64,000 bases of DNA from Bacteroidota bacterium (GTDB lineage: Bacteria > Bacteroidota > Bacteroidia > Bacteroidales > Prolixibacteraceae): contig JAJRSD010000018.1 of the NCBI GenBank assembly GCA_024278975.1, positions 124,001 through 188,000 on the forward strand. Direction: 5' to 3'. A program made the translations under genes and the position numbers. This document shows, piece after piece, positions 1-64,000 of the stretch; positions within the stretch are counted from its first letter, which is position 1, and every line of letters starts with the position of its first letter. Below the pieces are notes generated by a model that saw only the letters and a list, made by a program, of their open reading frames with translations, was not told the origin of the DNA and did not search any database.

Positions 1-912
1 TTATTTTCTAACCCGTAAAAACAGATTTATTCCTAATGGTTCTTGCAATACATCGATTTTAGATTCTTCTATTCCTGCCTGAAGTGCAAATTTTGTAAGT
101 TCATCAACAGAACGATGATAGAGAAACCAGTCACAAAGTATTTCCATACTCCTGCGCGAGGGATTTTCCACATTAAAATTCCCAATTATCATTTCGCCAC
201 CTTCGTTTAAATATTCGTAATATTTTTTTACAAGGAATACAAAATGTTTACCCTTGAAATAGTCGAATAACCCGGCACTCCAAATCAAATCGTATTTTTT
301 TTCCGGTGTATATCTAATTACATTTCTATTAAGAAAAGTCATTCGATCCAGATATTTCCTGTTTTTGTTTTTGGCGTAGGCGATTGCTCTTTTATCCATG
401 TCGAGCATATCGAAAACAAGGGAACTATCAGGATTTTTTCCAAAAAACTCAAAGGTTTCGGTTACCGGACCACTACCTAAAATCAACACATCTTTTTTTA
501 ATCCAATTGCTTTATCATTAAGTTCTTCGAAAATTTTAATTGCCAGAGTCTTCCTATTTCTAACCGCCAATACTGCTGGTGTTAACTGAAAAAACATATC
601 CCATTTCCTAATCTTTTCATCCTGACTGAGATAGAATTGATATATTTTTTCAATAATGAAAAAATCGCCGCTATAACCAAATGGTTTGGTATGCGCAAAA
701 CCAATTAAAGTGTGCCTATTAAAAAGTGAAGATACTAGTGATCGAAAATATTCAATATCTTCGGCCTTAACCTGATCCATCAAAGCAAAAAGATATGGTA
801 ACTCCTCTTCATCAGGCCCATTTTTTGCAAAAAGATTCTCGATATAAGCTTCAATATCAATATTTTTAATGTCCATATTCGGAACCATTTCTATATCTAC
901 GCTACTATTCAT
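1..912 (-). CDS. PhcB-like SAM-dependent methyltransferase
   Basis: Class I SAM-dependent methyltransferase fold. An N-terminal helical part of about 130 residues carries a KPFGYSGD motif (about residues 77-84), resembling the GYAGD motif of proteins annotated as extracellular factor 3-hydroxypalmitic acid methyl ester biosynthesis (PhcB type). The SAM-binding glycine loop LGSGP follows at about 146-150, then an acidic strand (LDMDKRA). I start at the ATG at 912-910; a TTG one codon upstream is also open. The ATG overlaps the ancestral stop of the preceding LytTR gene (ATGAATAG), which implies translational coupling. It is the last gene of a five-gene two-component operon. The fold is well supported. 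The substrate (perhaps a fatty acid or acyl thioester) is inference from family and context. Confidence 0.75.
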   Translation of the reverse strand: MNSSVDIEMVPNMDIKNIDIEAYIENLFAKNGPDEEELPYLFALMDQVKAEDIEYFRSLVSSLFNRHTLIGFAHTKPFGYSGDFFIIEKIYQFYLSQDEKIRKWDMFFQLTPAVLAVRNRKTLAIKIFEELNDKAIGLKKDVLILGSGPVTETFEFFGKNPDSSLVFDMLDMDKRAIAYAKNKNRKYLDRMTFLNRNVIRYTPEKKYDLIWSAGLFDYFKGKHFVFLVKKYYEYLNEGGEMIIGNFNVENPSRRSMEILCDWFLYHRSVDELTKFALQAGIEESKIDVLQEPLGINLFLRVRK

Positions 913-1054
913 CAACTATCTCTCCAAGTTCACTATTAATACTCTTCAATAGATACTTGTACTCTGCATCAACAGTAATTACGCTCATTTTATCGGCAAT
1001 AATAACCTCAGGATATTTTACTGCAAATACTTTAGAACTGTTAATAACAAATTG
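905..1054 (-). pseudogene. Detached C-terminal tail of the LytTR domain
   Basis: 49 codons in the same frame as the response regulator, separated from it only by the TAA at 1057-1055 and ended by TAG at 907-905. The translated stretch begins QFVINSSKVF and ends GEIVDE, matching the end of a LytTR domain. The old TAG overlaps the methyltransferase ATG, as expected for an originally intact, coupled gene. It has no start codon of its own near the break. Confidence 0.7.
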
Positions 1055-1681
1055 TTAGCTTACTCGTACAAATTTATTTTTTGGGAAGAACTCGATAAGT
1101 TCCGAGAATGGTTTTTTTGTGGAAACCTCCTCGTCGAACATGTGAATTACTGTTTGGTCATCATCTTTTTCGATAAAATATACATCATCAATATTTATCT
1201 TTTCGAGCCCTTGACTCGCATGAACAATAATTTGATTTTTTTCGTGGTCTTTCAGATCAAAAAATGTGTTAAACTGCTCACTTTCGAACTTGAGTTTCAG
1301 GTCGTTACCGAATTTAAAAATAGCTATTTCAATATTTGTCTGTAAATCTTTATCAGTAAACGGTTTAATAATATAACCGTATGGGAGTGCAACTTTTGCT
1401 TTATTTACAGTGGCAATGTCGGCATTTGCAGTTAAGTAAATAATCGGGACATCGTGTTTTTGCGTAATAATACTGGCAGCTTCAATACCGGTCATTTCGT
1501 CTTTCAAATTTATATCCATCAACACTAAATCTGGTAAACTTTTCTCAACCTCTTCTATTGCCTTTTTTCCTGTGTCAACAATTTTTTGTATGGTATAACC
1601 AAGGCTTTCAAGACTTTCTTCAATATCGGTTGCGACTAATATTTCGTCTTCGACAATTAAAATTTTGTATTTTGTATTCAT
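1055..1681 (-). CDS. LytTR-type response regulator, prematurely terminated
   Basis: Receiver domain (about 5-120, phosphoacceptor Asp56 in LVLMDINLK, conserved Lys in IIKPFTD), then a LytTR DNA-binding domain from about residue 150. The reading frame ends at a TAA (1057-1055) directly after FVRVS, exactly where LytTR proteins continue with a basic or polar residue and then Y/F-I-V-N. The same frame downstream encodes the missing tail (QFVINSSKVFAVKYP...) up to TAG at 907-905. As written the protein is 208 aa and lacks the last beta-strands of the DNA-binding domain. It lies 12 bases after the receiver-kinase gene and probably acts as the transcriptional output of this operon. A point mutation, stop readthrough or sequencing error could explain the stop. 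Confidence 0.8.
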   Translation of the reverse strand: MNTKYKILIVEDEILVATDIEESLESLGYTIQKIVDTGKKAIEEVEKSLPDLVLMDINLKDEMTGIEAASIITQKHDVPIIYLTANADIATVNKAKVALPYGYIIKPFTDKDLQTNIEIAIFKFGNDLKLKFESEQFNTFFDLKDHEKNQIIVHASQGLEKINIDDVYFIEKDDDQTVIHMFDEEVSTKKPFSELIEFFPKNKFVRVS

Positions 1682-1693
1682 TCGTAAAGTTAT

Positions 1694-2755
1694 TTAAAAG
1701 GTGATTGTAAATTTTGTTCCGTTTGAAAAATCATTTTGCAGTATTCCATCTATTTGTTGCACTAATTTGTGTAAAATCTTCATCCCTAACGACTTGGTTT
1801 TTGTTATATCAATATGGTCGGGTATTCCAATCCCATCATCGCTCACAATTAGTTGGTATTTTTTGTCGGGTAACTCTTTGAAAGAAATACTTATTTGCCC
1901 GATAGAATTTCCATTAAATGCATATTTGAATGAATTTGAAATTAGCTCATTAATTATCAGACCACATGGAATAGCGGTATCAATTGAAAGATAAGCATCT
2001 TCCATTTGATAATTGAACTTAATAATTGTTGATTGATTTGAGTATGTTCTGGCAATATTTCCGGTTAAACTTTTAATATAATTCGCAAATTTAATATTTG
2101 CCAGACTCTCGTTATTATACAAATTTTCGTGAATTAGTGCCATTGTGTGAATCCTGTTTTGGCTCTCCTGCAGGATATCTTTAAGTTTCGGATCTTCAAT
2201 ATTCCTACTTTGCATTCGTAATATGCTCGATATAATTTGCATATTATTTTTCACACGATGATGAACTTCTCGGAGCAAAACATCTTTCTCTTCGAGAGAC
2301 TTTTTTAGATACTCTTCTGCTTCCCTGCGCTTTTTCTCCTTGCGTTCAAGTTCCCATTTCATTAGGGTAATACCTGCAAATTCATCTATTAGCGACAGAA
2401 GTTTTTTTGCTTCAACGGGTTTCATTAAATACCCATCAATACCAAGATGAATGGATTCAACAAAACTGTCTTTTTCGCTATATGCCGACATTACCACAAA
2501 TTTAGCTTCGGGAGCTATTTTTTTTATCTCCTTAACCATCTCAAGCCCGTTCATAACCGGCATAACCATATCGGTAATTACCAGGTCGGGCTTGTGCTTT
2601 TGGTATAATTCCAAACCATGGTATCCATCTTTGGCAATGTATAAATGGCTAATGTGTTTTTCTAAAATTCTCCTGTATAACTGTCTTATTGTCTCGTTAT
2701 CATCGACAAAAAGCACTGAAATATTATATCGTTGCCCCGGTTCTTGCTCTCTCAT
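1694..2755 (-). CDS. Receiver domain fused to HisKA_2 histidine kinase
   Basis: Hybrid signalling protein: an N-terminal receiver (about 12-125, acidic pair DD18-19, phosphoacceptor Asp62 in ITDMVMP, Lys112 in LMKP), a short coiled coil, then a HisKA_2 dimerisation domain with HHRVKNN at 165-171. The C-terminal HATPase_c has the N box (IINELISNSFKYAF) and the G1 box DDGIGIP. There are no membrane segments, so it is cytosolic. A receiver with a kinase output resembles Ralstonia PhcR. Its ATG shares one base with the stop of the upstream receiver gene (TAATG), so the two are translationally coupled. It probably relays phosphate from the membrane kinase to the LytTR regulator, which is inference from architecture and order. 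Confidence 0.88.
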   Translation of the reverse strand: MREQEPGQRYNISVLFVDDNETIRQLYRRILEKHISHLYIAKDGYHGLELYQKHKPDLVITDMVMPVMNGLEMVKEIKKIAPEAKFVVMSAYSEKDSFVESIHLGIDGYLMKPVEAKKLLSLIDEFAGITLMKWELERKEKKRREAEEYLKKSLEEKDVLLREVHHRVKNNMQIISSILRMQSRNIEDPKLKDILQESQNRIHTMALIHENLYNNESLANIKFANYIKSLTGNIARTYSNQSTIIKFNYQMEDAYLSIDTAIPCGLIINELISNSFKYAFNGNSIGQISISFKELPDKKYQLIVSDDGIGIPDHIDITKTKSLGMKILHKLVQQIDGILQNDFSNGTKFTITF

Positions 2756-3177
2756 TATTTTATGATTTTTTTTACAAACTGCTTATTAATAATGTCAATT
2801 AGTTTAGAGGAAACTATTGGTTTAAAAATAACATCATCACAACTTGACAATGAGATATCGTCGTACGCATCGCCCATTACACTGGCAGTTTGTATAACAA
2901 TTGAAATATCGGGGGCTATTTGTTTTATTATTTTTGTTGCCTGAATTCCATCCAATACCGGCATACGAATATCCATAAGTATTAAATCCAGGTCTTTATG
3001 ATCTTCAACATAATCTATGGCTTCTTGTCCGTTTTTTAGCCAAATAATATTTGCATTCGTTTTTCGTAGCTGAGTTTTTATCAAAACAAAGTTTATCTCA
3101 GTGTCGTCAACAACTACTATCGTTTTATCCTTCCAGTTATATTCCATTTTTTTTCGGTTAACTATTTTGTTTGTCAT
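2755..3177 (-). CDS. Single-domain response regulator (receiver)
   Basis: 140-aa stand-alone CheY-like receiver with the acidic pair DD24-25, phosphoacceptor Asp69 in LILMDIRMP and a C-terminal FKP lysine motif. No output domain follows, so it would act by protein contact or phosphotransfer. The ATG at 3177 overlaps the end of the upstream kinase gene by 20 bases and has a weak AGGA just before it. A second in-frame ATG at 3147 (MEYNWKDK) would start 10 bases after the kinase stop and gives a more usual receiver N-terminus, so the start is uncertain. Confidence 0.85.
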   Translation of the reverse strand: MTNKIVNRKKMEYNWKDKTIVVVDDTEINFVLIKTQLRKTNANIIWLKNGQEAIDYVEDHKDLDLILMDIRMPVLDGIQATKIIKQIAPDISIVIQTASVMGDAYDDISLSSCDDVIFKPIVSSKLIDIINKQFVKKIIK

Positions 3178-4642
3178 TTCCTACATAGAGTTTAAATGAG
3201 AATTTTGAGCCAACATTTAATTTACTCTGTACACGAATATTACCTCCCATTAATTTAAGATATGTTTTTGTTATGGCCAGCCCTAATCCTGTGCTTTCGC
3301 GCCCCAAAGTTCTACTTGTAGAAGCTTGCATAAATCTATCGAAAACATATTTCTGATCTTCTTTTTTAATACCTATTCCGGTATCTTTTACGTAGAATTT
3401 TAATAAATCATCTTTTAGTGTATAACCAAAGTCGATACTTCCTTCATCTGTATATTTACAAGAGTTACTAACTAAATTTATTAGTATCTGTTTAAGTCGA
3501 ATCCTGTCGGTATAAATAAGAGATTCATCATCTTCCAATCCATTTTTATAGCTTAATTTAAGATTATTATTTACAACGTTTTTATCCTTGCAAAACATAT
3601 CATAAATCTCTTTAGTCAAAACATTTAAATCGAATTCACTTTTTTCAATTTTCAATATACCGGCTTCAATTTTAGAAAGGTCAATTATATCATTTATCAG
3701 ATTAAGCAGATGCTCTCCATTTTTAATGATAATATCAATAAATTCATCTAACTCTTTTTCGTCTTCTACGTCGCGTAATAAATTTGCAAATCCAAGAATC
3801 CCATTCATTGGAGTCCGTATTTCGTGACTCATATTAGCCAAAAATGCAGATTTAAGCATGTCGGATTCTTCCGCTTTATCTTTTGCTATAATTAATTCTT
3901 TTTCTATTAAGACTCTTTGATCAATTTCGTTTTTCAGATCTATATTTCTCGAATTTAGCAGTCTTGTTCTATCTTCAACTTTATCTTCCAAATTTTTATT
4001 TGCCTCCTCAATCTCTGCATTGTTTCGCTCTATTTGTAAGTAGAGGCTAAAATTCTGTCTGTTAAATTTTTCGTTACTATATGCAGCAAACATACTTATA
4101 ATAATTGCCGCAATAAAAAAGAATCCATTTGATACGACAACAATAAAATCGACATTATTACTAAGGGCGGCAATTATGTAAATAAATACTGCGAACCAGC
4201 TTCCCACCGAAAACAATATAAACCTAAGTCTTACAAGTACTGCACCGGAAAGAAAAACAAGTACTAATCCTCCACTATAAACTATTGCTTCGGGGAGTTT
4301 TACTAACATAATTATAATACCAATGGAAGCTATTATATATAAAACCAGAAGCAGCAGTTGCCAATATCGAATAAAACCTTTAGAGTAAGATAGCGCAACA
4401 ACAAAAAGGAAAGTAGGTACTACAATTATACGAATAAGAATAAAAAATCGGAACAATTCTCCTGCAACAATACTGTCTAAATATCCAAAAAAGATATAAA
4501 TTACGGAAACAACAATTATTGCAAATCTTGATATTTTTATTGAACTATCGAAAAAATAACTTCGATATTCTCTCTCCCTTTCGTCAGGAAAGTTAAGGGA
4601 TATTGGGTTTAATTTACCTTTGTACTCTGTCCTAGAATCCAT
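3158..4642 (-). CDS. Six-TM membrane histidine kinase
   Basis: Sensor kinase with about six hydrophobic segments between residues 39 and 187, a coiled coil (about 195-262), HisKA with the phosphoacceptor in NMSHEIRTPMNG (His273), and HATPase_c with N box (LVSNSCKYTDEG), G1 (DTGIGI) and G2 (GLGLAI). There is no C-terminal receiver; the receivers are separate downstream genes. A six-helix sensory region without a large periplasmic loop suggests a membrane-embedded or hydrophobic signal, as in PhcS, CqsS or LqsS. It is the first gene of the five-gene operon. The ligand cannot be read from the sequence. Confidence 0.88.
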   Translation of the reverse strand: MDSRTEYKGKLNPISLNFPDEREREYRSYFFDSSIKISRFAIIVVSVIYIFFGYLDSIVAGELFRFFILIRIIVVPTFLFVVALSYSKGFIRYWQLLLLVLYIIASIGIIIMLVKLPEAIVYSGGLVLVFLSGAVLVRLRFILFSVGSWFAVFIYIIAALSNNVDFIVVVSNGFFFIAAIIISMFAAYSNEKFNRQNFSLYLQIERNNAEIEEANKNLEDKVEDRTRLLNSRNIDLKNEIDQRVLIEKELIIAKDKAEESDMLKSAFLANMSHEIRTPMNGILGFANLLRDVEDEKELDEFIDIIIKNGEHLLNLINDIIDLSKIEAGILKIEKSEFDLNVLTKEIYDMFCKDKNVVNNNLKLSYKNGLEDDESLIYTDRIRLKQILINLVSNSCKYTDEGSIDFGYTLKDDLLKFYVKDTGIGIKKEDQKYVFDRFMQASTSRTLGRESTGLGLAITKTYLKLMGGNIRVQSKLNVGSKFSFKLYVGNDKQNS

Positions 4643-4861
4643 TAAGATTTTTTAAAACTATCACAACAAATACACCATCTGGTAATAAAGCCCTAATCAG
4701 GGTTTATTTATACAACTCGATTACCGTTAAAAATACTCTTTTGAATATTTTTGTAAAAGAAATAAAAAAAAGCGAAGAACTACGATTTCGCAATAATAAA
4801 AAAAGTTGATTAATCCATTAATATTAAGGAACATCTGTTAAAAACTTCTTTACCCGGGCAA

Positions 4862-5668
4862 TTATTTACTCATTAAATTAAGTTTTAATTGTGTGAGTAC
4901 TTTTTTTGTGTATAGCGGAAATTCGCTGTTCATCATCCAGCCATAATAACCCGGTTGTTCGCGTAATACTTTTTCTACAGGTACTCCTTTATTTTTCCCA
5001 AAGTTAAAGGTTTCAACACCATTTTCGTCATACACTATTCTTCCCGCAAAATCTACATTTCGTGTTAACGACGAGAACTCGCTGAGTTTATCAATATCGT
5101 TAACAATTGGTTTTGTTTTATTCCCTTTCTTATCTTCAACCTCAACTCCTTCGTACCTGTCTAATTGTGCTTTTAAAACTTCGTAGGTTGCTTTTGTATC
5201 TGCCATAGCGCTGTGTGCATCAACCAACTCTTTTTTACAATAAAACTTATAGGCAGCAACTAACGAGCGCTTTTCCATTTTATGAAAAATTGTTTGTATA
5301 TCAATAAATTTGTGTTTTTTTAGGTCGATATCAACATCGGCACGAATAAACTCCTCTGCCAAAAGAGGAATGTCGAAACGGTTAGAATTGAACCCTGCCA
5401 AATCGCAACCTTCAATAAATTTAGCAAGTGTTTTTGCTACCTCTTTAAAAGTGGGCTCATCTTTTATATCCTCGTCATAAATTCCATGAATCTCCGAAGT
5501 CTCTTTAGGAATAGGCACTCCAGGATTAATTCGCAGCAACTTTTCATCTTCTGTTCCGTCAACATTAACTTTCACAAAAGCAATTTCTACAATTCTGTCG
5601 GTAGCAACATTAACTCCTGTGGTCTCTAAATCGAGAAAAACAATAGGATTTTTTAATTGAAGTAACAT
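4862..5668 (-). CDS. 3'-5' exonuclease, DNA polymerase III epsilon-like
   Basis: DEDDh exonuclease domain over about residues 8-170: ExoI FLDLETTG (Asp13, Glu15), ExoII AGFNSNRFDIPLL, ExoIII with the histidine and aspartate of DAHSAMADTKATY. The C-terminal part (FGKNKGVPV...YYGWMMNSEFP) is a small extension seen in Bacteroidota exonucleases. At 268 aa it is longer than the E. coli epsilon subunit and could be the proofreading subunit or a repair exonuclease. It lies 84 bases downstream of dnaN on the same strand, which fits a replication role. Confidence 0.88.
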   Translation of the reverse strand: MLLQLKNPIVFLDLETTGVNVATDRIVEIAFVKVNVDGTEDEKLLRINPGVPIPKETSEIHGIYDEDIKDEPTFKEVAKTLAKFIEGCDLAGFNSNRFDIPLLAEEFIRADVDIDLKKHKFIDIQTIFHKMEKRSLVAAYKFYCKKELVDAHSAMADTKATYEVLKAQLDRYEGVEVEDKKGNKTKPIVNDIDKLSEFSSLTRNVDFAGRIVYDENGVETFNFGKNKGVPVEKVLREQPGYYGWMMNSEFPLYTKKVLTQLKLNLMSK

Positions 5669-5752
5669 ATTATTTGTTTAAAAAAATAGGTATCTAAAAA
5701 TCTTAATAATTTCGATTTTACAGATACCTATTTATATTATTATTTAATAAGT

Positions 5753-6883
5753 TTATGCATTAATCATCATCGGCATTAGCAACATTAGCATGTCCTCATC
5801 TTCCTCGTCTGAAACAGCCGGAAGCAAAAGTCCTGCCCGTGTTGGGTCGCTCATTTCCACAAGAACATCATTTGTAGGAATATTAGAAAGAATTTCTTGC
5901 AGGAAAGTAGATTTAAATCCAATTTCAATTTCATCACCCTCATATTCACAATTCAAACGTTCAACAGCCGAAATAGAGAAATCGATATCTTGAGCCGAAA
6001 CTACCAATTGATTATCGTTAATATTTAACTTAACCAAATTACTTGCCTGGTTAGAAAATACCGACACGCGTTTAACTGTATTCAAAAATCCTAACCGAGG
6101 GATAGTCATTTTATTAGGATTATTGGTAGGAATAACCGAATTATAACTCGGATAATTTCCTTCGACCAAACGGCAAATCAGTTTATAATTGGTTAATGTG
6201 ATAAATGCATTTTTATCATCAAATTCTAATTTTACATCAAACTCTTCTCTCGGAAGCAGATTTTTCAGTAACCCGGCAGGTTTTTTAGGCAAAATAAACG
6301 ACGACTCGAATTCTGCTTTTGCATCGGTTCTGCGATAGCGCACCAATTTATGTGCATCCGAAGCTACAAAACTCATATAATCGGGAGTGAGCTCCACATA
6401 AATACCATTCATTACCGGTCTCAACTCATCGTCGGCAGTGGCAAAAAGTGTTTTGTCAATTCCCTTTTGCAATACTACATGACTTATATTAATAGACGAG
6501 GTTCCTTCTGCATTTAAAGTTGGTTGCTCAGGGAAATCATCTGCATTTTGTCCCATAATACTGAATTTCCCATTATCGGAGAGTATCTCAATATTAAACG
6601 AGTCGCCATCAATATTAAAAGTAAGCGGTTGTTCGGGAAACTCTTTTAACGAATCGATAATTAATTTTGCAGGAACTGCAATTGCTCCTTCACCTTCAAT
6701 ATTATCTAATTCCAGACTAGTAATCAACGTCGATTCGAGGTCTGATGCCGTAATAGTTAAAACCGTTTCGGTGAGCTGAAACAGATAGTTATCTAAAATT
6801 GGCATGGTACTTTTACTGCTAATTACTTTACTTAATGCCGACAAATGGCTAAGTAATTCGGTACTTGAAACAACAAATTTCAT
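5753..6883 (-). CDS. dnaN: DNA polymerase III beta sliding clamp
   Basis: Full-length 376-aa beta clamp, which closes around DNA as a dimer and tethers the replicative polymerase. Three clamp folds are present: the N-terminal MKFVVSSTELLSHLSALSKVI is typical, FATADDELRPVMNGIYVEL lies in the second domain, and the C-terminus ends with the hydrophobic LLMPMM stretch that forms the partner-binding pocket. No dnaA or recF lies next to it, so the gene is not at a classical dnaA-dnaN origin block. A DEDDh exonuclease follows. Confidence 0.97.
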   Translation of the reverse strand: MKFVVSSTELLSHLSALSKVISSKSTMPILDNYLFQLTETVLTITASDLESTLITSLELDNIEGEGAIAVPAKLIIDSLKEFPEQPLTFNIDGDSFNIEILSDNGKFSIMGQNADDFPEQPTLNAEGTSSINISHVVLQKGIDKTLFATADDELRPVMNGIYVELTPDYMSFVASDAHKLVRYRRTDAKAEFESSFILPKKPAGLLKNLLPREEFDVKLEFDDKNAFITLTNYKLICRLVEGNYPSYNSVIPTNNPNKMTIPRLGFLNTVKRVSVFSNQASNLVKLNINDNQLVVSAQDIDFSISAVERLNCEYEGDEIEIGFKSTFLQEILSNIPTNDVLVEMSDPTRAGLLLPAVSDEEDEDMLMLLMPMMINA

Positions 6884-7023
6884 ATATTTATTTTTTTATA
6901 TTTTTCTGAATTTGAAATCAAACTTCGGTTTAAAGCATGGATAATTTTAAAAATCCAAGCACACGAATATACAAACTTTAATAATATATACTATTCTGAA
7001 AACCCGGATTTTTTACATACTTA

Positions 7024-9429
7024 TTAACGAGTATAACGATACCGCCGAACTATGTTATAAATCAACCCGAAAACTACGATTAACAGCAACGGAAGCAACA
7101 CATTAATTACCTGCCAGAACACTTTCTCTTCGCGCAATTTTACTTTGTTGAGCAACCGTAATTTTAACGACCGCCCTCGTAATTGCATAATTCCTGCATT
7201 ATCGTTTAAATAAAAAATTGTATTTATCAGAAACTCTTTGTTCCCAAATGTTCGTTGCGAAACCCTGTCGAAACCCAATTTATAAATTCCCGGAGGATTT
7301 GTTGAGTAATTTACTTTGTTGGTAATTATACTGCCATCGGCAATTACTACCATTTTTGTTGGTTTGCTTTTGTTGACTACCACCGACGACGGAAACCCAT
7401 AATTTTCTACCATTCGGTTTTTAAATACCGAAGTAAATTCACCCTCTAAAATAACTCCCACCGGAATATAAGAGCGTGTAAAAAGTTGGCGCGCAGGTGG
7501 ATTATTAATATTTTGAAGACTAACAGACGAAGGCGATTTTACTATTCTTGCATTTGGCGAAGTAGATAAAATTACCTGTTTATCGATATTTGGATTTCCG
7601 GCAAGTGTATCTATGGAAGAGACAAATTCACTCATCACCCAGTTCAGATTCCTGCTTATCGGATGATTATCGTTGGGCGTTAAAAGTGGCGAATAATACC
7701 AGGGATGTAATGTGAATTTTGGCTGATTTCCGGCTGCGGCTGTATTAACTTTAATTCGAATACAATTTACATCTTGCAACAAATCGTAATTTAACCTAAC
7801 TCCGTACCGGAAAAGCTGGTCGCCCAAATTCAGGTCGCGCGGAAACGAGAATGTTTGATAACCGCTGGACAAACTATCTAAACTAACTCGCACCGGATCG
7901 ATTAACCAAACCACTTTCCCACCTTTCATAATAAACTGGTCGATTATAAATTTCGACTTTTCATCGAAAACCTCGCGCGGGTTGGCAACAATTAAAATAT
8001 CTGCCTGATTATCTTTCAACTCGTCGGCTGTTAACATTTCAACTTTAAAATCGGCTGATAACTCGTTGGCAAAATCAGATATCTCAAACTGATTTGCTTC
8101 TCCGTGCCCTTGCAAAAATACAACAGTAGATTTTTTTGTCCGCATTAATTTCTGAAATGCATTTACCAACTCAAACTCGATGGTTTCAACAGAGTGATTA
8201 AAATTCATTTCGTAACTAAAAGCCGGATTATTCTTTAAAAAGTTAACTGCCATCTCTTTTCTTCCGTACCTGATTACCGCACCCGGAAAGATATATTTTG
8301 TGATAACTCCCATTTCAGTTTTTCGCCTGAAACTCGTGCGGCTAACACCTTTTTCAACCAAAGTATTAATAAACTTATCTTGCTTTTCGGGATTGCTAAT
8401 ACTGTACGGATCGAAAATACGAATACGAATTGGTTTTGCTGAATAGGCATTTAATACTGCAACCTTTTCTAAAATTTCGGCTTGAATATTTCGTAATCCT
8501 GGCTCCAGTTCCCCGGCAAGATACAACTCTATTTCAACACTATTTTCGAGACCCGATACAATTTTGGCACTAATTTGCGATATTGAAAAACGTTTGTCGG
8601 AGGTGAGATCGAAACGAAGTAGAAAGTTTGCCGAAACTATAAAAATAACGGTTAGACTAAAAACTACAATTGCAGCATTTATTTTTGTTTTATGCAGCTT
8701 CCATTTTCCTTTTCGTATAAACAAACTGGTTGCGTACAAAAATAAAAATGTCATTCCCATAAAATATAGCAAATCGCGTAAATCAATAACACCGCGCGAA
8801 ACCGATTGGTAGTGGCTGTTTATACTAAACCACGAAAGTAACTGTTCAAGAAAATATGGCACACCGGAAGTTGCAACAAACTCGAACCCAATATAAAACA
8901 GAAACGATAGTGCGAGTGCCAAAATGAATGATACAATCTGATTTTCGGTTAACGACGATGCAAAAATACCAATTGATATATATATTGTTGCCAGAAAAAA
9001 CAGTCCGATAAAAGAGCCCCATGTTGCGCCAACATCAACACTTCCAACCGGGTTTCCCAACAGATAAACCGATAAAAAATAGAGCAGAGTTGGCAACAAC
9101 GAAAATATTACGATTATCAAACCTGCCATAAATTTTGCCAACACAATCTTAAAATCGGAAATTGGGCGGGTAAGTAGAGTTTCGATTGTACCCGATCGTT
9201 TTTCGTCGGCAAAAAAGCGCATTGTAATTGCAGGTATTAAAAACAGGTACAACCAGGGAGCAAGCGTAAAAAGACCTTCTAAAGTTGCATATCCATTTTC
9301 GGGAATATTGTATGAGCCGGGGAAAACCCACAAAAACAGACCGGTTACCAATAAAAACACAACTATAACAAGGTAGCCGATTAACGACCCAAAAAATGTT
9401 TTTATCTCTTTTTTAAATAGACTATACAC
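7024..9429 (-). CDS. gldFG: GldF-GldG fusion, gliding-associated ABC transporter
   Basis: 801-aa protein joining two genes that are separate in Flavobacterium. Residues 1 to about 240 are the GldF permease: six or so TM helices and the motif DEKRSGTIETLLTRPI. From about 250 to the end it is GldG: a TM anchor near 250-268, a long extracytoplasmic region including FLQGHGEANQ and IVANPREVFDEKSKFIIDQF, and a final TM helix near 775-795. It starts with GTG at 9429. The ATPase partner GldA is not encoded nearby. It lies directly after lpxB, with heptamer repeats at the junction. A role in gliding or T9SS function is inferred from the family. Confidence 0.88.
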   Translation of the reverse strand: MYSLFKKEIKTFFGSLIGYLVIVVFLLVTGLFLWVFPGSYNIPENGYATLEGLFTLAPWLYLFLIPAITMRFFADEKRSGTIETLLTRPISDFKIVLAKFMAGLIIVIFSLLPTLLYFLSVYLLGNPVGSVDVGATWGSFIGLFFLATIYISIGIFASSLTENQIVSFILALALSFLFYIGFEFVATSGVPYFLEQLLSWFSINSHYQSVSRGVIDLRDLLYFMGMTFLFLYATSLFIRKGKWKLHKTKINAAIVVFSLTVIFIVSANFLLRFDLTSDKRFSISQISAKIVSGLENSVEIELYLAGELEPGLRNIQAEILEKVAVLNAYSAKPIRIRIFDPYSISNPEKQDKFINTLVEKGVSRTSFRRKTEMGVITKYIFPGAVIRYGRKEMAVNFLKNNPAFSYEMNFNHSVETIEFELVNAFQKLMRTKKSTVVFLQGHGEANQFEISDFANELSADFKVEMLTADELKDNQADILIVANPREVFDEKSKFIIDQFIMKGGKVVWLIDPVRVSLDSLSSGYQTFSFPRDLNLGDQLFRYGVRLNYDLLQDVNCIRIKVNTAAAGNQPKFTLHPWYYSPLLTPNDNHPISRNLNWVMSEFVSSIDTLAGNPNIDKQVILSTSPNARIVKSPSSVSLQNINNPPARQLFTRSYIPVGVILEGEFTSVFKNRMVENYGFPSSVVVNKSKPTKMVVIADGSIITNKVNYSTNPPGIYKLGFDRVSQRTFGNKEFLINTIFYLNDNAGIMQLRGRSLKLRLLNKVKLREEKVFWQVINVLLPLLLIVVFGLIYNIVRRYRYTR

Positions 9430-9441
9430 AGCGAGTTTCGA

Positions 9442-9467
9442 GTTTAAAGTTTAAAGTTTAAAGTTTT
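9442..9467. repeat. Heptanucleotide tandem repeat (GTTTAAA)x3
   Basis: Three perfect GTTTAAA units plus GTTTT. On the minus strand the array begins inside the last codons and stop of lpxB and runs towards the GTG start of gldFG. The same heptamer (as CTTTAAA on the plus strand) occurs five times upstream of nadE. Confidence 0.8.
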
Positions 9468-10600
9468 GGATTTCGAGCTAATAAATCAATCATTTTTTCA
9501 GCGGCTCGTTTCGAGCAGCCCGGTTCTCCCATCAGTTTATTTAACCGATTATAATCTGCACCCATTTTTTCGCGATAATTATTGTCTAATAATAACTTTT
9601 CAAGTTCGTTACGAACCTTTTTAACCGTTAAATCTTTTTGAATAAGTTCGAGAATTGCACCTTTTTGCAGAATAATATTGGGCAGCGTAACCCATTTTGT
9701 TTTCAGTACAAAATTTCTGAAAATCACATCAACAAGCAAACCACCTTCCATCTTATACATTGCAACTTGAGGCACATTAAAAAGTGCAGTTTCTAAAGCT
9801 GCTGTTCCCGATGTTACAATTGCCGTGTGTGCAAAACTCAACAAATCGTAGGTTTGTTCAAAAATAATTTTAATATTTTTATTACCTATAATTTCGCGAT
9901 AAATGGTTTTATCAATATTTTTCACTCCGGCAATTACAAACTGAAAATCGTTTAATCCTTCGGTGGCTTTCACCATTGTTGGCAAAATGCGTTTGATCTC
10001 TTTCACACGACTTCCTGCTAAAATTATCACAACCTGACGACTATCCAGATTATTCTTTTCAAAAAAATCGAATTTTGTAATTGTTGTTTTTTTATATTCT
10101 GCAATGGCATCCATTAAAGGATTTCCAACATAATTAACTTCGAAATTGTGCTTTTTATAGAACTCTGTCTCAAAGGGGAATATTGTAAACATCTCGTCAA
10201 CAAAGGCTTTTACCTTATTAACACGGTGCTCTTTCCACGCCCAGAGTTTTGGCGAAATATAATAGAAAACCTTTATGTTGTTTTGCTTGGCAAATTTGGC
10301 AATCCGCAGATTAAACCCGGGGTAATCAATCAGTATTAAAACATCGGGTTGAAATTGGAGCAGGTCTTTTTTACAAAACTCCATATTTCGTTTTATAGTT
10401 TTAATGTTTAGCAGAACATCGACAAAACCCATAAACGCCATTTCGCGATAATGTTTTACTAAATTGCCGCCAACTGCTTGCATTAAGTCGCCGCCAAAAT
10501 ATTGGAAATGTGCAGCAGAATCGGTAGCTGCCAGCTCTTTTATTAAATTAGAACCATGCAAATCGCCAGATGCTTCGCCTGCTATTAAATAGTACTTCAT
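9458..10600 (-). CDS. lpxB: Lipid-A-disaccharide synthase
   Basis: GT19 glycosyltransferase of 380 aa that joins UDP-2,3-diacylglucosamine to lipid X at the inner face of the inner membrane. Hallmarks are the N-terminal GEASGDLHG (8-16), LILIDYPGFNLRIAK, the YYISPKLWAWKEHR motif, and the nucleotide-binding SGTAALETALFNVPQVAMYK. It confirms an outer membrane with lipid A. It forms a minus-strand run after surE and a small membrane protein, with 1 base between stop and start, an arrangement common in Bacteroidota. Confidence 0.96.
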   Translation of the reverse strand: MKYYLIAGEASGDLHGSNLIKELAATDSAAHFQYFGGDLMQAVGGNLVKHYREMAFMGFVDVLLNIKTIKRNMEFCKKDLLQFQPDVLILIDYPGFNLRIAKFAKQNNIKVFYYISPKLWAWKEHRVNKVKAFVDEMFTIFPFETEFYKKHNFEVNYVGNPLMDAIAEYKKTTITKFDFFEKNNLDSRQVVIILAGSRVKEIKRILPTMVKATEGLNDFQFVIAGVKNIDKTIYREIIGNKNIKIIFEQTYDLLSFAHTAIVTSGTAALETALFNVPQVAMYKMEGGLLVDVIFRNFVLKTKWVTLPNIILQKGAILELIQKDLTVKKVRNELEKLLLDNNYREKMGADYNRLNKLMGEPGCSKRAAEKMIDLLARNPKL

Positions 10601-10601
10601 T

Positions 10602-10904
10602 TTAAAAAGCCCTCGAAATTAAAACCACAAATGCGTAGATTATAGTTGCTGCTAAAACTCCCCTTGCTGCCTTGTCGTATTTCAGTTTAATAAAACCCAT
10701 AAAAACCGCACTGTTGGCAAAAACACATAAACTGCCCAATTTTACAAGCGACTGCAAATACATTAAGTTTCCTATATAATTTGAAAAAGAGATTCCACTT
10801 TCCTTAATAAAATAAACGGCAAAAAAGATAATTACCGGAGTAATAAAACCCACTAATAATCCAATTCCTAAATTGTCGAATTTATTTATTTTTTGTCGTT
10901 GCAT
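10602..10904 (-). CDS. Small membrane protein, unknown function
   Basis: 100 aa with three predicted TM segments (about 13-33, 46-66 and 81-98) and a basic N-terminus (MQRQKINKF), so the N-terminus is probably cytosolic. Its ATG overlaps the surE stop by one base and its stop lies 1 base before lpxB, so it is part of a surE-orf-lpxB operon. No catalytic motif is visible. Its position suggests an envelope role, but no function can be assigned. Confidence 0.8.
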   Translation of the reverse strand: MQRQKINKFDNLGIGLLVGFITPVIIFFAVYFIKESGISFSNYIGNLMYLQSLVKLGSLCVFANSAVFMGFIKLKYDKAARGVLAATIIYAFVVLISRAF

Positions 10905-11665
10905 TAAAATTTCCAGTTTTTAACTTGGTCCAAAGTTTTATAACAAGTCATATCGATGGTAACGGGAACAACCGACACAAAATTGTTTTCGAGCGCGTAA
11001 ATATCAGTTTCAGTCGAATCCTCTTCAAAATTTTTAAAATAACCCGACAGCCAGTGATAATCTCTGCCATGCGGATCGGTTCGCTTTTCAAACTCTTCTA
11101 CCCATTTTCCGTGTGCCTGCCTGCAAACCTTTATACCTTTTGGTTTTCCCTTCGGAATATTTACATTTAAACATGTAAACGGAGGCAATCCATTTTCCTG
11201 AACACTTTGAAACACCTTCGCTACAATAATTTTTGCCTTCGAAAAATCGGCATTTGCACTAAAATCGTCCAACGAAAAACCAATCGACGGAACACCGTGC
11301 AAACTACCTTCGATGGCCGCTCCCATCGTACCACTATAAATAATACTGATTGATGAATTTGCTCCGTGATTAATGCCCGAGACAACAAAATCTGGTGTGC
11401 GATCTAACAGACTATTAAAGCTCAACTTTACGCTATCAACTGGGGTTCCGTTACTTTTAAAAGTTAAAACTCCATGTATTTTTTCGACAGGTGTAGTTCG
11501 TAAAGGTTGGTCAACAGTTATTGCATTCGACTTTCCCGACATTGAAACTTCGGACGAAATAACAACAACATCGCCGAAAAGCTGAATCACCTCAACCAAT
11601 TCGCGTAATCCTTTTGCATGAATTCCATCGTCGTTGGTAACTAATATTAATGGTTTATCTGACAT
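10904..11665 (-). CDS. surE: 5'/3'-nucleotidase SurE
   Basis: 253-aa SurE survival protein, a metal-dependent nucleoside monophosphate phosphatase. It shows the N-terminal ILVTNDDGIHAKGLREL (metal-binding Asp11-Asp12), SGKSNAIT and SGINHGANSSISIIYSGTMGAAIEG with the conserved Asn and the active-site loop. First gene of the surE-orf-lpxB run. Length and motifs are normal. Confidence 0.96.
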   Translation of the reverse strand: MSDKPLILVTNDDGIHAKGLRELVEVIQLFGDVVVISSEVSMSGKSNAITVDQPLRTTPVEKIHGVLTFKSNGTPVDSVKLSFNSLLDRTPDFVVSGINHGANSSISIIYSGTMGAAIEGSLHGVPSIGFSLDDFSANADFSKAKIIVAKVFQSVQENGLPPFTCLNVNIPKGKPKGIKVCRQAHGKWVEEFEKRTDPHGRDYHWLSGYFKNFEEDSTETDIYALENNFVSVVPVTIDMTCYKTLDQVKNWKF

Positions 11666-11892
11666 ATTTTTTTAAATAGGAAGCAAAGGTAATTAAAATG
11701 AGTAGTGAGTTGTTAGTAAATAGTAATGAGAATTGAAAAAAAACAGAAAAGGCAACAATTACTATATGGTTTTTCATAATTATCCCAATCGAGCAAATTG
11801 GTTTATTCCTTTCCTTTCACTATTTTCGTTCACTATTTTTAAATTTATAATCCAACTAAAAAATTGTAGATCTAACTTTTTAAAAACCTATC

Positions 11893-14313
11893 ATGAGAAA
11901 AATTATCGCACTCTTTATTCTGTTCTCTTTTGCTTTTAGTATTGTAAATGCACAGGAAGATCTCACCTATCAGCAACCACCAAAAGAAATATTAGAATTG
12001 GCTGATGCTCCACTTACTCCATCGGTTCGAATTGACGATAAAAATAAAAATATTGTTTTACTTTATCGCAACAAATACAAAAGTATAGCTGAACTTTCGG
12101 AAACTGAATTGCGTTTGGCAGGTTTGCGAATTAACCCGGTTACAAATATTGGAAGCCGCACGACTTATTACTTCAACATGGCATTAATGAAAATTGGTAA
12201 AAAGGAGGTATTAAAAGTTAATGGGTTACCAACTTCGCCGCGACTTGCAAATTTTTCGTGGTCGCCCGACCAGACTAAAATGGCATTTACAAATACAGTT
12301 CCCGACGGAGTTGAACTTTGGGTTTTAGACATTGCCGATGCCAGTTGTAAAAAACTTACAGAAGCAACTCTGAATGCAAATGTTGGTCGCCCTTTTTCGT
12401 GGTTTACAAACGGGCAATCGTTTTTAGTACGGTTTTTACCCGACGATAAAAAACCATTAATAGACAAATCTACAGCAGTTCCCACCGGACCAAGAGTTTC
12501 GGTTAGCGATGGTGAAAAAGCACAAAACCGCACATATCAGGATTTATTGCAAGACAAAGCAGATGAATTTAACTTTGAACAATTGGTTCGTTCTACTATT
12601 TACAAAGTTGATTTAGATGGCAATAAAAAATTATGGAAAGAGACAGCTATGTACGCAGGAATGAGTTTTTCTCCTGACGGTGAATACGTTTTAATTTCAA
12701 CTCTTCATAAACCATTTTCGTACATAGTAACACTAAGCAGATTTCCATCAAAAACAGTAATTTTCGATAAAAACGGTAATGAGATAAAAGTTTTATTGGA
12801 ATCGCCTCTCGAAGAAGTTCGCCCAAAAGGATTTATGTCAACAAAAAAAGGGATGCGTAATATTAGCTGGCGTGCCGACAAACCTTCAACAATTTATTTT
12901 GTAAAAGCTTTGGATGAAGGCGACCCAGCCATTAAAGTTGCCCATCGCGATGAAGTTTTTAGTTTGGATGCGCCATTCTCGGGCGAACCAAAATCGATTA
13001 TAAAAACTATTCAGCGATTTGCCGGAATTACATGGGGAAACGATGAAATTGCCATTGCGCACGACAGTTGGTGGAACACACGAAATTCGAAAACATACCT
13101 TTTTAATCCAACGGATACGAAAGTTAAACCTGAAATAATTTACGACTTAAACTATAACGACAGGTATGCAAATCCGGGCTCTTTTTTAACAAAAAAGAAT
13201 GAGTTGGGAAAATACACTCTGGTAATCGCTAAAGATAATTTATACCTAACCGGAACAGGTTATTCTCCCGGGGGAATCCGTCCGTTTTTCGATGAATACA
13301 ATATTAAAACTAACGAAACCAAACGTTTGTGGCGAGCCAGTGGCGAAAAAACTCTCGAAAGAATTATAAAAGTTATGGATGCCAAAAAGGGTGAATTGCT
13401 AACCCGTGTCGAGGCAAGTACAACATTCCCAAATTACTTTATTCGGAATATTAATAAAAGAGTTGCACCACAACAAATAACATTTTTCGAGAATCCATTT
13501 AAAAGTATGGAAGGCGTTTCTAAAGAGGTAATTTTATACAAGCGCGATGATGGTATTGAGCTTTCGGGAACTCTGTATTTACCTGCCGGATACGACAAAA
13601 CTAAAAAGGAGAAACTGCCAATGATACTCTGGGCTTATCCACGCGAATTTAAAGATGCATCGATGGCAAGTCAGATAACATCATCACCACACACCTTTAC
13701 ATTTCCTAATTACGGTTCTCCGGTATTTTGGGTGATGCGCGGTTATGCAATTCTCGACGGGGCGGCTTTTCCAATTATTGGCGAGGGCGATAAAGAACCC
13801 AACAATTCATTCCGCGAACAACTGGTTGCAAACGGAAAAGCTGCAATTGATGCAGTTGACAAATTGGGTTTTATCGACCGCAATAAAGTTGCCGTTGGAG
13901 GACATTCTTACGGTGCATTTATGACGGCTAACTTGCTTTCTCATTGCAATTTGTATGCTGCCGGAATTGCAAGAAGTGGTGCATACAACCGTACATTAAC
14001 CCCTTTCGGATTTCAAAGCGAAGAGCGCAGTTATTGGGAAGCACCGGAAGTTTATTACAACATGTCGCCATTTATGCACGCCGATAAAATGAAAACTCCG
14101 CTACTGTTAATTCATGGCGAAGCAGACAATAATTCGGGAACATATCCTTTGCAAAGCGAACGGTACTTCAATGCTTTAAAAGGAATGGGCGCACCGGTAC
14201 GTTTGGTTATGTTGCCAAAAGAGAGCCACGGTTACTCGGCGCGCGAATCTATTTTACATGTTTTATGGGAACAAGACCAGTGGTTAGAGAAATATGTAAA
14301 AAACAGGAAATAA
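11893..14313 (+). CDS. Exported S9-family serine peptidase
   Basis: 806 aa: a signal peptide (MRKIIALFILFSFAFSIVNAQ, cut after about residue 21), a beta-propeller region up to about 540, then an alpha/beta-hydrolase domain. The catalytic triad is visible as Ser672 in GGHSYGAF, Asp745 in HGEADNNSG and His779 in ESHGYS. The overall look matches the prolyl oligopeptidase/glutamyl-peptidase branch of S9. It probably degrades peptides in the periplasm or outside the cell. It is a single gene, followed by carbonic anhydrase after 46 bases. Confidence 0.93.
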   Translation: MRKIIALFILFSFAFSIVNAQEDLTYQQPPKEILELADAPLTPSVRIDDKNKNIVLLYRNKYKSIAELSETELRLAGLRINPVTNIGSRTTYYFNMALMKIGKKEVLKVNGLPTSPRLANFSWSPDQTKMAFTNTVPDGVELWVLDIADASCKKLTEATLNANVGRPFSWFTNGQSFLVRFLPDDKKPLIDKSTAVPTGPRVSVSDGEKAQNRTYQDLLQDKADEFNFEQLVRSTIYKVDLDGNKKLWKETAMYAGMSFSPDGEYVLISTLHKPFSYIVTLSRFPSKTVIFDKNGNEIKVLLESPLEEVRPKGFMSTKKGMRNISWRADKPSTIYFVKALDEGDPAIKVAHRDEVFSLDAPFSGEPKSIIKTIQRFAGITWGNDEIAIAHDSWWNTRNSKTYLFNPTDTKVKPEIIYDLNYNDRYANPGSFLTKKNELGKYTLVIAKDNLYLTGTGYSPGGIRPFFDEYNIKTNETKRLWRASGEKTLERIIKVMDAKKGELLTRVEASTTFPNYFIRNINKRVAPQQITFFENPFKSMEGVSKEVILYKRDDGIELSGTLYLPAGYDKTKKEKLPMILWAYPREFKDASMASQITSSPHTFTFPNYGSPVFWVMRGYAILDGAAFPIIGEGDKEPNNSFREQLVANGKAAIDAVDKLGFIDRNKVAVGGHSYGAFMTANLLSHCNLYAAGIARSGAYNRTLTPFGFQSEERSYWEAPEVYYNMSPFMHADKMKTPLLLIHGEADNNSGTYPLQSERYFNALKGMGAPVRLVMLPKESHGYSARESILHVLWEQDQWLEKYVKNRK

Positions 14314-14359
14314 CCGCCCCATGCTTTCTTCAATTAACATTTTTAAATAATCCTTATAG

Positions 14360-14929
14360 ATGACAACTAGCGAAATTTTAACCAGATTATCAGCCGGAAA
14401 TAAAAGATTTGCAAACGACCAGTTAAATAGTTATCTACAAGATAGTTTGCGCCGTAAATCGATAATCGACACTCAAAAACCCTTCGCAATTATTTTGGGC
14501 TGCACCGACAGCCGAATTGTACCTGAACTTATTTTCGACACCGGACTGGGCGAACTTTTTGTTGTACGTGTTGCCGGAAATATTGCCAATAAATCGTCGG
14601 TTGCCAGTATTGAATTTGCAGTTGCCCATTTAAATTGCAAAGTAATTATTGTGTTGGGACATCAGAATTGCGGGGCTGTTACAGAGGCCTTAAAAGGTGG
14701 CGATTACGGAGAAAATATGAATCACCTGCTTTCATATTTAACTCCGGCAATTACTGCATCTGCAAAAATGGCAACTGTTGATGATGTTGTAAAAACCAAT
14801 GCAAAACTAACAATAGAAGAGCTAAAAAACAGATCGGATATTTTAAAAAAAGCTGCTAATAATGGTGATGTTATAATTGTTCCGGCTTTCTATAATATGG
14901 ATTCAGGATTTGTGGAATTTTTCAGTTAA
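14360..14929 (+). CDS. Beta-class carbonic anhydrase
   Basis: 189-aa zinc enzyme interconverting CO2 and bicarbonate. Zinc ligands and active-site residues are present: Cys48, Asp50 and Arg52 in GCTDSR, and His101 and Cys104 in GHQNCGAV. It is cytosolic, with no signal peptide. A bidirectional terminator lies 21 bases past the stop. Length and motifs fit beta-CA. Confidence 0.95.
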   Translation: MTTSEILTRLSAGNKRFANDQLNSYLQDSLRRKSIIDTQKPFAIILGCTDSRIVPELIFDTGLGELFVVRVAGNIANKSSVASIEFAVAHLNCKVIIVLGHQNCGAVTEALKGGDYGENMNHLLSYLTPAITASAKMATVDDVVKTNAKLTIEELKNRSDILKKAANNGDVIIVPAFYNMDSGFVEFFS

Positions 14930-14950
14930 ATGCCTGGTTATCAAAAACAA

Positions 14951-14986
14951 AACCATCTTTAAATTATTTTTAAAGATGGTTTTTCC
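14951..14986. terminator. Bidirectional hairpin terminator
   Basis: Perfect 13-bp inverted repeat AACCATCTTTAAA (14951-14963) / TTTAAAGATGGTT (14969-14981) with a 5-base loop, followed by T residues on the plus strand and preceded by A residues that serve the minus strand. It separates the converging carbonic anhydrase and tRNA-Cys genes. Confidence 0.85.
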
Positions 14987-14990
14987 AGTG

Positions 14991-15061
14991 AGGTCTCTGG
15001 CGGATTCGAACCGCCGTACGCGGTTTTGCAGACCGCTGCCTAGCCACTCGGCCAAGAGACC
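14991..15061 (-). tRNA. tRNA-Cys (GCA)
   Basis: Cloverleaf read on the minus strand: acceptor GGTCTCT pairs with AGAGACC, discriminator T, D arm with TGGCCGAGTGG, anticodon stem GCGGT/ACCGC around loop CTGCAAA (anticodon GCA), and T arm GGCGG-TTCGAAT-CCGCC. CCA is not encoded. 71 bases. U73 with the GCA anticodon is the cysteine identity set. Confidence 0.96.
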
Positions 15062-15124
15062 GTTTTTATTTCGGTCTGCAAATCTAAGAAAAATTGCAAC
15101 GTCTGCAATAATTTTGAAAAGAAA

Positions 15125-15301
15125 CTATTTGCGTAACTTTTGCCAGTTATAATTAACGTGCGATTTTTCTTTGATTATCTGTCCACCGGGTAAATTAACA
15201 ATTGACTTTGGGTTTTCCCCTTCATAAAATTCTCTTTTCCTATTCTCAAAACGGCCTTCTGTGTTACCGCCTTCGTTTAAAATACTTTGACTTAAAAACA
15301 T
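15125..15301 (-). CDS. Possible 58-aa small protein
   Basis: ATG at 15301-15299 to TAG at 15127-15125, 58 codons, ending KSHVNYNWQKLRK. It is polar, with charged stretches and a central PGGQII, and has no TM segment or signal peptide. It sits 63 bases upstream of tRNA-Cys on the same strand, in a region otherwise empty, and shows no frame-disrupting stops. I do not recognise the family and no Shine-Dalgarno site is evident, so the call rests on composition and position only. Confidence 0.45.
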   Translation of the reverse strand: MFLSQSILNEGGNTEGRFENRKREFYEGENPKSIVNLPGGQIIKEKSHVNYNWQKLRK

Positions 15302-15408
15302 CTATAAAAAGTTATAAATTGAATTTTCAAATATAAGAATAAAAAGTTTGAAAAATCAATTTATTCAACGTCATTAAGTTATTTTTCGTTATTTTTTAAT
15401 AAAGCTAT

Positions 15409-15921
15409 TCAATTCAATAACTCTTCAACATGCAAAATAATCTTACTAAATTCGTCTTTATTAAAACCAATTGAAACCACAGCAATTTTCCCCTCTTTAT
15501 CAATAATAAAATTTCGGGGGATATTTTGCTTGGCATATTTCGAAAAGATTTCTCTTTTAGGGTCAGGATAAAAAGGTAACACGTAATTATTCTCGCTTTT
15601 AAATTTGTTAACTGTCGCCCAGTCGTGTTCGCGACCTATTACAAGAACCTCAAAATCATCTCTGTTTTTAAATTTGTTGTAAACATCTTTTTCGAGATGA
15701 GGAAGTTCCACTCGACACGGACCGCACCACGTTGCAAAAAAGTTTACCCAAACCACTTTCCCTTTTAAATCGGAGAGTTGTTTTGTAGTTCCATCCTGCA
15801 TTTCGATGGAGAAGTTGGGTGCAGTGTCGCCTTTTTTTACGAATGTAAATTTATCTTGCGCAAAAACATTTACAGTAAAAAATAAAAGGGTTAGAATAAA
15901 GAGTAATTGCTTTGTCTTCAT
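15409..15921 (-). CDS. Exported TlpA/ResA-like thioredoxin
   Basis: 170 aa with a signal peptide (about 1-22, ending FAQ) and a thioredoxin fold of the TlpA/ResA/AhpC-TSA kind. The active site is WCGPC (Cys66, Cys69), with the cis-proline loop in NIPRNFIID. It should act as a periplasmic thiol-disulfide reductant, for example in cytochrome c maturation or for envelope proteins; the substrate is unknown. It lies 79 bases after purC, separated from it by a 12-bp hairpin. Confidence 0.92.
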   Translation of the reverse strand: MKTKQLLFILTLLFFTVNVFAQDKFTFVKKGDTAPNFSIEMQDGTTKQLSDLKGKVVWVNFFATWCGPCRVELPHLEKDVYNKFKNRDDFEVLVIGREHDWATVNKFKSENNYVLPFYPDPKREIFSKYAKQNIPRNFIIDKEGKIAVVSIGFNKDEFSKIILHVEELLN

Positions 15922-15941
15922 GAGAATAGGTTTTATACGAA

Positions 15942-15989
15942 TATAAAAGATTCAGAATCCAATAATATTTGAATTTCGAATCTTTTATA
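15942..15989. repeat. 12-bp inverted repeat between purC and the tlpA-like gene
   Basis: TATAAAAGATTC (15942-15953) and its exact complement GAATCTTTTATA (15978-15989) with a 24-base spacer. It could be a processing or termination hairpin in the purC-to-thioredoxin gap, but it lacks a clear T tract. Confidence 0.4.
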
Positions 15990-16000
15990 ATTGTTACAGA

Positions 16001-16948
16001 TTAAACCTGCGCCCTTAAAAATTCAGTAACAGCAGTTTCAATTCTTGCATTAATTTTTGCTGTGTCTGACTTTTTGAATCTGTCGCCGGTAATTTTCTCA
16101 AAAAGTTCGATATAACGGTCAGAAACTGAATCAACAAATTCCTCATTCATTTCAGGAATAGTTTGTCCTTCCAATCCCTGGAAATTATTTTGAATAAGCC
16201 ACTGCCGTACAAATTCTTTCGAAAGTTGTTTTTGTTTATCGCCTGCTGCCTGTCTCTCTTCGTAACCATCGGCATAAAAATAGCGCGACGAATCGGGTGT
16301 ATGAATTTCATCGATAAGATAAATTTTACCATCTTTTTTACCAAATTCATATTTTGTGTCCACCAAAATCAATCCCATTTCGGCAGCCATTTTAGTACCA
16401 CGCCGAAATAGTTTACGAGTGTAATCTTCCAGCATTTCGTATTCAGCTTTGTCAACAATTCCTTGCGAAATAATATCCTCACGCGCGATATCTTCATCAT
16501 GACCAAAATTGGCTTTTGTTGTGGGCGTTAAAATTGGCTCCGGAAATTTCTGATTTTCAATCATTCCGTCGGGCATTTTAACTCCACATAAAGTACGTTT
16601 CCCATCGCGGTATTCGCGCCAGGCATGACCAGTTAAATAGCCACGAATTACCATTTCAACTTTAAATGGTTCGCATAAATGCCCAACTGTAACATTGGGG
16701 TCGGGCACTGCAATTTTCCAATTGGGAACAATGTCGGCAGTGGCATCTAAAAATTTCTCTGCAATCTGATTTAATACCTGTCCTTTAAATGGAATTCCCT
16801 TTGGCAAAACCACGTCGAATGCCGAAATACGGTCTGAAACCACCATCACTAAAAAGTCGTCGTTAATGTTATAAACGTCGCGAACTTTTCCAACATATAA
16901 ACTTTTTTGTCCCGGAAAACTAAACTCTGTTTTTGTTAATGCGCTCAT
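16001..16948 (-). CDS. purC: SAICAR synthetase
   Basis: 315-aa phosphoribosylaminoimidazole-succinocarboxamide synthase, step 7 of purine biosynthesis (ATP-dependent addition of aspartate to CAIR). Motifs: GKVRDVYNI near the N-terminus, [30 protein letters not shown], and the [14 protein letters not shown] signature. The length is typical of the longer PurC form in Bacteroidota. It follows phoH on the same strand with 62 bases between. Confidence 0.97.
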
Positions 16949-17010
16949 TTTATTTAATATTTATGAATTCTTATTTATTACTGTTTTGTTTTACTGCCTA
17001 CTGAGACTGT

Positions 17011-17952
17011 TCACTTCTCCCCCTCATAAGCATTCACAATATCCCTAACCAATCTGTGTCTTACAATATCTCTTTTATCGAATTTTATAATTGAAATCGA
17101 CTTGATTTTCCCCAAAATATTCATTGCATTAATTAATCCCGAATTACTTTTCTTTGGCAAATCAATTTGGGTAACATCGCCGGTTATAATAAATTTGGCA
17201 TTCAACCCCATTCGCGTAAGAAACATTTTCATTTGGTTAATGGTGGTGTTTTGCGCTTCATCCAAAATTACAAAAGCATTACTTAAAGTTCGCCCGCGCA
17301 TAAAAGCCAGTGGCGCAATTTGTATCGTCCCGTCTTTCATAAACTCCTCAAGTTTTTTTGCCGGAATCATATCCTGCAACGCATCGTAAAGTGGTTGTAA
17401 ATATGGGTCTATTTTATCTTTTAAATCGCCTGGAAGGAATCCAAGATTTTCTCCAGCTTCCACAGCCGGACGACTTAAAATAATTTTTTTGATCTCCCGG
17501 TTTTTAAGTGCTTTTACCGCAAGAGCAATTGCTGTGTATGTTTTTCCTGTTCCTGCCGGACCAATTGCAAAAAGCAAATCATTTTTACTGCTTTCGCCAT
17601 AAAGTTTTCTTTGATTTGGGGTGCGTGCCCGAACCGGTTTTCCACTATTCCCAAAAACAATAATATCCTTCTCGGTCGAACTTTTCTCTTCCATTTTAGA
17701 AATACCGGAAGCTAAAATATCACGTATTATCTCGTCGGTTAAGTTATTAAACTGAAAATAGTGGTCGAGAATAAGTGCAAATCTCTTTTCGAAAAGTTCA
17801 AGTTCCTTCTCTTCTCCCTTAACAAAAAGGGAATTACCACGCTCCGTAATTTTAATTTTGGGAAAGAGTTTTTTTATGAGATTTATTTTTGAATTGTTTA
17901 CACCGAAAAATTCTAACGGGTCAATTCCTTCTAATAAAATTTGTTTGTCCAA
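17011..17952 (-). CDS. PhoH-family ATPase
   Basis: 313 aa: an N-terminal nucleic-acid-binding-like region (about 1-75), then a PhoH helicase-like P-loop domain with Walker A GPAGTGKT (131-138) and Walker B FVILDEAQN (about 231-239), followed by the GDVTQIDLP motif. PhoH/YbeZ proteins bind ATP and are linked to RNA processing. It starts with an ATG preceded by an AT-rich leader. First gene of the phoH-purC pair. Confidence 0.95.
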   Translation of the reverse strand: MDKQILLEGIDPLEFFGVNNSKINLIKKLFPKIKITERGNSLFVKGEEKELELFEKRFALILDHYFQFNNLTDEIIRDILASGISKMEEKSSTEKDIIVFGNSGKPVRARTPNQRKLYGESSKNDLLFAIGPAGTGKTYTAIALAVKALKNREIKKIILSRPAVEAGENLGFLPGDLKDKIDPYLQPLYDALQDMIPAKKLEEFMKDGTIQIAPLAFMRGRTLSNAFVILDEAQNTTINQMKMFLTRMGLNAKFIITGDVTQIDLPKKSNSGLINAMNILGKIKSISIIKFDKRDIVRHRLVRDIVNAYEGEK

Positions 17953-18090
17953 TCGTTAATTTTTTAGTTTTTGAAAGCGGTTCAAAATTACAAAATAAAT
18001 CTATTTAAATTGTGGAAAACTTTTAAAAGAAGAAATAGATAAAAGTCTATTTGAAATCACTATTTTCGGGAGAATTTCAATAATAACTCG

Positions 18091-18867
18091 ATGCAAAGAA
18101 AATTAGAAGCCTTTAAAGAGCTGCTAGAAATAATGGATGAGCTCCGCGAAAAATGTCCGTGGGATAAAAAGCAGACTCTTGAATCGTTACGGAAACTAAC
18201 TATCGAAGAGACTTACGAATTGGGCGATGCAATCCTTCATAATAATCTTCAGGATATTAAAAAGGAACTTGGCGATTTGATGTTGCACATTGCTTTTTAC
18301 TCGAAAATAGGTTCCGAAAAAGGAGAGTTCGATATTGGCGATGTACTGGAAAGTATTAACAAAAAATTAGTTTATCGACATCCTCATGTTTTTGGTGATG
18401 TAGAAGTTGATGGTTCGGCAAAGAAAGTTGAAGAGAATTGGGAGGCTTTGAAATTAAAGGAAAAAGGTGGTAACAAAAGAGTTCTCGAAGGAGTTCCGGT
18501 GGCAATGCCGGCTTTGGTAAAAGCCAATCGTATTCAGGAAAAAGTGAGAGGTGTTGGTTTCGACTGGGAACATAAAGAGCAGGTTTGGGAAAAAGTGAAG
18601 GAGGAGGTGGATGAGTTGGGTCATGAAATTGGGAAAATGGATAAAGATAAAATTGAGGCCGAATTTGGCGACCTCTTTTTTGCCATGGTAAATGCTGCAC
18701 GTTTATACGATATTGACCCGGAAGCTGCACTGGAACGAACCAATCTGAAATTCACAAAACGCTTTAACTACCTCGAAAGTAAAACTTTACTAAAAGGCAA
18801 AAGTCTGCACGATATGAGTTTGGCAGAAATGGATGTTATTTGGAAAGAAGCGAAGAGAAAGGAGTAG
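18091..18867 (+). CDS. mazG: Nucleoside triphosphate pyrophosphohydrolase
   Basis: 258-aa MazG, hydrolysing NTPs to NMP and PPi. Two MazG domains are visible: the first with PWDKKQTLESL and the metal-binding EETYELGDAI / KKELGDLMLH, the second around KEEVDELGHEI and EAEFGDLFFAMVNAARL. It is divergent from phoH. Some annotators name it after its house-cleaning role; its substrates here are unknown. Confidence 0.95.
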   Translation: MQRKLEAFKELLEIMDELREKCPWDKKQTLESLRKLTIEETYELGDAILHNNLQDIKKELGDLMLHIAFYSKIGSEKGEFDIGDVLESINKKLVYRHPHVFGDVEVDGSAKKVEENWEALKLKEKGGNKRVLEGVPVAMPALVKANRIQEKVRGVGFDWEHKEQVWEKVKEEVDELGHEIGKMDKDKIEAEFGDLFFAMVNAARLYDIDPEAALERTNLKFTKRFNYLESKTLLKGKSLHDMSLAEMDVIWKEAKRKE

Positions 18868-19032
18868 GAAGAAAAAGTTTACTGTATGAAGAATATGAAA
18901 AAAATGGTGATATTTACTTTGACTTTAAAGCAAAACAGATGAAACATCCATGGCAAAAATTGTTGATACACAAGAGAATGATTAAATTTTTCTTTGCATT
19001 TCAACGTTTTTGCGGTGAAAAAATATAAACTT

Positions 19033-20112
19033 ATGAAAATAGGAATTCTTCGCGAAGGTAAAACTCCTCCCGACAAGCGAGTAGCACTTACTCCCGAGCA
19101 ATGTATTGAAGTTAAAAAAAAGTTCCCTCATGTCTCTATCTATATTCAGCCAAGTCCGGTACGTAGTTTTAAAGATAATGAATACTCTGATTTGGGATTC
19201 GAACTTAAAGAGGATTTAACCGATTGCGATATTTTACTAGGGGTAAAAGAGGTTAGAATTGAAGATTTTATTGAAGGTAAAATTTATCTGTTTTTCTCTC
19301 ATACAATTAAAAAGCAAGAGTATAATCGTAGTCTTTTGCAAGCAATACTTAAAAAGAAAGTCCAGTTGGTTGATTACGAAGTTTTAACTAATAAAGAGGG
19401 ATTTAGAATAATCGGGTTCGGACGATTTGCCGGATTGGTTGGAGCGTACAACGGATTGCGGGCTTTTGGATTACGCGAAAAATTATTCGATTTAAAACCA
19501 GCGCACCTTTGTACTGATTTAGTTGAAATGTATTCGGAACTCGACAATATTAAACTGCCACCAATAAAAATTGCGGTTACGGGCGATGGCAGAGTTGCCG
19601 GTGGTGTTCTCGAAGTTTTACATCACCTGAAAATAGAACGTTTTGCAGCAGCCGATTATTTAAAAACGAATAATTGGGGAAAAGCAATTTATACACAACT
19701 TATACCCGCCGATTATGCAAAGCGTAAAGATGGAAGTGAATTCGAATTAATGCACTTTTTTAATAACCCGGAGATGTATGAAAATACATTTCAGCCTTTT
19801 GCACAATCAACCGATTTGTTAATTGCCTCGGCTTTTTGGAATCCGAAAGCACCCGTTCTTTTTACTGCAAACGAGGCAAATAATAGCGATTTCAGAATAT
19901 CGGTAATCTCTGATATTACCTGCGATATTGAAGGCTCAATTCCGTCAACAAAAAAAGCATCGACCATTGACAATCCTTTCTATGATTACAACCCTAAAAC
20001 CGGAAAGCTGGAAGATGCGTTTTCAAATAAAATAATATTTCTGTTCAGGCGGTTGATAATTTACCCTGCGAGTTACCAAAAGATGCTTCACTCGATTTTG
20101 GCAGAAACCTAA
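19033..20112 (+). CDS. Alanine/saccharopine-dehydrogenase-like oxidoreductase, frameshifted
   Basis: AlaDH/PNT-type NAD(P)-dependent oxidoreductase. It begins MKIGILREGKTPPDKRVALTPEQC at ATG 19033 (an upstream in-frame ATG at 18994 would add an unlikely 13 residues). HTIKKQEYNRSLLQAIL and IGFGRFAGLVGAYNG resemble lysine-forming saccharopine dehydrogenases and annotated alanine dehydrogenases. Nucleotide binding: VTGDGRVAGGVLEVL. After SNK (near 20030) the frame turns to non-homologous sequence and stops at 20112, while the +1 frame carries the expected C-terminus. A single lost A in the run at 20029-20032 would explain this. The exact substrate is unsettled. Confidence 0.8.
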   Translation: MKIGILREGKTPPDKRVALTPEQCIEVKKKFPHVSIYIQPSPVRSFKDNEYSDLGFELKEDLTDCDILLGVKEVRIEDFIEGKIYLFFSHTIKKQEYNRSLLQAILKKKVQLVDYEVLTNKEGFRIIGFGRFAGLVGAYNGLRAFGLREKLFDLKPAHLCTDLVEMYSELDNIKLPPIKIAVTGDGRVAGGVLEVLHHLKIERFAAADYLKTNNWGKAIYTQLIPADYAKRKDGSEFELMHFFNNPEMYENTFQPFAQSTDLLIASAFWNPKAPVLFTANEANNSDFRISVISDITCDIEGSIPSTKKASTIDNPFYDYNPKTGKLEDAFSNKIIFLFRRLIIYPASYQKMLHSILAET

Positions 20113-20240
20113 TCGACAAAGTTTTTCCCGGTCTGTTTAACAAAGATGTTGATGGGATTATCGAAAGAGCATCGATTACAAAAGATGGAAAGTTAACCGA
20201 AAGGTTCTCTTATTTACAGGATTTTGCTGATGGTGAATAA
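20034..20240 (+). pseudogene. Displaced C-terminus of the AlaDH-like gene
   Basis: In the +1 frame relative to the gene above, 68 codons run from NISVQAVDNLPCELPKDASL to LQDFADGE and TAA at 20238-20240. The AVDNLPCELP..AS.DFG signature is the normal C-terminal active-site region of this family, so this is the original 3' end rather than a separate gene. Confidence 0.75.
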
Positions 20241-20318
20241 GATGCGCTGAAACCAGTTTTAACAGGGAATTAACAATCACTATTTTACGTTGGTTTCAAT
20301 CAGTATTTTTAAATCAAA

Positions 20319-20350
20319 AAAAAGCATCCGTCGGCTGGCGGATGCTTTTT
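20319..20350. terminator. Rho-independent terminator
   Basis: 12-bp perfect inverted repeat AAAAAGCATCCG (20319-20330) / CGGATGCTTTTT (20339-20350) with an 8-base loop. A and T flanks make it usable from both strands. It lies between the AlaDH-like gene and the DUF2795 gene, which converge. Confidence 0.88.
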
Positions 20351-20371
20351 AAATTATCAAAAAATATCTTT

Positions 20372-20593
20372 TTAGTACTCGTCTTCGTTAAAAAAGAAAT
20401 CGTCCTTGCTCGGGTAATCCGGCCAGATATCCTCAATACTTTCGTACATTTCGCCTTCATCCTCAATTTCCTGAAGATTTTCTATTACTTCCAAAGGAGC
20501 ACCGGAACGAATTCCAAAGTCAATTAATTCGTCTTTAGTCGCCGGCCATGGCGCATCTTCAAGCTTCGATGCCAATTCAAGTGTCCAATACAT
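20372..20593 (-). CDS. DUF2795-domain small acidic protein
   Basis: 73 aa, very acidic, beginning MYWTLELASKLEDAPWPATKDEL and ending FFFNEDEY. The central part (ATKDELIDFGIRSGAPLEVIENLQ) is the DUF2795 helical fold. It is a highly conserved single-copy protein in Bacteroidota, without a known biochemical function. Its own terminator lies just past the stop. Confidence 0.88.
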   Translation of the reverse strand: MYWTLELASKLEDAPWPATKDELIDFGIRSGAPLEVIENLQEIEDEGEMYESIEDIWPDYPSKDDFFFNEDEY

Positions 20594-20771
20594 GTTATAT
20601 TTTTTTTTCGATTAAATCGCTTTTTTCAATGCCGCGAATATAATAAAAAAATGAACCTAACAAACAAAAATCTTTATGAGTTTTATAAATTAAAAAACAC
20701 CTCTTTTTTCTTCAGCTATTTGAGAAAGAAAACAGATATTTATTTTTGAATAATTTTATGAAATCAGAGGT

Positions 20772-21332
20772 TTAATCTTTTGCCCAGTTAACTTCGTTAA
20801 CATTATTGTCGAATGCCAGTTTTCGGGCTAAAACAAACAGGAAATCAGATAACCTGTTAATATATTTTACTATTTCAGATTGAACGGGATAAGTATCGGC
20901 AAACTCCACAATTCTACGCTCTGCCCTACGACAAACTGTACGAGCAACGTGGCACTGAGCAACATAAATTTCGCCCCCCGGTAAAACAAAACCTTTTAGT
21001 TCGGGCAGATGTTTTTCAAACTCATCGATGGCATTTTCGAGTACTTTAATATTTTCTTCGGTAATTTTTAGTCCGGCAGTAAAAGCCTCCCCTTTTTTAT
21101 CGGAAGCCAATAGCGAACCAATATTAAAAAGTTTATTTTGAATTTGAATAAGAAGATCTAAAATATCAGATGGCAAATCGTATGAACGCAGAACACCAAT
21201 CGAAGCATTTAATTCGTCAATAGTTCCGTAGGCTTCTAATCGGAAATCGTACTTTTTTACACGACTTCCGCCAACCAGACCGGTTGTGCCATCGTCGCCT
21301 GTTTTAGTGTAAACTTTAAACTTTTTACCCAT
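20772..21332 (-). CDS. Cob(I)alamin adenosyltransferase, PduO type
   Basis: 186 aa. ATP-dependent corrinoid adenosyltransferase making adenosylcobalamin. Hallmarks: VYTKTGDDGTTGL at the N-terminus (ATP binding), GTIDELNASIG, the RTVCRRAERR helix and the C-terminal NRLSDFLFVLAR. It suggests the cell uses B12-dependent enzymes such as methylmalonyl-CoA mutase. It lies 9 bases downstream of an ABC ATPase gene, probably co-transcribed without a functional link. Confidence 0.95.
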   Translation of the reverse strand: MGKKFKVYTKTGDDGTTGLVGGSRVKKYDFRLEAYGTIDELNASIGVLRSYDLPSDILDLLIQIQNKLFNIGSLLASDKKGEAFTAGLKITEENIKVLENAIDEFEKHLPELKGFVLPGGEIYVAQCHVARTVCRRAERRIVEFADTYPVQSEIVKYINRLSDFLFVLARKLAFDNNVNEVNWAKD

Positions 21333-21341
21333 CTCAATAAT

Positions 21342-22043
21342 CTAATAAACTGGATTTTTGTTAATAATATCCGATTCCACTTCACCATCTTTTAATCGAA
21401 TAATACGGTGTGCATGTTTTGCAATATCCTCTTCGTGAGTAACCATTACCAATGTATTTCCTTTTTTATGAATCTCGGCAAATAGTGTCATAATCTCCTC
21501 CGAAATTTTCGAATCGAGGTTGCCGGTTGGTTCGTCGGCCAACAATAAAGCAGGTTTATTTACAAGTGCCCGAGCAATTGCAACCCGCTGGCGCTGACCA
21601 CCCGAGAGTTCGTTTGGGCGGTGTGCCATTCTATCATCCAGCCCAACATCAGTCAAAGTTTCTTCTGCTATCCTTTTACGTTCTGTTTTTCTGATACCTG
21701 CATAAACCAACGGTAGCATCACATTTTCCAGAGCTGTATTTCGAGGCAGCAAATTAAAAACCTGAAAAATAAAACCAATTTCTGAGTTTCTGATTTCTGC
21801 CAACTCATCGTCCGACATGCTACTAACATCGGTTCCATTTAAAACATATTTTCCGGTTGTGGCAGTATCAAGACAACCAATTATATTCATCAAAGTAGAT
21901 TTCCCGGAACCTGAAGCACCCATAATTGCAACATACTCACCTTTATAAATATCAACAGAAACCGTACGTAATGCGCGTACAACCTGAGTTCCAACTTTGT
22001 AGTTCTTTACAATCGACTCTAAATGGATTATTTTTTCGTTCAT
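21342..22043 (-). CDS. ABC transporter ATPase, MacB/LolD type
   Basis: 233 aa with Walker [11 protein letters not shown] loop [10 protein letters not shown], signature [15 protein letters not shown], Walker [14 protein letters not shown] and H loop VTHEED. The sequence groups with the MacB/FtsE/LolD class of export or envelope-stress ATPases. No permease lies next to it; its partner must be encoded elsewhere. Confidence 0.93.
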
Positions 22044-22291
22044 AAAATATGTTTTTTAATCAGTAGTTTGATTGTTGGTTAAATTACAAATGATGAGTTG
22101 ATTTTTTAACAATGTTTAATTATTGGTTTTCTTGTTTATGACTATTACGAAGAACGTAAAACTTTTGCAACTACTCACAAAAATTATACCTAATTATTCT
22201 TTTTTGTAAAAGAACAGGGAATTGTATCATATTACAAGCAATGAAACAGCGTAATTGCTAAGACTCACAAACTAAAACAACTTTGAAAATA
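22044..22291. other. 248-base gap with no recognised feature
   Basis: AT-rich upstream region of the ABC ATPase. I see no ORF of plausible composition, no hairpin with a T tract and no clear promoter box on either strand. Confidence 0.5.
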
Positions 22292-23539
22292 CTATTTAAC
22301 AACAATTATATTTGCGAACTTTTGTGCGTCTGATTTAACCAAATCAATAAAATAATCAGCATTTTTAAACTTTTTATTTTGAAGTTCCCAGCCCGAGTAA
22401 AAATAGAAATCAACAGGTTTTTCGTTTTCCAGTTTTAATTCAGCCATATATGTTTGAGTAATTCCCTGTCCCTCATCCGGAGCCTGAATATTGGCAATAA
22501 AATCTGACTTATGAAGCATGAGAGCCATTCCCAGTTTTTCACCATCGAAAGCCTGATTATCGTGGGTGGCAAGAAATACAAATTTATCGTTTGGTTCGGC
22601 AAATATTAGTGAGTCGCTGTGCATGTTAACAATCCCGGTTAAAAGTGTTTCACCACCTTTTAATCCCGAAACTTCAACTCTGCTTTTATAAAATTGTGTT
22701 CCTCCCCAAATGGAAATCTCATGTGTCAGATTATATTTATTTCCATCAACATTCCACCCATTTATTTTCCATTTTACAATACTTCTCAGCGGACCATCAG
22801 CGACTATTTCAATTGTTCCCGATTCAAAATTTGCAGCATTTGTTTCGGTGTCGGTAAATCTGTAAAACTTTCCATCTTTTTTAATGGCAATAGCACCGGC
22901 ACCAAGCGAATTACCAACTTTTAAAATGTCCATTCCCCAATCGGCAAGTACATGGTACGAGTGTGCTGTTAAACCAACTTTATCCAACACCATTGCCGAG
23001 GTTCTTTTTCCAAAAATATCGAACCCGCTTCTGGCATCGTAATAATTTCTAAAAGCCACTTTATCGTTTTCCCACGCAGGACCTTCCATTGTAAAATACT
23101 TTTGAGAATTAGGTGAGTCTGACGATTTTAAACGCTCTGCATTATCAAGTTCATTATGCTCCGAAGTCATATCGGCAAAACGTATATTCGAGCGCACTGT
23201 AAAAGCCGGAATATCTTTTTGATCGACAAACGACACACTGAGAACTTTAGTTTCATTCTCTTTTAAATCAATCAGAAAAAATAACTCGTCCCACTCTCCG
23301 TCTTTGTCCAAATCATCAATCTGCGATGGAATAGTTCGACCATCGGAATCTTTTAAAAGTGGAAACAGTTTATTGTCAACCGATGTAATCAGCGTTGAAA
23401 GTTTCTCTTTCGAAATAGTTATCGCTTGATCAACACGAGTTATATCGGTTGCATTTACAATTAAAATTTCATTGTCGATTTTACTAAAATTACAACCAAA
23501 TAGCAGCAGTGCAATAGATACGGTTAAAAATGTTTTCAT
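22292..23539 (-). CDS. DUF4861 lipoprotein
   Basis: 415 aa with a lipoprotein signal (SIALLLFGC, Cys16), so it should be lipid-anchored in the envelope. The rest matches the DUF4861 family: DGRTIPSQIDDLDKDGEWDELFFL early on and a beta-rich domain with ARSGFDIFGKRTSAMVLDKVG. DUF4861 proteins often sit in polysaccharide-degradation loci of Bacteroidota, but no such genes are seen here and no catalytic residues can be assigned. Confidence 0.82.
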   Translation of the reverse strand: MKTFLTVSIALLLFGCNFSKIDNEILIVNATDITRVDQAITISKEKLSTLITSVDNKLFPLLKDSDGRTIPSQIDDLDKDGEWDELFFLIDLKENETKVLSVSFVDQKDIPAFTVRSNIRFADMTSEHNELDNAERLKSSDSPNSQKYFTMEGPAWENDKVAFRNYYDARSGFDIFGKRTSAMVLDKVGLTAHSYHVLADWGMDILKVGNSLGAGAIAIKKDGKFYRFTDTETNAANFESGTIEIVADGPLRSIVKWKINGWNVDGNKYNLTHEISIWGGTQFYKSRVEVSGLKGGETLLTGIVNMHSDSLIFAEPNDKFVFLATHDNQAFDGEKLGMALMLHKSDFIANIQAPDEGQGITQTYMAELKLENEKPVDFYFYSGWELQNKKFKNADYFIDLVKSDAQKFANIIVVK

Positions 23540-23714
23540 GTTTTTAAAATTAAATATTATTTATATTGAGTAAAAACTAAACTGTTATAATTGCAGACAA
23601 ATCAACTATTGCAATCGATTGTAAAAATACAAAATTTGATGAATACACAGTCTTAAAAGAATCTTTTATTCCAACTTATTAAAAAAAAGCTATTTTTACT
23701 AAAAACAAATTATT

Positions 23715-24083
23715 ATGAAATTTTTAGGAAATATACTTTGGCTGATTTTTGGTGGATTTGCAATTTTTTTAGAATACATTTTTGCAGGAATTGCACTCTG
23801 TCTAACTATTATTGGAATTCCATTCGGACTTCAATCGTTTAAACTTGGTGTGCTTGCACTCTGGCCATTCGGGCAAAAAATTGAGTACATGGATTACGCT
23901 CCCGGCTGCCTCTCGACAGTTATGAATATCATTTGGTTTTTTATCGGTGGAATTTGGATTGCACTGACACACTTGTTTTTCGGTATTCTTTTGGGAATTA
24001 CAATAATAGGAATTCCGTGGGCACGGCAGCATTTTAAAATGATGTCGCTGGCATTTACACCATTCGGCAGAAGGATAGTTTAA
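23715..24083 (+). CDS. YccF-family inner-membrane protein
   Basis: 122 aa made of two similar YccF repeats, each a TM hairpin followed by IIGIPFGLQSFKLGVLALWPFG or IIGIPWARQHFKMMSLAFTPFG. About four TM segments. Function unknown in all bacteria. Its last 4 bases overlap the 3' end of pbpC, with which it converges. Confidence 0.9.
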   Translation: MKFLGNILWLIFGGFAIFLEYIFAGIALCLTIIGIPFGLQSFKLGVLALWPFGQKIEYMDYAPGCLSTVMNIIWFFIGGIWIALTHLFFGILLGITIIGIPWARQHFKMMSLAFTPFGRRIV

Positions 24084-26422
24084 TTCTCGCTTACAACCTG
24101 AAACCGTTTTGAAATTTGATTTCCCAAGTTGTCGGTTACGTTAATTGTGTGCCACCCTTTTTCGGGATTGAGTGCGAATTGATGAATTCCGCTTGTTGTA
24201 CCCAGATATTTCTCGTCGAGATGCCAGAAAACAGTAGCTTTTTTCTGACGATGAACCAACTCAAAAACAATTTGTCCGGGCATTCCGTCTAAATAAGTTG
24301 GAATAAAAACATTGTTCCACTGGCGCGGATATATAAATTCCATATTTGAAATATCGTTTGTGCACCCCGGCAACATTGGAGGCAAAACCGAATACGATGG
24401 ATTTCTTTGCTTAAAATAATACTCCATTGCCGGAGATAAAACAAACCAGTTTTTATGAATCATTTTAGACACAGGATAACACTTTGCATTTACCCGGTAT
24501 GTTTTTGTATCGTTTAAATGAATTTTTTTATGCCACGGACAAACACCTGCTTTTGAACTTTTTTGAACCCAAACTTCATTTATAGCATCACAATTTAACC
24601 CTGCTCGAAAACCACTTTCGGCACAAATTTCTATTTTTTCCAACTCGTCAAACGGCATTTCTAACCATTTCGAAACCGGCAACAAACTGAAAATATCAAA
24701 TAAAAGTGGTGCGGCGGCGGTAACACCTGTTAATCCCTGTCTCCCCTCGCCATCAGCATTTCCAACCCAAACGGCAACTATATAATCTGCTGTCATTCCC
24801 ACTGCCCAACCATCGCGAAACCCAAAACTGGTACCCGTTTTCCAGGCAATATTTCTTGCCGAAGCAAACTCATCCCAGCCAGATTCCGATTCAGGGCGTT
24901 TAACTTCTAACAAAGCCTGCAAGGTTAAATAAATTGCTCCTGCACGGATTTCAGGTTGAACATCGTTTGGAACATTATTCTCGAACTCCTGTTTTTTCTT
25001 CTCCCAAACTAATTCAGAAAAAGGAGTAGCTCCGTAGAAACCATCATTTTCGTTATAATTTTTTAGTATCGAAACCAACGATGTGTACATTCCTGTCAGA
25101 TTCCACAAAGTAACTTCTGCACCACCAAGTATTAACGACAGCCCATAATAATCGGGATATTCCGTTAAAGTTTTCATTCCTGCTTTTTGTAAAAAATTGT
25201 AAAACGGAGCAACTCCAAAACTTTGTAACATTCGAACTGCCGGAATATTTAACGACCGTGCCAAAGCTTTGGCAGCCGGAACTGCACCATTAAAATCCTC
25301 ATCGAAATTAGTGGGAGTAAAACCGCCAAAACGAGTTGGGATATCAGGAATTAAAGTTTGCGGTGTAATCAAACCCTCGTCAATCATTTTGCAATACAAA
25401 AATGGTTTTAAAATACTACCGGTACTTCTTTTTGCCTGTACGATATCCACATGGTTATCGTGTGCAAAATGCCGCCCGTCAAAAACGTTTCCGACATAAG
25501 ATATTACCTCTTTTGTACCAATCTCAGCAACAACAACCGCAATATTATTAATATGATTTGCCTGCAATTTTTTATTATGACGGGCAACCAATTCGGTAAC
25601 TCTTTGCTGTAAATAGTAGTTTATTGTTGAATGAACTCTTTGTCCATTTTTTTCCTGAGCAGCCTTTTCTACCAAATGATAAGAGTTTATCGGAAGTGGA
25701 TTTACCTTTTCGGGAAGTGGCTCGACAATAGAAAGTTGAAATGTAAGAGTATCAATTTCGCCAATTGTCATCATTTTTTTTAATAATCCATCGCGTTTTT
25801 GCTTCAGTTTTTTATCCAACCGCCCGGGATAAATTAGCGCGGGCGCATTTGGCAAAACAGCGAGTGTAGCCGATTCAGCCCACGACAATTCTGCTGGAGG
25901 TCGTGAAAAATACCGCCAGGCAGCAGCATCGAGCCCAACTACATTCCCTCCAAACGGAGCGTGCGAAGCATACAAATTCAGAATCTCCTTTTTCGAAAAA
26001 CGAAGTTCGAGATTTAATGCCCAAATCATTTCAATAATCTTATTTTTTATCGAACGCATTTTTTGTTTTCTTGCCATCCGACAAACCTGCATTGTAATTG
26101 TGCTGCCACCGCTCACAATTTTCTTCTCCTTTATATTTTGCAAAAGTGCTCTGGAAAGCGACACCAAATTTATTCCGGGGTGATAATAGAAATATCTGTC
26201 TTCGAAATTCAACAGACACTTTTCATATTTTTCGGGAATGGAGTCGAGTGCCGGAAAACGCCACTGTTCGTCGGCAGCAATTCTTGCACCGAGAAGTTTT
26301 CCCCCGGCACTTTCTACAACTGTTGAAAATGGAGAATTAAAAAGCGGACGGGGAGCACAAAAAAGTAATCCTAAAAATAATATTAGAAGCAGTACAAATA
26401 TAATCAGAAGTCTCTTTTTCAA
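24080..26422 (-). CDS. pbpC: Penicillin-binding protein 1C
   Basis: 780-aa bifunctional peptidoglycan synthase: an N-terminal TM anchor (about 4-23), the GT51 transglycosylase with catalytic Glu74 in NFEDRYFYYHPG and GGSTITMQVCRM, the transpeptidase with S336-ILK339 (SxxK) and KTGTSFGFRDGWAVG, and the C-terminal BiPBP_C domain. A large alpha-2-macroglobulin gene follows in the same direction upstream, the classic pbpC-yfhM association, here with a small two-gene module in between. Confidence 0.95.
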   Translation of the reverse strand: MKKRLLIIFVLLLILFLGLLFCAPRPLFNSPFSTVVESAGGKLLGARIAADEQWRFPALDSIPEKYEKCLLNFEDRYFYYHPGINLVSLSRALLQNIKEKKIVSGGSTITMQVCRMARKQKMRSIKNKIIEMIWALNLELRFSKKEILNLYASHAPFGGNVVGLDAAAWRYFSRPPAELSWAESATLAVLPNAPALIYPGRLDKKLKQKRDGLLKKMMTIGEIDTLTFQLSIVEPLPEKVNPLPINSYHLVEKAAQEKNGQRVHSTINYYLQQRVTELVARHNKKLQANHINNIAVVVAEIGTKEVISYVGNVFDGRHFAHDNHVDIVQAKRSTGSILKPFLYCKMIDEGLITPQTLIPDIPTRFGGFTPTNFDEDFNGAVPAAKALARSLNIPAVRMLQSFGVAPFYNFLQKAGMKTLTEYPDYYGLSLILGGAEVTLWNLTGMYTSLVSILKNYNENDGFYGATPFSELVWEKKKQEFENNVPNDVQPEIRAGAIYLTLQALLEVKRPESESGWDEFASARNIAWKTGTSFGFRDGWAVGMTADYIVAVWVGNADGEGRQGLTGVTAAAPLLFDIFSLLPVSKWLEMPFDELEKIEICAESGFRAGLNCDAINEVWVQKSSKAGVCPWHKKIHLNDTKTYRVNAKCYPVSKMIHKNWFVLSPAMEYYFKQRNPSYSVLPPMLPGCTNDISNMEFIYPRQWNNVFIPTYLDGMPGQIVFELVHRQKKATVFWHLDEKYLGTTSGIHQFALNPEKGWHTINVTDNLGNQISKRFQVVSEN

Positions 26423-26580
26423 ATCAAAAATCTTTACATTTTGAGATAGCCTTAACGATCAACTATTTACAATGACAACCCACTACCGTTTTTCCAATAT
26501 ATTTTTCGTGATATTTCCCAACACATAAGTTAAACCCTATAAAATACTAATCAAATTGTGGAGTATGATAGGTGCTCAGT

Positions 26581-26913
26581 TTATTCTACTATTTCAAGGC
26601 AACCAAAATCTTCAATCATAAATAGTTTTATCAGGTCACTTTTGTTTCGGATAAGATTTTTCAGACTTTTTGTTGTTGTATTTCCTGTTCTAATCCAAAC
26701 TATTTTGGGAGGGAAACCTTTTAAAATATTTATGTCGCAAAAATCTGAATCAAATGTTACAATTGTGAAGTCATTATTCTTTGCAAAATCAAATATTTCA
26801 ATATCGGTCGAGTTTTCAAGTCCTAATTCCCTAATTTGCTTTGATTCTGGAAATATATTGATGATATGCTTTATCAATCGAAAGGAAATATTTTGATCAA
26901 ACAGCAATTTCAT
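26581..26913 (-). CDS. DUF5615 PIN-like protein, putative toxin
   Basis: 110 aa starting MKLLFDQNISFRLI with conserved acidic residues (Asp6 and the FDSDFCD motif) of the DUF5615 PIN-like fold, related to Mut7-C/VapC nucleases. It overlaps the DUF433 gene by 4 bases (ATGA), the usual order in this putative toxin-antitoxin module. Nuclease activity is predicted from the fold only. Confidence 0.88.
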   Translation of the reverse strand: MKLLFDQNISFRLIKHIINIFPESKQIRELGLENSTDIEIFDFAKNNDFTIVTFDSDFCDINILKGFPPKIVWIRTGNTTTKSLKNLIRNKSDLIKLFMIEDFGCLEIVE

Positions 26914-27134
26914 AACGCATATAATTGTCTTTGTTCCTTTTTAGCAGCAAATGATAAGCAAGCGTTTATTTGATTCTCTGTTAATTCAGGATAGTCATGA
27001 ATAATTCCTTGTCGGGTCATTCCATTCGATAACCAAGATAAAACATCGTAAACAGAAATTCTTGTTCCCTTTATGATTGGTTTTCCAAATCTCTTTTCAG
27101 AATCTATTTCAATATATTTGTTAAATTGTATCAT
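26910..27134 (-). CDS. DUF433 protein, putative antitoxin
   Basis: 74 aa: KPIIKGTRISVYDVLSWLSNGMTRQGIIHDYPELTENQINACLSFA is the DUF433 helix-turn-helix-like domain, found as partner of DUF5615 or PIN proteins. It likely neutralises the downstream partner and may regulate the pair. The module sits between pbpC and the alpha-2-macroglobulin gene. Confidence 0.9.
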   Translation of the reverse strand: MIQFNKYIEIDSEKRFGKPIIKGTRISVYDVLSWLSNGMTRQGIIHDYPELTENQINACLSFAAKKEQRQLYAL

Positions 27135-27192
27135 GATACAAAATTATTAAATTATTCTCTCTTTACCCGTTTTAGACACAATTATTCCCAAA

Positions 27193-30100
27193 CTATTCAA
27201 TTTCAACCCAGCGACCCGCTTTTTGGGCACGAACACTAAAATCATACATCGCTTCGCAACTAACCGGAGGCTGGTAATATTTACCTTTGTAAGTTGCATT
27301 CAACCGAAAAACAAATATTTTTTGCTGATTCATATTCAGATCGAAATAGGTGTAAACCCGGTCGTCGCGAATATCCTGATATTCAAAATTTGAATTTTCG
27401 TTCTGAGGAATATCATTCAACCTTCTGTTGGTTATTTCCCAACCCGACGGAAAGACGGTTGACAAAACCATCTCCTCGTAATCCACACGTTTACTGGGAT
27501 GTTTTACCGTAACTCTTAATGTAAAATCTTCGCCTTGTTTTAATTGTGCTGAATTGATTTCTCTGTTGTTAGAATCAAAATATTTTGTGTTCATTATTAA
27601 GTTTTTCGAGACCGAACCTGAATCAATCCCGGTTGGAATACCTCTTGCAACAACTTTCACAAAATTTGCATTTTTACCGCTGTTTTTATATTCCAACTCT
27701 ATTTTCCCTTCAGAATCTAACTGAACAGGAATTTTTACAATCGGCATTTCTGTTCGTAATTTTGTTTTATTGCCATTAACAAGCAGTTCAAATTTAGTTT
27801 CTGCATCACCTTTATAAAACTTCTCAGCAAAATTAGCAGCGGCAGTTAAACACCATGCAGCAGTTTGTGTACTTAACCAATTTTTTCGGTTCATATCTTC
27901 CGAAATATTTTTCAGCATTTCAAATGCATCCTCTTTTTTATTCAATAATACCAAGGTCTCCAGAATCATCGCTTTGTCGCGAAGTGCAGAACCAAATGTT
28001 CCGCCAAATTCGGCATACTCTTTAACTTCTGTTGTTAAATTGTTAACGAGTTTTTCGGCCGCTTCCGGTTGCCCAGCCAAAACATAAGCAGCTGCCAACC
28101 GCCAGATAACTTCTGCCGATTTTTCCTCTTTTTCGCGCAATCGGTTCATTGCTCCCAAATCGGGCGAGCCGGCCAAAGCCAGCGTATATAAACGGTAAGC
28201 CTGTGTAAAATCGTAATTTCGATAATAAATGCCGTCTTTATAACCCTTCCCCGAACTCCAGTTACGTGCCGCAATTTTTTGATAATTCAGCCAACTTTTT
28301 TTCATTCCGAAAGGAATTGAATAACCCATGTTTTCAGCTTGTAAAATAAAATTGCCGGTATAATTTGTTCCCCATTCATTAACCAAAGATGCACCCTGCC
28401 AGTAACCAAACCCACCGTTTGGCAGTTGAAATGCGGGAAGTTTATCCAGAGCATTTCGAATATTATCTTCCATCTCCAATTTCTCGTCGGCAGATAAATC
28501 AGTTAAATTTCCGATGAATAACTGAGGAAATGCAGCCGATGTAATTTGTTCGATACAACCATGTGGATACCGAATAAGATAATCGAGATGTTTTGCCAGG
28601 TTTAACGGTGGGAATCCGGAAATTTCGACCCACGCCTCGTTTGTTCCCAACTCGCCCGGAACAACCAATTCTGCCGTCCAGCTTTTTTGCCCTTCAACCA
28701 TTGACGACTTTTCTACAGTTACCTGAGAATTGGGATTTCGCACCTCCAATTCAACTTCGTAGGTTGCACTTTCTTTTCCGCTTTTTGCTTCTATTTCAAC
28801 TTTGGCAACTCCGGTTTTACCATTAACTTTTAAGTTGAAATATGCCATTTTTTCGCCCAACTCATCAAACAAAATCGTCTGTTCTTTCTCACCACTATTA
28901 TCCAAAAGATCATTTGTTTTTACACGAACAGTAACTTTTTTTATACCCTTCTTCAATACAAAAATATTAACCGGCAACTGCACATTTTCGTTTGGAGCCA
29001 ACACTCGTGGCAAAGTTGCAAGTAACATTAAACCTTTTCGTACCGGCACCGATTTATCCACTTTTCCATAAGCGCCATTTTCACCGGCAACCACCATCAT
29101 TCTTACAGCTCCAATATAATTTGGCATTACAAATTCATGCTTATTGGTTTTGCCCTTTTTAACCGTAAACGGACCGGCAAATTGTACCACCGGTTTAAAT
29201 CTCGACGTTTTCTTTTTGCCTCGGTTTTTTAAATCTTCGTCGCCGCCAACCGCAAAAGCCTTTTCTAACTTCGCGCCGTAAGCTCCCGCAACATCATCGT
29301 ACAAATCCCAGGTTTTAACTCCCAAAGCTTCGCGTGCATAAAATGTGCTGTGCGGGTCGGGAGTTCTGAAATTGGTTAACCCCAATAAACCCTCGTCAAC
29401 AATGGCGAGTGTGTAGGTCATCTCCCTATTATTCGCCTCCGAAACTTTTACCGTATATTTTTGTTCGGGTTCAATCTCAACCGGTGTATCAATTTGAGGT
29501 CGTAAAACTGTTTCCTGATTTTCTACCAACACCGGGATAACGCCGTATAAACGCAGAGGTGCATCATTTTCGGTTTGTCCGTAAGGCTGAATTAAACTCA
29601 CATGAACATAAAAATTAGGAGCCATTTCGGGTTTGGCTTCAACCGAAAAAGTAGTTTGTTTCTCGCCGGTTTTCACCCAAAATATATCCGAAACATTGGT
29701 TCCATTTTCAATACTTACCAAAGCTCTCCCATCTTTCGACGATGGGATTTTAACTTCAATAATATCGCCAACTTTGTACTTCTCTTTATCGGTTTTTAGA
29801 GTTAACATGGTTGCGCCTTCTGCCGAATCGCCCGAACGCCAGCCTCCCCATTTCGACATATAAAAAGTTACTCCGGTGGCGTGTCCACTTTTCAAATCTT
29901 TTACCAAAAGCAAATATCTTCCGTTATCGTCCCATGTACGATATTTTATATTCAGTTTTAATTTGTTTTTATGATTTGCATTGCTGATTTTCCATGTTTT
30001 TACTGGTTTGTAATAACTGCCGGAAACATAATGAGCAAGATTTTCGGAGCCGGATTCCCACCACCATCGCCAATCTATTTTGTACAATTTTGCCTCAATA

Positions 30101-32724
30101 TTATCTCCCGACTTTGGTTTTCCGTTGGCATCAACAAGCACAATTTCGGGAGAATAATCGGTATCGGTTTTATACCAGTTATCTTCCGATGATGGCATTT
30201 TCACGCCAACAAAAGTGGAGAACGGAGCATATTTTGCAGAAGTTACATTTATACTAAAATCGCCACCTTCTTCGAAAACCCGCGATGTAAACCACGCTTT
30301 TAACATGCCCGGAGCATTTTTTAACGACTGAAAATTAAGTGGGATTTTTGTTTTCCCATTTTCATTTAACCTACCATCGAAAATGGTCTGTTCCTGCGGT
30401 ATGTAAAAAGATGCCGGATTTGTAAATGTGTATTTCCCGAACCCTTTAAATTTGGTATTCTCTTTGGCAAACAGAACATCAACTTTCGTTTTTAACGAAC
30501 GGGCGGGAGTTCCGTGCAGCCAGCTTGCAGTTAACGGAATCTCTGTGTTTCGCGAAGTTAAAATATCATCGGGAAACTCTAAATTAATTTTCAACCTGTT
30601 TGGTTTTACAGCCTCAATTTTTACTCTTTTTGAAAAAGAGACATTGCCCGCTTTGGCTTCCACACGCCAGTTTCCTGTTTGCGCCTCAGGCGAAGTTACG
30701 GGCTGAAAAGAGTAAAAACCGTTATCATTTCCCGATTGCACTTGCTTCTCAACAATCTGCCCGGAAGGGTTTATTAATTGAAAAACAACGGGATAATTCT
30801 CAGGTAATTTAGCACTCTTTTTTTCTAAAATCAAGTTAATAAAGAGTGTGTCACCCGGTCGCCAAACGCCACGTTCGCCATAAATAAACCCTTTAATTCC
30901 GTTGCGAATTTGTTGTCCGGCAACATTAAAATTACTGGTCGACAGAGAACTTCCATCGTCTAAACGCAAGTACCCGAACTGATTATTTTTTTGTGCAATT
31001 AGAAAAAAGGGCTTCTTTTTTAATTCAACCACGGCAAATCCATCGCTACCGGTTTGTGTAGTTTTAAGAAGCTGTTTTTGAAAATTGTACAATTGCAGTT
31101 TAACCCCTGATTCGGGCTCGGTAGAAAGTAAATTTGAAACAGCAAAATACATTTTATGGTCGCGTCCCTCTTTTGCAATAATTCCTAATTGAGATGCAAA
31201 AATATTGCGCGAAACTGACCTGTTTGAATTGTAATACGAAACGTGGCACGGATTGTCCCGCTCTTTCCATTCGTAACCGGCAGGATAATAATAGTTGGAG
31301 TACCAACCCGGACGATCCCACGAGGTTTGATAACTTTCCGCCTCGTCTAAATTTGTTTCCGGCAACGAATTATCAGATTCTATTTCGCCACAATTATATT
31401 CAGAATACTCTTTTTTCATTCTGAATTCAACACTATAAATAGCTCCCTGTTCTATTTCAAAAAGAGTGGCAAGATTAACTTTATAAGTTTTCCAGTCCTG
31501 AAAATCGCCCGACAAACTTGGCGTTAAATCAATTTTACCCGAATAAACCAATCTGCCAACCGACCTTAAATTTGAGTTCCCCGAAAAATTGTTATCCTGA
31601 AAAAACTGAGAAATATTATCTTTAAAAATTTGGATAACACGAACATCAACCGCGTTTAAACCAACCGCCTCAAACGGCATTTCCAAAGTGCTGTTTTGCG
31701 GGACAATTACACCTTTACCAATCAGTTTTATTTGAGGATTTACACTACTGAATTGCAATAAAAACGATTCTGATTCTCTGAGTTTAAAGTAGTTTGCATT
31801 TTTTATACCCTCGTAAACCGAGAGATTTAATTCGCCCGAAATTGCTTTATCCGGCCACCCGTTTATAACATTTCCTTCAACTTCTAAACGTAAATTCGAA
31901 ACAGACTCCAACTCTACCAACCCTGTTAAATCCTGATTTTTTAAAAGCCTGTCAGAAAAACGAATTTGAATGTGTTGCTCGGGTTTTTGAATAACTTTTG
32001 TCTCTATTATTTCGAACTTGTTTAACCCCGGAACTTCAATAATTTCTTCACCCTTTTCATCAATATTTAATGGTTTTCCATTCCACTTAATTACTAAAAC
32101 ACCCGACTTTTCGTCGTATCGTTTTAGGCTGTCAATTGTAAACGAATGTTTTCTTCTATTAGGATCGTGCTGCCAGTTAATGTCAATCTCGTTACCTTCG
32201 AAAGTTGCGTTCAATAATTTTTCGGCACTCTCCCACTCCAAAACATCGGCAGTTAAAATGTAACCAAAAAACTGCATCTGGTTCAATGCCTGCCCTTCGT
32301 AGTTTTTCAACCCATCAAAATTTACGGAAAAAGATTGTGTGATAGTTGAAAACTGAAAAGGCATCTTTTCATACTCTTTTTCAACCTGAATTAACTCCCC
32401 TAACAAAAATTCGACACTGTATTTTGTATCCGATTTTAATGGTTCGTCTGGTCTGAATTCAACAATTCTATTATTAATCAGTACTGTCTCTCCATTAATT
32501 TCAGGCGAGAACTTAAAAAGTTCTTTTCCCGAAATATCCAAATCAGAAACCGGTTTCGCCAAATAAACAGTGATAACCGATTCGGTTGAAACTGTTCCAC
32601 TGGTAAATGCCTGCACGTATTTTCCAAACTGTGGATCGGTATTTACACCTTTTTTACTCTCCGATTGACAACCAACAAAAAGGAGAATGATTAAAATAAT
32701 GAATGGAAACGAAAGATTTTTCAC
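27193..32724 (-). CDS. Alpha-2-macroglobulin family lipoprotein
   Basis: 1843 aa. N-terminal lipoprotein signal (IILLFVGC, Cys19), then multiple macroglobulin MG domains, a bait-like region, and the thioester motif GCIEQ (Cys1390-Gln1393) in YPHGCIEQITSAAFPQL, followed by an alpha/alpha-toroid (TED) region with repeated helices. Bacterial A2Ms trap attacking proteases in the periplasm through the thioester. The intact CxEQ shows the trapping chemistry is preserved. It lies next to pbpC, consistent with a joint envelope defence and repair role. The length is typical for the Bacteroidota form. Confidence 0.95.
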   Translation of the reverse strand: MKNLSFPFIILIILLFVGCQSESKKGVNTDPQFGKYVQAFTSGTVSTESVITVYLAKPVSDLDISGKELFKFSPEINGETVLINNRIVEFRPDEPLKSDTKYSVEFLLGELIQVEKEYEKMPFQFSTITQSFSVNFDGLKNYEGQALNQMQFFGYILTADVLEWESAEKLLNATFEGNEIDINWQHDPNRRKHSFTIDSLKRYDEKSGVLVIKWNGKPLNIDEKGEEIIEVPGLNKFEIIETKVIQKPEQHIQIRFSDRLLKNQDLTGLVELESVSNLRLEVEGNVINGWPDKAISGELNLSVYEGIKNANYFKLRESESFLLQFSSVNPQIKLIGKGVIVPQNSTLEMPFEAVGLNAVDVRVIQIFKDNISQFFQDNNFSGNSNLRSVGRLVYSGKIDLTPSLSGDFQDWKTYKVNLATLFEIEQGAIYSVEFRMKKEYSEYNCGEIESDNSLPETNLDEAESYQTSWDRPGWYSNYYYPAGYEWKERDNPCHVSYYNSNRSVSRNIFASQLGIIAKEGRDHKMYFAVSNLLSTEPESGVKLQLYNFQKQLLKTTQTGSDGFAVVELKKKPFFLIAQKNNQFGYLRLDDGSSLSTSNFNVAGQQIRNGIKGFIYGERGVWRPGDTLFINLILEKKSAKLPENYPVVFQLINPSGQIVEKQVQSGNDNGFYSFQPVTSPEAQTGNWRVEAKAGNVSFSKRVKIEAVKPNRLKINLEFPDDILTSRNTEIPLTASWLHGTPARSLKTKVDVLFAKENTKFKGFGKYTFTNPASFYIPQEQTIFDGRLNENGKTKIPLNFQSLKNAPGMLKAWFTSRVFEEGGDFSINVTSAKYAPFSTFVGVKMPSSEDNWYKTDTDYSPEIVLVDANGKPKSGDNIEAKLYKIDWRWWWESGSENLAHYVSGSYYKPVKTWKISNANHKNKLKLNIKYRTWDDNGRYLLLVKDLKSGHATGVTFYMSKWGGWRSGDSAEGATMLTLKTDKEKYKVGDIIEVKIPSSKDGRALVSIENGTNVSDIFWVKTGEKQTTFSVEAKPEMAPNFYVHVSLIQPYGQTENDAPLRLYGVIPVLVENQETVLRPQIDTPVEIEPEQKYTVKVSEANNREMTYTLAIVDEGLLGLTNFRTPDPHSTFYAREALGVKTWDLYDDVAGAYGAKLEKAFAVGGDEDLKNRGKKKTSRFKPVVQFAGPFTVKKGKTNKHEFVMPNYIGAVRMMVVAGENGAYGKVDKSVPVRKGLMLLATLPRVLAPNENVQLPVNIFVLKKGIKKVTVRVKTNDLLDNSGEKEQTILFDELGEKMAYFNLKVNGKTGVAKVEIEAKSGKESATYEVELEVRNPNSQVTVEKSSMVEGQKSWTAELVVPGELGTNEAWVEISGFPPLNLAKHLDYLIRYPHGCIEQITSAAFPQLFIGNLTDLSADEKLEMEDNIRNALDKLPAFQLPNGGFGYWQGASLVNEWGTNYTGNFILQAENMGYSIPFGMKKSWLNYQKIAARNWSSGKGYKDGIYYRNYDFTQAYRLYTLALAGSPDLGAMNRLREKEEKSAEVIWRLAAAYVLAGQPEAAEKLVNNLTTEVKEYAEFGGTFGSALRDKAMILETLVLLNKKEDAFEMLKNISEDMNRKNWLSTQTAAWCLTAAANFAEKFYKGDAETKFELLVNGNKTKLRTEMPIVKIPVQLDSEGKIELEYKNSGKNANFVKVVARGIPTGIDSGSVSKNLIMNTKYFDSNNREINSAQLKQGEDFTLRVTVKHPSKRVDYEEMVLSTVFPSGWEITNRRLNDIPQNENSNFEYQDIRDDRVYTYFDLNMNQQKIFVFRLNATYKGKYYQPPVSCEAMYDFSVRAQKAGRWVEIE

Positions 32725-32857
32725 GGTTTTGAGATTTTATGATTTAAAAATGTTTTAAAAGTAGGAAAATTAAACCTTAAAGTTGTATTTTACTAACCGA
32801 AAAAATGTTTAATAAACATAACACACATTACCAATGTTATGATATAAAACTATCACT

Positions 32858-33445
32858 ATGAAAAAAATACTAATTCTTTTTGCTCACCCCACTTTTCATA
32901 AATCGAGGATTAATAAACAGTTAATAAATGCAGTTGAAAATATGGAAGGAGTTACCATAAATAACCTTTACGAAAACTACCCCGATTTTTTCATTAATGT
33001 AAAAAAGGAGCAAGATTTATTAATTGGACATGATATAATTATTTGGCACCACCCATTTTATTGGTACAGTGCCCCGGCAATTTTAAAAGAGTGGATGGAT
33101 TTGGTTTTGGGACTTGGATTTGCCTACGGAGCAGAAGGAAAAGCACTGGAAGGCAAAATGGTTTTTTCGGCGATTTCTACCGGAGGTAAAAAGGAAGTTT
33201 ACTGCAAGGAGGGTCAAAATCAGTTTACCATAAATCAGTTTTTGATACCTTTTAATCAATCGGCAAATTTATGTGGAATGACTTATTTACCACCTTTTGT
33301 TGTGCACGGTTCGCATAATATTTCAGAAAAAGAGATTGAAAATTTTGGGGATATGTATCACAATTTAATTGAAATGTTGCGCGATGAGAAAGTTGATTTT
33401 TCAAAATTGAAATTAAAGGAATATTCAAACAATTTATTTGAATGA
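32858..33445 (+). CDS. KefF-like NAD(P)H quinone reductase
   Basis: 195-aa flavodoxin-fold oxidoreductase. ILILFAHPTFHKSRIN is the FMN phosphate loop; WHHPFYWYSAPAILKEWMDLVL and STGGKKEVY are typical of the KefF/MdaB group. In enteric bacteria KefF is the activating subunit of the KefC K+/H+ antiporter, and here the antiporter gene begins 1 base after this stop, which supports the same pairing. Confidence 0.92.
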   Translation: MKKILILFAHPTFHKSRINKQLINAVENMEGVTINNLYENYPDFFINVKKEQDLLIGHDIIIWHHPFYWYSAPAILKEWMDLVLGLGFAYGAEGKALEGKMVFSAISTGGKKEVYCKEGQNQFTINQFLIPFNQSANLCGMTYLPPFVVHGSHNISEKEIENFGDMYHNLIEMLRDEKVDFSKLKLKEYSNNLFE

Positions 33446-33446
33446 T

Positions 33447-35378
33447 ATGCATAATCAGGAATTTTTCTTTCAGGCATTAATATATTTGGTTGCGGCAGTT
33501 ATTTCGGTTCCAATTGCTAAAAAAATGGGACTGGGTTCGGTGCTTGGTTATCTGCTGGCAGGGGTTATTATTGGTCCGTTTGTATTAAAATTAGTTGGCA
33601 GCGAAGCCGGAGAAGTGATGCACTTTGCCGAGTTTGGCGTTGTGCTAATGCTTTTTGTGATTGGACTTGAATTGCAACCATCGTTACTTTGGAAAATGCG
33701 CCGGTCGATATTTGGATTGGGTGGATTACAGGTACTAATTACCTCAGTTGTAATTGCAGTGGTAGCATTGCTATTTAATTTCAAATTAAACAGAGCTATT
33801 GCAATCGGGTTAATTCTTGCACTTTCGTCAACAGCAATAGTTTTGCAAACACTTTCAGAAAAAGGGTTGATGAGAAACATTGCCGGGAAATCGGCATTCT
33901 CGGTTTTATTGTTTCAGGATATGGCGGTAATTCCTATTCTTGCAATTTTACCCATTTTGGCAACTATGGGAATTTCAAAAAGTATTGCCGACTCAGAAAT
34001 TAGTGATGTTACAGGCATTGCTTCATTGTCGGGCTGGCTACAACTGCTGATTATTTTGGTGGTGATTGCAGCAATAATTTTTATTGGGAGGTTTGTTGCA
34101 CGCCACATTTTTAGGTTTATTGCCGAAACCGGCATGCACGAAGTTTTTACAGCTCTTGCACTTTTAATGGTTATCGGAACTGCAATGGCTACCGATGCAG
34201 TCGGACTGTCGCCTGCACTCGGAACGTTTATAGCAGGTGTAGTTTTGGCCGACAATGAATACCGGCACGAACTTGAAAATACAATCAATCCGTTTAAAGG
34301 ATTACTGCTTGGTCTGTTTTTTATATCGGTTGGGGCAAGTATAAATTTTTTATTGTTGATTGAAAATCCATTTCAAATAATTGGTTTTGTATTCTTGCTT
34401 ATTTTTCTGAAATTTTCGGTATTAATTGTTTTAGGACGTATTTTTAAATTGAAAAAAGGGTACGAGTTTCTGTTTGCATTTTTACTGGCACAATCGAGCG
34501 AGTTTGCATTTGTGTTAATCTCTTTTTCAAAACAAAATCGGCTTTTCGATAATCATACTGCCGGGCTTTTACTGCTTGTTGTAACACTTTCGATGGTAAT
34601 TTCGCCACTGCTTTTAATTTTTAACGACAAGGCGATAAGTCCGATTCTGGCAAGATGGCAAAACAAATTGGAGTACGATGAAATTGACGACCAGGAGAAT
34701 CCGATTATTATTGCAGGATTTGGGCGTTTTGGATTAATAGTAGGTAGAATATTATTGGCAAATAACTTTAAAGTTACCATAATCGACAGTAACCCATCAA
34801 ATATCGAAGTTCTTAGAAAACACGGATTTAAGCTATATTTTGGCGATGTAACGCGCCCGCAGGTTCTCGAAAAAGCAGGAATAAAAAATGCCCGCATGTT
34901 AATACTAAGTTTACCTGAACATGATGAAGCTTTGAAAGTTGCAAAATATGTTCGTAAAAAATATCCTGAGATAGAGATACTTGCACGTGCAAGAGATATT
35001 TTTCATGTGTTTGAATATTTTAATTTGAATGTGAAAAATGTGCAAAGGGAAATGCTTAATTCCTCGATAGAGTTAGGTGCAAAAGCACTTACAAATTTAG
35101 GATTCACACGTTACGAAGCGTACCGTGCAGCAAGAACTTTTAAACACCACGAAGATGAAGTGATGCAAGAACTTTATAAACACTGGCAGGAAGATGAAGT
35201 TCATTATATTCAGGAAACCAGAAGATTTTCGGAGCAGTTATCAGAAACTTTACAAGCGGAAAAAAACTATTCCATTCATGATGGCGATGATTCATGGAGT
35301 GTAAATTTACTTCGGGATGAGATGATTTCTAAATCCAATCATGAAAAGACAAATCTAAAAAAAGCAAAAAGCAAATAA
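33447..35378 (+). CDS. CPA2 K+/H+ antiporter, KefB/KefC-like
   Basis: 643 aa from the ATG at 33447 (a TTG three codons upstream, overlapping the reductase, is less likely). About 12 TM segments up to residue 375 with FVIGLELQPSLLWKMRR and the INPFKGLLLGLFFISVGASI regulatory loop, then a TrkA_N/RCK domain with IIAGFGRFGLIVGRILLA (Rossmann) and a C-terminal helical tail. It should export K+ in exchange for protons under electrophile or pH stress. Glutathione gating as in E. coli cannot be assumed in Bacteroidota. Confidence 0.94.
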   Translation: MHNQEFFFQALIYLVAAVISVPIAKKMGLGSVLGYLLAGVIIGPFVLKLVGSEAGEVMHFAEFGVVLMLFVIGLELQPSLLWKMRRSIFGLGGLQVLITSVVIAVVALLFNFKLNRAIAIGLILALSSTAIVLQTLSEKGLMRNIAGKSAFSVLLFQDMAVIPILAILPILATMGISKSIADSEISDVTGIASLSGWLQLLIILVVIAAIIFIGRFVARHIFRFIAETGMHEVFTALALLMVIGTAMATDAVGLSPALGTFIAGVVLADNEYRHELENTINPFKGLLLGLFFISVGASINFLLLIENPFQIIGFVFLLIFLKFSVLIVLGRIFKLKKGYEFLFAFLLAQSSEFAFVLISFSKQNRLFDNHTAGLLLLVVTLSMVISPLLLIFNDKAISPILARWQNKLEYDEIDDQENPIIIAGFGRFGLIVGRILLANNFKVTIIDSNPSNIEVLRKHGFKLYFGDVTRPQVLEKAGIKNARMLILSLPEHDEALKVAKYVRKKYPEIEILARARDIFHVFEYFNLNVKNVQREMLNSSIELGAKALTNLGFTRYEAYRAARTFKHHEDEVMQELYKHWQEDEVHYIQETRRFSEQLSETLQAEKNYSIHDGDDSWSVNLLRDEMISKSNHEKTNLKKAKSK

Positions 35379-35444
35379 TACCCAATTTTTGAAAAATCAA
35401 ATTCCAAACTACCTTTACAATGTCAGGTAAAGGATGGTCAAATT

Positions 35445-35494
35445 AAGGATGGCATCCCTATTTACGTAGAATAAAGGGATGCCATCCTTTTTTT
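35445..35494 (+). terminator. Strong rho-independent terminator
   Basis: 15-bp perfect stem AAGGATGGCATCCCT (35445-35459) / AGGGATGCCATCCTT (35475-35489), 15-base loop, then a run of T. It ends the kefF-antiporter operon and separates it from rseC-rnf. Confidence 0.92.
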
Positions 35495-35645
35495 ACTAAT
35501 ATTTTTCTTGTTAAAACTTTGCGTCCCTGACTGCCGGCAAGTCTGCATCCTCGCGTGATAATTAATTCAGGCTAAATTAGACTATTTCTAAATTGAATAT
35601 TTTGAAAAAAAACTGAATATTGACATATCTAGATAAAAACAATTG
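35495..35645. other. Intergenic region before rseC-rnf
   Basis: With the terminator and promoter, this fills the roughly 300-base gap between the antiporter and rseC. It contains a small GC-richer patch near 35525-35560 including TGCCGGCA. I see no gene in it. Confidence 0.5.
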
Positions 35646-35647
35646 TA

Positions 35648-35655
35648 TAAATTTG
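35648..35655 (+). promoter_or_regulatory. Putative -7 promoter box for rseC-rnf
   Basis: TAAATTTG matches the Bacteroidota TAnnTTTG -7 consensus. A TTG at 35620-35622 lies upstream at a somewhat long spacing (25 bases). Transcription would begin near 35662, just ahead of the apparent rseC start region. Confidence 0.5.
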
Positions 35656-35684
35656 CCACCTTTAAATAGCAAAATAAAAACACT

Positions 35685-36101
35685 ACGGAAACGGATATCA
35701 GACATACTGGATTTGTAAAAAAAGTAACAGATAAATCGCTGATTGTAAGTATTATAAATCAGTCTGCCTGTTCTTCGTGTCATGCAAATGGTGCTTGTTC
35801 TGCTGCCGATATGTTAGAGAAAGAAGTTGAAGTTTTTAATTTTAGAAACCAGTACACTAAAGGTCAGGCAGTTACAATTCTTTTTAAAGAATCGAAGGGG
35901 TTTACTGCACTATTCTTTGGATATGTTTTACCTTTTATCTTAATTTTGTTAACCTTAATTATTTCGAATTCAATAACTAATAATGAGCTATTTTCAGGAC
36001 TATTATCCCTGTCAATTTTAGCACCTTATTATACAGTATTATATTTTTTTCGTCATCGTTTAAAAAAAGTTTTCAACTTCGAAGTTGAAGAAATCAATTA
36101 A
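35685..36101 (+). CDS. rseC: RseC/SoxR-reducing family protein, non-standard start
   Basis: The frame encodes IRHTGFVKKVTDKSLIVSI, then CSSCHANGAC (the RseC cysteine cluster), a beta domain and two TM helices (FFGYVLPFILILLTL and LLSLSILAPYYTVLYFF). The only ATG in frame (35811) lies after the cysteines and would remove the whole redox motif. Between the upstream stop (TAG 35667-35669) and the cysteines there is no ATG, GTG or TTG; an ACG at 35685 sits where family members have their Met. I place the start there tentatively. In E. coli RseC belongs to the Rsx/SoxR system, and here it precedes rnfB by 3 bases. Confidence 0.7.
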   Translation, partial: TETDIRHTGFVKKVTDKSLIVSIINQSACSSCHANGACSAADMLEKEVEVFNFRNQYTKGQAVTILFKESKGFTALFFGYVLPFILILLTLIISNSITNNELFSGLLSLSILAPYYTVLYFFRHRLKKVFNFEVEEIN

Positions 36102-36104
36102 TAT

Positions 36105-36968
36105 ATGAGTATTACAATTGTATATACCATTGCTACATTAAGTATTATAGGAACTGCGGCGGCTGTTATCCTCTATTTTGTAGCGCAGAAATTTAAAGTG
36201 TTTGAAGACCCGCGAATTGACCAGGTTGAAGAGGCACTTCCGAGTGCAAATTGCGGAGGATGTGGTTATGCAGGCTGTCGGGCATTTGCCGAAGCATGTG
36301 TAAAAGCAAGTGATTTGGGCAATTTGAACTGCCCTGTTGGCGGCAACGAAACAATGAATGACGTTGCATCGTTGCTCGGATTGGAAGCAGTAAAAAAAGA
36401 CCCGCGTGTTGCGTACATTCGTTGCAACGGAACATGCGACCACCGCCCAAAAACAAGTAATTTCGACGGAGCAACAACCTGTGCAATTTCGGCATCAGTT
36501 TACAGTGGCGAGTCGGATTGTGAATTTGGTTGTCTGGGACACGGCGACTGTGTTGATTCGTGCGAATTTGATGCAATTGATTTGCGTGCCGGAATGGGTG
36601 TTCCGCTAATTTTAGACGACAAATGTGTTGCCTGCGGTGCCTGTGTAGAAGCTTGCCCGAAAGACCTGATTGAACTGCGTAAGAAATTTCCTAAGAACCG
36701 TAAAATTGTAGTTGCTTGCCGGAACGAAGCAAAAGGTGGCGTTGCACGAAAAGCCTGTAAAGTTGCGTGTATTGGCTGTGGCAAATGCGAGAAAGAGTGT
36801 AAATTCGATGCAATTACCATTGTAAATAATCTTGCTTTTATCGACTCTGATAAATGTAAATTGTGCAGAAAATGCGTGGCGGTTTGTCCAACAAATGCGA
36901 TTATCGAATTAAATTTTCCACCTCGGAAGATTAAAGTAGTAGAAAAAAAAGAGAATAGTACAGCTTAA
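36105..36968 (+). CDS. rnfB: Rnf complex subunit B
   Basis: 287-aa iron-sulfur subunit that receives electrons from ferredoxin. N-terminal TM anchor (about 3-25), the Fe4S4 motif CGGCGYAGCRAFAEAC with a distal Cys in NCPVGG, then ferredoxin-type clusters CVACGACVEACP, CIGCGKCEKEC and CKLCRKCVAVCP. First core gene of rnfBCDGEA, in the usual order. Confidence 0.96.
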   Translation: MSITIVYTIATLSIIGTAAAVILYFVAQKFKVFEDPRIDQVEEALPSANCGGCGYAGCRAFAEACVKASDLGNLNCPVGGNETMNDVASLLGLEAVKKDPRVAYIRCNGTCDHRPKTSNFDGATTCAISASVYSGESDCEFGCLGHGDCVDSCEFDAIDLRAGMGVPLILDDKCVACGACVEACPKDLIELRKKFPKNRKIVVACRNEAKGGVARKACKVACIGCGKCEKECKFDAITIVNNLAFIDSDKCKLCRKCVAVCPTNAIIELNFPPRKIKVVEKKENSTA

Positions 36969-36977
36969 TTATATAGA

Positions 36978-38309
36978 ATGTTAAAAACGTTCAAACTTGG
37001 TGGAGTACATCCACCGGAAAACAAATTATCTGCGGATAAAAAGATTGAGATTTTACCGATTCCGAAAACGGTATTTATTCCGGTTGCCCAACATATTGGA
37101 GCACCGGCAACACCAACCGTTAAACGTGGCGACGAAGTAAAAGTGGGTCAGATAATTGCTAAAAGCAGCAGTTTTGTATCCACAAATATTCATTCGTCGG
37201 TTTCGGGGAAAGTAAAAAAAGTTGATTTATCGGGTGATAGTTCGGGATATTCGAAACAGGGTATTTTTATTGATGTTTCGGGCGACGAATGGATTGAAGA
37301 TATTGACCGCTCGGAAAATTTGGTAAAGGAGTTTGATTTAGACGGACGCAAAATTGTTCAGAAAATTCAGGATGCAGGAATTGTTGGTTTGGGAGGAGCA
37401 ACCTTTCCAACTCACGTAAAACTCGTTCCACCAAAAGGAATGAAAGCCGAAGTGCTTTTAATAAATGGTGTTGAGTGCGAACCATATCTAACTTCAGACC
37501 ACCGGTTGATGCTGGAAAAAGGAGATGAGATTTTGGTTGGCACGCAAATTCTGATGAAAGCTATGAATGTTGAAAAAGCTGTAATCGGGATTGAAAACAA
37601 TAAACCGGACGCAATAAAATTACTTTCAGAAAAAGTAAAAAATTATAAAGGATTAAGTGTTGTTGCACTTAAAGTTCAGTATCCGCAAGGAGGTGAAAAG
37701 CAACTAATAAATGCTGTTACCGGGAAAGAAGTTCCTTCGGGAGGTTTGCCAATCGCAGTTGGTGCGGTTGTTAGTAATGTGGGAACTGCGTTTGCAGTTT
37801 ACGAGGCTATTCAGAAAAATAAACCACTGTTCGAACGGGTTGTAACAATTACCGGAAAAGGTGTTGCAAATCCTTCGAACTTTAAAGTTCGAATCGGAAC
37901 TGCTACCACCGAGTTAATTGAAGCAGCCGGTGGATTACCCGAAAACACGGGGAAAGTAATTAGTGGTGGTCCGATGATGGGACGTGCAATTGCATCGCTC
38001 GATATTCCTGTTACAAAAGGAACTTCGGGGATCTTACTGATGCCGGAACAGGAATCGGTAAGAGGCGATTATATAAGTTGTATTCGCTGCTCGCGTTGTG
38101 TGTCGGTTTGTCCTATGGGACTGGAACCTTATCTTTTGATGACTCTTGGCGAAAAGCATGTTTTCGACCGTCTTGAAGATGAGAAAGTAATGGATTGTAT
38201 TGAATGTGGTTCGTGTAGTTATACATGTCCTTCAAACAGACCACTGTTGGATTACATTCGTTTTGGAAAAGCAAAAGTTGGACAAATTATGCGTTCACGA
38301 AAAAAATAA
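36978..38309 (+). CDS. rnfC: Rnf complex subunit C
   Basis: 443 aa. Peripheral subunit that binds FMN and NADH: an N-terminal RnfC domain with VGLGGATFPTHVKL, a Nqo1-like fold, a SLBB region, and two Fe4S4 motifs CIRCSRCVSVCP and CIECGSCSYTCP near the C-terminus. It is shorter than the E. coli RsxC because it lacks the long repetitive tail. Confidence 0.96.
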   Translation: MLKTFKLGGVHPPENKLSADKKIEILPIPKTVFIPVAQHIGAPATPTVKRGDEVKVGQIIAKSSSFVSTNIHSSVSGKVKKVDLSGDSSGYSKQGIFIDVSGDEWIEDIDRSENLVKEFDLDGRKIVQKIQDAGIVGLGGATFPTHVKLVPPKGMKAEVLLINGVECEPYLTSDHRLMLEKGDEILVGTQILMKAMNVEKAVIGIENNKPDAIKLLSEKVKNYKGLSVVALKVQYPQGGEKQLINAVTGKEVPSGGLPIAVGAVVSNVGTAFAVYEAIQKNKPLFERVVTITGKGVANPSNFKVRIGTATTELIEAAGGLPENTGKVISGGPMMGRAIASLDIPVTKGTSGILLMPEQESVRGDYISCIRCSRCVSVCPMGLEPYLLMTLGEKHVFDRLEDEKVMDCIECGSCSYTCPSNRPLLDYIRFGKAKVGQIMRSRKK

Positions 38310-38317
38310 CTTGAGTA

Positions 38318-39301
38318 ATGAATAAACTATTAACAGTTTCGCCATCGCCGCACGTTCACACGAACGATACAACCCAAAAAATAATGTATAGGGTTGTTTA
38401 TGCCATGCTTCCAGTACTGGTGTGGTCGGTATTTGTGTTTGGGCTCGATGCACTTCGGGTTACACTAATTGCCGTGGTTGCTACCCTGGCTTTTGAATAT
38501 CTCATTCAGAAATATCTCATAAAAATAAAACCAACAATTACCGATGGTTCAGCATTGATAACGGGTATTCTGCTCTCGTTTAATGTTCCGTCGAATTTAC
38601 CGTGGTGGATTATTGTAATTGGTGCTCTTGCTGCCGTTGGAATCGGGAAATTATCATTTGGAGGACTCGGAGCTAACATCTTTAATCCGGCTTTGGTTGG
38701 TAGGGTTTTTCTACTTATTTCATTCCCTGTTCAAATGACATCGTGGCCGGTAAATACCCAGAGTGGAGTTGACGCAGTTACAGCAGCAACACCCCTCGGA
38801 GTTATTAAAGAGAGTATTTTAAATGGTGTTCCAATTTCTGATATTATTGGGAAATTGCCATCGCCGGTTGATATGCTTATTGGAAATATTGGTGGTTCGC
38901 TCGGAGAGATATCGGCGATACTAATTATTATTGGCGGATTGTACATGCTCTGGAAAAAAGTAATTACCTGGCATATTCCGGTTGCTGTAATCGGTACTGT
39001 TGCCGTAATCGCTTCAATTTTCTGGTTAATTAATCCTGAAGTATATATCAATCCGGTTTATCATTTGTTAACAGGTGGCTTAATGCTGGGTGCTGTTTTT
39101 ATGGCAACCGACATGGTAACTTCGCCAATGACACCAAAAGGACAAATTATTTTTGGTGTTGGAATTGGCGTAATAACAATTAGCATTCGGCTGTTTGGCT
39201 CTTACCCTGAAGGAATTTCGTTTGCTATTCTTATTATGAACGCGTTTACACCGCTAATTAACAACTATGTAAAACCTAAACGATTTGGAGGGAAGCAATA
39301 A
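38318..39301 (+). CDS. rnfD: Rnf complex subunit D
   Basis: 327-aa integral membrane protein (about nine to ten TM helices) of the NqrB/RnfD family. It starts LLTVSPSPHVHTNDTTQKIM and includes ITDGSALITGILLSFNVP and the flavinylation-type motif TAATPLG, where FMN is attached to threonine. It is part of the ion-translocating core and overlaps rnfG by one base (TAATG). Confidence 0.96.
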   Translation: MNKLLTVSPSPHVHTNDTTQKIMYRVVYAMLPVLVWSVFVFGLDALRVTLIAVVATLAFEYLIQKYLIKIKPTITDGSALITGILLSFNVPSNLPWWIIVIGALAAVGIGKLSFGGLGANIFNPALVGRVFLLISFPVQMTSWPVNTQSGVDAVTAATPLGVIKESILNGVPISDIIGKLPSPVDMLIGNIGGSLGEISAILIIIGGLYMLWKKVITWHIPVAVIGTVAVIASIFWLINPEVYINPVYHLLTGGLMLGAVFMATDMVTSPMTPKGQIIFGVGIGVITISIRLFGSYPEGISFAILIMNAFTPLINNYVKPKRFGGKQ

Positions 39302-39882
39302 TGGCAAAACGTGAATCGACATTTATAAATATGGTGGTAACACTGTTACTGGTTACCGGAATTGCAGCAGCATCGCTGGGTTATGTTTACGAATTAACAA
39401 AAGGACCAATTGCCGAGGCAAAGTTAAAAGCTCAGCAAGAAGCAATTACAAAAGTACTCCCTGAATTCGACAAACTGGGAAATTCGTACAAAGATTTAAA
39501 AGAGAGTGGCGGCGATAGTCTTGAATTTTTTCCGGCATATAAGAATGGTGAACTGGTTGGTACAGCGATAAAAACTTACACAAAAAAAGGTTTTAGTGGT
39601 TTTATATCAATAATGGTTGGTATTGATATAAATGGAAACTTTTCGGGTTTCGAGGTTTTGGAACACGCCGAAACTCCCGGACTTGGTTCGAAAATGAATG
39701 CTTGGTTTAAAAATACAGAAAAGCCAAATCAGAATATAATTGGGAAGAATCCAAAATCAACAAAATTTAAAGTATCAAAAGATGGAGGAGATATCGATGC
39801 AATAACAGCATCAACAATTACATCGCGTGCTTTTTTAGACGCGCTTAACAGAGCTTACAACAGTTACAAGAAAGAAGAATAG
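39301..39882 (+). CDS. rnfG: Rnf complex subunit G
   Basis: 193 aa: an N-terminal TM helix (about 10-30) and an FMN-binding domain on the periplasmic side with GFEVLEHAETPGLGSKM and the covalent FMN site ITASTIT (Thr). Flavinylation needs ApbE, which is not in the window. A 94-base gap with a hairpin follows before rnfE. Confidence 0.95.
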   Translation: MAKRESTFINMVVTLLLVTGIAAASLGYVYELTKGPIAEAKLKAQQEAITKVLPEFDKLGNSYKDLKESGGDSLEFFPAYKNGELVGTAIKTYTKKGFSGFISIMVGIDINGNFSGFEVLEHAETPGLGSKMNAWFKNTEKPNQNIIGKNPKSTKFKVSKDGGDIDAITASTITSRAFLDALNRAYNSYKKEE

Positions 39883-39924
39883 TTGTGTATTTAAGGGAGA
39901 TAAATTTTAATATTAAGGAAATGG

Positions 39925-39960
39925 GTTTAATGTTTCAACTCCAAACTTTGAACATTAAAC
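39925..39960. repeat. Hairpin between rnfG and rnfE
   Basis: Perfect 10-bp inverted repeat GTTTAATGTT (39925-39934) / AACATTAAAC (39951-39960) around a 16-base loop. There is no T tract, so an intra-operon processing or stability element is more likely than a terminator. The nearby sequence resembles a degenerate AAACTTT heptamer array. Confidence 0.5.
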
Positions 39961-39976
39961 TCTAAACTAAACAGAT

Positions 39977-40561
39977 ATGAGTCAGTGGAAAAATTTTTCA
40001 AAAGGATTTATAAAGGAGAACCCAGTTTTTGTTTTGCTGCTGGGAATGTGCCCAACTTTGGGTGTTACTTCGTCGGCCATTAATGGGCTGGGAATGGGAT
40101 TGGCAACTGCGTTTGTTTTAGTAATGTCGAATATTGTGGTTTCGCTGGTAAAAAACATAATACCCGAAAAAGTACGTATTCCCAGTTTTATTGTAATTAT
40201 TGCGGCATTTGTTACGGTTGTGCAACTTGCCATGCAAGCGTACCTTCCATCGCTGTATAAAAGTCTGGGGCTGTTTATTCCATTAATAGTTGTAAACTGC
40301 ATTGTACTTGGAAGAGCAGAGGCTTTTGCATCGAAAAATAATCTCGTTTCGTCGGCAATCGACGGACTGGGGATTGGGCTCGGATTTAGTTTTGCACTGG
40401 TTTTACTCGGTGGAATTCGCGAAATTCTGGGTAGTGGCAAAATATTCGATATTACTATTTATCCTGAAAATTATGTAACACTGCTATTTGTACTTTCGCC
40501 CGGAGCATTTATTGTTTTAGGATATCTAATTGCATTAATTAACAGAATCAAGAAAAATTAG
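39977..40561 (+). CDS. rnfE: Rnf complex subunit E
   Basis: 194-aa NqrD/RnfE-type membrane subunit with about six TM helices. Recognisable motifs: [20 protein letters not shown] at the N-terminus, [17 protein letters not shown] in the centre, and [11 protein letters not shown]. It forms an antiparallel pair with RnfA that holds the membrane iron-sulfur centre and conducts electrons across the membrane. Confidence 0.96.
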
Positions 40562-40572
40562 GAGGAAAAATA

Positions 40573-41145
40573 ATGAGTTATCTAGTAATAGTAATAGGCG
40601 CCATTTTAGTAAACAATATTGTATTAATGCAATTTTTGGGAATCTGCCCTTTTCTGGGAGTTTCCAAACGAATATCAACTGCTATCGGAATGGCAGGTGC
40701 AGTTGCATTTGTTATGGTTTTGGCAACCATTGTTACATACCTCATCCAAAAATATGTACTCGATAATTTTGGACTTGCATTCTTACAAACCATCGCATTT
40801 ATTCTGGTAATTGCATCGCTGGTACAAATGGTCGAGATAATACTAAAAAAAGTGAGTCCGCCAATGTACCAGGCACTTGGTATTTTCCTGCCGTTAATTA
40901 CAACAAACTGCGCAATTCTGGGAGTTGCAATTCTTACCGTTCAAAAAGAGTTTACTTTGGTTGAAAGCGTTGTATTTTCAATTTCGCATGCTATTGGTTT
41001 TGGTTTGGCACTCGCCCTTTTTGCCGGTATCCGCGAACATCTCGATATGCAAGACGTACCGAAAGGTTTAAAAGGAACTCCAATTGCTTTAATTGCTGCC
41101 GGTATTCTGGCTATGGCATTTATGGGATTTTCGGGATTGGTATAA
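40573..41145 (+). CDS. rnfA: Rnf complex subunit A
   Basis: 190-aa NqrE/RnfA-type membrane subunit, six TM helices: NNIVLMQFLGICPFLGVS with the membrane cysteine, LPLITTNCAILGVAILT and LFAGIREHLDMQDVP. Last gene of the complete rnfBCDGEA operon. With RnfE it builds the pseudo-symmetric electron-transfer core. Confidence 0.96.
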   Translation: MSYLVIVIGAILVNNIVLMQFLGICPFLGVSKRISTAIGMAGAVAFVMVLATIVTYLIQKYVLDNFGLAFLQTIAFILVIASLVQMVEIILKKVSPPMYQALGIFLPLITTNCAILGVAILTVQKEFTLVESVVFSISHAIGFGLALALFAGIREHLDMQDVPKGLKGTPIALIAAGILAMAFMGFSGLV

Positions 41146-41173
41146 TAGTTTTCTCTATTCGAGAATTGTCCTG

Positions 41174-41228
41174 ATTCTTATATTTTGTTTACCCCTTTTA
41201 ATGATTTTGAAAGAGACAATATAAGAAT
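41174..41228. repeat. 11-bp inverted repeat after rnfA
   Basis: ATTCTTATATT (41174-41184) and AATATAAGAAT (41218-41228) with a 33-base spacer in the gap between rnfA and the antitoxin gene. The spacer is long for a terminator and there is no T tract; the role is unknown. Confidence 0.35.
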
Positions 41229-41256
41229 TTGGAATCTATAACAATAGTACGTATTC

Positions 41257-41276
41257 TTGTACGTTACTAAGTACAA
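41257..41276. promoter_or_regulatory. Putative antitoxin operator palindrome
   Basis: TTGTAC-N8-GTACAA, a perfect 6-bp dyad with an extra GTACGT copy just upstream (41248-41253), located 14 bases before the antitoxin ATG. YefM-type antitoxins repress their own promoters through TGTACA-like palindromes, which this resembles. Confidence 0.5.
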
Positions 41277-41289
41277 ATAAAATTAAGAT

Positions 41290-41517
41290 ATGTTGACAGC
41301 ATCAACTTCAAACTTTAGAAAAGATATCATGAGATATTTGGATAATGTTACCGAGAACTTTGAAACCTTGATTATTAATCGTGGCAAAGACTCGGGAGTC
41401 GTTATAATATCATTGGATGAATATAATTCATTAAATGCGACTCAACACGAGTTGTCCTCGAGGACAAATGAAACAAGACTCGACTCGGCAATTGAGAAAC
41501 TGAAGAACAAATATTAA
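41290..41517 (+). CDS. YefM/Phd-family antitoxin, orphan
   Basis: 75 aa: MLTASTSNFRKDIMRYLDNV and GKDSGVVIISLDEYNSLNAT are the N-terminal DNA-binding and dimerisation part of YefM/RelB-like antitoxins, followed by a short toxin-binding tail. No toxin gene follows: the next coding sequence on either strand is the 3' end of gldB, 8 bases away. It is therefore an orphan here, perhaps after toxin loss, or it acts in trans. Confidence 0.88.
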   Translation: MLTASTSNFRKDIMRYLDNVTENFETLIINRGKDSGVVIISLDEYNSLNATQHELSSRTNETRLDSAIEKLKNKY

Positions 41518-41525
41518 AGAGTTTT

Positions 41526-42554
41526 CTATTCAGGAAAGTATTCCGAATCGTTTAAAATTTGTTGATAATCATTGTTCTGCATTAATTCTTCCAAAGTAAT
41601 TTCAGGGTGTTTCGTCATATATTGACGAACAATTTGCCAGCCAATCCAAATGGCTGCACGCGCCGGCGATTGCCGTGGGAAACCACTTGTAGATGGTCCG
41701 TCCTTTATATACCGGATAATATCCATTCGGTTGGTCGAAAAAAGCATCTTCTTTTCAATAAGATAATTCCACATTTGTGCTTCGTTGTCAATACAAAAAT
41801 TTAACTGTTTTGCCGTGTATCCAATCTTTACCGAATCGGGTGTCGAAGGTAAAAGTGCATCAACAAAATACATCAGTTTTCCTTGCAGAATCATATTGTG
41901 CATTAGATTTGTGGCTTTGTCGCCATTCCCATATTCCGAACTTCCCCACGCATAAGCAACATCCGAAACCAACTTATCTTTATACATATTTGTAACCTTA
42001 TATTGCGGGGTTGAACTCAAAAGCTGGTAGTATTTACAATCGCGGCCAAGGTATTTGTCCAAACTAATTCCGATTATATTTTCGGCCGTTACAACCGACT
42101 GGTTAAATCCCGAAACATAAACATAAACTGTCGGAAGCTGTTTTTCAGGAAAATGATATTGATAATATTTAAAAGCTTTTTTTAGTTGTTTCTCTATCGA
42201 TTCAAAGTCTGAGAATTTCGTTTCAACCAATTTATCCACATTTACAATCATTGTGTCGGTAATAAATTTCATTAACAAATCGGGGAATTTCTCCTCGCCA
42301 ATTCCTCCAATACGAATTATTCGATAGGTAAACAGGTTAAAAAAATCGGGATATTTATTACTTAATTTTACAATTTCGTTTAAAGTATCGTTTTGTGTAA
42401 TCGCAAATAGTTCGTGGTCGAACCTGACAATTTCAATACTGTTTTTTATATTCGAGATATCAACTTTTAGCGGATTCCGATTGCATGAAAAAAGAGTAAG
42501 TAAGATAAAACCTACTAAAAGCAGATTGAATTTATATTGTTTTATTGTTGTCAT
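41526..42554 (-). CDS. gldB: Gliding motility lipoprotein GldB
   Basis: 342 aa with lipobox TLFSC (Cys24). The body matches GldB: IEIVRFDHELF, PDFFNLFTYRIIRIGGIG, TVYVYVSGFNQSVVTAENIIGISLDKYLG and FPRQSPARAAIWIGWQIV. It is needed for gliding in Flavobacterium, and GldB homologues are also kept in non-gliding Bacteroidota. It is divergent from nadE, a neighbour also known in flavobacteria (gldB-gldC-nadE); gldC is not in the window. Confidence 0.92.
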   Translation of the reverse strand: MTTIKQYKFNLLLVGFILLTLFSCNRNPLKVDISNIKNSIEIVRFDHELFAITQNDTLNEIVKLSNKYPDFFNLFTYRIIRIGGIGEEKFPDLLMKFITDTMIVNVDKLVETKFSDFESIEKQLKKAFKYYQYHFPEKQLPTVYVYVSGFNQSVVTAENIIGISLDKYLGRDCKYYQLLSSTPQYKVTNMYKDKLVSDVAYAWGSSEYGNGDKATNLMHNMILQGKLMYFVDALLPSTPDSVKIGYTAKQLNFCIDNEAQMWNYLIEKKMLFSTNRMDIIRYIKDGPSTSGFPRQSPARAAIWIGWQIVRQYMTKHPEITLEELMQNNDYQQILNDSEYFPE

Positions 42555-42667
42555 CTTATTTGATATTTAAATAAATACGTTTCCGTAAAAATAATATTGC
42601 AAATTGAACTAAAAAATAGAAATTTGCAACCGACATTAAAATTTAAAGCTGAATAATTTTTCTTCAA

Positions 42668-42702
42668 CTTTAAACTTTAAACTTTAAACTTTAAACTTTA
42701 AA
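42668..42702. repeat. Heptanucleotide tandem repeat (CTTTAAA)x5
   Basis: Five perfect CTTTAAA units followed by CTCTCTCT, ending 8 bases before the nadE ATG. It is the same heptamer, in opposite orientation, as the array at the lpxB/gldFG junction. Copy-number change would alter the leader or promoter spacing of nadE. Confidence 0.9.
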
Positions 42703-42710
42703 CTCTCTCT

Positions 42711-44354
42711 ATGAAAGTTGCAATAGCACAGTTAAATTATACGATTGGCGATTTTGAAGGAAATTCTAATAAGATTATTCAGCAAATTAACAGCGCAAAA
42801 TCTGATGATGCCGACTTGGTTATTTTTTCCGAACTCTCGATAACCGGATATTATCCACACGATTTACTGGAGAAAAAAGAATTTATTCTGAAAGCTGAAT
42901 CAGCAATCTCGGAGATTGCTAAAAGTTGTGTTGGAATTGCAGCAGTTGTTGGAGCACCACGAATTAATGAAAGCGAACGCGGGAAACAGCTTTTTAATTC
43001 GGCATTTTTTTTAACCGATGGTAAGATAAAAAGTATTCAAAATAAAACCTTGCTTCCAACTTATGATATTTTTGATGAGTACCGTCATTTCGAACCTAAC
43101 CGCGATTTTAGTGTGGTGGAATATAGAGGCGAAAAAATTGCAATTACTATCTGCGAAGATTTATGGGACGAACTGCCAACAGCCAACGAATTTGGTAAAG
43201 ACAAGCTTTACAGAGTGTCGCCAATGGAAGAGCTCTCGAAATTTAATCCCGATTTTGTTGTGAATATTTCGGCATCGCCATTTTCGTACAATCAGGAAGG
43301 CTGGCGAAAAAATGTATTAATAAATAAGGCAAAAAATTATAATATCCCTATTTTTTATGTCAACCAAATTGGAGCACAAACCGAATTGATTTTTGATGGC
43401 GGCTCGGTTTTTATCGACAAAAATGGCGAGATAATTAAAGAGCTGAAATATTTTGAGGAGGATAATTTATTGGTTGATACATTAAATATTGGAGATAAAC
43501 AACTTCAGAATAAAGTTGAAACCACCGGGAAAATTCACGATGCTTTGGTTTTGGGAATCCGCGATTATTTCCGTAAAATGGGATTTAAAAAAGCTACTCT
43601 CGGACTTTCGGGAGGAATAGATTCTGCCGTAACAGTGGTTTTGGCAGTTCGTGCTTTGGGTGCTGAAAATGTTCGGGTGCTGTTAATGCCGTCAAAATAT
43701 TCGTCGGATCACAGTATTGAAGACGCCAGGGTTTTAGCCGAAAATCTGAAAATTAAATACGAAATTGTAAACATACAAAGTGCTGTAGATAAATTTGAAA
43801 CTGAGCTTGCACCACTTTTCGAAGGAACTTCGCCCGATGTTACCGAAGAGAATATTCAGGCTCGTACACGTGGAATTTATGTGATGGCAATTTCGAATAA
43901 ATTTGGGCACATTTTACTAAATACAACAAATAAAAGCGAGTGTGCAGTTGGCTACGGAACTTTATATGGCGATATGAATGGTGGAATTGCGGTACTGGGC
44001 GATGTTTATAAAATGGAAGTTTTCAGATTGTCGCGATTTATAAATAAAGACGGTGAGGTTATTCCGGAAAACAGTATTGTAAAACCGCCCTCAGCAGAGT
44101 TGCGCCCCGACCAGAAAGATACCGATTCGCTGCCCGAATATAAAGATTTGGATGAGATTCTCTTCAATTATATTGAGTTAAACAAGTCGCCAAAAGAGAT
44201 TGCAGCACTTGGTTTCGATGAGGCCGAAGTACGCCGTGTAATACGAATGGTAAATATGAATGAATACAAACGTTTCCAAATGGCACCTGTTTTGCGCATA
44301 AGTTCGAAAGCATTTGGTTTTGGGCGCAAAATGCCGCTGGTTGCGAAGTATTAA
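42711..44354 (+). CDS. nadE: Glutamine-dependent NAD+ synthetase
   Basis: 547 aa: an N-terminal nitrilase-type glutaminase (about 1-250) with Glu in FSELSITGYYP, Lys in NKTLLPTYDIF and nucleophilic Cys in ITICEDLWDE, then an ATP pyrophosphatase synthetase domain with the P-loop LSGGIDSAVT and ECAVGYGTLYGDMNGG. It makes NAD+ from deamido-NAD+, glutamine and ATP. The leader contains the five-copy heptamer array. Confidence 0.96.
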   Translation: MKVAIAQLNYTIGDFEGNSNKIIQQINSAKSDDADLVIFSELSITGYYPHDLLEKKEFILKAESAISEIAKSCVGIAAVVGAPRINESERGKQLFNSAFFLTDGKIKSIQNKTLLPTYDIFDEYRHFEPNRDFSVVEYRGEKIAITICEDLWDELPTANEFGKDKLYRVSPMEELSKFNPDFVVNISASPFSYNQEGWRKNVLINKAKNYNIPIFYVNQIGAQTELIFDGGSVFIDKNGEIIKELKYFEEDNLLVDTLNIGDKQLQNKVETTGKIHDALVLGIRDYFRKMGFKKATLGLSGGIDSAVTVVLAVRALGAENVRVLLMPSKYSSDHSIEDARVLAENLKIKYEIVNIQSAVDKFETELAPLFEGTSPDVTEENIQARTRGIYVMAISNKFGHILLNTTNKSECAVGYGTLYGDMNGGIAVLGDVYKMEVFRLSRFINKDGEVIPENSIVKPPSAELRPDQKDTDSLPEYKDLDEILFNYIELNKSPKEIAALGFDEAEVRRVIRMVNMNEYKRFQMAPVLRISSKAFGFGRKMPLVAKY

Positions 44355-44488
44355 TTTTTTATTCAATAATTTTGTCCATAAAAAGGCAGGGGTGTTTTCA
44401 CAAACTAACTCTAAAATATTGGTATCTAATCGCTACTAAAACCATTAAATTGTTCAAACCACAACTTTCAAATCATAGATTTATCTGA

Positions 44489-44515
44489 TTTTGACAGATA
44501 AAATATCTGTCAAAA
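44489..44515. promoter_or_regulatory. Palindromic operator upstream of Crp/Fnr gene
   Basis: Perfect 11-bp dyad TTTTGACAGAT-N5-ATCTGTCAAAA, 60 bases before the regulator ATG and immediately upstream of a -33-like TTG. Symmetry and length fit a dimeric Crp/Fnr-type site, so autoregulation is plausible. A hairpin in RNA is the alternative. Confidence 0.55.
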
Positions 44516-44540
44516 TTGAATTCTATATCCTCATTTTTTT

Positions 44541-44548
44541 TAACTTTG
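44541..44548 (+). promoter_or_regulatory. -7 promoter box for the Crp/Fnr gene
   Basis: TAACTTTG fits TAnnTTTG; TTG at 44516-44518 is a -33 candidate 22 bases upstream. The start of transcription would be near 44555, about 20 bases before the ATG. Confidence 0.6.
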
Positions 44549-44575
44549 ATGTTGTAAAACATACTTGTCAGCTAT

Positions 44576-45277
44576 ATGTTAAATTCGAAATTAGGACTAA
44601 AGGATATTGTTGAAAACTCACAATCTATTTTTTATCTACTGAATCAGGAGGAAAAAGATGAACTTCAACATCATATTTCAATTTCGCGCTACAAAAGAAA
44701 TGAGTATGTTTTTAAGGAAGGTGAAAAACCTATTGGTTTTATAATATTAATCGAGGGTAAAGTAAAACTTTACAAAGAAGGTATTGCCGGACGCGAGCAA
44801 ATAATTCGCATGGCTAAACCACTAGGAGTAATAGGTCATCGGGCATTATTGAGCAACGAAAACCACATTGCCACAGCAGTAACTTTAGAAGAGTGCTTGA
44901 TTTGCACTGTAAATTCCAATTTCATTTTCGACTACGCACTAAAAAACAGCGATTTTGCCGGAGCTCTTATTATCAAATTGGCAAAAGAACTTGGGTTTTC
45001 AAATTCGAGAATGGTTACTTTAACGCAAAAACATATTCGTGGACGGTTAGCAGAATCGCTATTGCTCTTAAAGGATAAATACGGATTCGAATTAGATGGC
45101 ACAACTTTGAAGGTTTATCTTTCGAGAGAGGATATTTCTAATTTGTCGAATATGACAACTTCGAATGCAATTAGAACTCTTTCTACATTTGCCATAGAAG
45201 ATGTAATTGCCATAGATGGTAGGAAAATTCAAATTCTGGATGCTGTCAGGTTGGAGAGAATTAGCAAGTTAGGGTAA
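44576..45277 (+). CDS. Crp/Fnr-family transcriptional regulator
   Basis: 233 aa. Cyclic-nucleotide-binding-like beta barrel (about 20-140; KRNEYVFKEGEKPIGFIILIEGKV), long helix, then a winged HTH with LSREDISNLSNMTTSNAIRTL as recognition region. There is no N-terminal cysteine cluster, so it is not an oxygen-sensing FNR; the ligand is unknown. A perfect palindrome and a promoter lie directly upstream. Confidence 0.92.
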   Translation: MLNSKLGLKDIVENSQSIFYLLNQEEKDELQHHISISRYKRNEYVFKEGEKPIGFIILIEGKVKLYKEGIAGREQIIRMAKPLGVIGHRALLSNENHIATAVTLEECLICTVNSNFIFDYALKNSDFAGALIIKLAKELGFSNSRMVTLTQKHIRGRLAESLLLLKDKYGFELDGTTLKVYLSREDISNLSNMTTSNAIRTLSTFAIEDVIAIDGRKIQILDAVRLERISKLG

Positions 45278-45283
45278 AGTAAA

Positions 45284-45350
45284 TCCCGACTTGAATCCTC
45301 CGACTACCTCCGGCAGCCACCGCCTTTTAAAAAGGAGGACTTGCCGGAAT
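45284..45350. repeat. GC-richer palindromic intergenic element
   Basis: Starts with TCCCGACTTG..., then CCGGCA (45310-45315) pairs with TGCCGG (45342-45347), and CGCCTTTT pairs loosely with AAAAGGAGG between them. The composition is unlike the AT-rich surroundings. It looks like a dispersed intergenic repeat, but no second copy occurs in the window. Confidence 0.4.
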
Positions 45351-45396
45351 TAAATATCTTAATAGAAAATACATTTCAGGAAGGTTCTCAAAATAT

Positions 45397-45525
45397 TCAA
45401 CTAATAGCTTCATTAATAATTTCGGTTATTTCTTTTCCGGCAATCTTCATTACTTTGGAAATTGTTCCACCAAACATCATTCCCATAAAAAGCATTCCTG
45501 TTACGATAAAAAAATTGCAGTTCAC
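45397..45525 (-). CDS. Doubtful 42-aa hydrophobic ORF
   Basis: GTG at 45525-45523 to TGA at 45399-45397. It encodes one TM-like stretch (IVTGMLFMGMMFGGTI) followed by a helix KVMKIAGKEITEIINEAIS. It lies in the nearly 400-base gap between the Crp/Fnr gene and the HD-domain gene, on the opposite strand. No ribosome binding site or homologue is recognised; it could be chance. Confidence 0.25.
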   Translation of the reverse strand: MNCNFFIVTGMLFMGMMFGGTISKVMKIAGKEITEIINEAIS

Positions 45526-45671
45526 ATAATTTTTTTCTTAAAATTACAGTTTTAACAATCAGGAATAAAATATTTAGGAATAAAAATTAAATTGAAATTG
45601 AAAAAATATACAGATATTTAGACTTTGTTTTAAGAATCTCGGATTATTTCTTTTAATTGCAAACCAATATT

Positions 45672-47750
45672 ATGAGTAAATTTAAAGAAAAATTAAAAAG
45701 TTATACCCTTATAATTTACTGGGTATTTACGTTTGTGGCAACTGCTGTTATTCTTTTTGCAACATTGCCCGGTAAACCAACATTTAAATATGAATACCAA
45801 AAAGGATTTCCATGGCGTCATGAAAATTTAGTTGCTCCTTTTGATTTCGCAATTTTAAAATCGGTGCAAGAAATTGAGAATGAAAAAACCGAGCAATTAA
45901 AAACTATAATCCCCTATTTTAAGTATGACACAACAGCTTATATTAAAAGTATTAATCAGTTGCAGGCCGATATATTGACGATTTTAGACTCATCGGAAAT
46001 TGTTAAAACAGATATCATAAATATTATTGAGATTTATTTAAAGCAAATTTATCAAAAGGGCATTTTGCAACGTTCGGCTGAGTTATTCCCCGAGTTAACA
46101 GGTAAAACCGAAATAAAGAAACGTTCAGGTACTTCGGCAGCAAAAATAGAAATTGATAAATTATACTCCGAAAAAAGTGCGTACAACTCAGTTAGCAATT
46201 TTCTTCAATCATTAATAAAAGAAAATCCTAAATGGGGAAATTGGTTGCTGAAAATTTCGCCCGAACGATATATTGTAGCTAATCTAACTTTCGACAAAGT
46301 TACAACTCAAAAAGATATAGATGAGGTAATTAGTAAAATTTCGCCCACCCGTGGAATGGTACAGAATGGAGAACGTATTATTTTAAAAGGTGAAATAGTT
46401 AACAACGAAAACTTCCAGATCCTGGAGTCGCTAAAAGCCAGTTTCGAAAAGGAACGAGGTAAAGGAATAAACCAATATATGAGTTTAATTGGGAAAGGAG
46501 TTCTGATTTTTATTCTGCTAGGATTGATATTTGCATTCTTGTTTATATACCGACGCGATATTTTGAGTCAATTTAGCAAACTTACTTTTTTGATGCTTTT
46601 TTTGGTATCCATGGTTATACTTTCTATTTTTATAAACACTTTTCCCAACCTGCATATTTATCTTGTACCACTTGTAATTTTCCCGATAATTGTACGAACA
46701 TTTTTCGATTCGCGAACAGCAATTTTTATGTTGATAATTACAACTATGCTTATTGGGTTTTATGCACCAAATAGTTACGAATATATTTTGCTGCAGGTTA
46801 CAGCCGGAATTGTTGCTGTTTTTAGTCTTAATAAAATGCACCGCCGTTCGCATCTTATTTTGGCAACACTTTGGGTTCTTTTAACCTACACATTAGTTTA
46901 TGCGGCATTAAACCTTATTTACGAAGGTTCTATTACATCTTTTAATTACGAAATGCTGCAATGGTTTGTTATAAGCAGCGTACTAATTCTGCTGGTTTAT
47001 CCGTTGGTTTATGTTTTCGAAAAAATATTCGGTTTTATTTCCGATGTTACTTTAATAGAAATTTCGGATAGTAACCAGCCACTTTTACGAAAACTTGCTG
47101 AGGAGGCACCGGGTACATTTCAACACTCAATGCAAATTGCTAATCTTGCCGAAGAGGTGATTTTAAAAATTGGCGGCAACCCGTTTTTAGTTCGTGCCGG
47201 GGCACTTTATCATGATATCGGGAAGATTGGAAGACCCAACTTTTTTATTGAGAATCAAGCTTTCGGAATGAATCCACACGATAAAATGAGCCATCTTAAA
47301 AGTGCAGAGATAATAATCGACCATGTTGTAAATGGAGTTAAAATGGCTCATAAATATAAATTGCCGACTCCAATAATCGAATTTATTTCGACACACCACG
47401 GAACAACAAAAGCAAAATATTTCTATATAAAATATCAGCAGGAAAATCCGGGCATGAAAATTGATCAGAGACCATTTATTTATCCGGGACCACTTCCAAA
47501 ATCGAAGGAGGCAGCAGTGGTTATGTTAGTTGATGGAATTGAGGCGGCATCGAGAAGTTTACCGGAAAAAACTTACAGCATATTAAGGGAGTTAATAAAC
47601 AATATGGTTGACCAAAAAATAAAGGATAAACAGTTGGATAATTCGGACCTTACTTTTAACGATATAAATATTATTAAAGAGACATTATTAAATAAACTAA
47701 TTACAATTTATCATATCAGAATAGAGTATCCGAAAGAGGAAAAAGAATAA
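45672..47750 (+). CDS. PgpH/7TMR-HDED-type HD phosphohydrolase
   Basis: About 692 aa from the ATG at 45672 (an upstream TTG at 45657 is in frame). One N-terminal TM, a long extracytoplasmic 7TMR-HDED domain (about 45-270), about seven TM helices (280-470), and a cytosolic HD domain with LYHDIGKIGRPNFF and STHHGTTKAKYFY. This is the architecture of PgpH, a c-di-AMP phosphodiesterase; binding of c-di-AMP is family inference. It is followed by an S41 protease with its own promoter. Confidence 0.92.
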   Translation: MSKFKEKLKSYTLIIYWVFTFVATAVILFATLPGKPTFKYEYQKGFPWRHENLVAPFDFAILKSVQEIENEKTEQLKTIIPYFKYDTTAYIKSINQLQADILTILDSSEIVKTDIINIIEIYLKQIYQKGILQRSAELFPELTGKTEIKKRSGTSAAKIEIDKLYSEKSAYNSVSNFLQSLIKENPKWGNWLLKISPERYIVANLTFDKVTTQKDIDEVISKISPTRGMVQNGERIILKGEIVNNENFQILESLKASFEKERGKGINQYMSLIGKGVLIFILLGLIFAFLFIYRRDILSQFSKLTFLMLFLVSMVILSIFINTFPNLHIYLVPLVIFPIIVRTFFDSRTAIFMLIITTMLIGFYAPNSYEYILLQVTAGIVAVFSLNKMHRRSHLILATLWVLLTYTLVYAALNLIYEGSITSFNYEMLQWFVISSVLILLVYPLVYVFEKIFGFISDVTLIEISDSNQPLLRKLAEEAPGTFQHSMQIANLAEEVILKIGGNPFLVRAGALYHDIGKIGRPNFFIENQAFGMNPHDKMSHLKSAEIIIDHVVNGVKMAHKYKLPTPIIEFISTHHGTTKAKYFYIKYQQENPGMKIDQRPFIYPGPLPKSKEAAVVMLVDGIEAASRSLPEKTYSILRELINNMVDQKIKDKQLDNSDLTFNDINIIKETLLNKLITIYHIRIEYPKEEKE

Positions 47751-47756
47751 ATTTAC

Positions 47757-47764
47757 TATGTTTG
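47757..47764 (+). promoter_or_regulatory. -7 promoter box for the S41 peptidase
   Basis: TATGTTTG matches TAnnTTTG, just past the HD gene stop and about 50 bases before the ATG at 47816. No convincing -33 TTG is seen. Confidence 0.45.
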
Positions 47765-47815
47765 CCACATCGTAATAAATAGTTGATTTTAACAATTTAC
47801 AAGTTTAGAAAAAAT

Positions 47816-49240
47816 ATGAAAACAATAAAAAATTTAATAACACTTCTGGCAGTTGTCTTATTTATAGCAAGTTGCCAGGACGAGCCGCTTCCACCTGTAG
47901 AAGACGAAGGATTGTCCACAACCCAAAAAGTAAATGTATTTATTGAAGATGTTATGGAGGATATTTATTTATGGGCAGATGATATTCCGGATATCGATCC
48001 TCTGACAGAAACTGACTCCAAAGCATATTTCGACAAATTGGTTTATTCCGAAGACGATAAATGGTCGTTTATCACCGATGATATTGAAGCTTTGGAAAAT
48101 AGCTTTCAGGGGATTGAAACATCGTATGGCTGGTCTCTAACATTCGGTCGTTTTTCGAATACAAACAATCTTTTTGCCATTGTCGAGTTTGTATATCCAA
48201 ATACTCCGGCTTCGAAAGCAGGATTAAAACGTGGCGATTTGATTATTAGCATGTCTGATGGCGATATTACCGATAATAATTACAGAGACCTGTTATATAG
48301 CGAAAGTCTTTCAGTTACACTCGGAGTTATCACAACCGGAGGAATTGCACCAAGTTCAAAGGTGAGTATGACAGCAAAAGAGTTAAACTTAAACCCTGTG
48401 GTTTTTACAAATGTGATAGAACATGGTGGACGTAAAATCGGGTATATTTTTTATGCACAATATATTGGAGATTATAATTCAAGTTTAGACACTGCTTTTC
48501 AGCATTTGATGAATGAAAATATTACTGATCTCGTACTCGACTTGAGATATAATCCGGGAGGTGGAACAGATGCAGCACAACATCTTTGCAGTTCGCTTGC
48601 TCCTTTAGATGCTGTGGATGCAGAGCGTACTTTGGTATCATTTCGTTGGAACACAAAATATCAAGAGTATTGGGAAAATAACAATGTTACGCAACAACTT
48701 AAAATCAATTTCACTAATGATGTTCCGCATAAAATGGATCTCGATAATCTTTACGTGTTAACCGGCGGAGGAACTGCGTCGGCATCGGAATTAACAATCA
48801 CCGGACTTAAACCATACATGAACGTAAAAACTATCGGGGCAACAACATTCGGGAAATATACTGCGTCGATTACTTTTAAACCCGAAGATTTTTACGATAA
48901 CAAACTTTATTACGAAGAATTTGACAATTGGGGAATACAACCAATAGTTTTACGATACGCCAATTCGCAGGGAGTTACCGATTTTAAAGATGGTTTCAGT
49001 CCTGACATTGAGATTGATGATTTACTGCTTGAAGGAGTGATGCCATTGGGAAATAAAGAGGAGCTTTTATTAAAAGCTGCGCTGGAAGAAATCACTGGTG
49101 TTGAAGTGATTGCAATGGCTACAAAAAGTGCCGTTAAAATACCTGAATATACATTTTTCGACCGCGGGTTTTCTAAATTCGATGTAAATAAAAGAGAGCT
49201 TCTTTTTGAACAATTTGACTCGAAGATTCTTCTAAAATAA
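47816..49240 (+). CDS. S41 family peptidase lipoprotein
   Basis: 474 aa from ATG 47816, which gives a lipoprotein signal with VLFIASC (Cys20). It has a short helical part, a PDZ domain (TPASKAGLKRGDLIISMS) and a tail-specific protease domain with DLRYNPGGG, catalytic Ser in GGTASASELT and Lys in TTFGKYTAS. It should be a processing protease anchored in the envelope. The upstream in-frame TTG at 47783 would bury the lipobox, so I prefer the ATG. A strong terminator follows. Confidence 0.92.
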   Translation: MKTIKNLITLLAVVLFIASCQDEPLPPVEDEGLSTTQKVNVFIEDVMEDIYLWADDIPDIDPLTETDSKAYFDKLVYSEDDKWSFITDDIEALENSFQGIETSYGWSLTFGRFSNTNNLFAIVEFVYPNTPASKAGLKRGDLIISMSDGDITDNNYRDLLYSESLSVTLGVITTGGIAPSSKVSMTAKELNLNPVVFTNVIEHGGRKIGYIFYAQYIGDYNSSLDTAFQHLMNENITDLVLDLRYNPGGGTDAAQHLCSSLAPLDAVDAERTLVSFRWNTKYQEYWENNNVTQQLKINFTNDVPHKMDLDNLYVLTGGGTASASELTITGLKPYMNVKTIGATTFGKYTASITFKPEDFYDNKLYYEEFDNWGIQPIVLRYANSQGVTDFKDGFSPDIEIDDLLLEGVMPLGNKEELLLKAALEEITGVEVIAMATKSAVKIPEYTFFDRGFSKFDVNKRELLFEQFDSKILLK

Positions 49241-49255
49241 TTCATTATAAGATAC

Positions 49256-49295
49256 AAAAAAAGGACGAGTAGTATTTATTACTCGTCCTTTTTTT
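49256..49295. terminator. Rho-independent terminator
   Basis: 16-bp perfect stem AAAAAAAGGACGAGTA (49256-49271) / TACTCGTCCTTTTTTT (49280-49295) with an 8-base loop. It serves the S41 gene and, from the other side, the converging thioredoxin-like gene. Confidence 0.92.
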
Positions 49296-49330
49296 ATTGC
49301 TTGTTTTTTTGAAATGTTTTTAGCCTGAAA

Positions 49331-49669
49331 TTACGACTCTGAAAACATCATCGAATAAGGTCGTTCAATTTCCTGATGAAGTTCGCCAATTCCAATATTC
49401 CGGCTTTTACGGATATATTCTCTGCCATCTAAAAAAACAAGAATGGTAGGTGCTGCAAAAACCTGATTTTGTGCTGCGACTTCGGGTAGTTTATCCGATT
49501 TTATGTAAGCCATTTTTATTTTGGGGAATTCAGATTGAATCAACTCTGCAACTTTAGGTTTTAGTACTTTGCAAACATTACAAACCTCGGTTGAAAAATA
49601 GGCAAGCAGCGCCGGTTCGTTATCCTTCAATTTTAAAAATTCTTCGAATGATTTTATTTCTTCAAACAT
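49331..49669 (-). CDS. Thioredoxin-like protein with CNVC site
   Basis: 112-aa cytosolic thioredoxin fold. The active site is CNVC (Cys30, Cys33) in FSTEVCNVCKVLKP, not the usual WCGPC, so its redox potential probably differs. The cis-proline is in VFAAPTILVF. It resembles Bacteroidota thioredoxin-family proteins of unknown target. Confidence 0.9.
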   Translation of the reverse strand: MFEEIKSFEEFLKLKDNEPALLAYFSTEVCNVCKVLKPKVAELIQSEFPKIKMAYIKSDKLPEVAAQNQVFAAPTILVFLDGREYIRKSRNIGIGELHQEIERPYSMMFSES

Positions 49670-49696
49670 CTTTTCTAATTTTTATTCTGTTTAAAA

Positions 49697-49726
49697 CGCG
49701 TGTATCGGTTTTAACCCGCTTTACGC
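49697..49726. repeat. Short palindromic repeat, copy 1
   Basis: CGTGTATCGGTTTTAACCCG followed by CTTTACG. GGTTTTAACC forms the stem core and the CGT/ACG ends also pair. It shares the TATCGGTTTT.AACC core and layout with the copy at 49891. Confidence 0.55.
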
Positions 49727-49758
49727 ATAAAAATATTTAATCTATGTTTTGCATTTTA

Positions 49759-49826
49759 CGTCATCCTGAATTTATTTCAGGATCGATTCTATATTCAAAA
49801 GATTCCGAAATAAATTCGGAATGACG
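49759..49826. repeat. Imperfect 26-bp palindromic element
   Basis: Left arm CGTCAT.C.GAATTTATTTC... (49759-49784) and right arm (49801-49826) are inverted copies differing at 4 of 26 positions, with a 16-base loop. The GAATTTATTTC core and CGTCAT ends look like a dispersed intergenic palindrome (MITE- or REP-like), inserted between two genes. Confidence 0.7.
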
Positions 49827-49890
49827 CTAATTAAATACATTCTCGTAAAGAGTTAAACTCAAGATTTTTAAGTGCACTACTTTTTTATAA

Positions 49891-49919
49891 TCGTCTATCG
49901 GTTTTCAACCGCCTGACGA
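49891..49919. repeat. Short palindromic repeat, copy 2
   Basis: CGTCTATCGGTTTTCAACCG followed by CCTGACG: CGGTT/AACCG stem with CGTC/GACG ends. Related to the copy at 49697. It is 8 bases from the end of the CoA-binding gene and could act as its terminator-like hairpin. Confidence 0.6.
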
Positions 49920-49926
49920 ATTCAAA

Positions 49927-50292
49927 TTAAAACTGCCCCGTACTCAACATCACCAATGTACAACCTACAATAGTTTCGATACCTTTATTTTCAAGTATTT
50001 CGGCAAAATAATCATTTTCGGCACCGGGATTAAAAATTACACGTTTAGGTTTTAACTCCAGTAACTGATTATAATATTCGGGCTGCCGTTGTGCTCCAAT
50101 ATACATTGTAACCGTATGAATATTTTTATCTTTAGGAAAGTTAGTTTGAATTTCGACATCCAAAACTTTTCCCACTCTTTTGGCAATAGAAACAACTTCA
50201 ACGTCATTTTTTCTCAAGGCACGAATTGCCATATTTGAGTAACGGGCAGGATTTTCACTGCCTCCAATTACAAGTGTTTTTTTATCTGTCAA
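49927..50292 (-). CDS. CoA-binding domain protein
   Basis: 121-aa Rossmann-fold protein of the CoA-binding (YccU-like) family: LVIGGSENPARYSNMAIRAL near the N-terminus and PKRVIFNPGAENDYFAEIL later. It binds CoA in related structures; the physiological role is unknown. It follows ispF directly, likely in one transcript from porV. Confidence 0.88.
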   Translation of the reverse strand: MTDKKTLVIGGSENPARYSNMAIRALRKNDVEVVSIAKRVGKVLDVEIQTNFPKDKNIHTVTMYIGAQRQPEYYNQLLELKPKRVIFNPGAENDYFAEILENKGIETIVGCTLVMLSTGQF

Positions 50293-50293
50293 T

Positions 50294-50773
50294 TTATGAT
50301 TTTTTTAGAAGTACAACTGCATTTGCAGAAATTCCCTCTTCGCGTCCTTCGAAACCAAGTTTTTCGGTAGTAGTGGCTTTTACCGAAACAGCATCGATAT
50401 TAACTTCTAAAATTTTGGCTAATGTCTTTTCCATTTCAGGAATAAAAGGTTTTAATTTTGGTTGCTGCACAATAATAGTAGAGTCGATATTTACAATTTC
50501 GTAGCCTCTGGTTTTTACTAAACCGTATGATTTTGCAAGTAATATTTTACTGTCAATATTTTTAAACTCAGCAGAATTATCAGGAAAATGTGTACCAATA
50601 TCGCGCAATTTTAAAGCTCCAAGCAGTGCATCACAAATGGCATGAATCAAAACATCTCCATCGGAATGGGCAACTGTTCCTTTGGTATGTAAAATTAAAA
50701 TACCACCCAGCCACAAAGATTCGCCTTCTGCCAAACGATGAACATCATAACCGTATCCAATCCTAAAATCCAT
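50294..50773 (-). CDS. ispF: MEcPP synthase
   Basis: 159-aa 2-C-methyl-D-erythritol 2,4-cyclodiphosphate synthase of the MEP isoprenoid pathway. GYGYDVHRLAEGESLWLGG holds the zinc ligands Asp and His; AHSDGDVLIHAICDALLGAL and SKILLAKSYGLV are typical, as is the C-terminal ATTTEKLGFEGREEGI. Its ATG shares a base with the porV stop (TAATG), so its translation is coupled to porV. Confidence 0.97.
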   Translation of the reverse strand: MDFRIGYGYDVHRLAEGESLWLGGILILHTKGTVAHSDGDVLIHAICDALLGALKLRDIGTHFPDNSAEFKNIDSKILLAKSYGLVKTRGYEIVNIDSTIIVQQPKLKPFIPEMEKTLAKILEVNIDAVSVKATTTEKLGFEGREEGISANAVVLLKKS

Positions 50774-51948
50774 TAGCGTTGATTGCCAAATGCGTCAATA
50801 TCGAACGAGAGTGTAAATCTTAACGTATTTTCTAACGGGTGATTCCTTTGTGTTGGCAACAGATACGAGAAATCGAGTGCAAACACATTCATTTTAAGTC
50901 CGGCACCGGCAGTAAAATATTTCCGGTTACCTTTATTTTCGTGTTCATAAAAATAACCTGCACGTATTGCGAATTGTTTATTGTACCAATATTCAACACC
51001 AATTGCCAACATTATTTCCTGCATCTCCTCTTTAAACCCACCGGGTGCATCGTAAAAAGAGGTAATCATACCTTTTATAACTCCCATATCGGAGTATATT
51101 CCTCCTGGTAAAATTATACCTCCATCTTCGTAATCGGTGGTGTCTTTTGGTGGTGTTGGCACTAAAAGTTTACTTGCTTCAAACGAAAAAGAGAATGAAT
51201 TATAATTATCTAATTCGGTGGTGTAAGCTGCACCAAGTTTTAATGTTGTTGGAATAAAATCTTTAACCTCGCCATCGGTATATGAGATTTTTGAACCTAT
51301 ATTTTGAATGTTAATACCGGCAGAAAAAATATTGTCTTTACGATTTGCACGAAACTCATTAAACCAGTAAAAAGCAACATCAACGGCAAACGAATTACCC
51401 GGGCGGGTTTCTACTCCGTTTACAAGTTGCCCGCCGGTAAGGTCGGATCGAATGTAACGACCAGCAACTGAACCCGCAAATATTTCGGAAAGTTTGCGCG
51501 AATAACCTAAATCGATGGCAAATTCATTTGGACTTTGTTGCCCCATAACTTCGCCCCACTCGCTTGTGAAAACAATATCGCCAAGCGAAAAATAACGTAA
51601 CGAAGCACTAACTGCCTGAACATCGTCAATTTTTTTATACGCTGATAAGTAGGCAAGGTTAATGTCGTCAACCAAAGCACGCAGCCATGGCGAATAAGAT
51701 AAACCTACTCCCATATCGCTTTCCATAAAAACGTATTTTGCAGGATTCCAATGCTGCGAACTCACATCGGGAGTTAAACCAACACCGGCATCTCCCATAC
51801 CACCGGCTCGCGAATCGGGCGTGATCGACAAAAACGGAACCGCCGTTGTAATTGTATTGGCACCCGACGTTGTTGCCTGTGCCATAACTCCTTCAGAAAC
51901 AATAACAATTAATGTTACCAGGAATATAAATCGAACTAATTTTATCAT
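50773..51948 (-). CDS. porV: T9SS outer-membrane protein PorV
   Basis: About 391 aa from the ATG at 51948 (signal peptide MIKLVRFIF...VMAQ); the longer frame to 52008 only adds unlikely residues. PFLSITPDSRAGGMGDAGVG is the PorV N-terminal signature, followed by a beta-barrel ending in an aromatic strand (TLRFTLSFDIDAFG). PorV shuttles T9SS cargo to the surface and forms the attachment complex with PorU. It lies 110 bases downstream of porU. Confidence 0.95.
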   Translation of the reverse strand: MIKLVRFIFLVTLIVIVSEGVMAQATTSGANTITTAVPFLSITPDSRAGGMGDAGVGLTPDVSSQHWNPAKYVFMESDMGVGLSYSPWLRALVDDINLAYLSAYKKIDDVQAVSASLRYFSLGDIVFTSEWGEVMGQQSPNEFAIDLGYSRKLSEIFAGSVAGRYIRSDLTGGQLVNGVETRPGNSFAVDVAFYWFNEFRANRKDNIFSAGINIQNIGSKISYTDGEVKDFIPTTLKLGAAYTTELDNYNSFSFSFEASKLLVPTPPKDTTDYEDGGIILPGGIYSDMGVIKGMITSFYDAPGGFKEEMQEIMLAIGVEYWYNKQFAIRAGYFYEHENKGNRKYFTAGAGLKMNVFALDFSYLLPTQRNHPLENTLRFTLSFDIDAFGNQR

Positions 51949-52058
51949 AATAATTTTAAAATTTGCGCTGCAAAGATATAATAATTGTCTTTGTTGCAAT
52001 ACGTACACTAAAAAACTAAACGGAACATTTTCCTAAAAATTACATTCCATATAAATAT

Positions 52059-55000
52059 TTATCGAGAAATCATCATCTTCCCTGATTTTAAGGCAATTAC
52101 GCCATCATTATTTTGAGCAGTAACTCTGTATATATATATACCAGATCTAATTTGAACATTTGCCTCATATAAATCCCAACGTACCGGGTTACTATCTGTG
52201 CCATCGGAACCAACTTTTTGAGAGATATAATCAATCCGACGACCGGACAGATCAAAAATCTCAATTATCGTTTCCAAATTTGCTCCCGATTGATTGTGCT
52301 TAAAAGTAAAAAAGGTATAGTCTTGCAATGGGTTTGGATAATTTGTAACAGTCTCAATATAAAACTCTCCCGACACCTCAAAATCAATTTCAACTTCGGA
52401 TGAATTATTTGCCACATCCCAGGCTTTTAACTTTAGGTTGTGTTTGCCAACAGACAAATTTTGAAATGGAAAGTTGATACTGCCACTTGTAAAGTCATCT
52501 AAATCAGACTGATAAAAATTATTCAATACAATTACATTTGAATAATCGTCGTCTAAAACAACTGTTATATCATGCCCTATTCCGTTTCCTACTGTATTAA
52601 TTCCATTTTCGTCTGATAAAAATGCCAGTAACGTGGGCGATTTACTAACTCGGTCGCCCGACACAAAACTTTTTGAGTCCATGTAAAGTTCTATTTTAGG
52701 TCCCTGGTTATCAACAATTTCATCACCGGAAGAACCTCCTATAATAAAATTTTTGAACGCACCGTGTGCATCAACTTCACCATTATTTGCATAATATATA
52801 ATTCTTCCTTCGCCCAGATTATATGAAATATCTTTTGGTACAACGAAGCTAAATGTAAACTCGCCATTGGTAACACTTGCAAGTCCTTTGTGAATAATAT
52901 TCTCCTGAACTTTAAACTGAATTGGGTCGTACCCACCGTTTCCAAGTGTATTTTTAATAATTTCTTTGTCGTAAACAATGGGAATAATATCTCCCGAAAA
53001 GTTACTCAGAATAGCCCCTGAGTGGTCAGAAACATATCCTGAGATTGTTACAGTTTGAAGTGCGCCAATTGTATCTCGAACAGAATTTGCATCTTTTCCA
53101 TTAATTTCAGTAGTAACAACATCGTTTCTCGGATACGATAACATTAAAGCCGGGTCGGCCAATAAACTAAAACTCCGTTTATTGGTAGTATTAATAGTAT
53201 TATTTTTTGCAAGCCTCATAATATCTCCCATTCGGTAATGGTCGCCGTTTTTGTCTTTACCAAATACATATTTAAAAAATTCGCGGCTCAGTAAAAAATT
53301 GGAGTATGCAAATACAACTCTTGTGGTCGAAAACAATCCAATACCTCCCCCATTTGGGTTCATCAAAATATATTCTCCGGCGGAGGGGACATCAGCATCG
53401 AACCGGCTAAACTCGCAGGTTGCAGTTACAAAAATTGGCAGGTTGTTTGAATTCGACCACGAATTAATTTGACTAATGTCCAAGACTCTCTCGTCAGCAA
53501 GAAAACGCGTGTTTGCATGTCCAACATAATTTAGAACCAAAACTCCATCTTTCACCCGTTTATCTATCGCATCGTTTACATCAGGATAACGCTCTCCGGC
53601 AGGGGTAGTTTGTTGAACATACGCATCGAGATAAATTTTATCGGTAACAAATTCAGGATGGTTTTTATTTACACTATTTGCGAGTTTCTCCGAATCTAAC
53701 ATGTGCATAGTTTGATTATCATCCTGATCGTCGCCAATAAAACAGACAATATTTCGCCATTCGCCCAATGCATCCGGCGAATTATATTTCAAAATCTTAT
53801 CTACTACCAACTCAGCTTCGAATACTGTACGTGCGGGTATTCTACCGATACCTAAATCTACGGTACCATTATATACACTCTCATCATCATCAAGAATTAC
53901 AAAATAATCGTCGGCTTGAAACGAACCAACCGGACTTAATGAATTTGTGGATTGATAGGTAGGAATAAAGTTTTTCGTTGTGGATTTTATACTTCTATTA
54001 TCGTAGCTGCCATTTCCAAATAGCAACACATACTTTAAACCATCTTTGCGGTCGTAAAACATTTTTATGAAATTACGAATGCCGGTAGAATTTCTGCTAC
54101 CCGAGCTAAACTCGTTATATACTTGATTTGAAGTTACAACCTCGACACTCATTTTATCGTAGCTGCGATGAAAATTTGCTAAATCGTTTGCCGAACTCAA
54201 ATAATTTGGATGTGTGATAATAATAAATTCAGGAGTTTCTAACCCATGTAAATTTTGAGTTTCAACATCGGTAATAAATTCGGGTTCCGGAAAAGTTCCA
54301 TTACTATTTATCAGTGCATATTCGCGCAACTCGTCAGCCGGTCTTTTCGCAGTTGCAACACTACCCGAAATTTGAAGTGGAACTTGCTTAATATTATTTA
54401 TGTCAGAAATATCAAAAACCTTTGTTTCCGACGAACTATTTTCGATGGAAAATTCAACAATACTTTCAGTTCCAACAGATTTTATATCACGAAAAAATAT
54501 TGGTTCGTTTTCTGTTTTAAGCTGTTTACGATAATTTACTTCAATATAATCCAACCATGCAATTGCGTTCTCGTCAACTCCACCGCTATTACTATAATAC
54601 TTTGTTGTTACTTCCAGTTGATTAGATTGCACATCAGTAACAAACTTCTCATTCTCATCATCGGCATAACGGGCAGTTTGACTACCTGTGTTAACTCTGC
54701 TAAAATTTAACTTCCCTACCTCATTCTGATTAACTAAAACAAACATATTAGACGATTGACTGGAGCGTGAGATAGCACTTACAAGTACCGAAATATTGGC
54801 TGGATTATCGACATTAATTAAATCAAACTTATATTTTTTGACAGTACTATTTTTAAATCGTTCGCCATACCACAGTTTTCCTGAACCGTGTGGCAACACA
54901 TTCTCCAACTCCTTTTCGTACAATTGATACGCATCAAAAGAGGTAACTTCGTGAGTTGCCGGCTCATCAATTTCTGGTAAAAGCTCTGCAATTTTTGTAT

Positions 55001-55823
55001 TTCCAATCTCCTCAGATAAAAAGTAAAATCCTTTTTCTGAATATTCATTTAATCTATGCTCGAAGAAATCACTCGAATTATTTAACTGCCAATCTGTTGT
55101 ACCCGCCGAATAAAAAAACAGACAATCATCACCACCATTTTTCCCATGCCAAACTGCATCTTGGATTAAATCATCGATATCAATATTTGCCGGATTTTCT
55201 GAAAGAATAACTCCCCCACTTCCAAAAACATTAACCTGCGTCGGATTGGAGAAACCCCATTCAGTAAGTTTAGAATACGGAATTTTATAGATGCCTTTTT
55301 CTGATGTGCTTATTTTAACCCACTTTCCTGATTTTAAAACCGACTCAGTTTTCCATGCAAAATCTTGTTTTTTGGCACTTTTGGTTTGTATGGGAATTCG
55401 TTTTATTATAAAACTTTCGAGAAGTAATAATTTATCGCCCTCCTTTTTTATGGGAATAATTTGTAATTCGAACCTAAAGTTATCACCCGACCTTAGTTTA
55501 TAACTACTAACCTGGATATCGCCTGTTATTTTATCAGAACTGACAAACTGTTCCGGAATATTAATCTCCTTAAAAGTTTGATTTTCTATAACAATCCTAA
55601 AATTCTGATTTCTATTTTTCAAACTAAATCTTTGCGAATAGATGGGAATAGGCAACTCATCGTTTAAAAACGAAGCATCTTTAAAGTTAAGCACAACGTC
55701 TTTAAACTCTTCATTTTCAGCATCACTAACGTTTATCCAATCTAAAGTAATATATTCTTTTTGAACATCGTTAACCGAAAAACCAACAATTACAATAATT
55801 AATAGAATTAAAAATCTTTTCAT
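52059..55823 (-). CDS. porU: T9SS sortase PorU
   Basis: 1254-aa exported C25 (gingipain-family) cysteine protease that removes the C-terminal domain of T9SS cargo and links it to the surface. Signal anchor MKRFLILLIIVIVGFSVNDV, gingipain domain with catalytic His769 (YVGHANTRF) and Cys803 (TATCEFSRF), and a C-terminal type A sorting-domain-like end (NYPNPLQDYTFFTF, GIYIYRVTAQ). Both catalytic residues are intact. It is divergent from gldJ, with porV after it, as in flavobacteria. Confidence 0.95.
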   Translation of the reverse strand: MKRFLILLIIVIVGFSVNDVQKEYITLDWINVSDAENEEFKDVVLNFKDASFLNDELPIPIYSQRFSLKNRNQNFRIVIENQTFKEINIPEQFVSSDKITGDIQVSSYKLRSGDNFRFELQIIPIKKEGDKLLLLESFIIKRIPIQTKSAKKQDFAWKTESVLKSGKWVKISTSEKGIYKIPYSKLTEWGFSNPTQVNVFGSGGVILSENPANIDIDDLIQDAVWHGKNGGDDCLFFYSAGTTDWQLNNSSDFFEHRLNEYSEKGFYFLSEEIGNTKIAELLPEIDEPATHEVTSFDAYQLYEKELENVLPHGSGKLWYGERFKNSTVKKYKFDLINVDNPANISVLVSAISRSSQSSNMFVLVNQNEVGKLNFSRVNTGSQTARYADDENEKFVTDVQSNQLEVTTKYYSNSGGVDENAIAWLDYIEVNYRKQLKTENEPIFFRDIKSVGTESIVEFSIENSSSETKVFDISDINNIKQVPLQISGSVATAKRPADELREYALINSNGTFPEPEFITDVETQNLHGLETPEFIIITHPNYLSSANDLANFHRSYDKMSVEVVTSNQVYNEFSSGSRNSTGIRNFIKMFYDRKDGLKYVLLFGNGSYDNRSIKSTTKNFIPTYQSTNSLSPVGSFQADDYFVILDDDESVYNGTVDLGIGRIPARTVFEAELVVDKILKYNSPDALGEWRNIVCFIGDDQDDNQTMHMLDSEKLANSVNKNHPEFVTDKIYLDAYVQQTTPAGERYPDVNDAIDKRVKDGVLVLNYVGHANTRFLADERVLDISQINSWSNSNNLPIFVTATCEFSRFDADVPSAGEYILMNPNGGGIGLFSTTRVVFAYSNFLLSREFFKYVFGKDKNGDHYRMGDIMRLAKNNTINTTNKRSFSLLADPALMLSYPRNDVVTTEINGKDANSVRDTIGALQTVTISGYVSDHSGAILSNFSGDIIPIVYDKEIIKNTLGNGGYDPIQFKVQENIIHKGLASVTNGEFTFSFVVPKDISYNLGEGRIIYYANNGEVDAHGAFKNFIIGGSSGDEIVDNQGPKIELYMDSKSFVSGDRVSKSPTLLAFLSDENGINTVGNGIGHDITVVLDDDYSNVIVLNNFYQSDLDDFTSGSINFPFQNLSVGKHNLKLKAWDVANNSSEVEIDFEVSGEFYIETVTNYPNPLQDYTFFTFKHNQSGANLETIIEIFDLSGRRIDYISQKVGSDGTDSNPVRWDLYEANVQIRSGIYIYRVTAQNNDGVIALKSGKMMISR

Positions 55824-55996
55824 ATACTACCCAAAAATAAGTATCAGTTAAACGACTTAAAAAAATAAATATTGCTGGTAACAACATAAATAGTTACTCC
55901 GTTTTATTTGTCGTAAAGGCGACAAAGATATGAACATAGTTCGAAAAACTTAAAAAAAATTAAAAAGTCAAAACAATAAGAATTAAACAAATTAGT

Positions 55997-56004
55997 TATA
56001 TTTG
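55997..56004 (+). promoter_or_regulatory. -7 promoter box for gldJ
   Basis: TATATTTG matches TAnnTTTG, 27 bases before the gldJ ATG, inside the 207-base divergent porU/gldJ region. No TTG is seen at -33. Confidence 0.5.
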
Positions 56005-56030
56005 TGTCGATCTGAAAAAACATAAGAAAA

Positions 56031-57494
56031 ATGAATTTAATGAAGTTAAAAACTTTATTCATAGTATTATTAGCCGTTGTAGTATCAAGCTGCGGTTTAT
56101 TTGGTGGAAAAAATGGTAAAGCACGAAAAGGAGACACTTCTCGTGCTACAGGATGGGAGTACAATGCAGAAGAAACCGGAAACATTCCCAACATATCTGG
56201 TTACGAACAAGAAGCAGGTCCCGGGCTTACATTTATTCAGGGTGGTACTTTTACCATGGGCCGTGTGGAGCAAGATGTGATGTATCATTGGGATAATCAC
56301 CCAAGAAGAGTTACTGTTGCTTCGTTTTATATGGATGAAACAGAAGTCTCTAATCAGGAGTATCGCGATTTTACATATTGGCTAAGTCGAGTGTATCCAG
56401 GTGATAAAGCGAAACTTAATGCAGCCCTGCCCGACACAACAAAATGGAGACGCGAACTGGCCTATAACGAACCCTACGTTACTAACTATTTCAGGCATCC
56501 GGCTTATGCAGATTATCCTGTGGTTGGTGTTTCGTGGGAACAAGCAGAAAAATATTGTGGCTGGCGTACCGACAGAGTTAACGAGCAAATACTTGTTGAT
56601 CGAGGCATAATTGTTCACGACAACACGCAAACCGGTAAAAATGTATTTACAACCGATACATATCTTTCAGGTATTTATCAGGGAACAGAAGGAGATAAAC
56701 CACAAACAAATACAGATGGAACCACACGCAGAGTTCAATTTGAAGATGGAATTACACTTCCAATATATAGATTGCCAACCGAAGCAGAATGGGAATATGC
56801 CGCTTATGGATTAATTGGAAATACTGATGGCGAGTTATTAACAGATCGTAAAATCTATCCTTGGAATGGAGCTTATTTACGAGACGATGCGAAAAGAGAT
56901 AAAGGACAAATGAAAGCTAACTTTGTACGTGGGCGTGGTGATATGATGGGTATGGCAGGAGCATTAAATGACAATGCAGATATTGCTGCTCCGGTTTTTT
57001 CTTACGCACCTAACGACTATGGTTTATATTGTATGTCGGGAAATGTAAACGAATGGGTTTCCGATGTTTATCGTCCTTTATCTTTTAACGATGAGGATGA
57101 ATTTAATCCATATCGTGGAAATGTTATTACAGAGCGTCGACGCGATCAAAACGGAACATGGATGGTTGATGATTATGGTGAAATTATTAAAGATACAATT
57201 GCCGACCAGAGAAACTTTCTCGATGGAGATCCGAATTCACAAGTTGTTGAATCGGGAAACTGGAATGCAGAACAAGATAGAAAAACTGATAATATGTATA
57301 TTCAGGATGAACGCCCCGGTGCTTTCTCTTCGTTAATTACTGATGAAGTTAGAGTGTATAAAGGTGGTTCGTGGAAAGATCGTCCATATTGGTTAGTTCC
57401 GGGAACAAGAAGATATTTGGAACAATCGCAATCGACAAACGATATTGGTTTCCGTTGTTCTATGACCAGAGTTGGAAGCCCGCAAGGATTTTAA
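56031..57494 (+). CDS. gldJ: Gliding/T9SS lipoprotein GldJ
   Basis: 487 aa with lipobox VVSSC (Cys22), then a formylglycine-generating-enzyme-like (SUMF1) fold: GLTFIQGGTFTMGR, MDETEVSNQEYRDF, PTEAEWEYAAYG, MSGNVNEWVSDVY and RGGSWKDRPYW-like KGGSWKD near the end. The catalytic cysteines of true FGE are absent, as in GldJ/GldK structural proteins. The order gldJ-murF next to porU-porV matches Flavobacterium and favours GldJ over GldK. Confidence 0.9.
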   Translation: MNLMKLKTLFIVLLAVVVSSCGLFGGKNGKARKGDTSRATGWEYNAEETGNIPNISGYEQEAGPGLTFIQGGTFTMGRVEQDVMYHWDNHPRRVTVASFYMDETEVSNQEYRDFTYWLSRVYPGDKAKLNAALPDTTKWRRELAYNEPYVTNYFRHPAYADYPVVGVSWEQAEKYCGWRTDRVNEQILVDRGIIVHDNTQTGKNVFTTDTYLSGIYQGTEGDKPQTNTDGTTRRVQFEDGITLPIYRLPTEAEWEYAAYGLIGNTDGELLTDRKIYPWNGAYLRDDAKRDKGQMKANFVRGRGDMMGMAGALNDNADIAAPVFSYAPNDYGLYCMSGNVNEWVSDVYRPLSFNDEDEFNPYRGNVITERRRDQNGTWMVDDYGEIIKDTIADQRNFLDGDPNSQVVESGNWNAEQDRKTDNMYIQDERPGAFSSLITDEVRVYKGGSWKDRPYWLVPGTRRYLEQSQSTNDIGFRCSMTRVGSPQGF

Positions 57495-57518
57495 AAATAT
57501 AAAATATCAATATTTTAT

Positions 57519-57551
57519 AAAGCCTTTCGTCGGTTGACAGAAGGCTTTTTT
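57519..57551 (+). terminator. Hairpin terminator between gldJ and murF
   Basis: AAAGCCTT (57519-57526) pairs with AAGGCTTT (57541-57548), with a small inner GTC/GAC stem and a T run at the 3' side. It may attenuate transcription from gldJ into murF. Confidence 0.7.
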
Positions 57552-57563
57552 ATTTCCCATAAA

Positions 57564-58859
57564 ATGACAACTACCGAAAATATTTATCAATTATATAATG
57601 ATTTCCCGGTTATTTCAACCGACAGCCGGAGAATTGAAAAGAATAGTATCTTTTTTGCGCTGAAAGGAGATAATTTTAATGGGAATAAATTTGCTGCCGA
57701 ATCGTTGAAAAAAGGTGCAGCTTATTCTATAATTGATGAAAAAGAATACGTCTCTTCGGAAAAAACAATACTGGTAAATAATGTTTTAAACACTTTAACA
57801 GAGTTGGCCAACCTACACCGAAAAAAACTTGGAATACCAATTTTAGCAATTACAGGAACCAATGGCAAAACAACAACAAAAGAGCTGGTTTCGGTAGTTT
57901 TATCACAAAAATTCAGAGTTAGTTTTACCGATGGAAATTTTAACAATCACATTGGAGTTCCGCTTACATTACTGAAAATGAATACGGATACTCAGTTTGG
58001 TGTAGTTGAAATGGGCGCTAATCATCCAGGCGAAATTGCAGAACTTTGCAAAATTGCAGAGCCTGATTTTGGAATTATCACAAATATTGGGAAAGCACAC
58101 CTAGAAGGGTTCGGATCTTTTGAAGGGGTAAAAAAAACCAAAGCAGAACTGTTTAATTACATAGAAGAGAAAAATGGTGTTTTCTTTTACAACTCAGATA
58201 ATTCAATACTCGATAAAATTGCTGGTAGCTATAAAAACAAAATTACATTTGGCAGCAAAAATGCCAGTCTTACCGGAGAACTTTTGCAGTCTCCCCCATT
58301 TGTTCATATTAAAACCAATTTCGAAAAAGGAGTATTATACATAAACACTAATTTGATTGGCAATTACAATTTCGAAAATATTATGGCTGCCGCTGCTATT
58401 GGCAATTATTTCAAGATCGATCCTCTACAAATTCAAAAGGCTTTAAAAGAATATCAACCTAAAAATAATCGGTCGCAGTTAATTAAAAGAGGCGGTATAA
58501 AAATAATAATGGATGCCTACAATGCAAACCCTACAAGTATGCAGGCATCGATAAAAAGTTTTTTAACAAACTACAAAAATGATAATTACTTAATTCTTGG
58601 CGACATGTTAGAATTAGGTGAATATTCAAACAATGAACATTTAGCAATTATCAACCTTCTCTACAATTTTAATATTGAAGGTGTTTTTTTAGTGGGATCA
58701 ATATTTTCTAAAATAGGCAATAAGTCCAAATTCAAAACATTTCGAAATGTTACCGATTTAGTCTCTTTTTTAGAAAAAAAACCAATAAAAAACGGGAACA
58801 TTTTAATAAAAGGTTCCCGTGGTATTGAGCTTGAAAAGGCTCTTAACTATCTTAATTAG
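57564..58859 (+). CDS. murF: UDP-MurNAc-tripeptide--D-Ala-D-Ala ligase
   Basis: 431 aa from ATG 57564 (MTTTENIYQ); an upstream in-frame TTG at 57534 falls inside the terminator hairpin and is unlikely. Mur ligase: an N-terminal UDP-substrate domain (STDSRRIEKNSIFFALKG), P-loop ITGTNGKTTT, EMGANHPGEIAELCKIAEPDFGIITNIGKAHLE, and a C-terminal domain with DAYNANPTSM and ILGDMLELGE. Last cytosolic step of the peptidoglycan stem peptide. It overlaps the converging thioredoxin gene by 8 bases. Confidence 0.96.
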   Translation: MTTTENIYQLYNDFPVISTDSRRIEKNSIFFALKGDNFNGNKFAAESLKKGAAYSIIDEKEYVSSEKTILVNNVLNTLTELANLHRKKLGIPILAITGTNGKTTTKELVSVVLSQKFRVSFTDGNFNNHIGVPLTLLKMNTDTQFGVVEMGANHPGEIAELCKIAEPDFGIITNIGKAHLEGFGSFEGVKKTKAELFNYIEEKNGVFFYNSDNSILDKIAGSYKNKITFGSKNASLTGELLQSPPFVHIKTNFEKGVLYINTNLIGNYNFENIMAAAAIGNYFKIDPLQIQKALKEYQPKNNRSQLIKRGGIKIIMDAYNANPTSMQASIKSFLTNYKNDNYLILGDMLELGEYSNNEHLAIINLLYNFNIEGVFLVGSIFSKIGNKSKFKTFRNVTDLVSFLEKKPIKNGNILIKGSRGIELEKALNYLN

Positions 58860-59223
58860 CCGAAGGTTTTTCAACTTTCAAAACATCGGCAATTGCTTTT
58901 TCGAAAGTAGGTTTTGGCAAAGCTCCCTGTGCCATTTGTGGCTGACCTTCTTGCGGTACAAAAAGTAACGAAGGAATACTTTGTATTCCAAACATTCCAG
59001 CCAATTCTTGCTGGTCTTCGGTATCTACTTTATAGATAACAATAGTATCGCCATACTCTTTCTGTAACTCTTCCAATACCGGAGCAACCATTTTACATGG
59101 ACCACACCAATCTGCATAAAAATCTATTAAACAAGGCTTATTGCCCTCGTACTTCCACTCTTTGTTCTTTTCAAAATCAAAAACTTTCTCTTTGAATGTC
59201 TCTTTTGTTAAAAATTCTAACAT
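58852..59223 (-). CDS. Thioredoxin
   Basis: 123-aa cytosolic thioredoxin with active site WCGPCK (Cys40, Cys43) in LIDFYADWCGPCKMVAP, cis-proline SIPSLLFV, and a slightly long N-terminus. General protein disulfide reductant. It converges with murF and is divergent from the tRNA nucleotidyltransferase gene. Confidence 0.93.
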   Translation of the reverse strand: MLEFLTKETFKEKVFDFEKNKEWKYEGNKPCLIDFYADWCGPCKMVAPVLEELQKEYGDTIVIYKVDTEDQQELAGMFGIQSIPSLLFVPQEGQPQMAQGALPKPTFEKAIADVLKVEKPSAN

Positions 59224-59338
59224 GCTATTATAATTTTAATTAATATTTACATTTTTATAAATTTCGATTCTTGCTTATCAATAATAGTGCCTCATCTTCT
59301 AATTAAATAAAATTGACCCGAATTCAACTAAATAATTG

Positions 59339-59346
59339 TAATTTTG
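59339..59346 (+). promoter_or_regulatory. -7 promoter box for the CCA-type gene
   Basis: TAATTTTG matches TAnnTTTG, with TTG at 59313-59315 upstream. Between it and the ATG lies a 7-bp dyad GTAGTGT (59362-59368) / ACACTAC (59385-59391) that may form a leader hairpin. Confidence 0.5.
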
Positions 59347-59406
59347 TCACGATTTTTTTCAGTAGTGTCAGAAAAAATAAAATAACACTACAAATCTTGA
59401 CAGGAA

Positions 59407-60816
59407 ATGAACAGTAAACTAAAGCACAAAATATTTTATAAAATATCGGAAGTTGCCAGCCAGATGCAAATGGAAACTTATGTAATTGGTGGATTTGTAC
59501 GCGATTTATATTTAAACCGTCCATCGAAAGATATAGATATTGTTACCGTTGGCAGCGGTATTGAATTTGCAAAAAACGTTGCAAAAAGTTTAAAGCCACA
59601 ACCAAAAGTTACTGTTTTCAAGAATTTTGGAACTGCCATGTTTAGATACAAAGATATGGAGATTGAATTTGTTGGTGCACGAAAAGAGTCGTACCAGCGA
59701 AATTCACGAAAACCAATTATTGAAAATGGGACACTTGAAGACGACCAAAACCGCAGAGATTTTACTATAAATGCAATGGCGTTCGGGCTTAATAAATCAA
59801 ACTTTGGAGAATTAGTAGATCCGTTTAACGGAATGGGCGATTTGGAAGATTTGATTATTCGCACACCACTTGATCCGGATATAACTTTTTCTGACGACCC
59901 GCTTCGAATTATGCGAGCCATCCGTTTCTCCACTCAACTTGGATTTGATATTGAAGCTGAAACCTACGATTCGATTATTAAAAACAGAGAGCGTATTAAA
60001 ATTATTTCGGAGGAGCGAATAATTGAAGAGTTAAATAAAATAATGATGTCGCCAAAACCTTCAATCGGATTTAAATTATTGGAAGAGACTGGATTACTGA
60101 AAATTATATTTCCTGAACTACAGAATTTAAAAGGTGTTGACAAAGTTAATGGAATCGGACATAAAGATAATTTTTACCATACACTGGAAGTACTCGATCG
60201 AATTGTTCCGAACACTGATAATCTTTGGCTACGATGGTCGGCACTTTTACACGACATTGCAAAACCAACTACAAAAAAGTTTATCGACGGACAAGGCTGG
60301 ACATTTTATGCGCACAATTTTATTGGCGTTAAAATGATTCCCGGTATTTTTCGTAGAATGAAATTACCATTGAACGAAAAAATGAAATATGTGCAGAAAA
60401 TGGTTCTTCTGCACATGCGCCCAATTGTTCTCTCTGAAGATGAGATTACCGATTCTGCAATACGTCGTTTACTATTTGAAGCCAGCGACGACATTGACGA
60501 TTTAATGACTCTTTGTGAGGCCGATATCACCTCTAAAAATGTCGACAAGGTTAAAAGATATATGAAGAACTTTAAACTGGTTCGACAAAAACTGAAGGAT
60601 ATTGAAGAGAAAGATGTAATTAGAAATTTTCAGCCACCGGTTGACGGAGAGCTAATTATGAAGACATTTAAATTACAACCTTGTAGAGAAGTTGGTATAA
60701 TAAAAGATGCTATAAAAGATGCTATTCTGGATGGAGAAATTCATAATAATTATGATGAAGCTTTTGCATTTATGGAGAAGAAAGCAAGCGAGCTTGGAAT
60801 TAAGAAACCTAACTAA
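59407..60816 (+). CDS. tRNA nucleotidyltransferase (CCA-adding type) with HD domain
   Basis: 469 aa, class II nucleotidyltransferase: [22 protein letters not shown] carries the GG and DxD metal motif, [11 protein letters not shown] and [15 protein letters not shown] follow, then an HD domain ([12 protein letters not shown]) and a helical tail. The window's tRNA-Cys lacks an encoded CCA, so such an enzyme is required. CCA-adding versus A-adding or polyadenylating activity cannot be told apart from sequence alone. Confidence 0.93.
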
Positions 60817-61844
60817 TCAGCTCTTTCCAACTTTAGCAAAACCGGAAGATGGTCGCTAAAACCTCCCAAATAAGAAAAACCGTAATAAGTTCTTTTGGGT
60901 TTTAAACCGCCGTATTTCTCATCCTTTTCAAATAAAAAAGGGTAATTTATTATTGTTGCATTTTGGGGTTTTACAACAAAACCCGAAGTTGCATTTAACA
61001 ACGCTCCTGAAACAATAATTTGATCGAAGGCAGACCACTGCGATTGATATTTCAAAGTTCCAGATCTGGCTTTTCCCCAATCGAACGACAAATTATATAA
61101 ATCATTTTCAGCTATCTGACTATTTATTCTTTTCGCATATAGTATTTCAGATAAACTTTCGTCTGTTGGATTGTCATTAAAATCTCCCAAAATAATAATC
61201 TTTGGAGAGTGAAATTGCTCAAATAAATCATCTACCTTTTGGCGTAAAAGTTTTGCAGCACTTGCACGCAATTGTTTAGTTTCCAGCAATCCCGAATATC
61301 GTGACGGCCAATGATTTACAAAGAAATGAATTGTGTCGGTACCATTTATCACACCCGACACATAAAGAATTTCTCTTGTTCTTTTAATCGAACCATCACG
61401 ATTTTTCAGTGGATAATATTTATAATTTATCGGAATAAATTGCTCAGTATTATAAAGAAAAGCAACATCGATTCCACGATGATCGGGCGACTCTTTATGA
61501 ATAATTTTATATGGTTGTGATTTTAATGGAGTGTCGGCAATTAACATATCTAACACATCTCGATTTTCAATTTCGCATAAAGCAACAACTGTTGGAATAT
61601 TCCACCCGTCGGCGCTCAAAATAACTTTCGAAGTGTTAAGCAATTTATTGTTTAATCTTTTATATGTCCAGTGTCGATCGCCATCGGGAGTATATTCGTC
61701 ATCCTCGGTATCAGGATTATTTTTTGTATCGAATAAATTCTCAACATTATAAAAAAGGATGGAGATGTGATCGGTCTTTTCCTGAGAAAAAGAAGGGAAA
61801 CCGAATGAAAATAATAGAATAATGATAATTACCCTACTCGTCAT
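60813..61844 (-). CDS. Exported endonuclease/exonuclease/phosphatase-family protein
   Basis: 343 aa from ATG 61844, which gives a signal peptide ([21 protein letters not shown]). EEP fold: [14 protein letters not shown] with metal-binding Asn/Glu, [26 protein letters not shown] and [11 protein letters not shown] with the catalytic Asp-His. The substrate is unknown (nucleic acid or phosphoester). The longer frame to 61943 runs inside the previous gene and would hide the signal peptide. It overlaps that gene by 11 bases, so the two are probably coupled. Confidence 0.88.
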
Positions 61845-63285
61845 CTTTCTTTTCAATTCTTTCGAATGCCCCCAAATCGGCACCATCGTCGGCAGTCCGG
61901 TCTTTATTGAGGATATCAAGTGGGAATTGTTTTGCATATTCAAACTTGCCTATATCTTTTGCAGGCGACAATGTATCTAAAGCGTAGTTATATTCTTCGT
62001 AGGGATCGACAAACAACGGGTCGTAATCATTGCCTTTCCATACATTCAGATAATGATCTTTATTTGAAGTATCGAATGTATCGGGAACCTGAATAATACA
62101 ATTATCGAACATATAATTAAAAACATTCTCATTATTATTTCCCAATTCAATTTCTAACGGAATATTTCCAAAAACAATACTATTGCCAAAAGTGGCCTTT
62201 TCCAAATCGCCAACATAAGTAACTTTAGAACCTTCTGAATCAGTAATAACTAAAACATTAGAAATTACTACCGACGATGTTGAACGAGGTCTGGTTGAAT
62301 AATTACCCCAATAGTTTGCAATTGTTGAATGATAAAACTCGTATTCGCCCCCAATTAAAAGAGCAACTGTATAAAATCCGCAATTGGCAATTAAATTATT
62401 GTAGCCATATATTTTTGATTTAAGCGCAAATAATCCTGCGTACGCCATATTTTCAATTCTTGAATTGGTAAATTGTAACGACGCAAATCCATCGTCTTCA
62501 ATATTTCCAACCTGCAGCCCAATATTTGCATTTTTGATTGTACAAAAATTTAAAATATTATTGTGGCTGCCCGAGTATAAAACAATACCATTCCATTGAT
62601 CGGGAATATTTTTGTACGAGTCTTCCAATCTGTCGGGTAAAAATGTTATTGGATTCTGAAAAGTTCCGTTTGCCTCAATTTGCCCTTTCACATACAAACC
62701 GGCATCCTTATGAAAAAATATTTTAGCTCCCGGCTCAATTGTTAAAACCGATGTACTATCAACATAAGCGTAATCGTATATTAAATAAGGTTTTTCGGCT
62801 GTCCATGTAGTAGTTTCAAGCCGTTCACCTTTTATTAAAAAAAAGTCCTGTCCGTATGCTACTAATTTTATATCCTGAATATTTGAATTGGTAGTAAATT
62901 CAATTGAGTCTTGAACTACCATCGGAAGATTTTGCCCATTTGGATCAATTGTAACCTCAACAAAAATATAGATACTGTCTTTGGGAGGAACTTCGACTTC
63001 ATAAATTTCGTTACCAGTTTCGCCATTAATATTTAATCTGAAACTAGAAAAATCTCCACCCGCTAAACGAACTCTTGAAATTAACACACTCTCTTCGTAA
63101 GGATTGTGAACCGTAAAATGCTGAGTAGTAGAACCAATTGTAGTGAATATTGTATCGAACGTAATCGTATCTGTCGAGAAAAGTAATTGGGCATCGGGCG
63201 AGGTCATATATCCGTCATCTTCGCACGAAATTAATGCGAAAAATAGAGCAGCTACCACCAATATTTGACGTAGATATTTAATCAA
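61834..63285 (-). CDS. Right-handed beta-helix lipoprotein
   Basis: 483 aa with lipobox FALISC (Cys21). A beta-sandwich-like region (FDTIFTTIGSTTQHFTVHNP) precedes repeated beta-helix strands (WNGIVLYSGSHNNILNFCTIKNANIG, INLIANCG-like NNLIANCGF). It ends with DGADLGAFERI, a common finish of Bacteroidota beta-helix surface proteins. No catalytic residues can be named; a carbohydrate-binding or structural role is possible. First gene of a pair with the EEP protein. Confidence 0.85.
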   Translation of the reverse strand: MIKYLRQILVVAALFFALISCEDDGYMTSPDAQLLFSTDTITFDTIFTTIGSTTQHFTVHNPYEESVLISRVRLAGGDFSSFRLNINGETGNEIYEVEVPPKDSIYIFVEVTIDPNGQNLPMVVQDSIEFTTNSNIQDIKLVAYGQDFFLIKGERLETTTWTAEKPYLIYDYAYVDSTSVLTIEPGAKIFFHKDAGLYVKGQIEANGTFQNPITFLPDRLEDSYKNIPDQWNGIVLYSGSHNNILNFCTIKNANIGLQVGNIEDDGFASLQFTNSRIENMAYAGLFALKSKIYGYNNLIANCGFYTVALLIGGEYEFYHSTIANYWGNYSTRPRSTSSVVISNVLVITDSEGSKVTYVGDLEKATFGNSIVFGNIPLEIELGNNNENVFNYMFDNCIIQVPDTFDTSNKDHYLNVWKGNDYDPLFVDPYEEYNYALDTLSPAKDIGKFEYAKQFPLDILNKDRTADDGADLGAFERIEKKDDE

Positions 63286-63452
63286 TTTGAACGAAATCTT
63301 TAGTTTAATAACGAGTCCCCCTTACTTTTATTATTACAAAGATAAAAAATCAATTCACAAATTTTAACATTTTTTTACAAACATTGATTTTAAAATACAT
63401 ATTTATTGTTTTAGGAAAGTAAAATACTAATTTGAGGATAGAATAAAAATAG

Positions 63453-64000
63453 TTATTTCACGAAATCACTTACAATCTTTACCGCTTCAGCAAGTGCAAT
63501 ATCAAGATTGTCGTTTGTAATTACCACATCAAATTGGCTTGAAAAGCTCAATTCATGCTCTGCTTTTTCAATGCGTATTTGTATTTTATCGTCGGATTCG
63601 GTAGAACGGTTTTTCAGCCGGTTCCGCAACTCGTTTACCGAGGGTGGCTGAACAAAAATAGCAAGTGCCTCATCTCCATAATGTTTTTTTATGTTAAGTC
63701 CGCCAACCACATCAACATCAAAAATAACATTTTGCCCAAGGTTTCGAATACGTTCAACTTCGCTTGTTAAAGTTCCGTAATAAGCTCCGCTATAAACCTC
63801 TTCCCACTCCAAAAATTCATCGTTTTCAATTTTTTGTTGAAACTCTTTTTCAGAAATAAAATAGTAATCTTTTATATGAGTTTCAGTGTGTCGTGGCGGA
63901 CGGCTGGTTACCGAAATAGAAAACTTCAAATTGAGATTTTGTTGAAGCAAATGTTTTACTATTGTTGTTTTTCCTGCTCCTGACGGGGCTGAAAATATAA
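63453..64000 (-). CDS. gmk: Guanylate kinase, 5' end outside window
   Basis: GMP kinase. The frame stays open through the right window edge, reading IFSAPSGAGKTTIVKHLLQQN, i.e. the P-loop, so the gene starts just beyond 64000. Internal ATGs are not the true start. Further motifs: VTSRPPRHTETHIKDYYFI, FLEWEEVYSGAYYGTL, VIFDVDVVGGLNIKK and RLKNRSTESDDKIQIRI. Only a few N-terminal residues are missing. Confidence 0.95.
   Translation of the reverse strand, partial: IFSAPSGAGKTTIVKHLLQQNLNLKFSISVTSRPPRHTETHIKDYYFISEKEFQQKIENDEFLEWEEVYSGAYYGTLTSEVERIRNLGQNVIFDVDVVGGLNIKKHYGDEALAIFVQPPSVNELRNRLKNRSTESDDKIQIRIEKAEHELSFSSQFDVVITNDNLDIALAEAVKIVSDFVK

Follow-up and report, generated by a model that had tools for sequence, protein, structure and literature searches.

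Five closely packed genes at the start of the window (the whole stretch of 64,000 nucleotides analysed here, from a Bacteroidota bacterium of the Prolixibacteraceae) encode a methyltransferase (MT), a six-transmembrane (six-TM) sensor kinase, a lone receiver, a receiver-kinase and a regulator with an interrupted LytTR domain, and may, on sequence grounds, represent an unstudied cell-to-cell signalling system. The genes form a discrete cassette, which at one site occurs as a whole or is missing as a whole. We give an even chance to the reading that it is a transferable signalling unit which both makes and senses its signal. No report on the cassette was found in the literature search.

Gene organization

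The five open reading frames are packed on the minus strand at the beginning of the window, as originally predicted, and the Pfam matches agreed with the domains named in that prediction: HisKA and HATPase in the sensor kinase; a receiver; a receiver with HisKA_2 and HATPase; a receiver with an incomplete LytTR domain; and a generic SAM methyltransferase.

1..915, minus strand: class I SAM-dependent methyltransferase (MT), 304 aa from TTG, or 303 aa from the ATG at codon 2
908..1054, minus strand: in-frame remnant of the LytTR gene past the stop, 49 codons, the final ones running into the MT start
1055..1681, minus strand: response regulator, receiver + LytTR, interrupted, 208 aa
1694..2755, minus strand: receiver + HisKA_2/HWE-type histidine kinase, 353 aa, PhcR-like in composition by Pfam
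2755..3177, minus strand: single-domain receiver, 140 aa
3158..4642, minus strand: six-TM sensor histidine kinase, HisKA + HATPase, 494 aa, sensor at about residues 20-215

Since this five-gene order was found again in relatives, it is not a product of chance. All five genes are under purifying selection, as judged from dN/dS with synonymous sites near saturation (0.04 for the MT against its nearest relative), and the kinase and receiver motifs are conserved. The six-TM kinase was borne out by six hydrophobic segments in its N-terminus and by six helices in the sensor's AlphaFold model (pLDDT 91.1, pTM 0.83). The receiver-kinase has neither a membrane part nor a DNA-binding domain, its phospho-acceptor and ATP-site motifs being present, and in many relatives the lone receiver forms one protein with the kinase. 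The names exonuclease, FAH, thioesterase and globin used for flanking genes were assigned by eye.

The regulator gene is interrupted by a TAA at 1055-1057, which stops the reading frame after residue 208, in the middle of the LytTR domain. The Pfam LytTR match in the window covers positions 3-52 of 98; that in the relative L077 covers 3-94 of 98. Past the stop the frame remains open for 49 codons, which resemble the C-terminal half of the relatives' LytTR domain and are still conserved (dN/dS 0.10, synonymous sites near saturation). The gene was full-length, 243-274 aa, in 31 of the 32 fetched relatives that carry it beside the MT; in the remaining one it is truncated where the contig begins. 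The direct DNA output that had been claimed for this regulator did not hold for the window's genome, where the domain is incomplete, and because of this interruption the final step of DNA binding has probably been lost there. As the other four genes are open and the stretch past the stop is conserved, the break is either very recent or an assembly error.

Recurrence and insertion site

The genome counts given below refer to two sets, 61 genomes (the window's own and 60 relatives) and 41 genomes (its own and 40 relatives). Both genes flanking the cassette were found on one contig in 28 of the 41. They were adjacent, 10-206 bp apart, in 23 of these 28, and were separated by 4,872-5,044 bp with the cassette between them in four (G000, G012, G017 and G023, the window included). 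In one genome, G020, the flanking genes were adjacent and the cassette lay elsewhere. The FAH-family gene downstream was rejected as a part of the system, for it adjoins the exonuclease gene without the cassette in the same 23/28 genomes. A gene further downstream was named, by eye, a thioesterase. No convincing flanking repeats of an insertion were seen among those listed.

In relatives the MT is regularly found beside kinase or receiver genes. Among the best 80 of 450 MT relatives, a same-strand two-component gene adjoins the MT in 75 (72, together with 3 in which the sensor gene is cut at the contig end), and such a neighbour was clearly absent in 2; the background, two-component neighbours at 0/28 genes, is too small a sample to carry weight. 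The MT was present at 40% identity or more in 13/61 genomes, and its presence was associated with that of the sensor (11/13 against 6/48, Fisher p 1.8e-6, without correction for kinship). The receiver-kinase was matched (E <= 1e-60) in at least nine of the 61, and in all nine it adjoins an MT of type A. These searches scored at most the best 5, 8 or 34 candidates per genome, depending on the search, so that counts may be low.

Many Bacteroidota and green sulphur bacteria carry this pairing of MT and kinase. In types A, B, C and D the two stay together, in differing gene orders (the MT following the regulator in type A) and with two kinds of six-TM sensor. The window's sensor domain is common to types A, B and C and to an MT-linked kinase of Pseudanabaena (HH probability 93-100%). 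MT and sensor distances co-vary (r 0.60 in type A, 0.88 in type B), a correlation in which partnership and shared descent are not separated. The sensor domain was also found at loci with no family MT nearby, at least 10 in relatives and at least 15 in the phylum sample, and the idea that it is exclusive to MT loci was discarded. When nine sequences from upstream of the kinase gene were footprinted, a short stretch proved common to only four of them (the window, L077, L078 and L079), no LytTR-type repeat was seen by eye, and promoter matches stood at chance level (2 found, 1.7 expected).

The methyltransferase family

The MT carries the motif KPFGYSGD. The GYSGD sequence, put forward originally as a mark of PhcB-type proteins, is indeed present but does not single out PhcB: all 19 aligned family members have an invariant K-P-x-G-Y-x-G-D, and this alignment takes in MTs whose listed neighbours include no histidine kinase (the plasmid gene tables being incomplete). 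The AlphaFold model (pLDDT 92.8, pTM 0.89), read as secondary structure, predicts helices on the N-terminal side up to about residue 136 and, beyond them, a core of alternating strands and helices. The Pfam matches were generic methyltransferases only, and PHROGs gave no match. Against solved structures the family profile matched 29 chains, essentially over the SAM core; no close solved relative was seen, and the Paraburkholderia MT had no match. By name, 17/29 are presumably small-molecule methyltransferases, 10 of them acting on phosphoethanolamine, 10/29 have generic names, and two are protein-acting (one CheR and one protein lysine methyltransferase).

One family MT forms the C-terminal part of a KS-ACP polyketide synthase protein (146 bits), and that of Deinococcus lies in a gene run with a FeeM-type N-acyl amino acid synthase and a fatty acid desaturase. 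Scores from profile searches of the seven- and two-protein sets are reported in bits, the E-values there referring to those set sizes. Acyl-chain gene context was found at 2/9 plasmid family MT loci, and neither kinase nor lipid context at 5/9 of those read. A distant relative in G011 has no kinase neighbours and lies near a menaquinone-type gene cluster (pathway read by eye).

Proposed mechanism and alternative explanations

The reading of the cassette as a module that both makes and senses an acyl methyl-ester-like signal, which in our estimate could equally prove right or wrong, is drawn from gene content and homology. The MT would make a signal that is small, hydrophobic and able to diffuse, the most likely reaction being methylation of the carboxyl group of a fatty-acyl or related acid, and the six-TM kinase would detect this signal within the membrane. 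Phosphate would then pass from this kinase to the lone receiver, to the receiver-kinase and to the receiver-LytTR regulator, which would bind DNA at putative target genes. That MT and kinase are kept together across gene orders and two kinds of sensor is what would be expected if the product of the MT feeds the sensor.

The same conservation bears on the alternative in which the MT is the output of the system, methylating an envelope lipid or metabolite under the control of a relay that senses membrane state, with no signal passing between cells. The sensor at 25 or more inspected loci devoid of a family MT may detect something general, such as membrane state, and both the acyl-chain gene contexts of two family members and the type A order, with the MT after the regulator, fit such a role. 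However, the persistence of MT and kinase side by side in types A to D, with varied orders and two six-TM sensor kinds, as well as the family tie to a Phc-like locus, argue against it, and we consider it rather unlikely. An adaptation step with the logic of CheR in chemotaxis, with the kinase or a receiver as the methylation target of the MT, is distinctly improbable: the closeness of the MT to the kinase genes, a weak CheR profile match (E 0.038, under the cut-off) and the two protein-acting enzymes among the matched chains speak for it, but small-molecule enzymes predominate among those chains, the cassette holds no methylesterase domain, and family members occur in polyketide and N-acyl amino acid contexts.

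It is very unlikely that the cassette is a decaying relic, in the course of loss from the window's lineage and inactive through its broken LytTR gene. The in-frame stop, seen in the window only, would be expected of a relic, but the four remaining genes have open frames and dN/dS of 0.03-0.13, and the post-stop stretch is likewise constrained (synonymous sites near saturation). An ordinary housekeeping enzyme that stands beside kinases by chance could be imagined from the generic Pfam matches and from the G011 relative. Its likelihood is negligible, and it was rejected in view of the two-component adjacency in most of the best 80 relatives, the all-or-none occurrence of the cassette at one site, and the patchy presence of the MT among the 61 genomes.

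Implications

To our knowledge, little is known of dedicated small-molecule quorum systems in Bacteroidota. The available text of a gut-genome survey reports luxS in 263 Bacteroidota species and AI-2 receptor genes in none of the phylum (PMC12503165); LuxS had no match in the window's genome. Should the MT prove to make a signal, communication throughout the phylum could be tested by mass spectrometry of cassette-carrying strains, and Phc would be one case of a wider scheme. It is tempting to speculate, with somewhat less than even confidence, that acyl methyl-ester signalling systems form a broad, unstudied family, spread over Bacteroidota, Chlorobiota and one or more cyanobacteria, in which one MT family is combined with exchangeable six-TM kinases (window-type and LuxN-like), Phc of Ralstonia is one betaproteobacterial branch and sensor kinases without an MT could be eavesdroppers.

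Comparison with known systems

The likeness to Phc suggested at the outset stood for the MT family and the composition of the receiver-kinase, and failed for the PhcB N-terminal region and PhcQ, the sensor similarity being weak. The yardstick was a Paraburkholderia phcB-S-x-Q-like locus, judged Phc-like by gene order, length and a few residues, rather than a tested PhcB. The window MT belongs to the same family as its PhcB-like protein (tblastn E 2e-13 in the plasmid collection; profile 119.6 bits), with invariant residues in common, but the family is wider than PhcB and the two are only 23.5% identical over 251 residues. PhcB is given as 464-468 aa in the accessible part of the source (PMC8578825); the Paraburkholderia protein has 468 aa against 304 in the window MT, which has no counterpart to the N-terminal region of some 185 residues. 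The PhcB-like MT fell outside the Bacteroidota and Chlorobi rows in a quick tree (SH-aLRT 86-87), on very long branches.

Six TM segments of similar spacing occur in the window and Paraburkholderia kinases. Sensors of the window family matched the PhcS-like kinase weakly (HH probability 37% for type A, 43% for B and 14% for C), and that of Pseudanabaena did not match it (0.6%). The Pfam model MASE8 gave sub-threshold matches to the Paraburkholderia kinase (E 0.0044) and L110 (E 0.11), and none to L126. PhcR is described, in the portion of the source at hand, as a receiver with a kinase domain and no DNA-binding domain (PMC8578825), and set beside that description the Pfam composition of the window's receiver-kinase is the same, as had been proposed; the third gene of the Paraburkholderia locus is without the kinase part. 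No PhcQ-like receiver protein was found in the five-gene cassette.

Phc of Ralstonia and Cupriavidus (phcBSRQ), whose signal is methyl 3-hydroxymyristate or 3-hydroxypalmitate, has in common with the cassette a same-family MT, a six-TM membrane kinase and a soluble receiver-kinase lacking a DNA-binding domain, in one gene run, whereas the lone receiver and the receiver-LytTR protein are additional to it. The cassette may work like Phc but is not a member of it, lacking the PhcB N-terminal region and PhcQ and having a sensor of weak similarity.

The proposed likeness to Lqs was not upheld, no LqsA/CqsA-type domain being found in the five genes (E <= 0.1); on the sensor side, an indirect comparison with LuxN-like kinases of Chlorobiaceae, in place of CqsS/LqsS, gave no similarity. 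In Chlorobiaceae the MT stands beside a different six-TM kinase, a hybrid with two receivers. The best NCBIfam model for two of these kinases was LuxN (333 and 282 bits, far under the model cut-off of 1550), the match spanning kinase and receiver with the sensor outside. The likeness to LuxN-type quorum kinases lies in the partner kinase of these MT relatives; the window's sensor is unlike it, with no profile similarity between the two (probability 0.3%).

The LytTR-type response regulators, to which AgrA and AlgR belong, share the composition of receiver and LytTR domain, which is complete in the relatives but interrupted in the window. The plasmid locus L158 of Pseudanabaena PCC 7367 has a same-family MT beside a kinase and a receiver, the kinase being 27% identical to that of the window over 480 aligned positions, sensor included. 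It differs in that its genes lie on opposite strands, with one receiver and no LytTR protein or receiver-kinase among the listed genes.

Gene content and locus types

The five genes originally predicted on the minus strand were recovered as five open reading frames occupying nucleotides 1-4642 of the window (G000:C23:124001-188000, from a genome of 4.65 Mb in 115 contigs), with the following domains assigned by Pfam.

3158..4642, minus strand, membrane kinase: HisKA and HATPase
2755..3177, minus strand, lone receiver: receiver domain
1694..2755, minus strand, receiver-kinase: receiver, HisKA_2 and HATPase
1055..1681, minus strand, LytTR regulator: receiver and partial LytTR
1..915, minus strand, methyltransferase (MT), last gene of the cassette: generic methyltransferase matches only

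The kinases and receivers retain their phospho-acceptor and ATP-site motifs, and six hydrophobic segments were found in the N-terminus of the membrane kinase, which bears out its description as a six-TM protein. A motif-based scan of one genome per species (84,980 species) returned 450 relatives of the MT, the best 80 of which were fetched.

Table. Locus types among the best 80 of 450 MT relatives
Type A; 33; kinase with split or fused receiver, receiver-kinase, receiver-LytTR, MT
Type B; 31; MT, kinase+receiver, receiver
Type C; 5; kinase+receiver, MT
Type D; 1 (Chlorobiaceae MAG); kinase+two receivers, MT
Others; 10; eight near or cut by contig ends

The type A kinase was visible at 27 of 33 loci, the other six starting at contig starts. 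Among these best 80, a same-strand two-component gene adjoins the MT in 72 and a contig-cut sensor gene in three more; three further lie at contig edges, and two (L153, L156) are clearly without a two-component neighbour. Loci L160-L164 resemble type D; their genomes share a single family code, and one of them has an identical MT. In L150 (Chlorobiaceae) and L160-L164 the hybrid kinase adjoining the MT is LuxN-like and has two receivers, and L163 carries two such kinases in tandem.

Distribution and flanking genes

The MT was present at 40% identity or more in 13 of 61 genomes (own and 60 relatives), another five giving only short or weak matches (E <= 0.001). The order kinase, receiver, receiver-kinase, receiver-LytTR, MT is repeated in same-genus genomes. 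The receiver-kinase was matched at E <= 1e-60 in 9/61 genomes, with a type A MT adjoining in all nine; G019, which brings the type A genomes to ten, has its MT at a contig start. A lone MT of the same-genus genome G011 (L038) lies near a gene cluster that by eye is of menaquinone type.

The flanking exonuclease and FAH-family genes share a contig in 28 of the 41 genomes searched. The gap between them measures 10-206 bp in 23 of the 28 and 4,872-5,044 bp in four (G000, G012, G017, G023), where it holds the cassette; in G020 the two genes are adjacent and the cassette is at another site. One genome, G006, has a gap of 1,686 bp (C1:764900-766585). The MT is rare in the phylum (12 of 395 genomes at E <= 1e-10, own included), and among 295 genomes of the class it was found at length only in the window's genome and G349, with short and weak matches in 21 others. 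The cassette is a real, conserved and self-contained unit.

The interrupted LytTR regulator

The regulator frame stops at 1055-1057, its LytTR domain being matched over positions 3-52 of 98 (Pfam). Past the stop, 49 codons remain open, similar to the C-terminal half in relatives, and the last of them overlap the MT start. A receiver-LytTR gene adjoins the MT in 32 relatives, and in 31 of these the regulator has 243-274 aa; the remaining one (L106, 219 aa) starts at a contig start. Against the nearest relative, with synonymous sites near saturation and the values accordingly rough, dN/dS of the regulator was 0.04 up to the stop and 0.10 beyond it; the values for kinase, receiver, receiver-kinase and MT were 0.09, 0.13, 0.03 and 0.04. 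Because the gene is full-length in relatives, the post-stop frame is open and dN/dS is low, the break is either recent or an assembly error.

The six-TM sensor

The window's sensor was modelled with confidence as six helices. Between types A, B and C the sensor profiles agree at 100% probability; they match the Pseudanabaena MT-linked kinase at 93-98% and the Paraburkholderia PhcS-like kinase at only 14-43%; profile comparison gave no match to the Chlorobiaceae sensor, and the Paraburkholderia and Pseudanabaena sensors, as single sequences, scored 0.6% against each other. For two Chlorobiaceae-type kinases tested, the best NCBIfam model was LuxN, over kinase and receiver and below cut-off.

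The sensor occurs in 17 of the 61 genomes and 15 of the 395 phylum genomes. Its presence is associated with that of the MT (11/13 vs 6/48 genomes, p 1.8e-6, kinship not corrected). Against strict one-to-one pairing stand 25 sensor loci inspected outside known MT loci (L206-L230, mostly kinases), where the stretches covered show no family MT at a distance of five genes or less; such sensors could possibly be eavesdropping or serve as general membrane sensors. At L215 a methyltransferase-profile match lies two genes away on the opposite strand, and at L207 the lone sensor kinase of the same-genus genome G009 is near a menaquinone-type cluster (pathway by eye).

Putative substrate and signal

Among nine plasmid loci, a kinase partner was seen in two (Paraburkholderia, Pseudanabaena), an acyl context in two (Enterobacter, Deinococcus), and neither in five (Roseateles, two Rhizobium, Aureimonas, Pantoea). 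On the Enterobacter ludwigii plasmid the family MT is the C-terminal domain of a KS-ACP polyketide synthase protein (L236:6583-9720, 146 bits), in the place at which one would expect a releasing domain. In Deinococcus actinosclerus (L233:1392-4750) it is annotated as CheR and follows, in overlapping or abutting genes, a fatty acid desaturase, a FeeM-type N-acyl amino acid synthase and a second methyltransferase. The Rhizobium (L231, L232) and Roseateles (L159) MTs adjoin GGDEF or EAL genes (c-di-GMP); on inspection by eye, the SAM-binding glycine motif of these MTs seems changed.

The family profile matched 29 solved chains, ten with generic names, two acting on protein and 17 whose names we take to be those of small-molecule methyltransferases. 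The modelled MT has a helical N-terminal part followed by an alternating strand-helix core. The acyl contexts, the solved-chain names and this model together favour a small acid as substrate. The most economical reading, with about an even chance of being right, has the kinase respond to the MT product as its signal. No LuxS match was found in the window's genome. Full-text searches on phcB in Bacteroidota, on 3-OH PAME and kinases in Bacteroidetes, on quorum sensing in Draconibacterium and on CqsS, PhcS or LqsS together with a methyltransferase yielded no such cassette, as judged from the titles, the openings of abstracts and passages of one paper.

Comparison with the Phc system

A Paraburkholderia graminis plasmid carries in a row an MT (468 aa), a kinase (445), a receiver (134) and a receiver protein (344); excerpts of PMC8578825 give 464-468 aa for PhcB, 368-374 for PhcR and 336-337 for PhcQ. 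PhcB R22 and PhcQ R154, which according to PMC6989110 are shared by Ralstonia, Cupriavidus and Paraburkholderia as conserved residues, correspond by position, not alignment, to R22 and to R157, three residues on; likewise PhcS H230 (PMC11960443, seen in extract) corresponds to H233 of the kinase. PhcS L161 has no counterpart at the same position (F161 after L160, again by position), and PhcR's kinase part is missing from the third gene. We take this locus as Phc-like, Ralstonia Phc being known here from print alone.

The Paraburkholderia MT was found by tblastn over the plasmid collection (E 2e-13), scores 119.6 bits with the MT profile and shares 23.5% identity over 251 residues with the window's MT; a quick tree built from 99 MTs places it outside the Bacteroidota/Chlorobi rows, a position made unsure by long branches. 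Since the PhcB N-terminal region and PhcQ are both missing, the cassette, though it may operate in the manner of Phc, fails Phc membership and is a variant.
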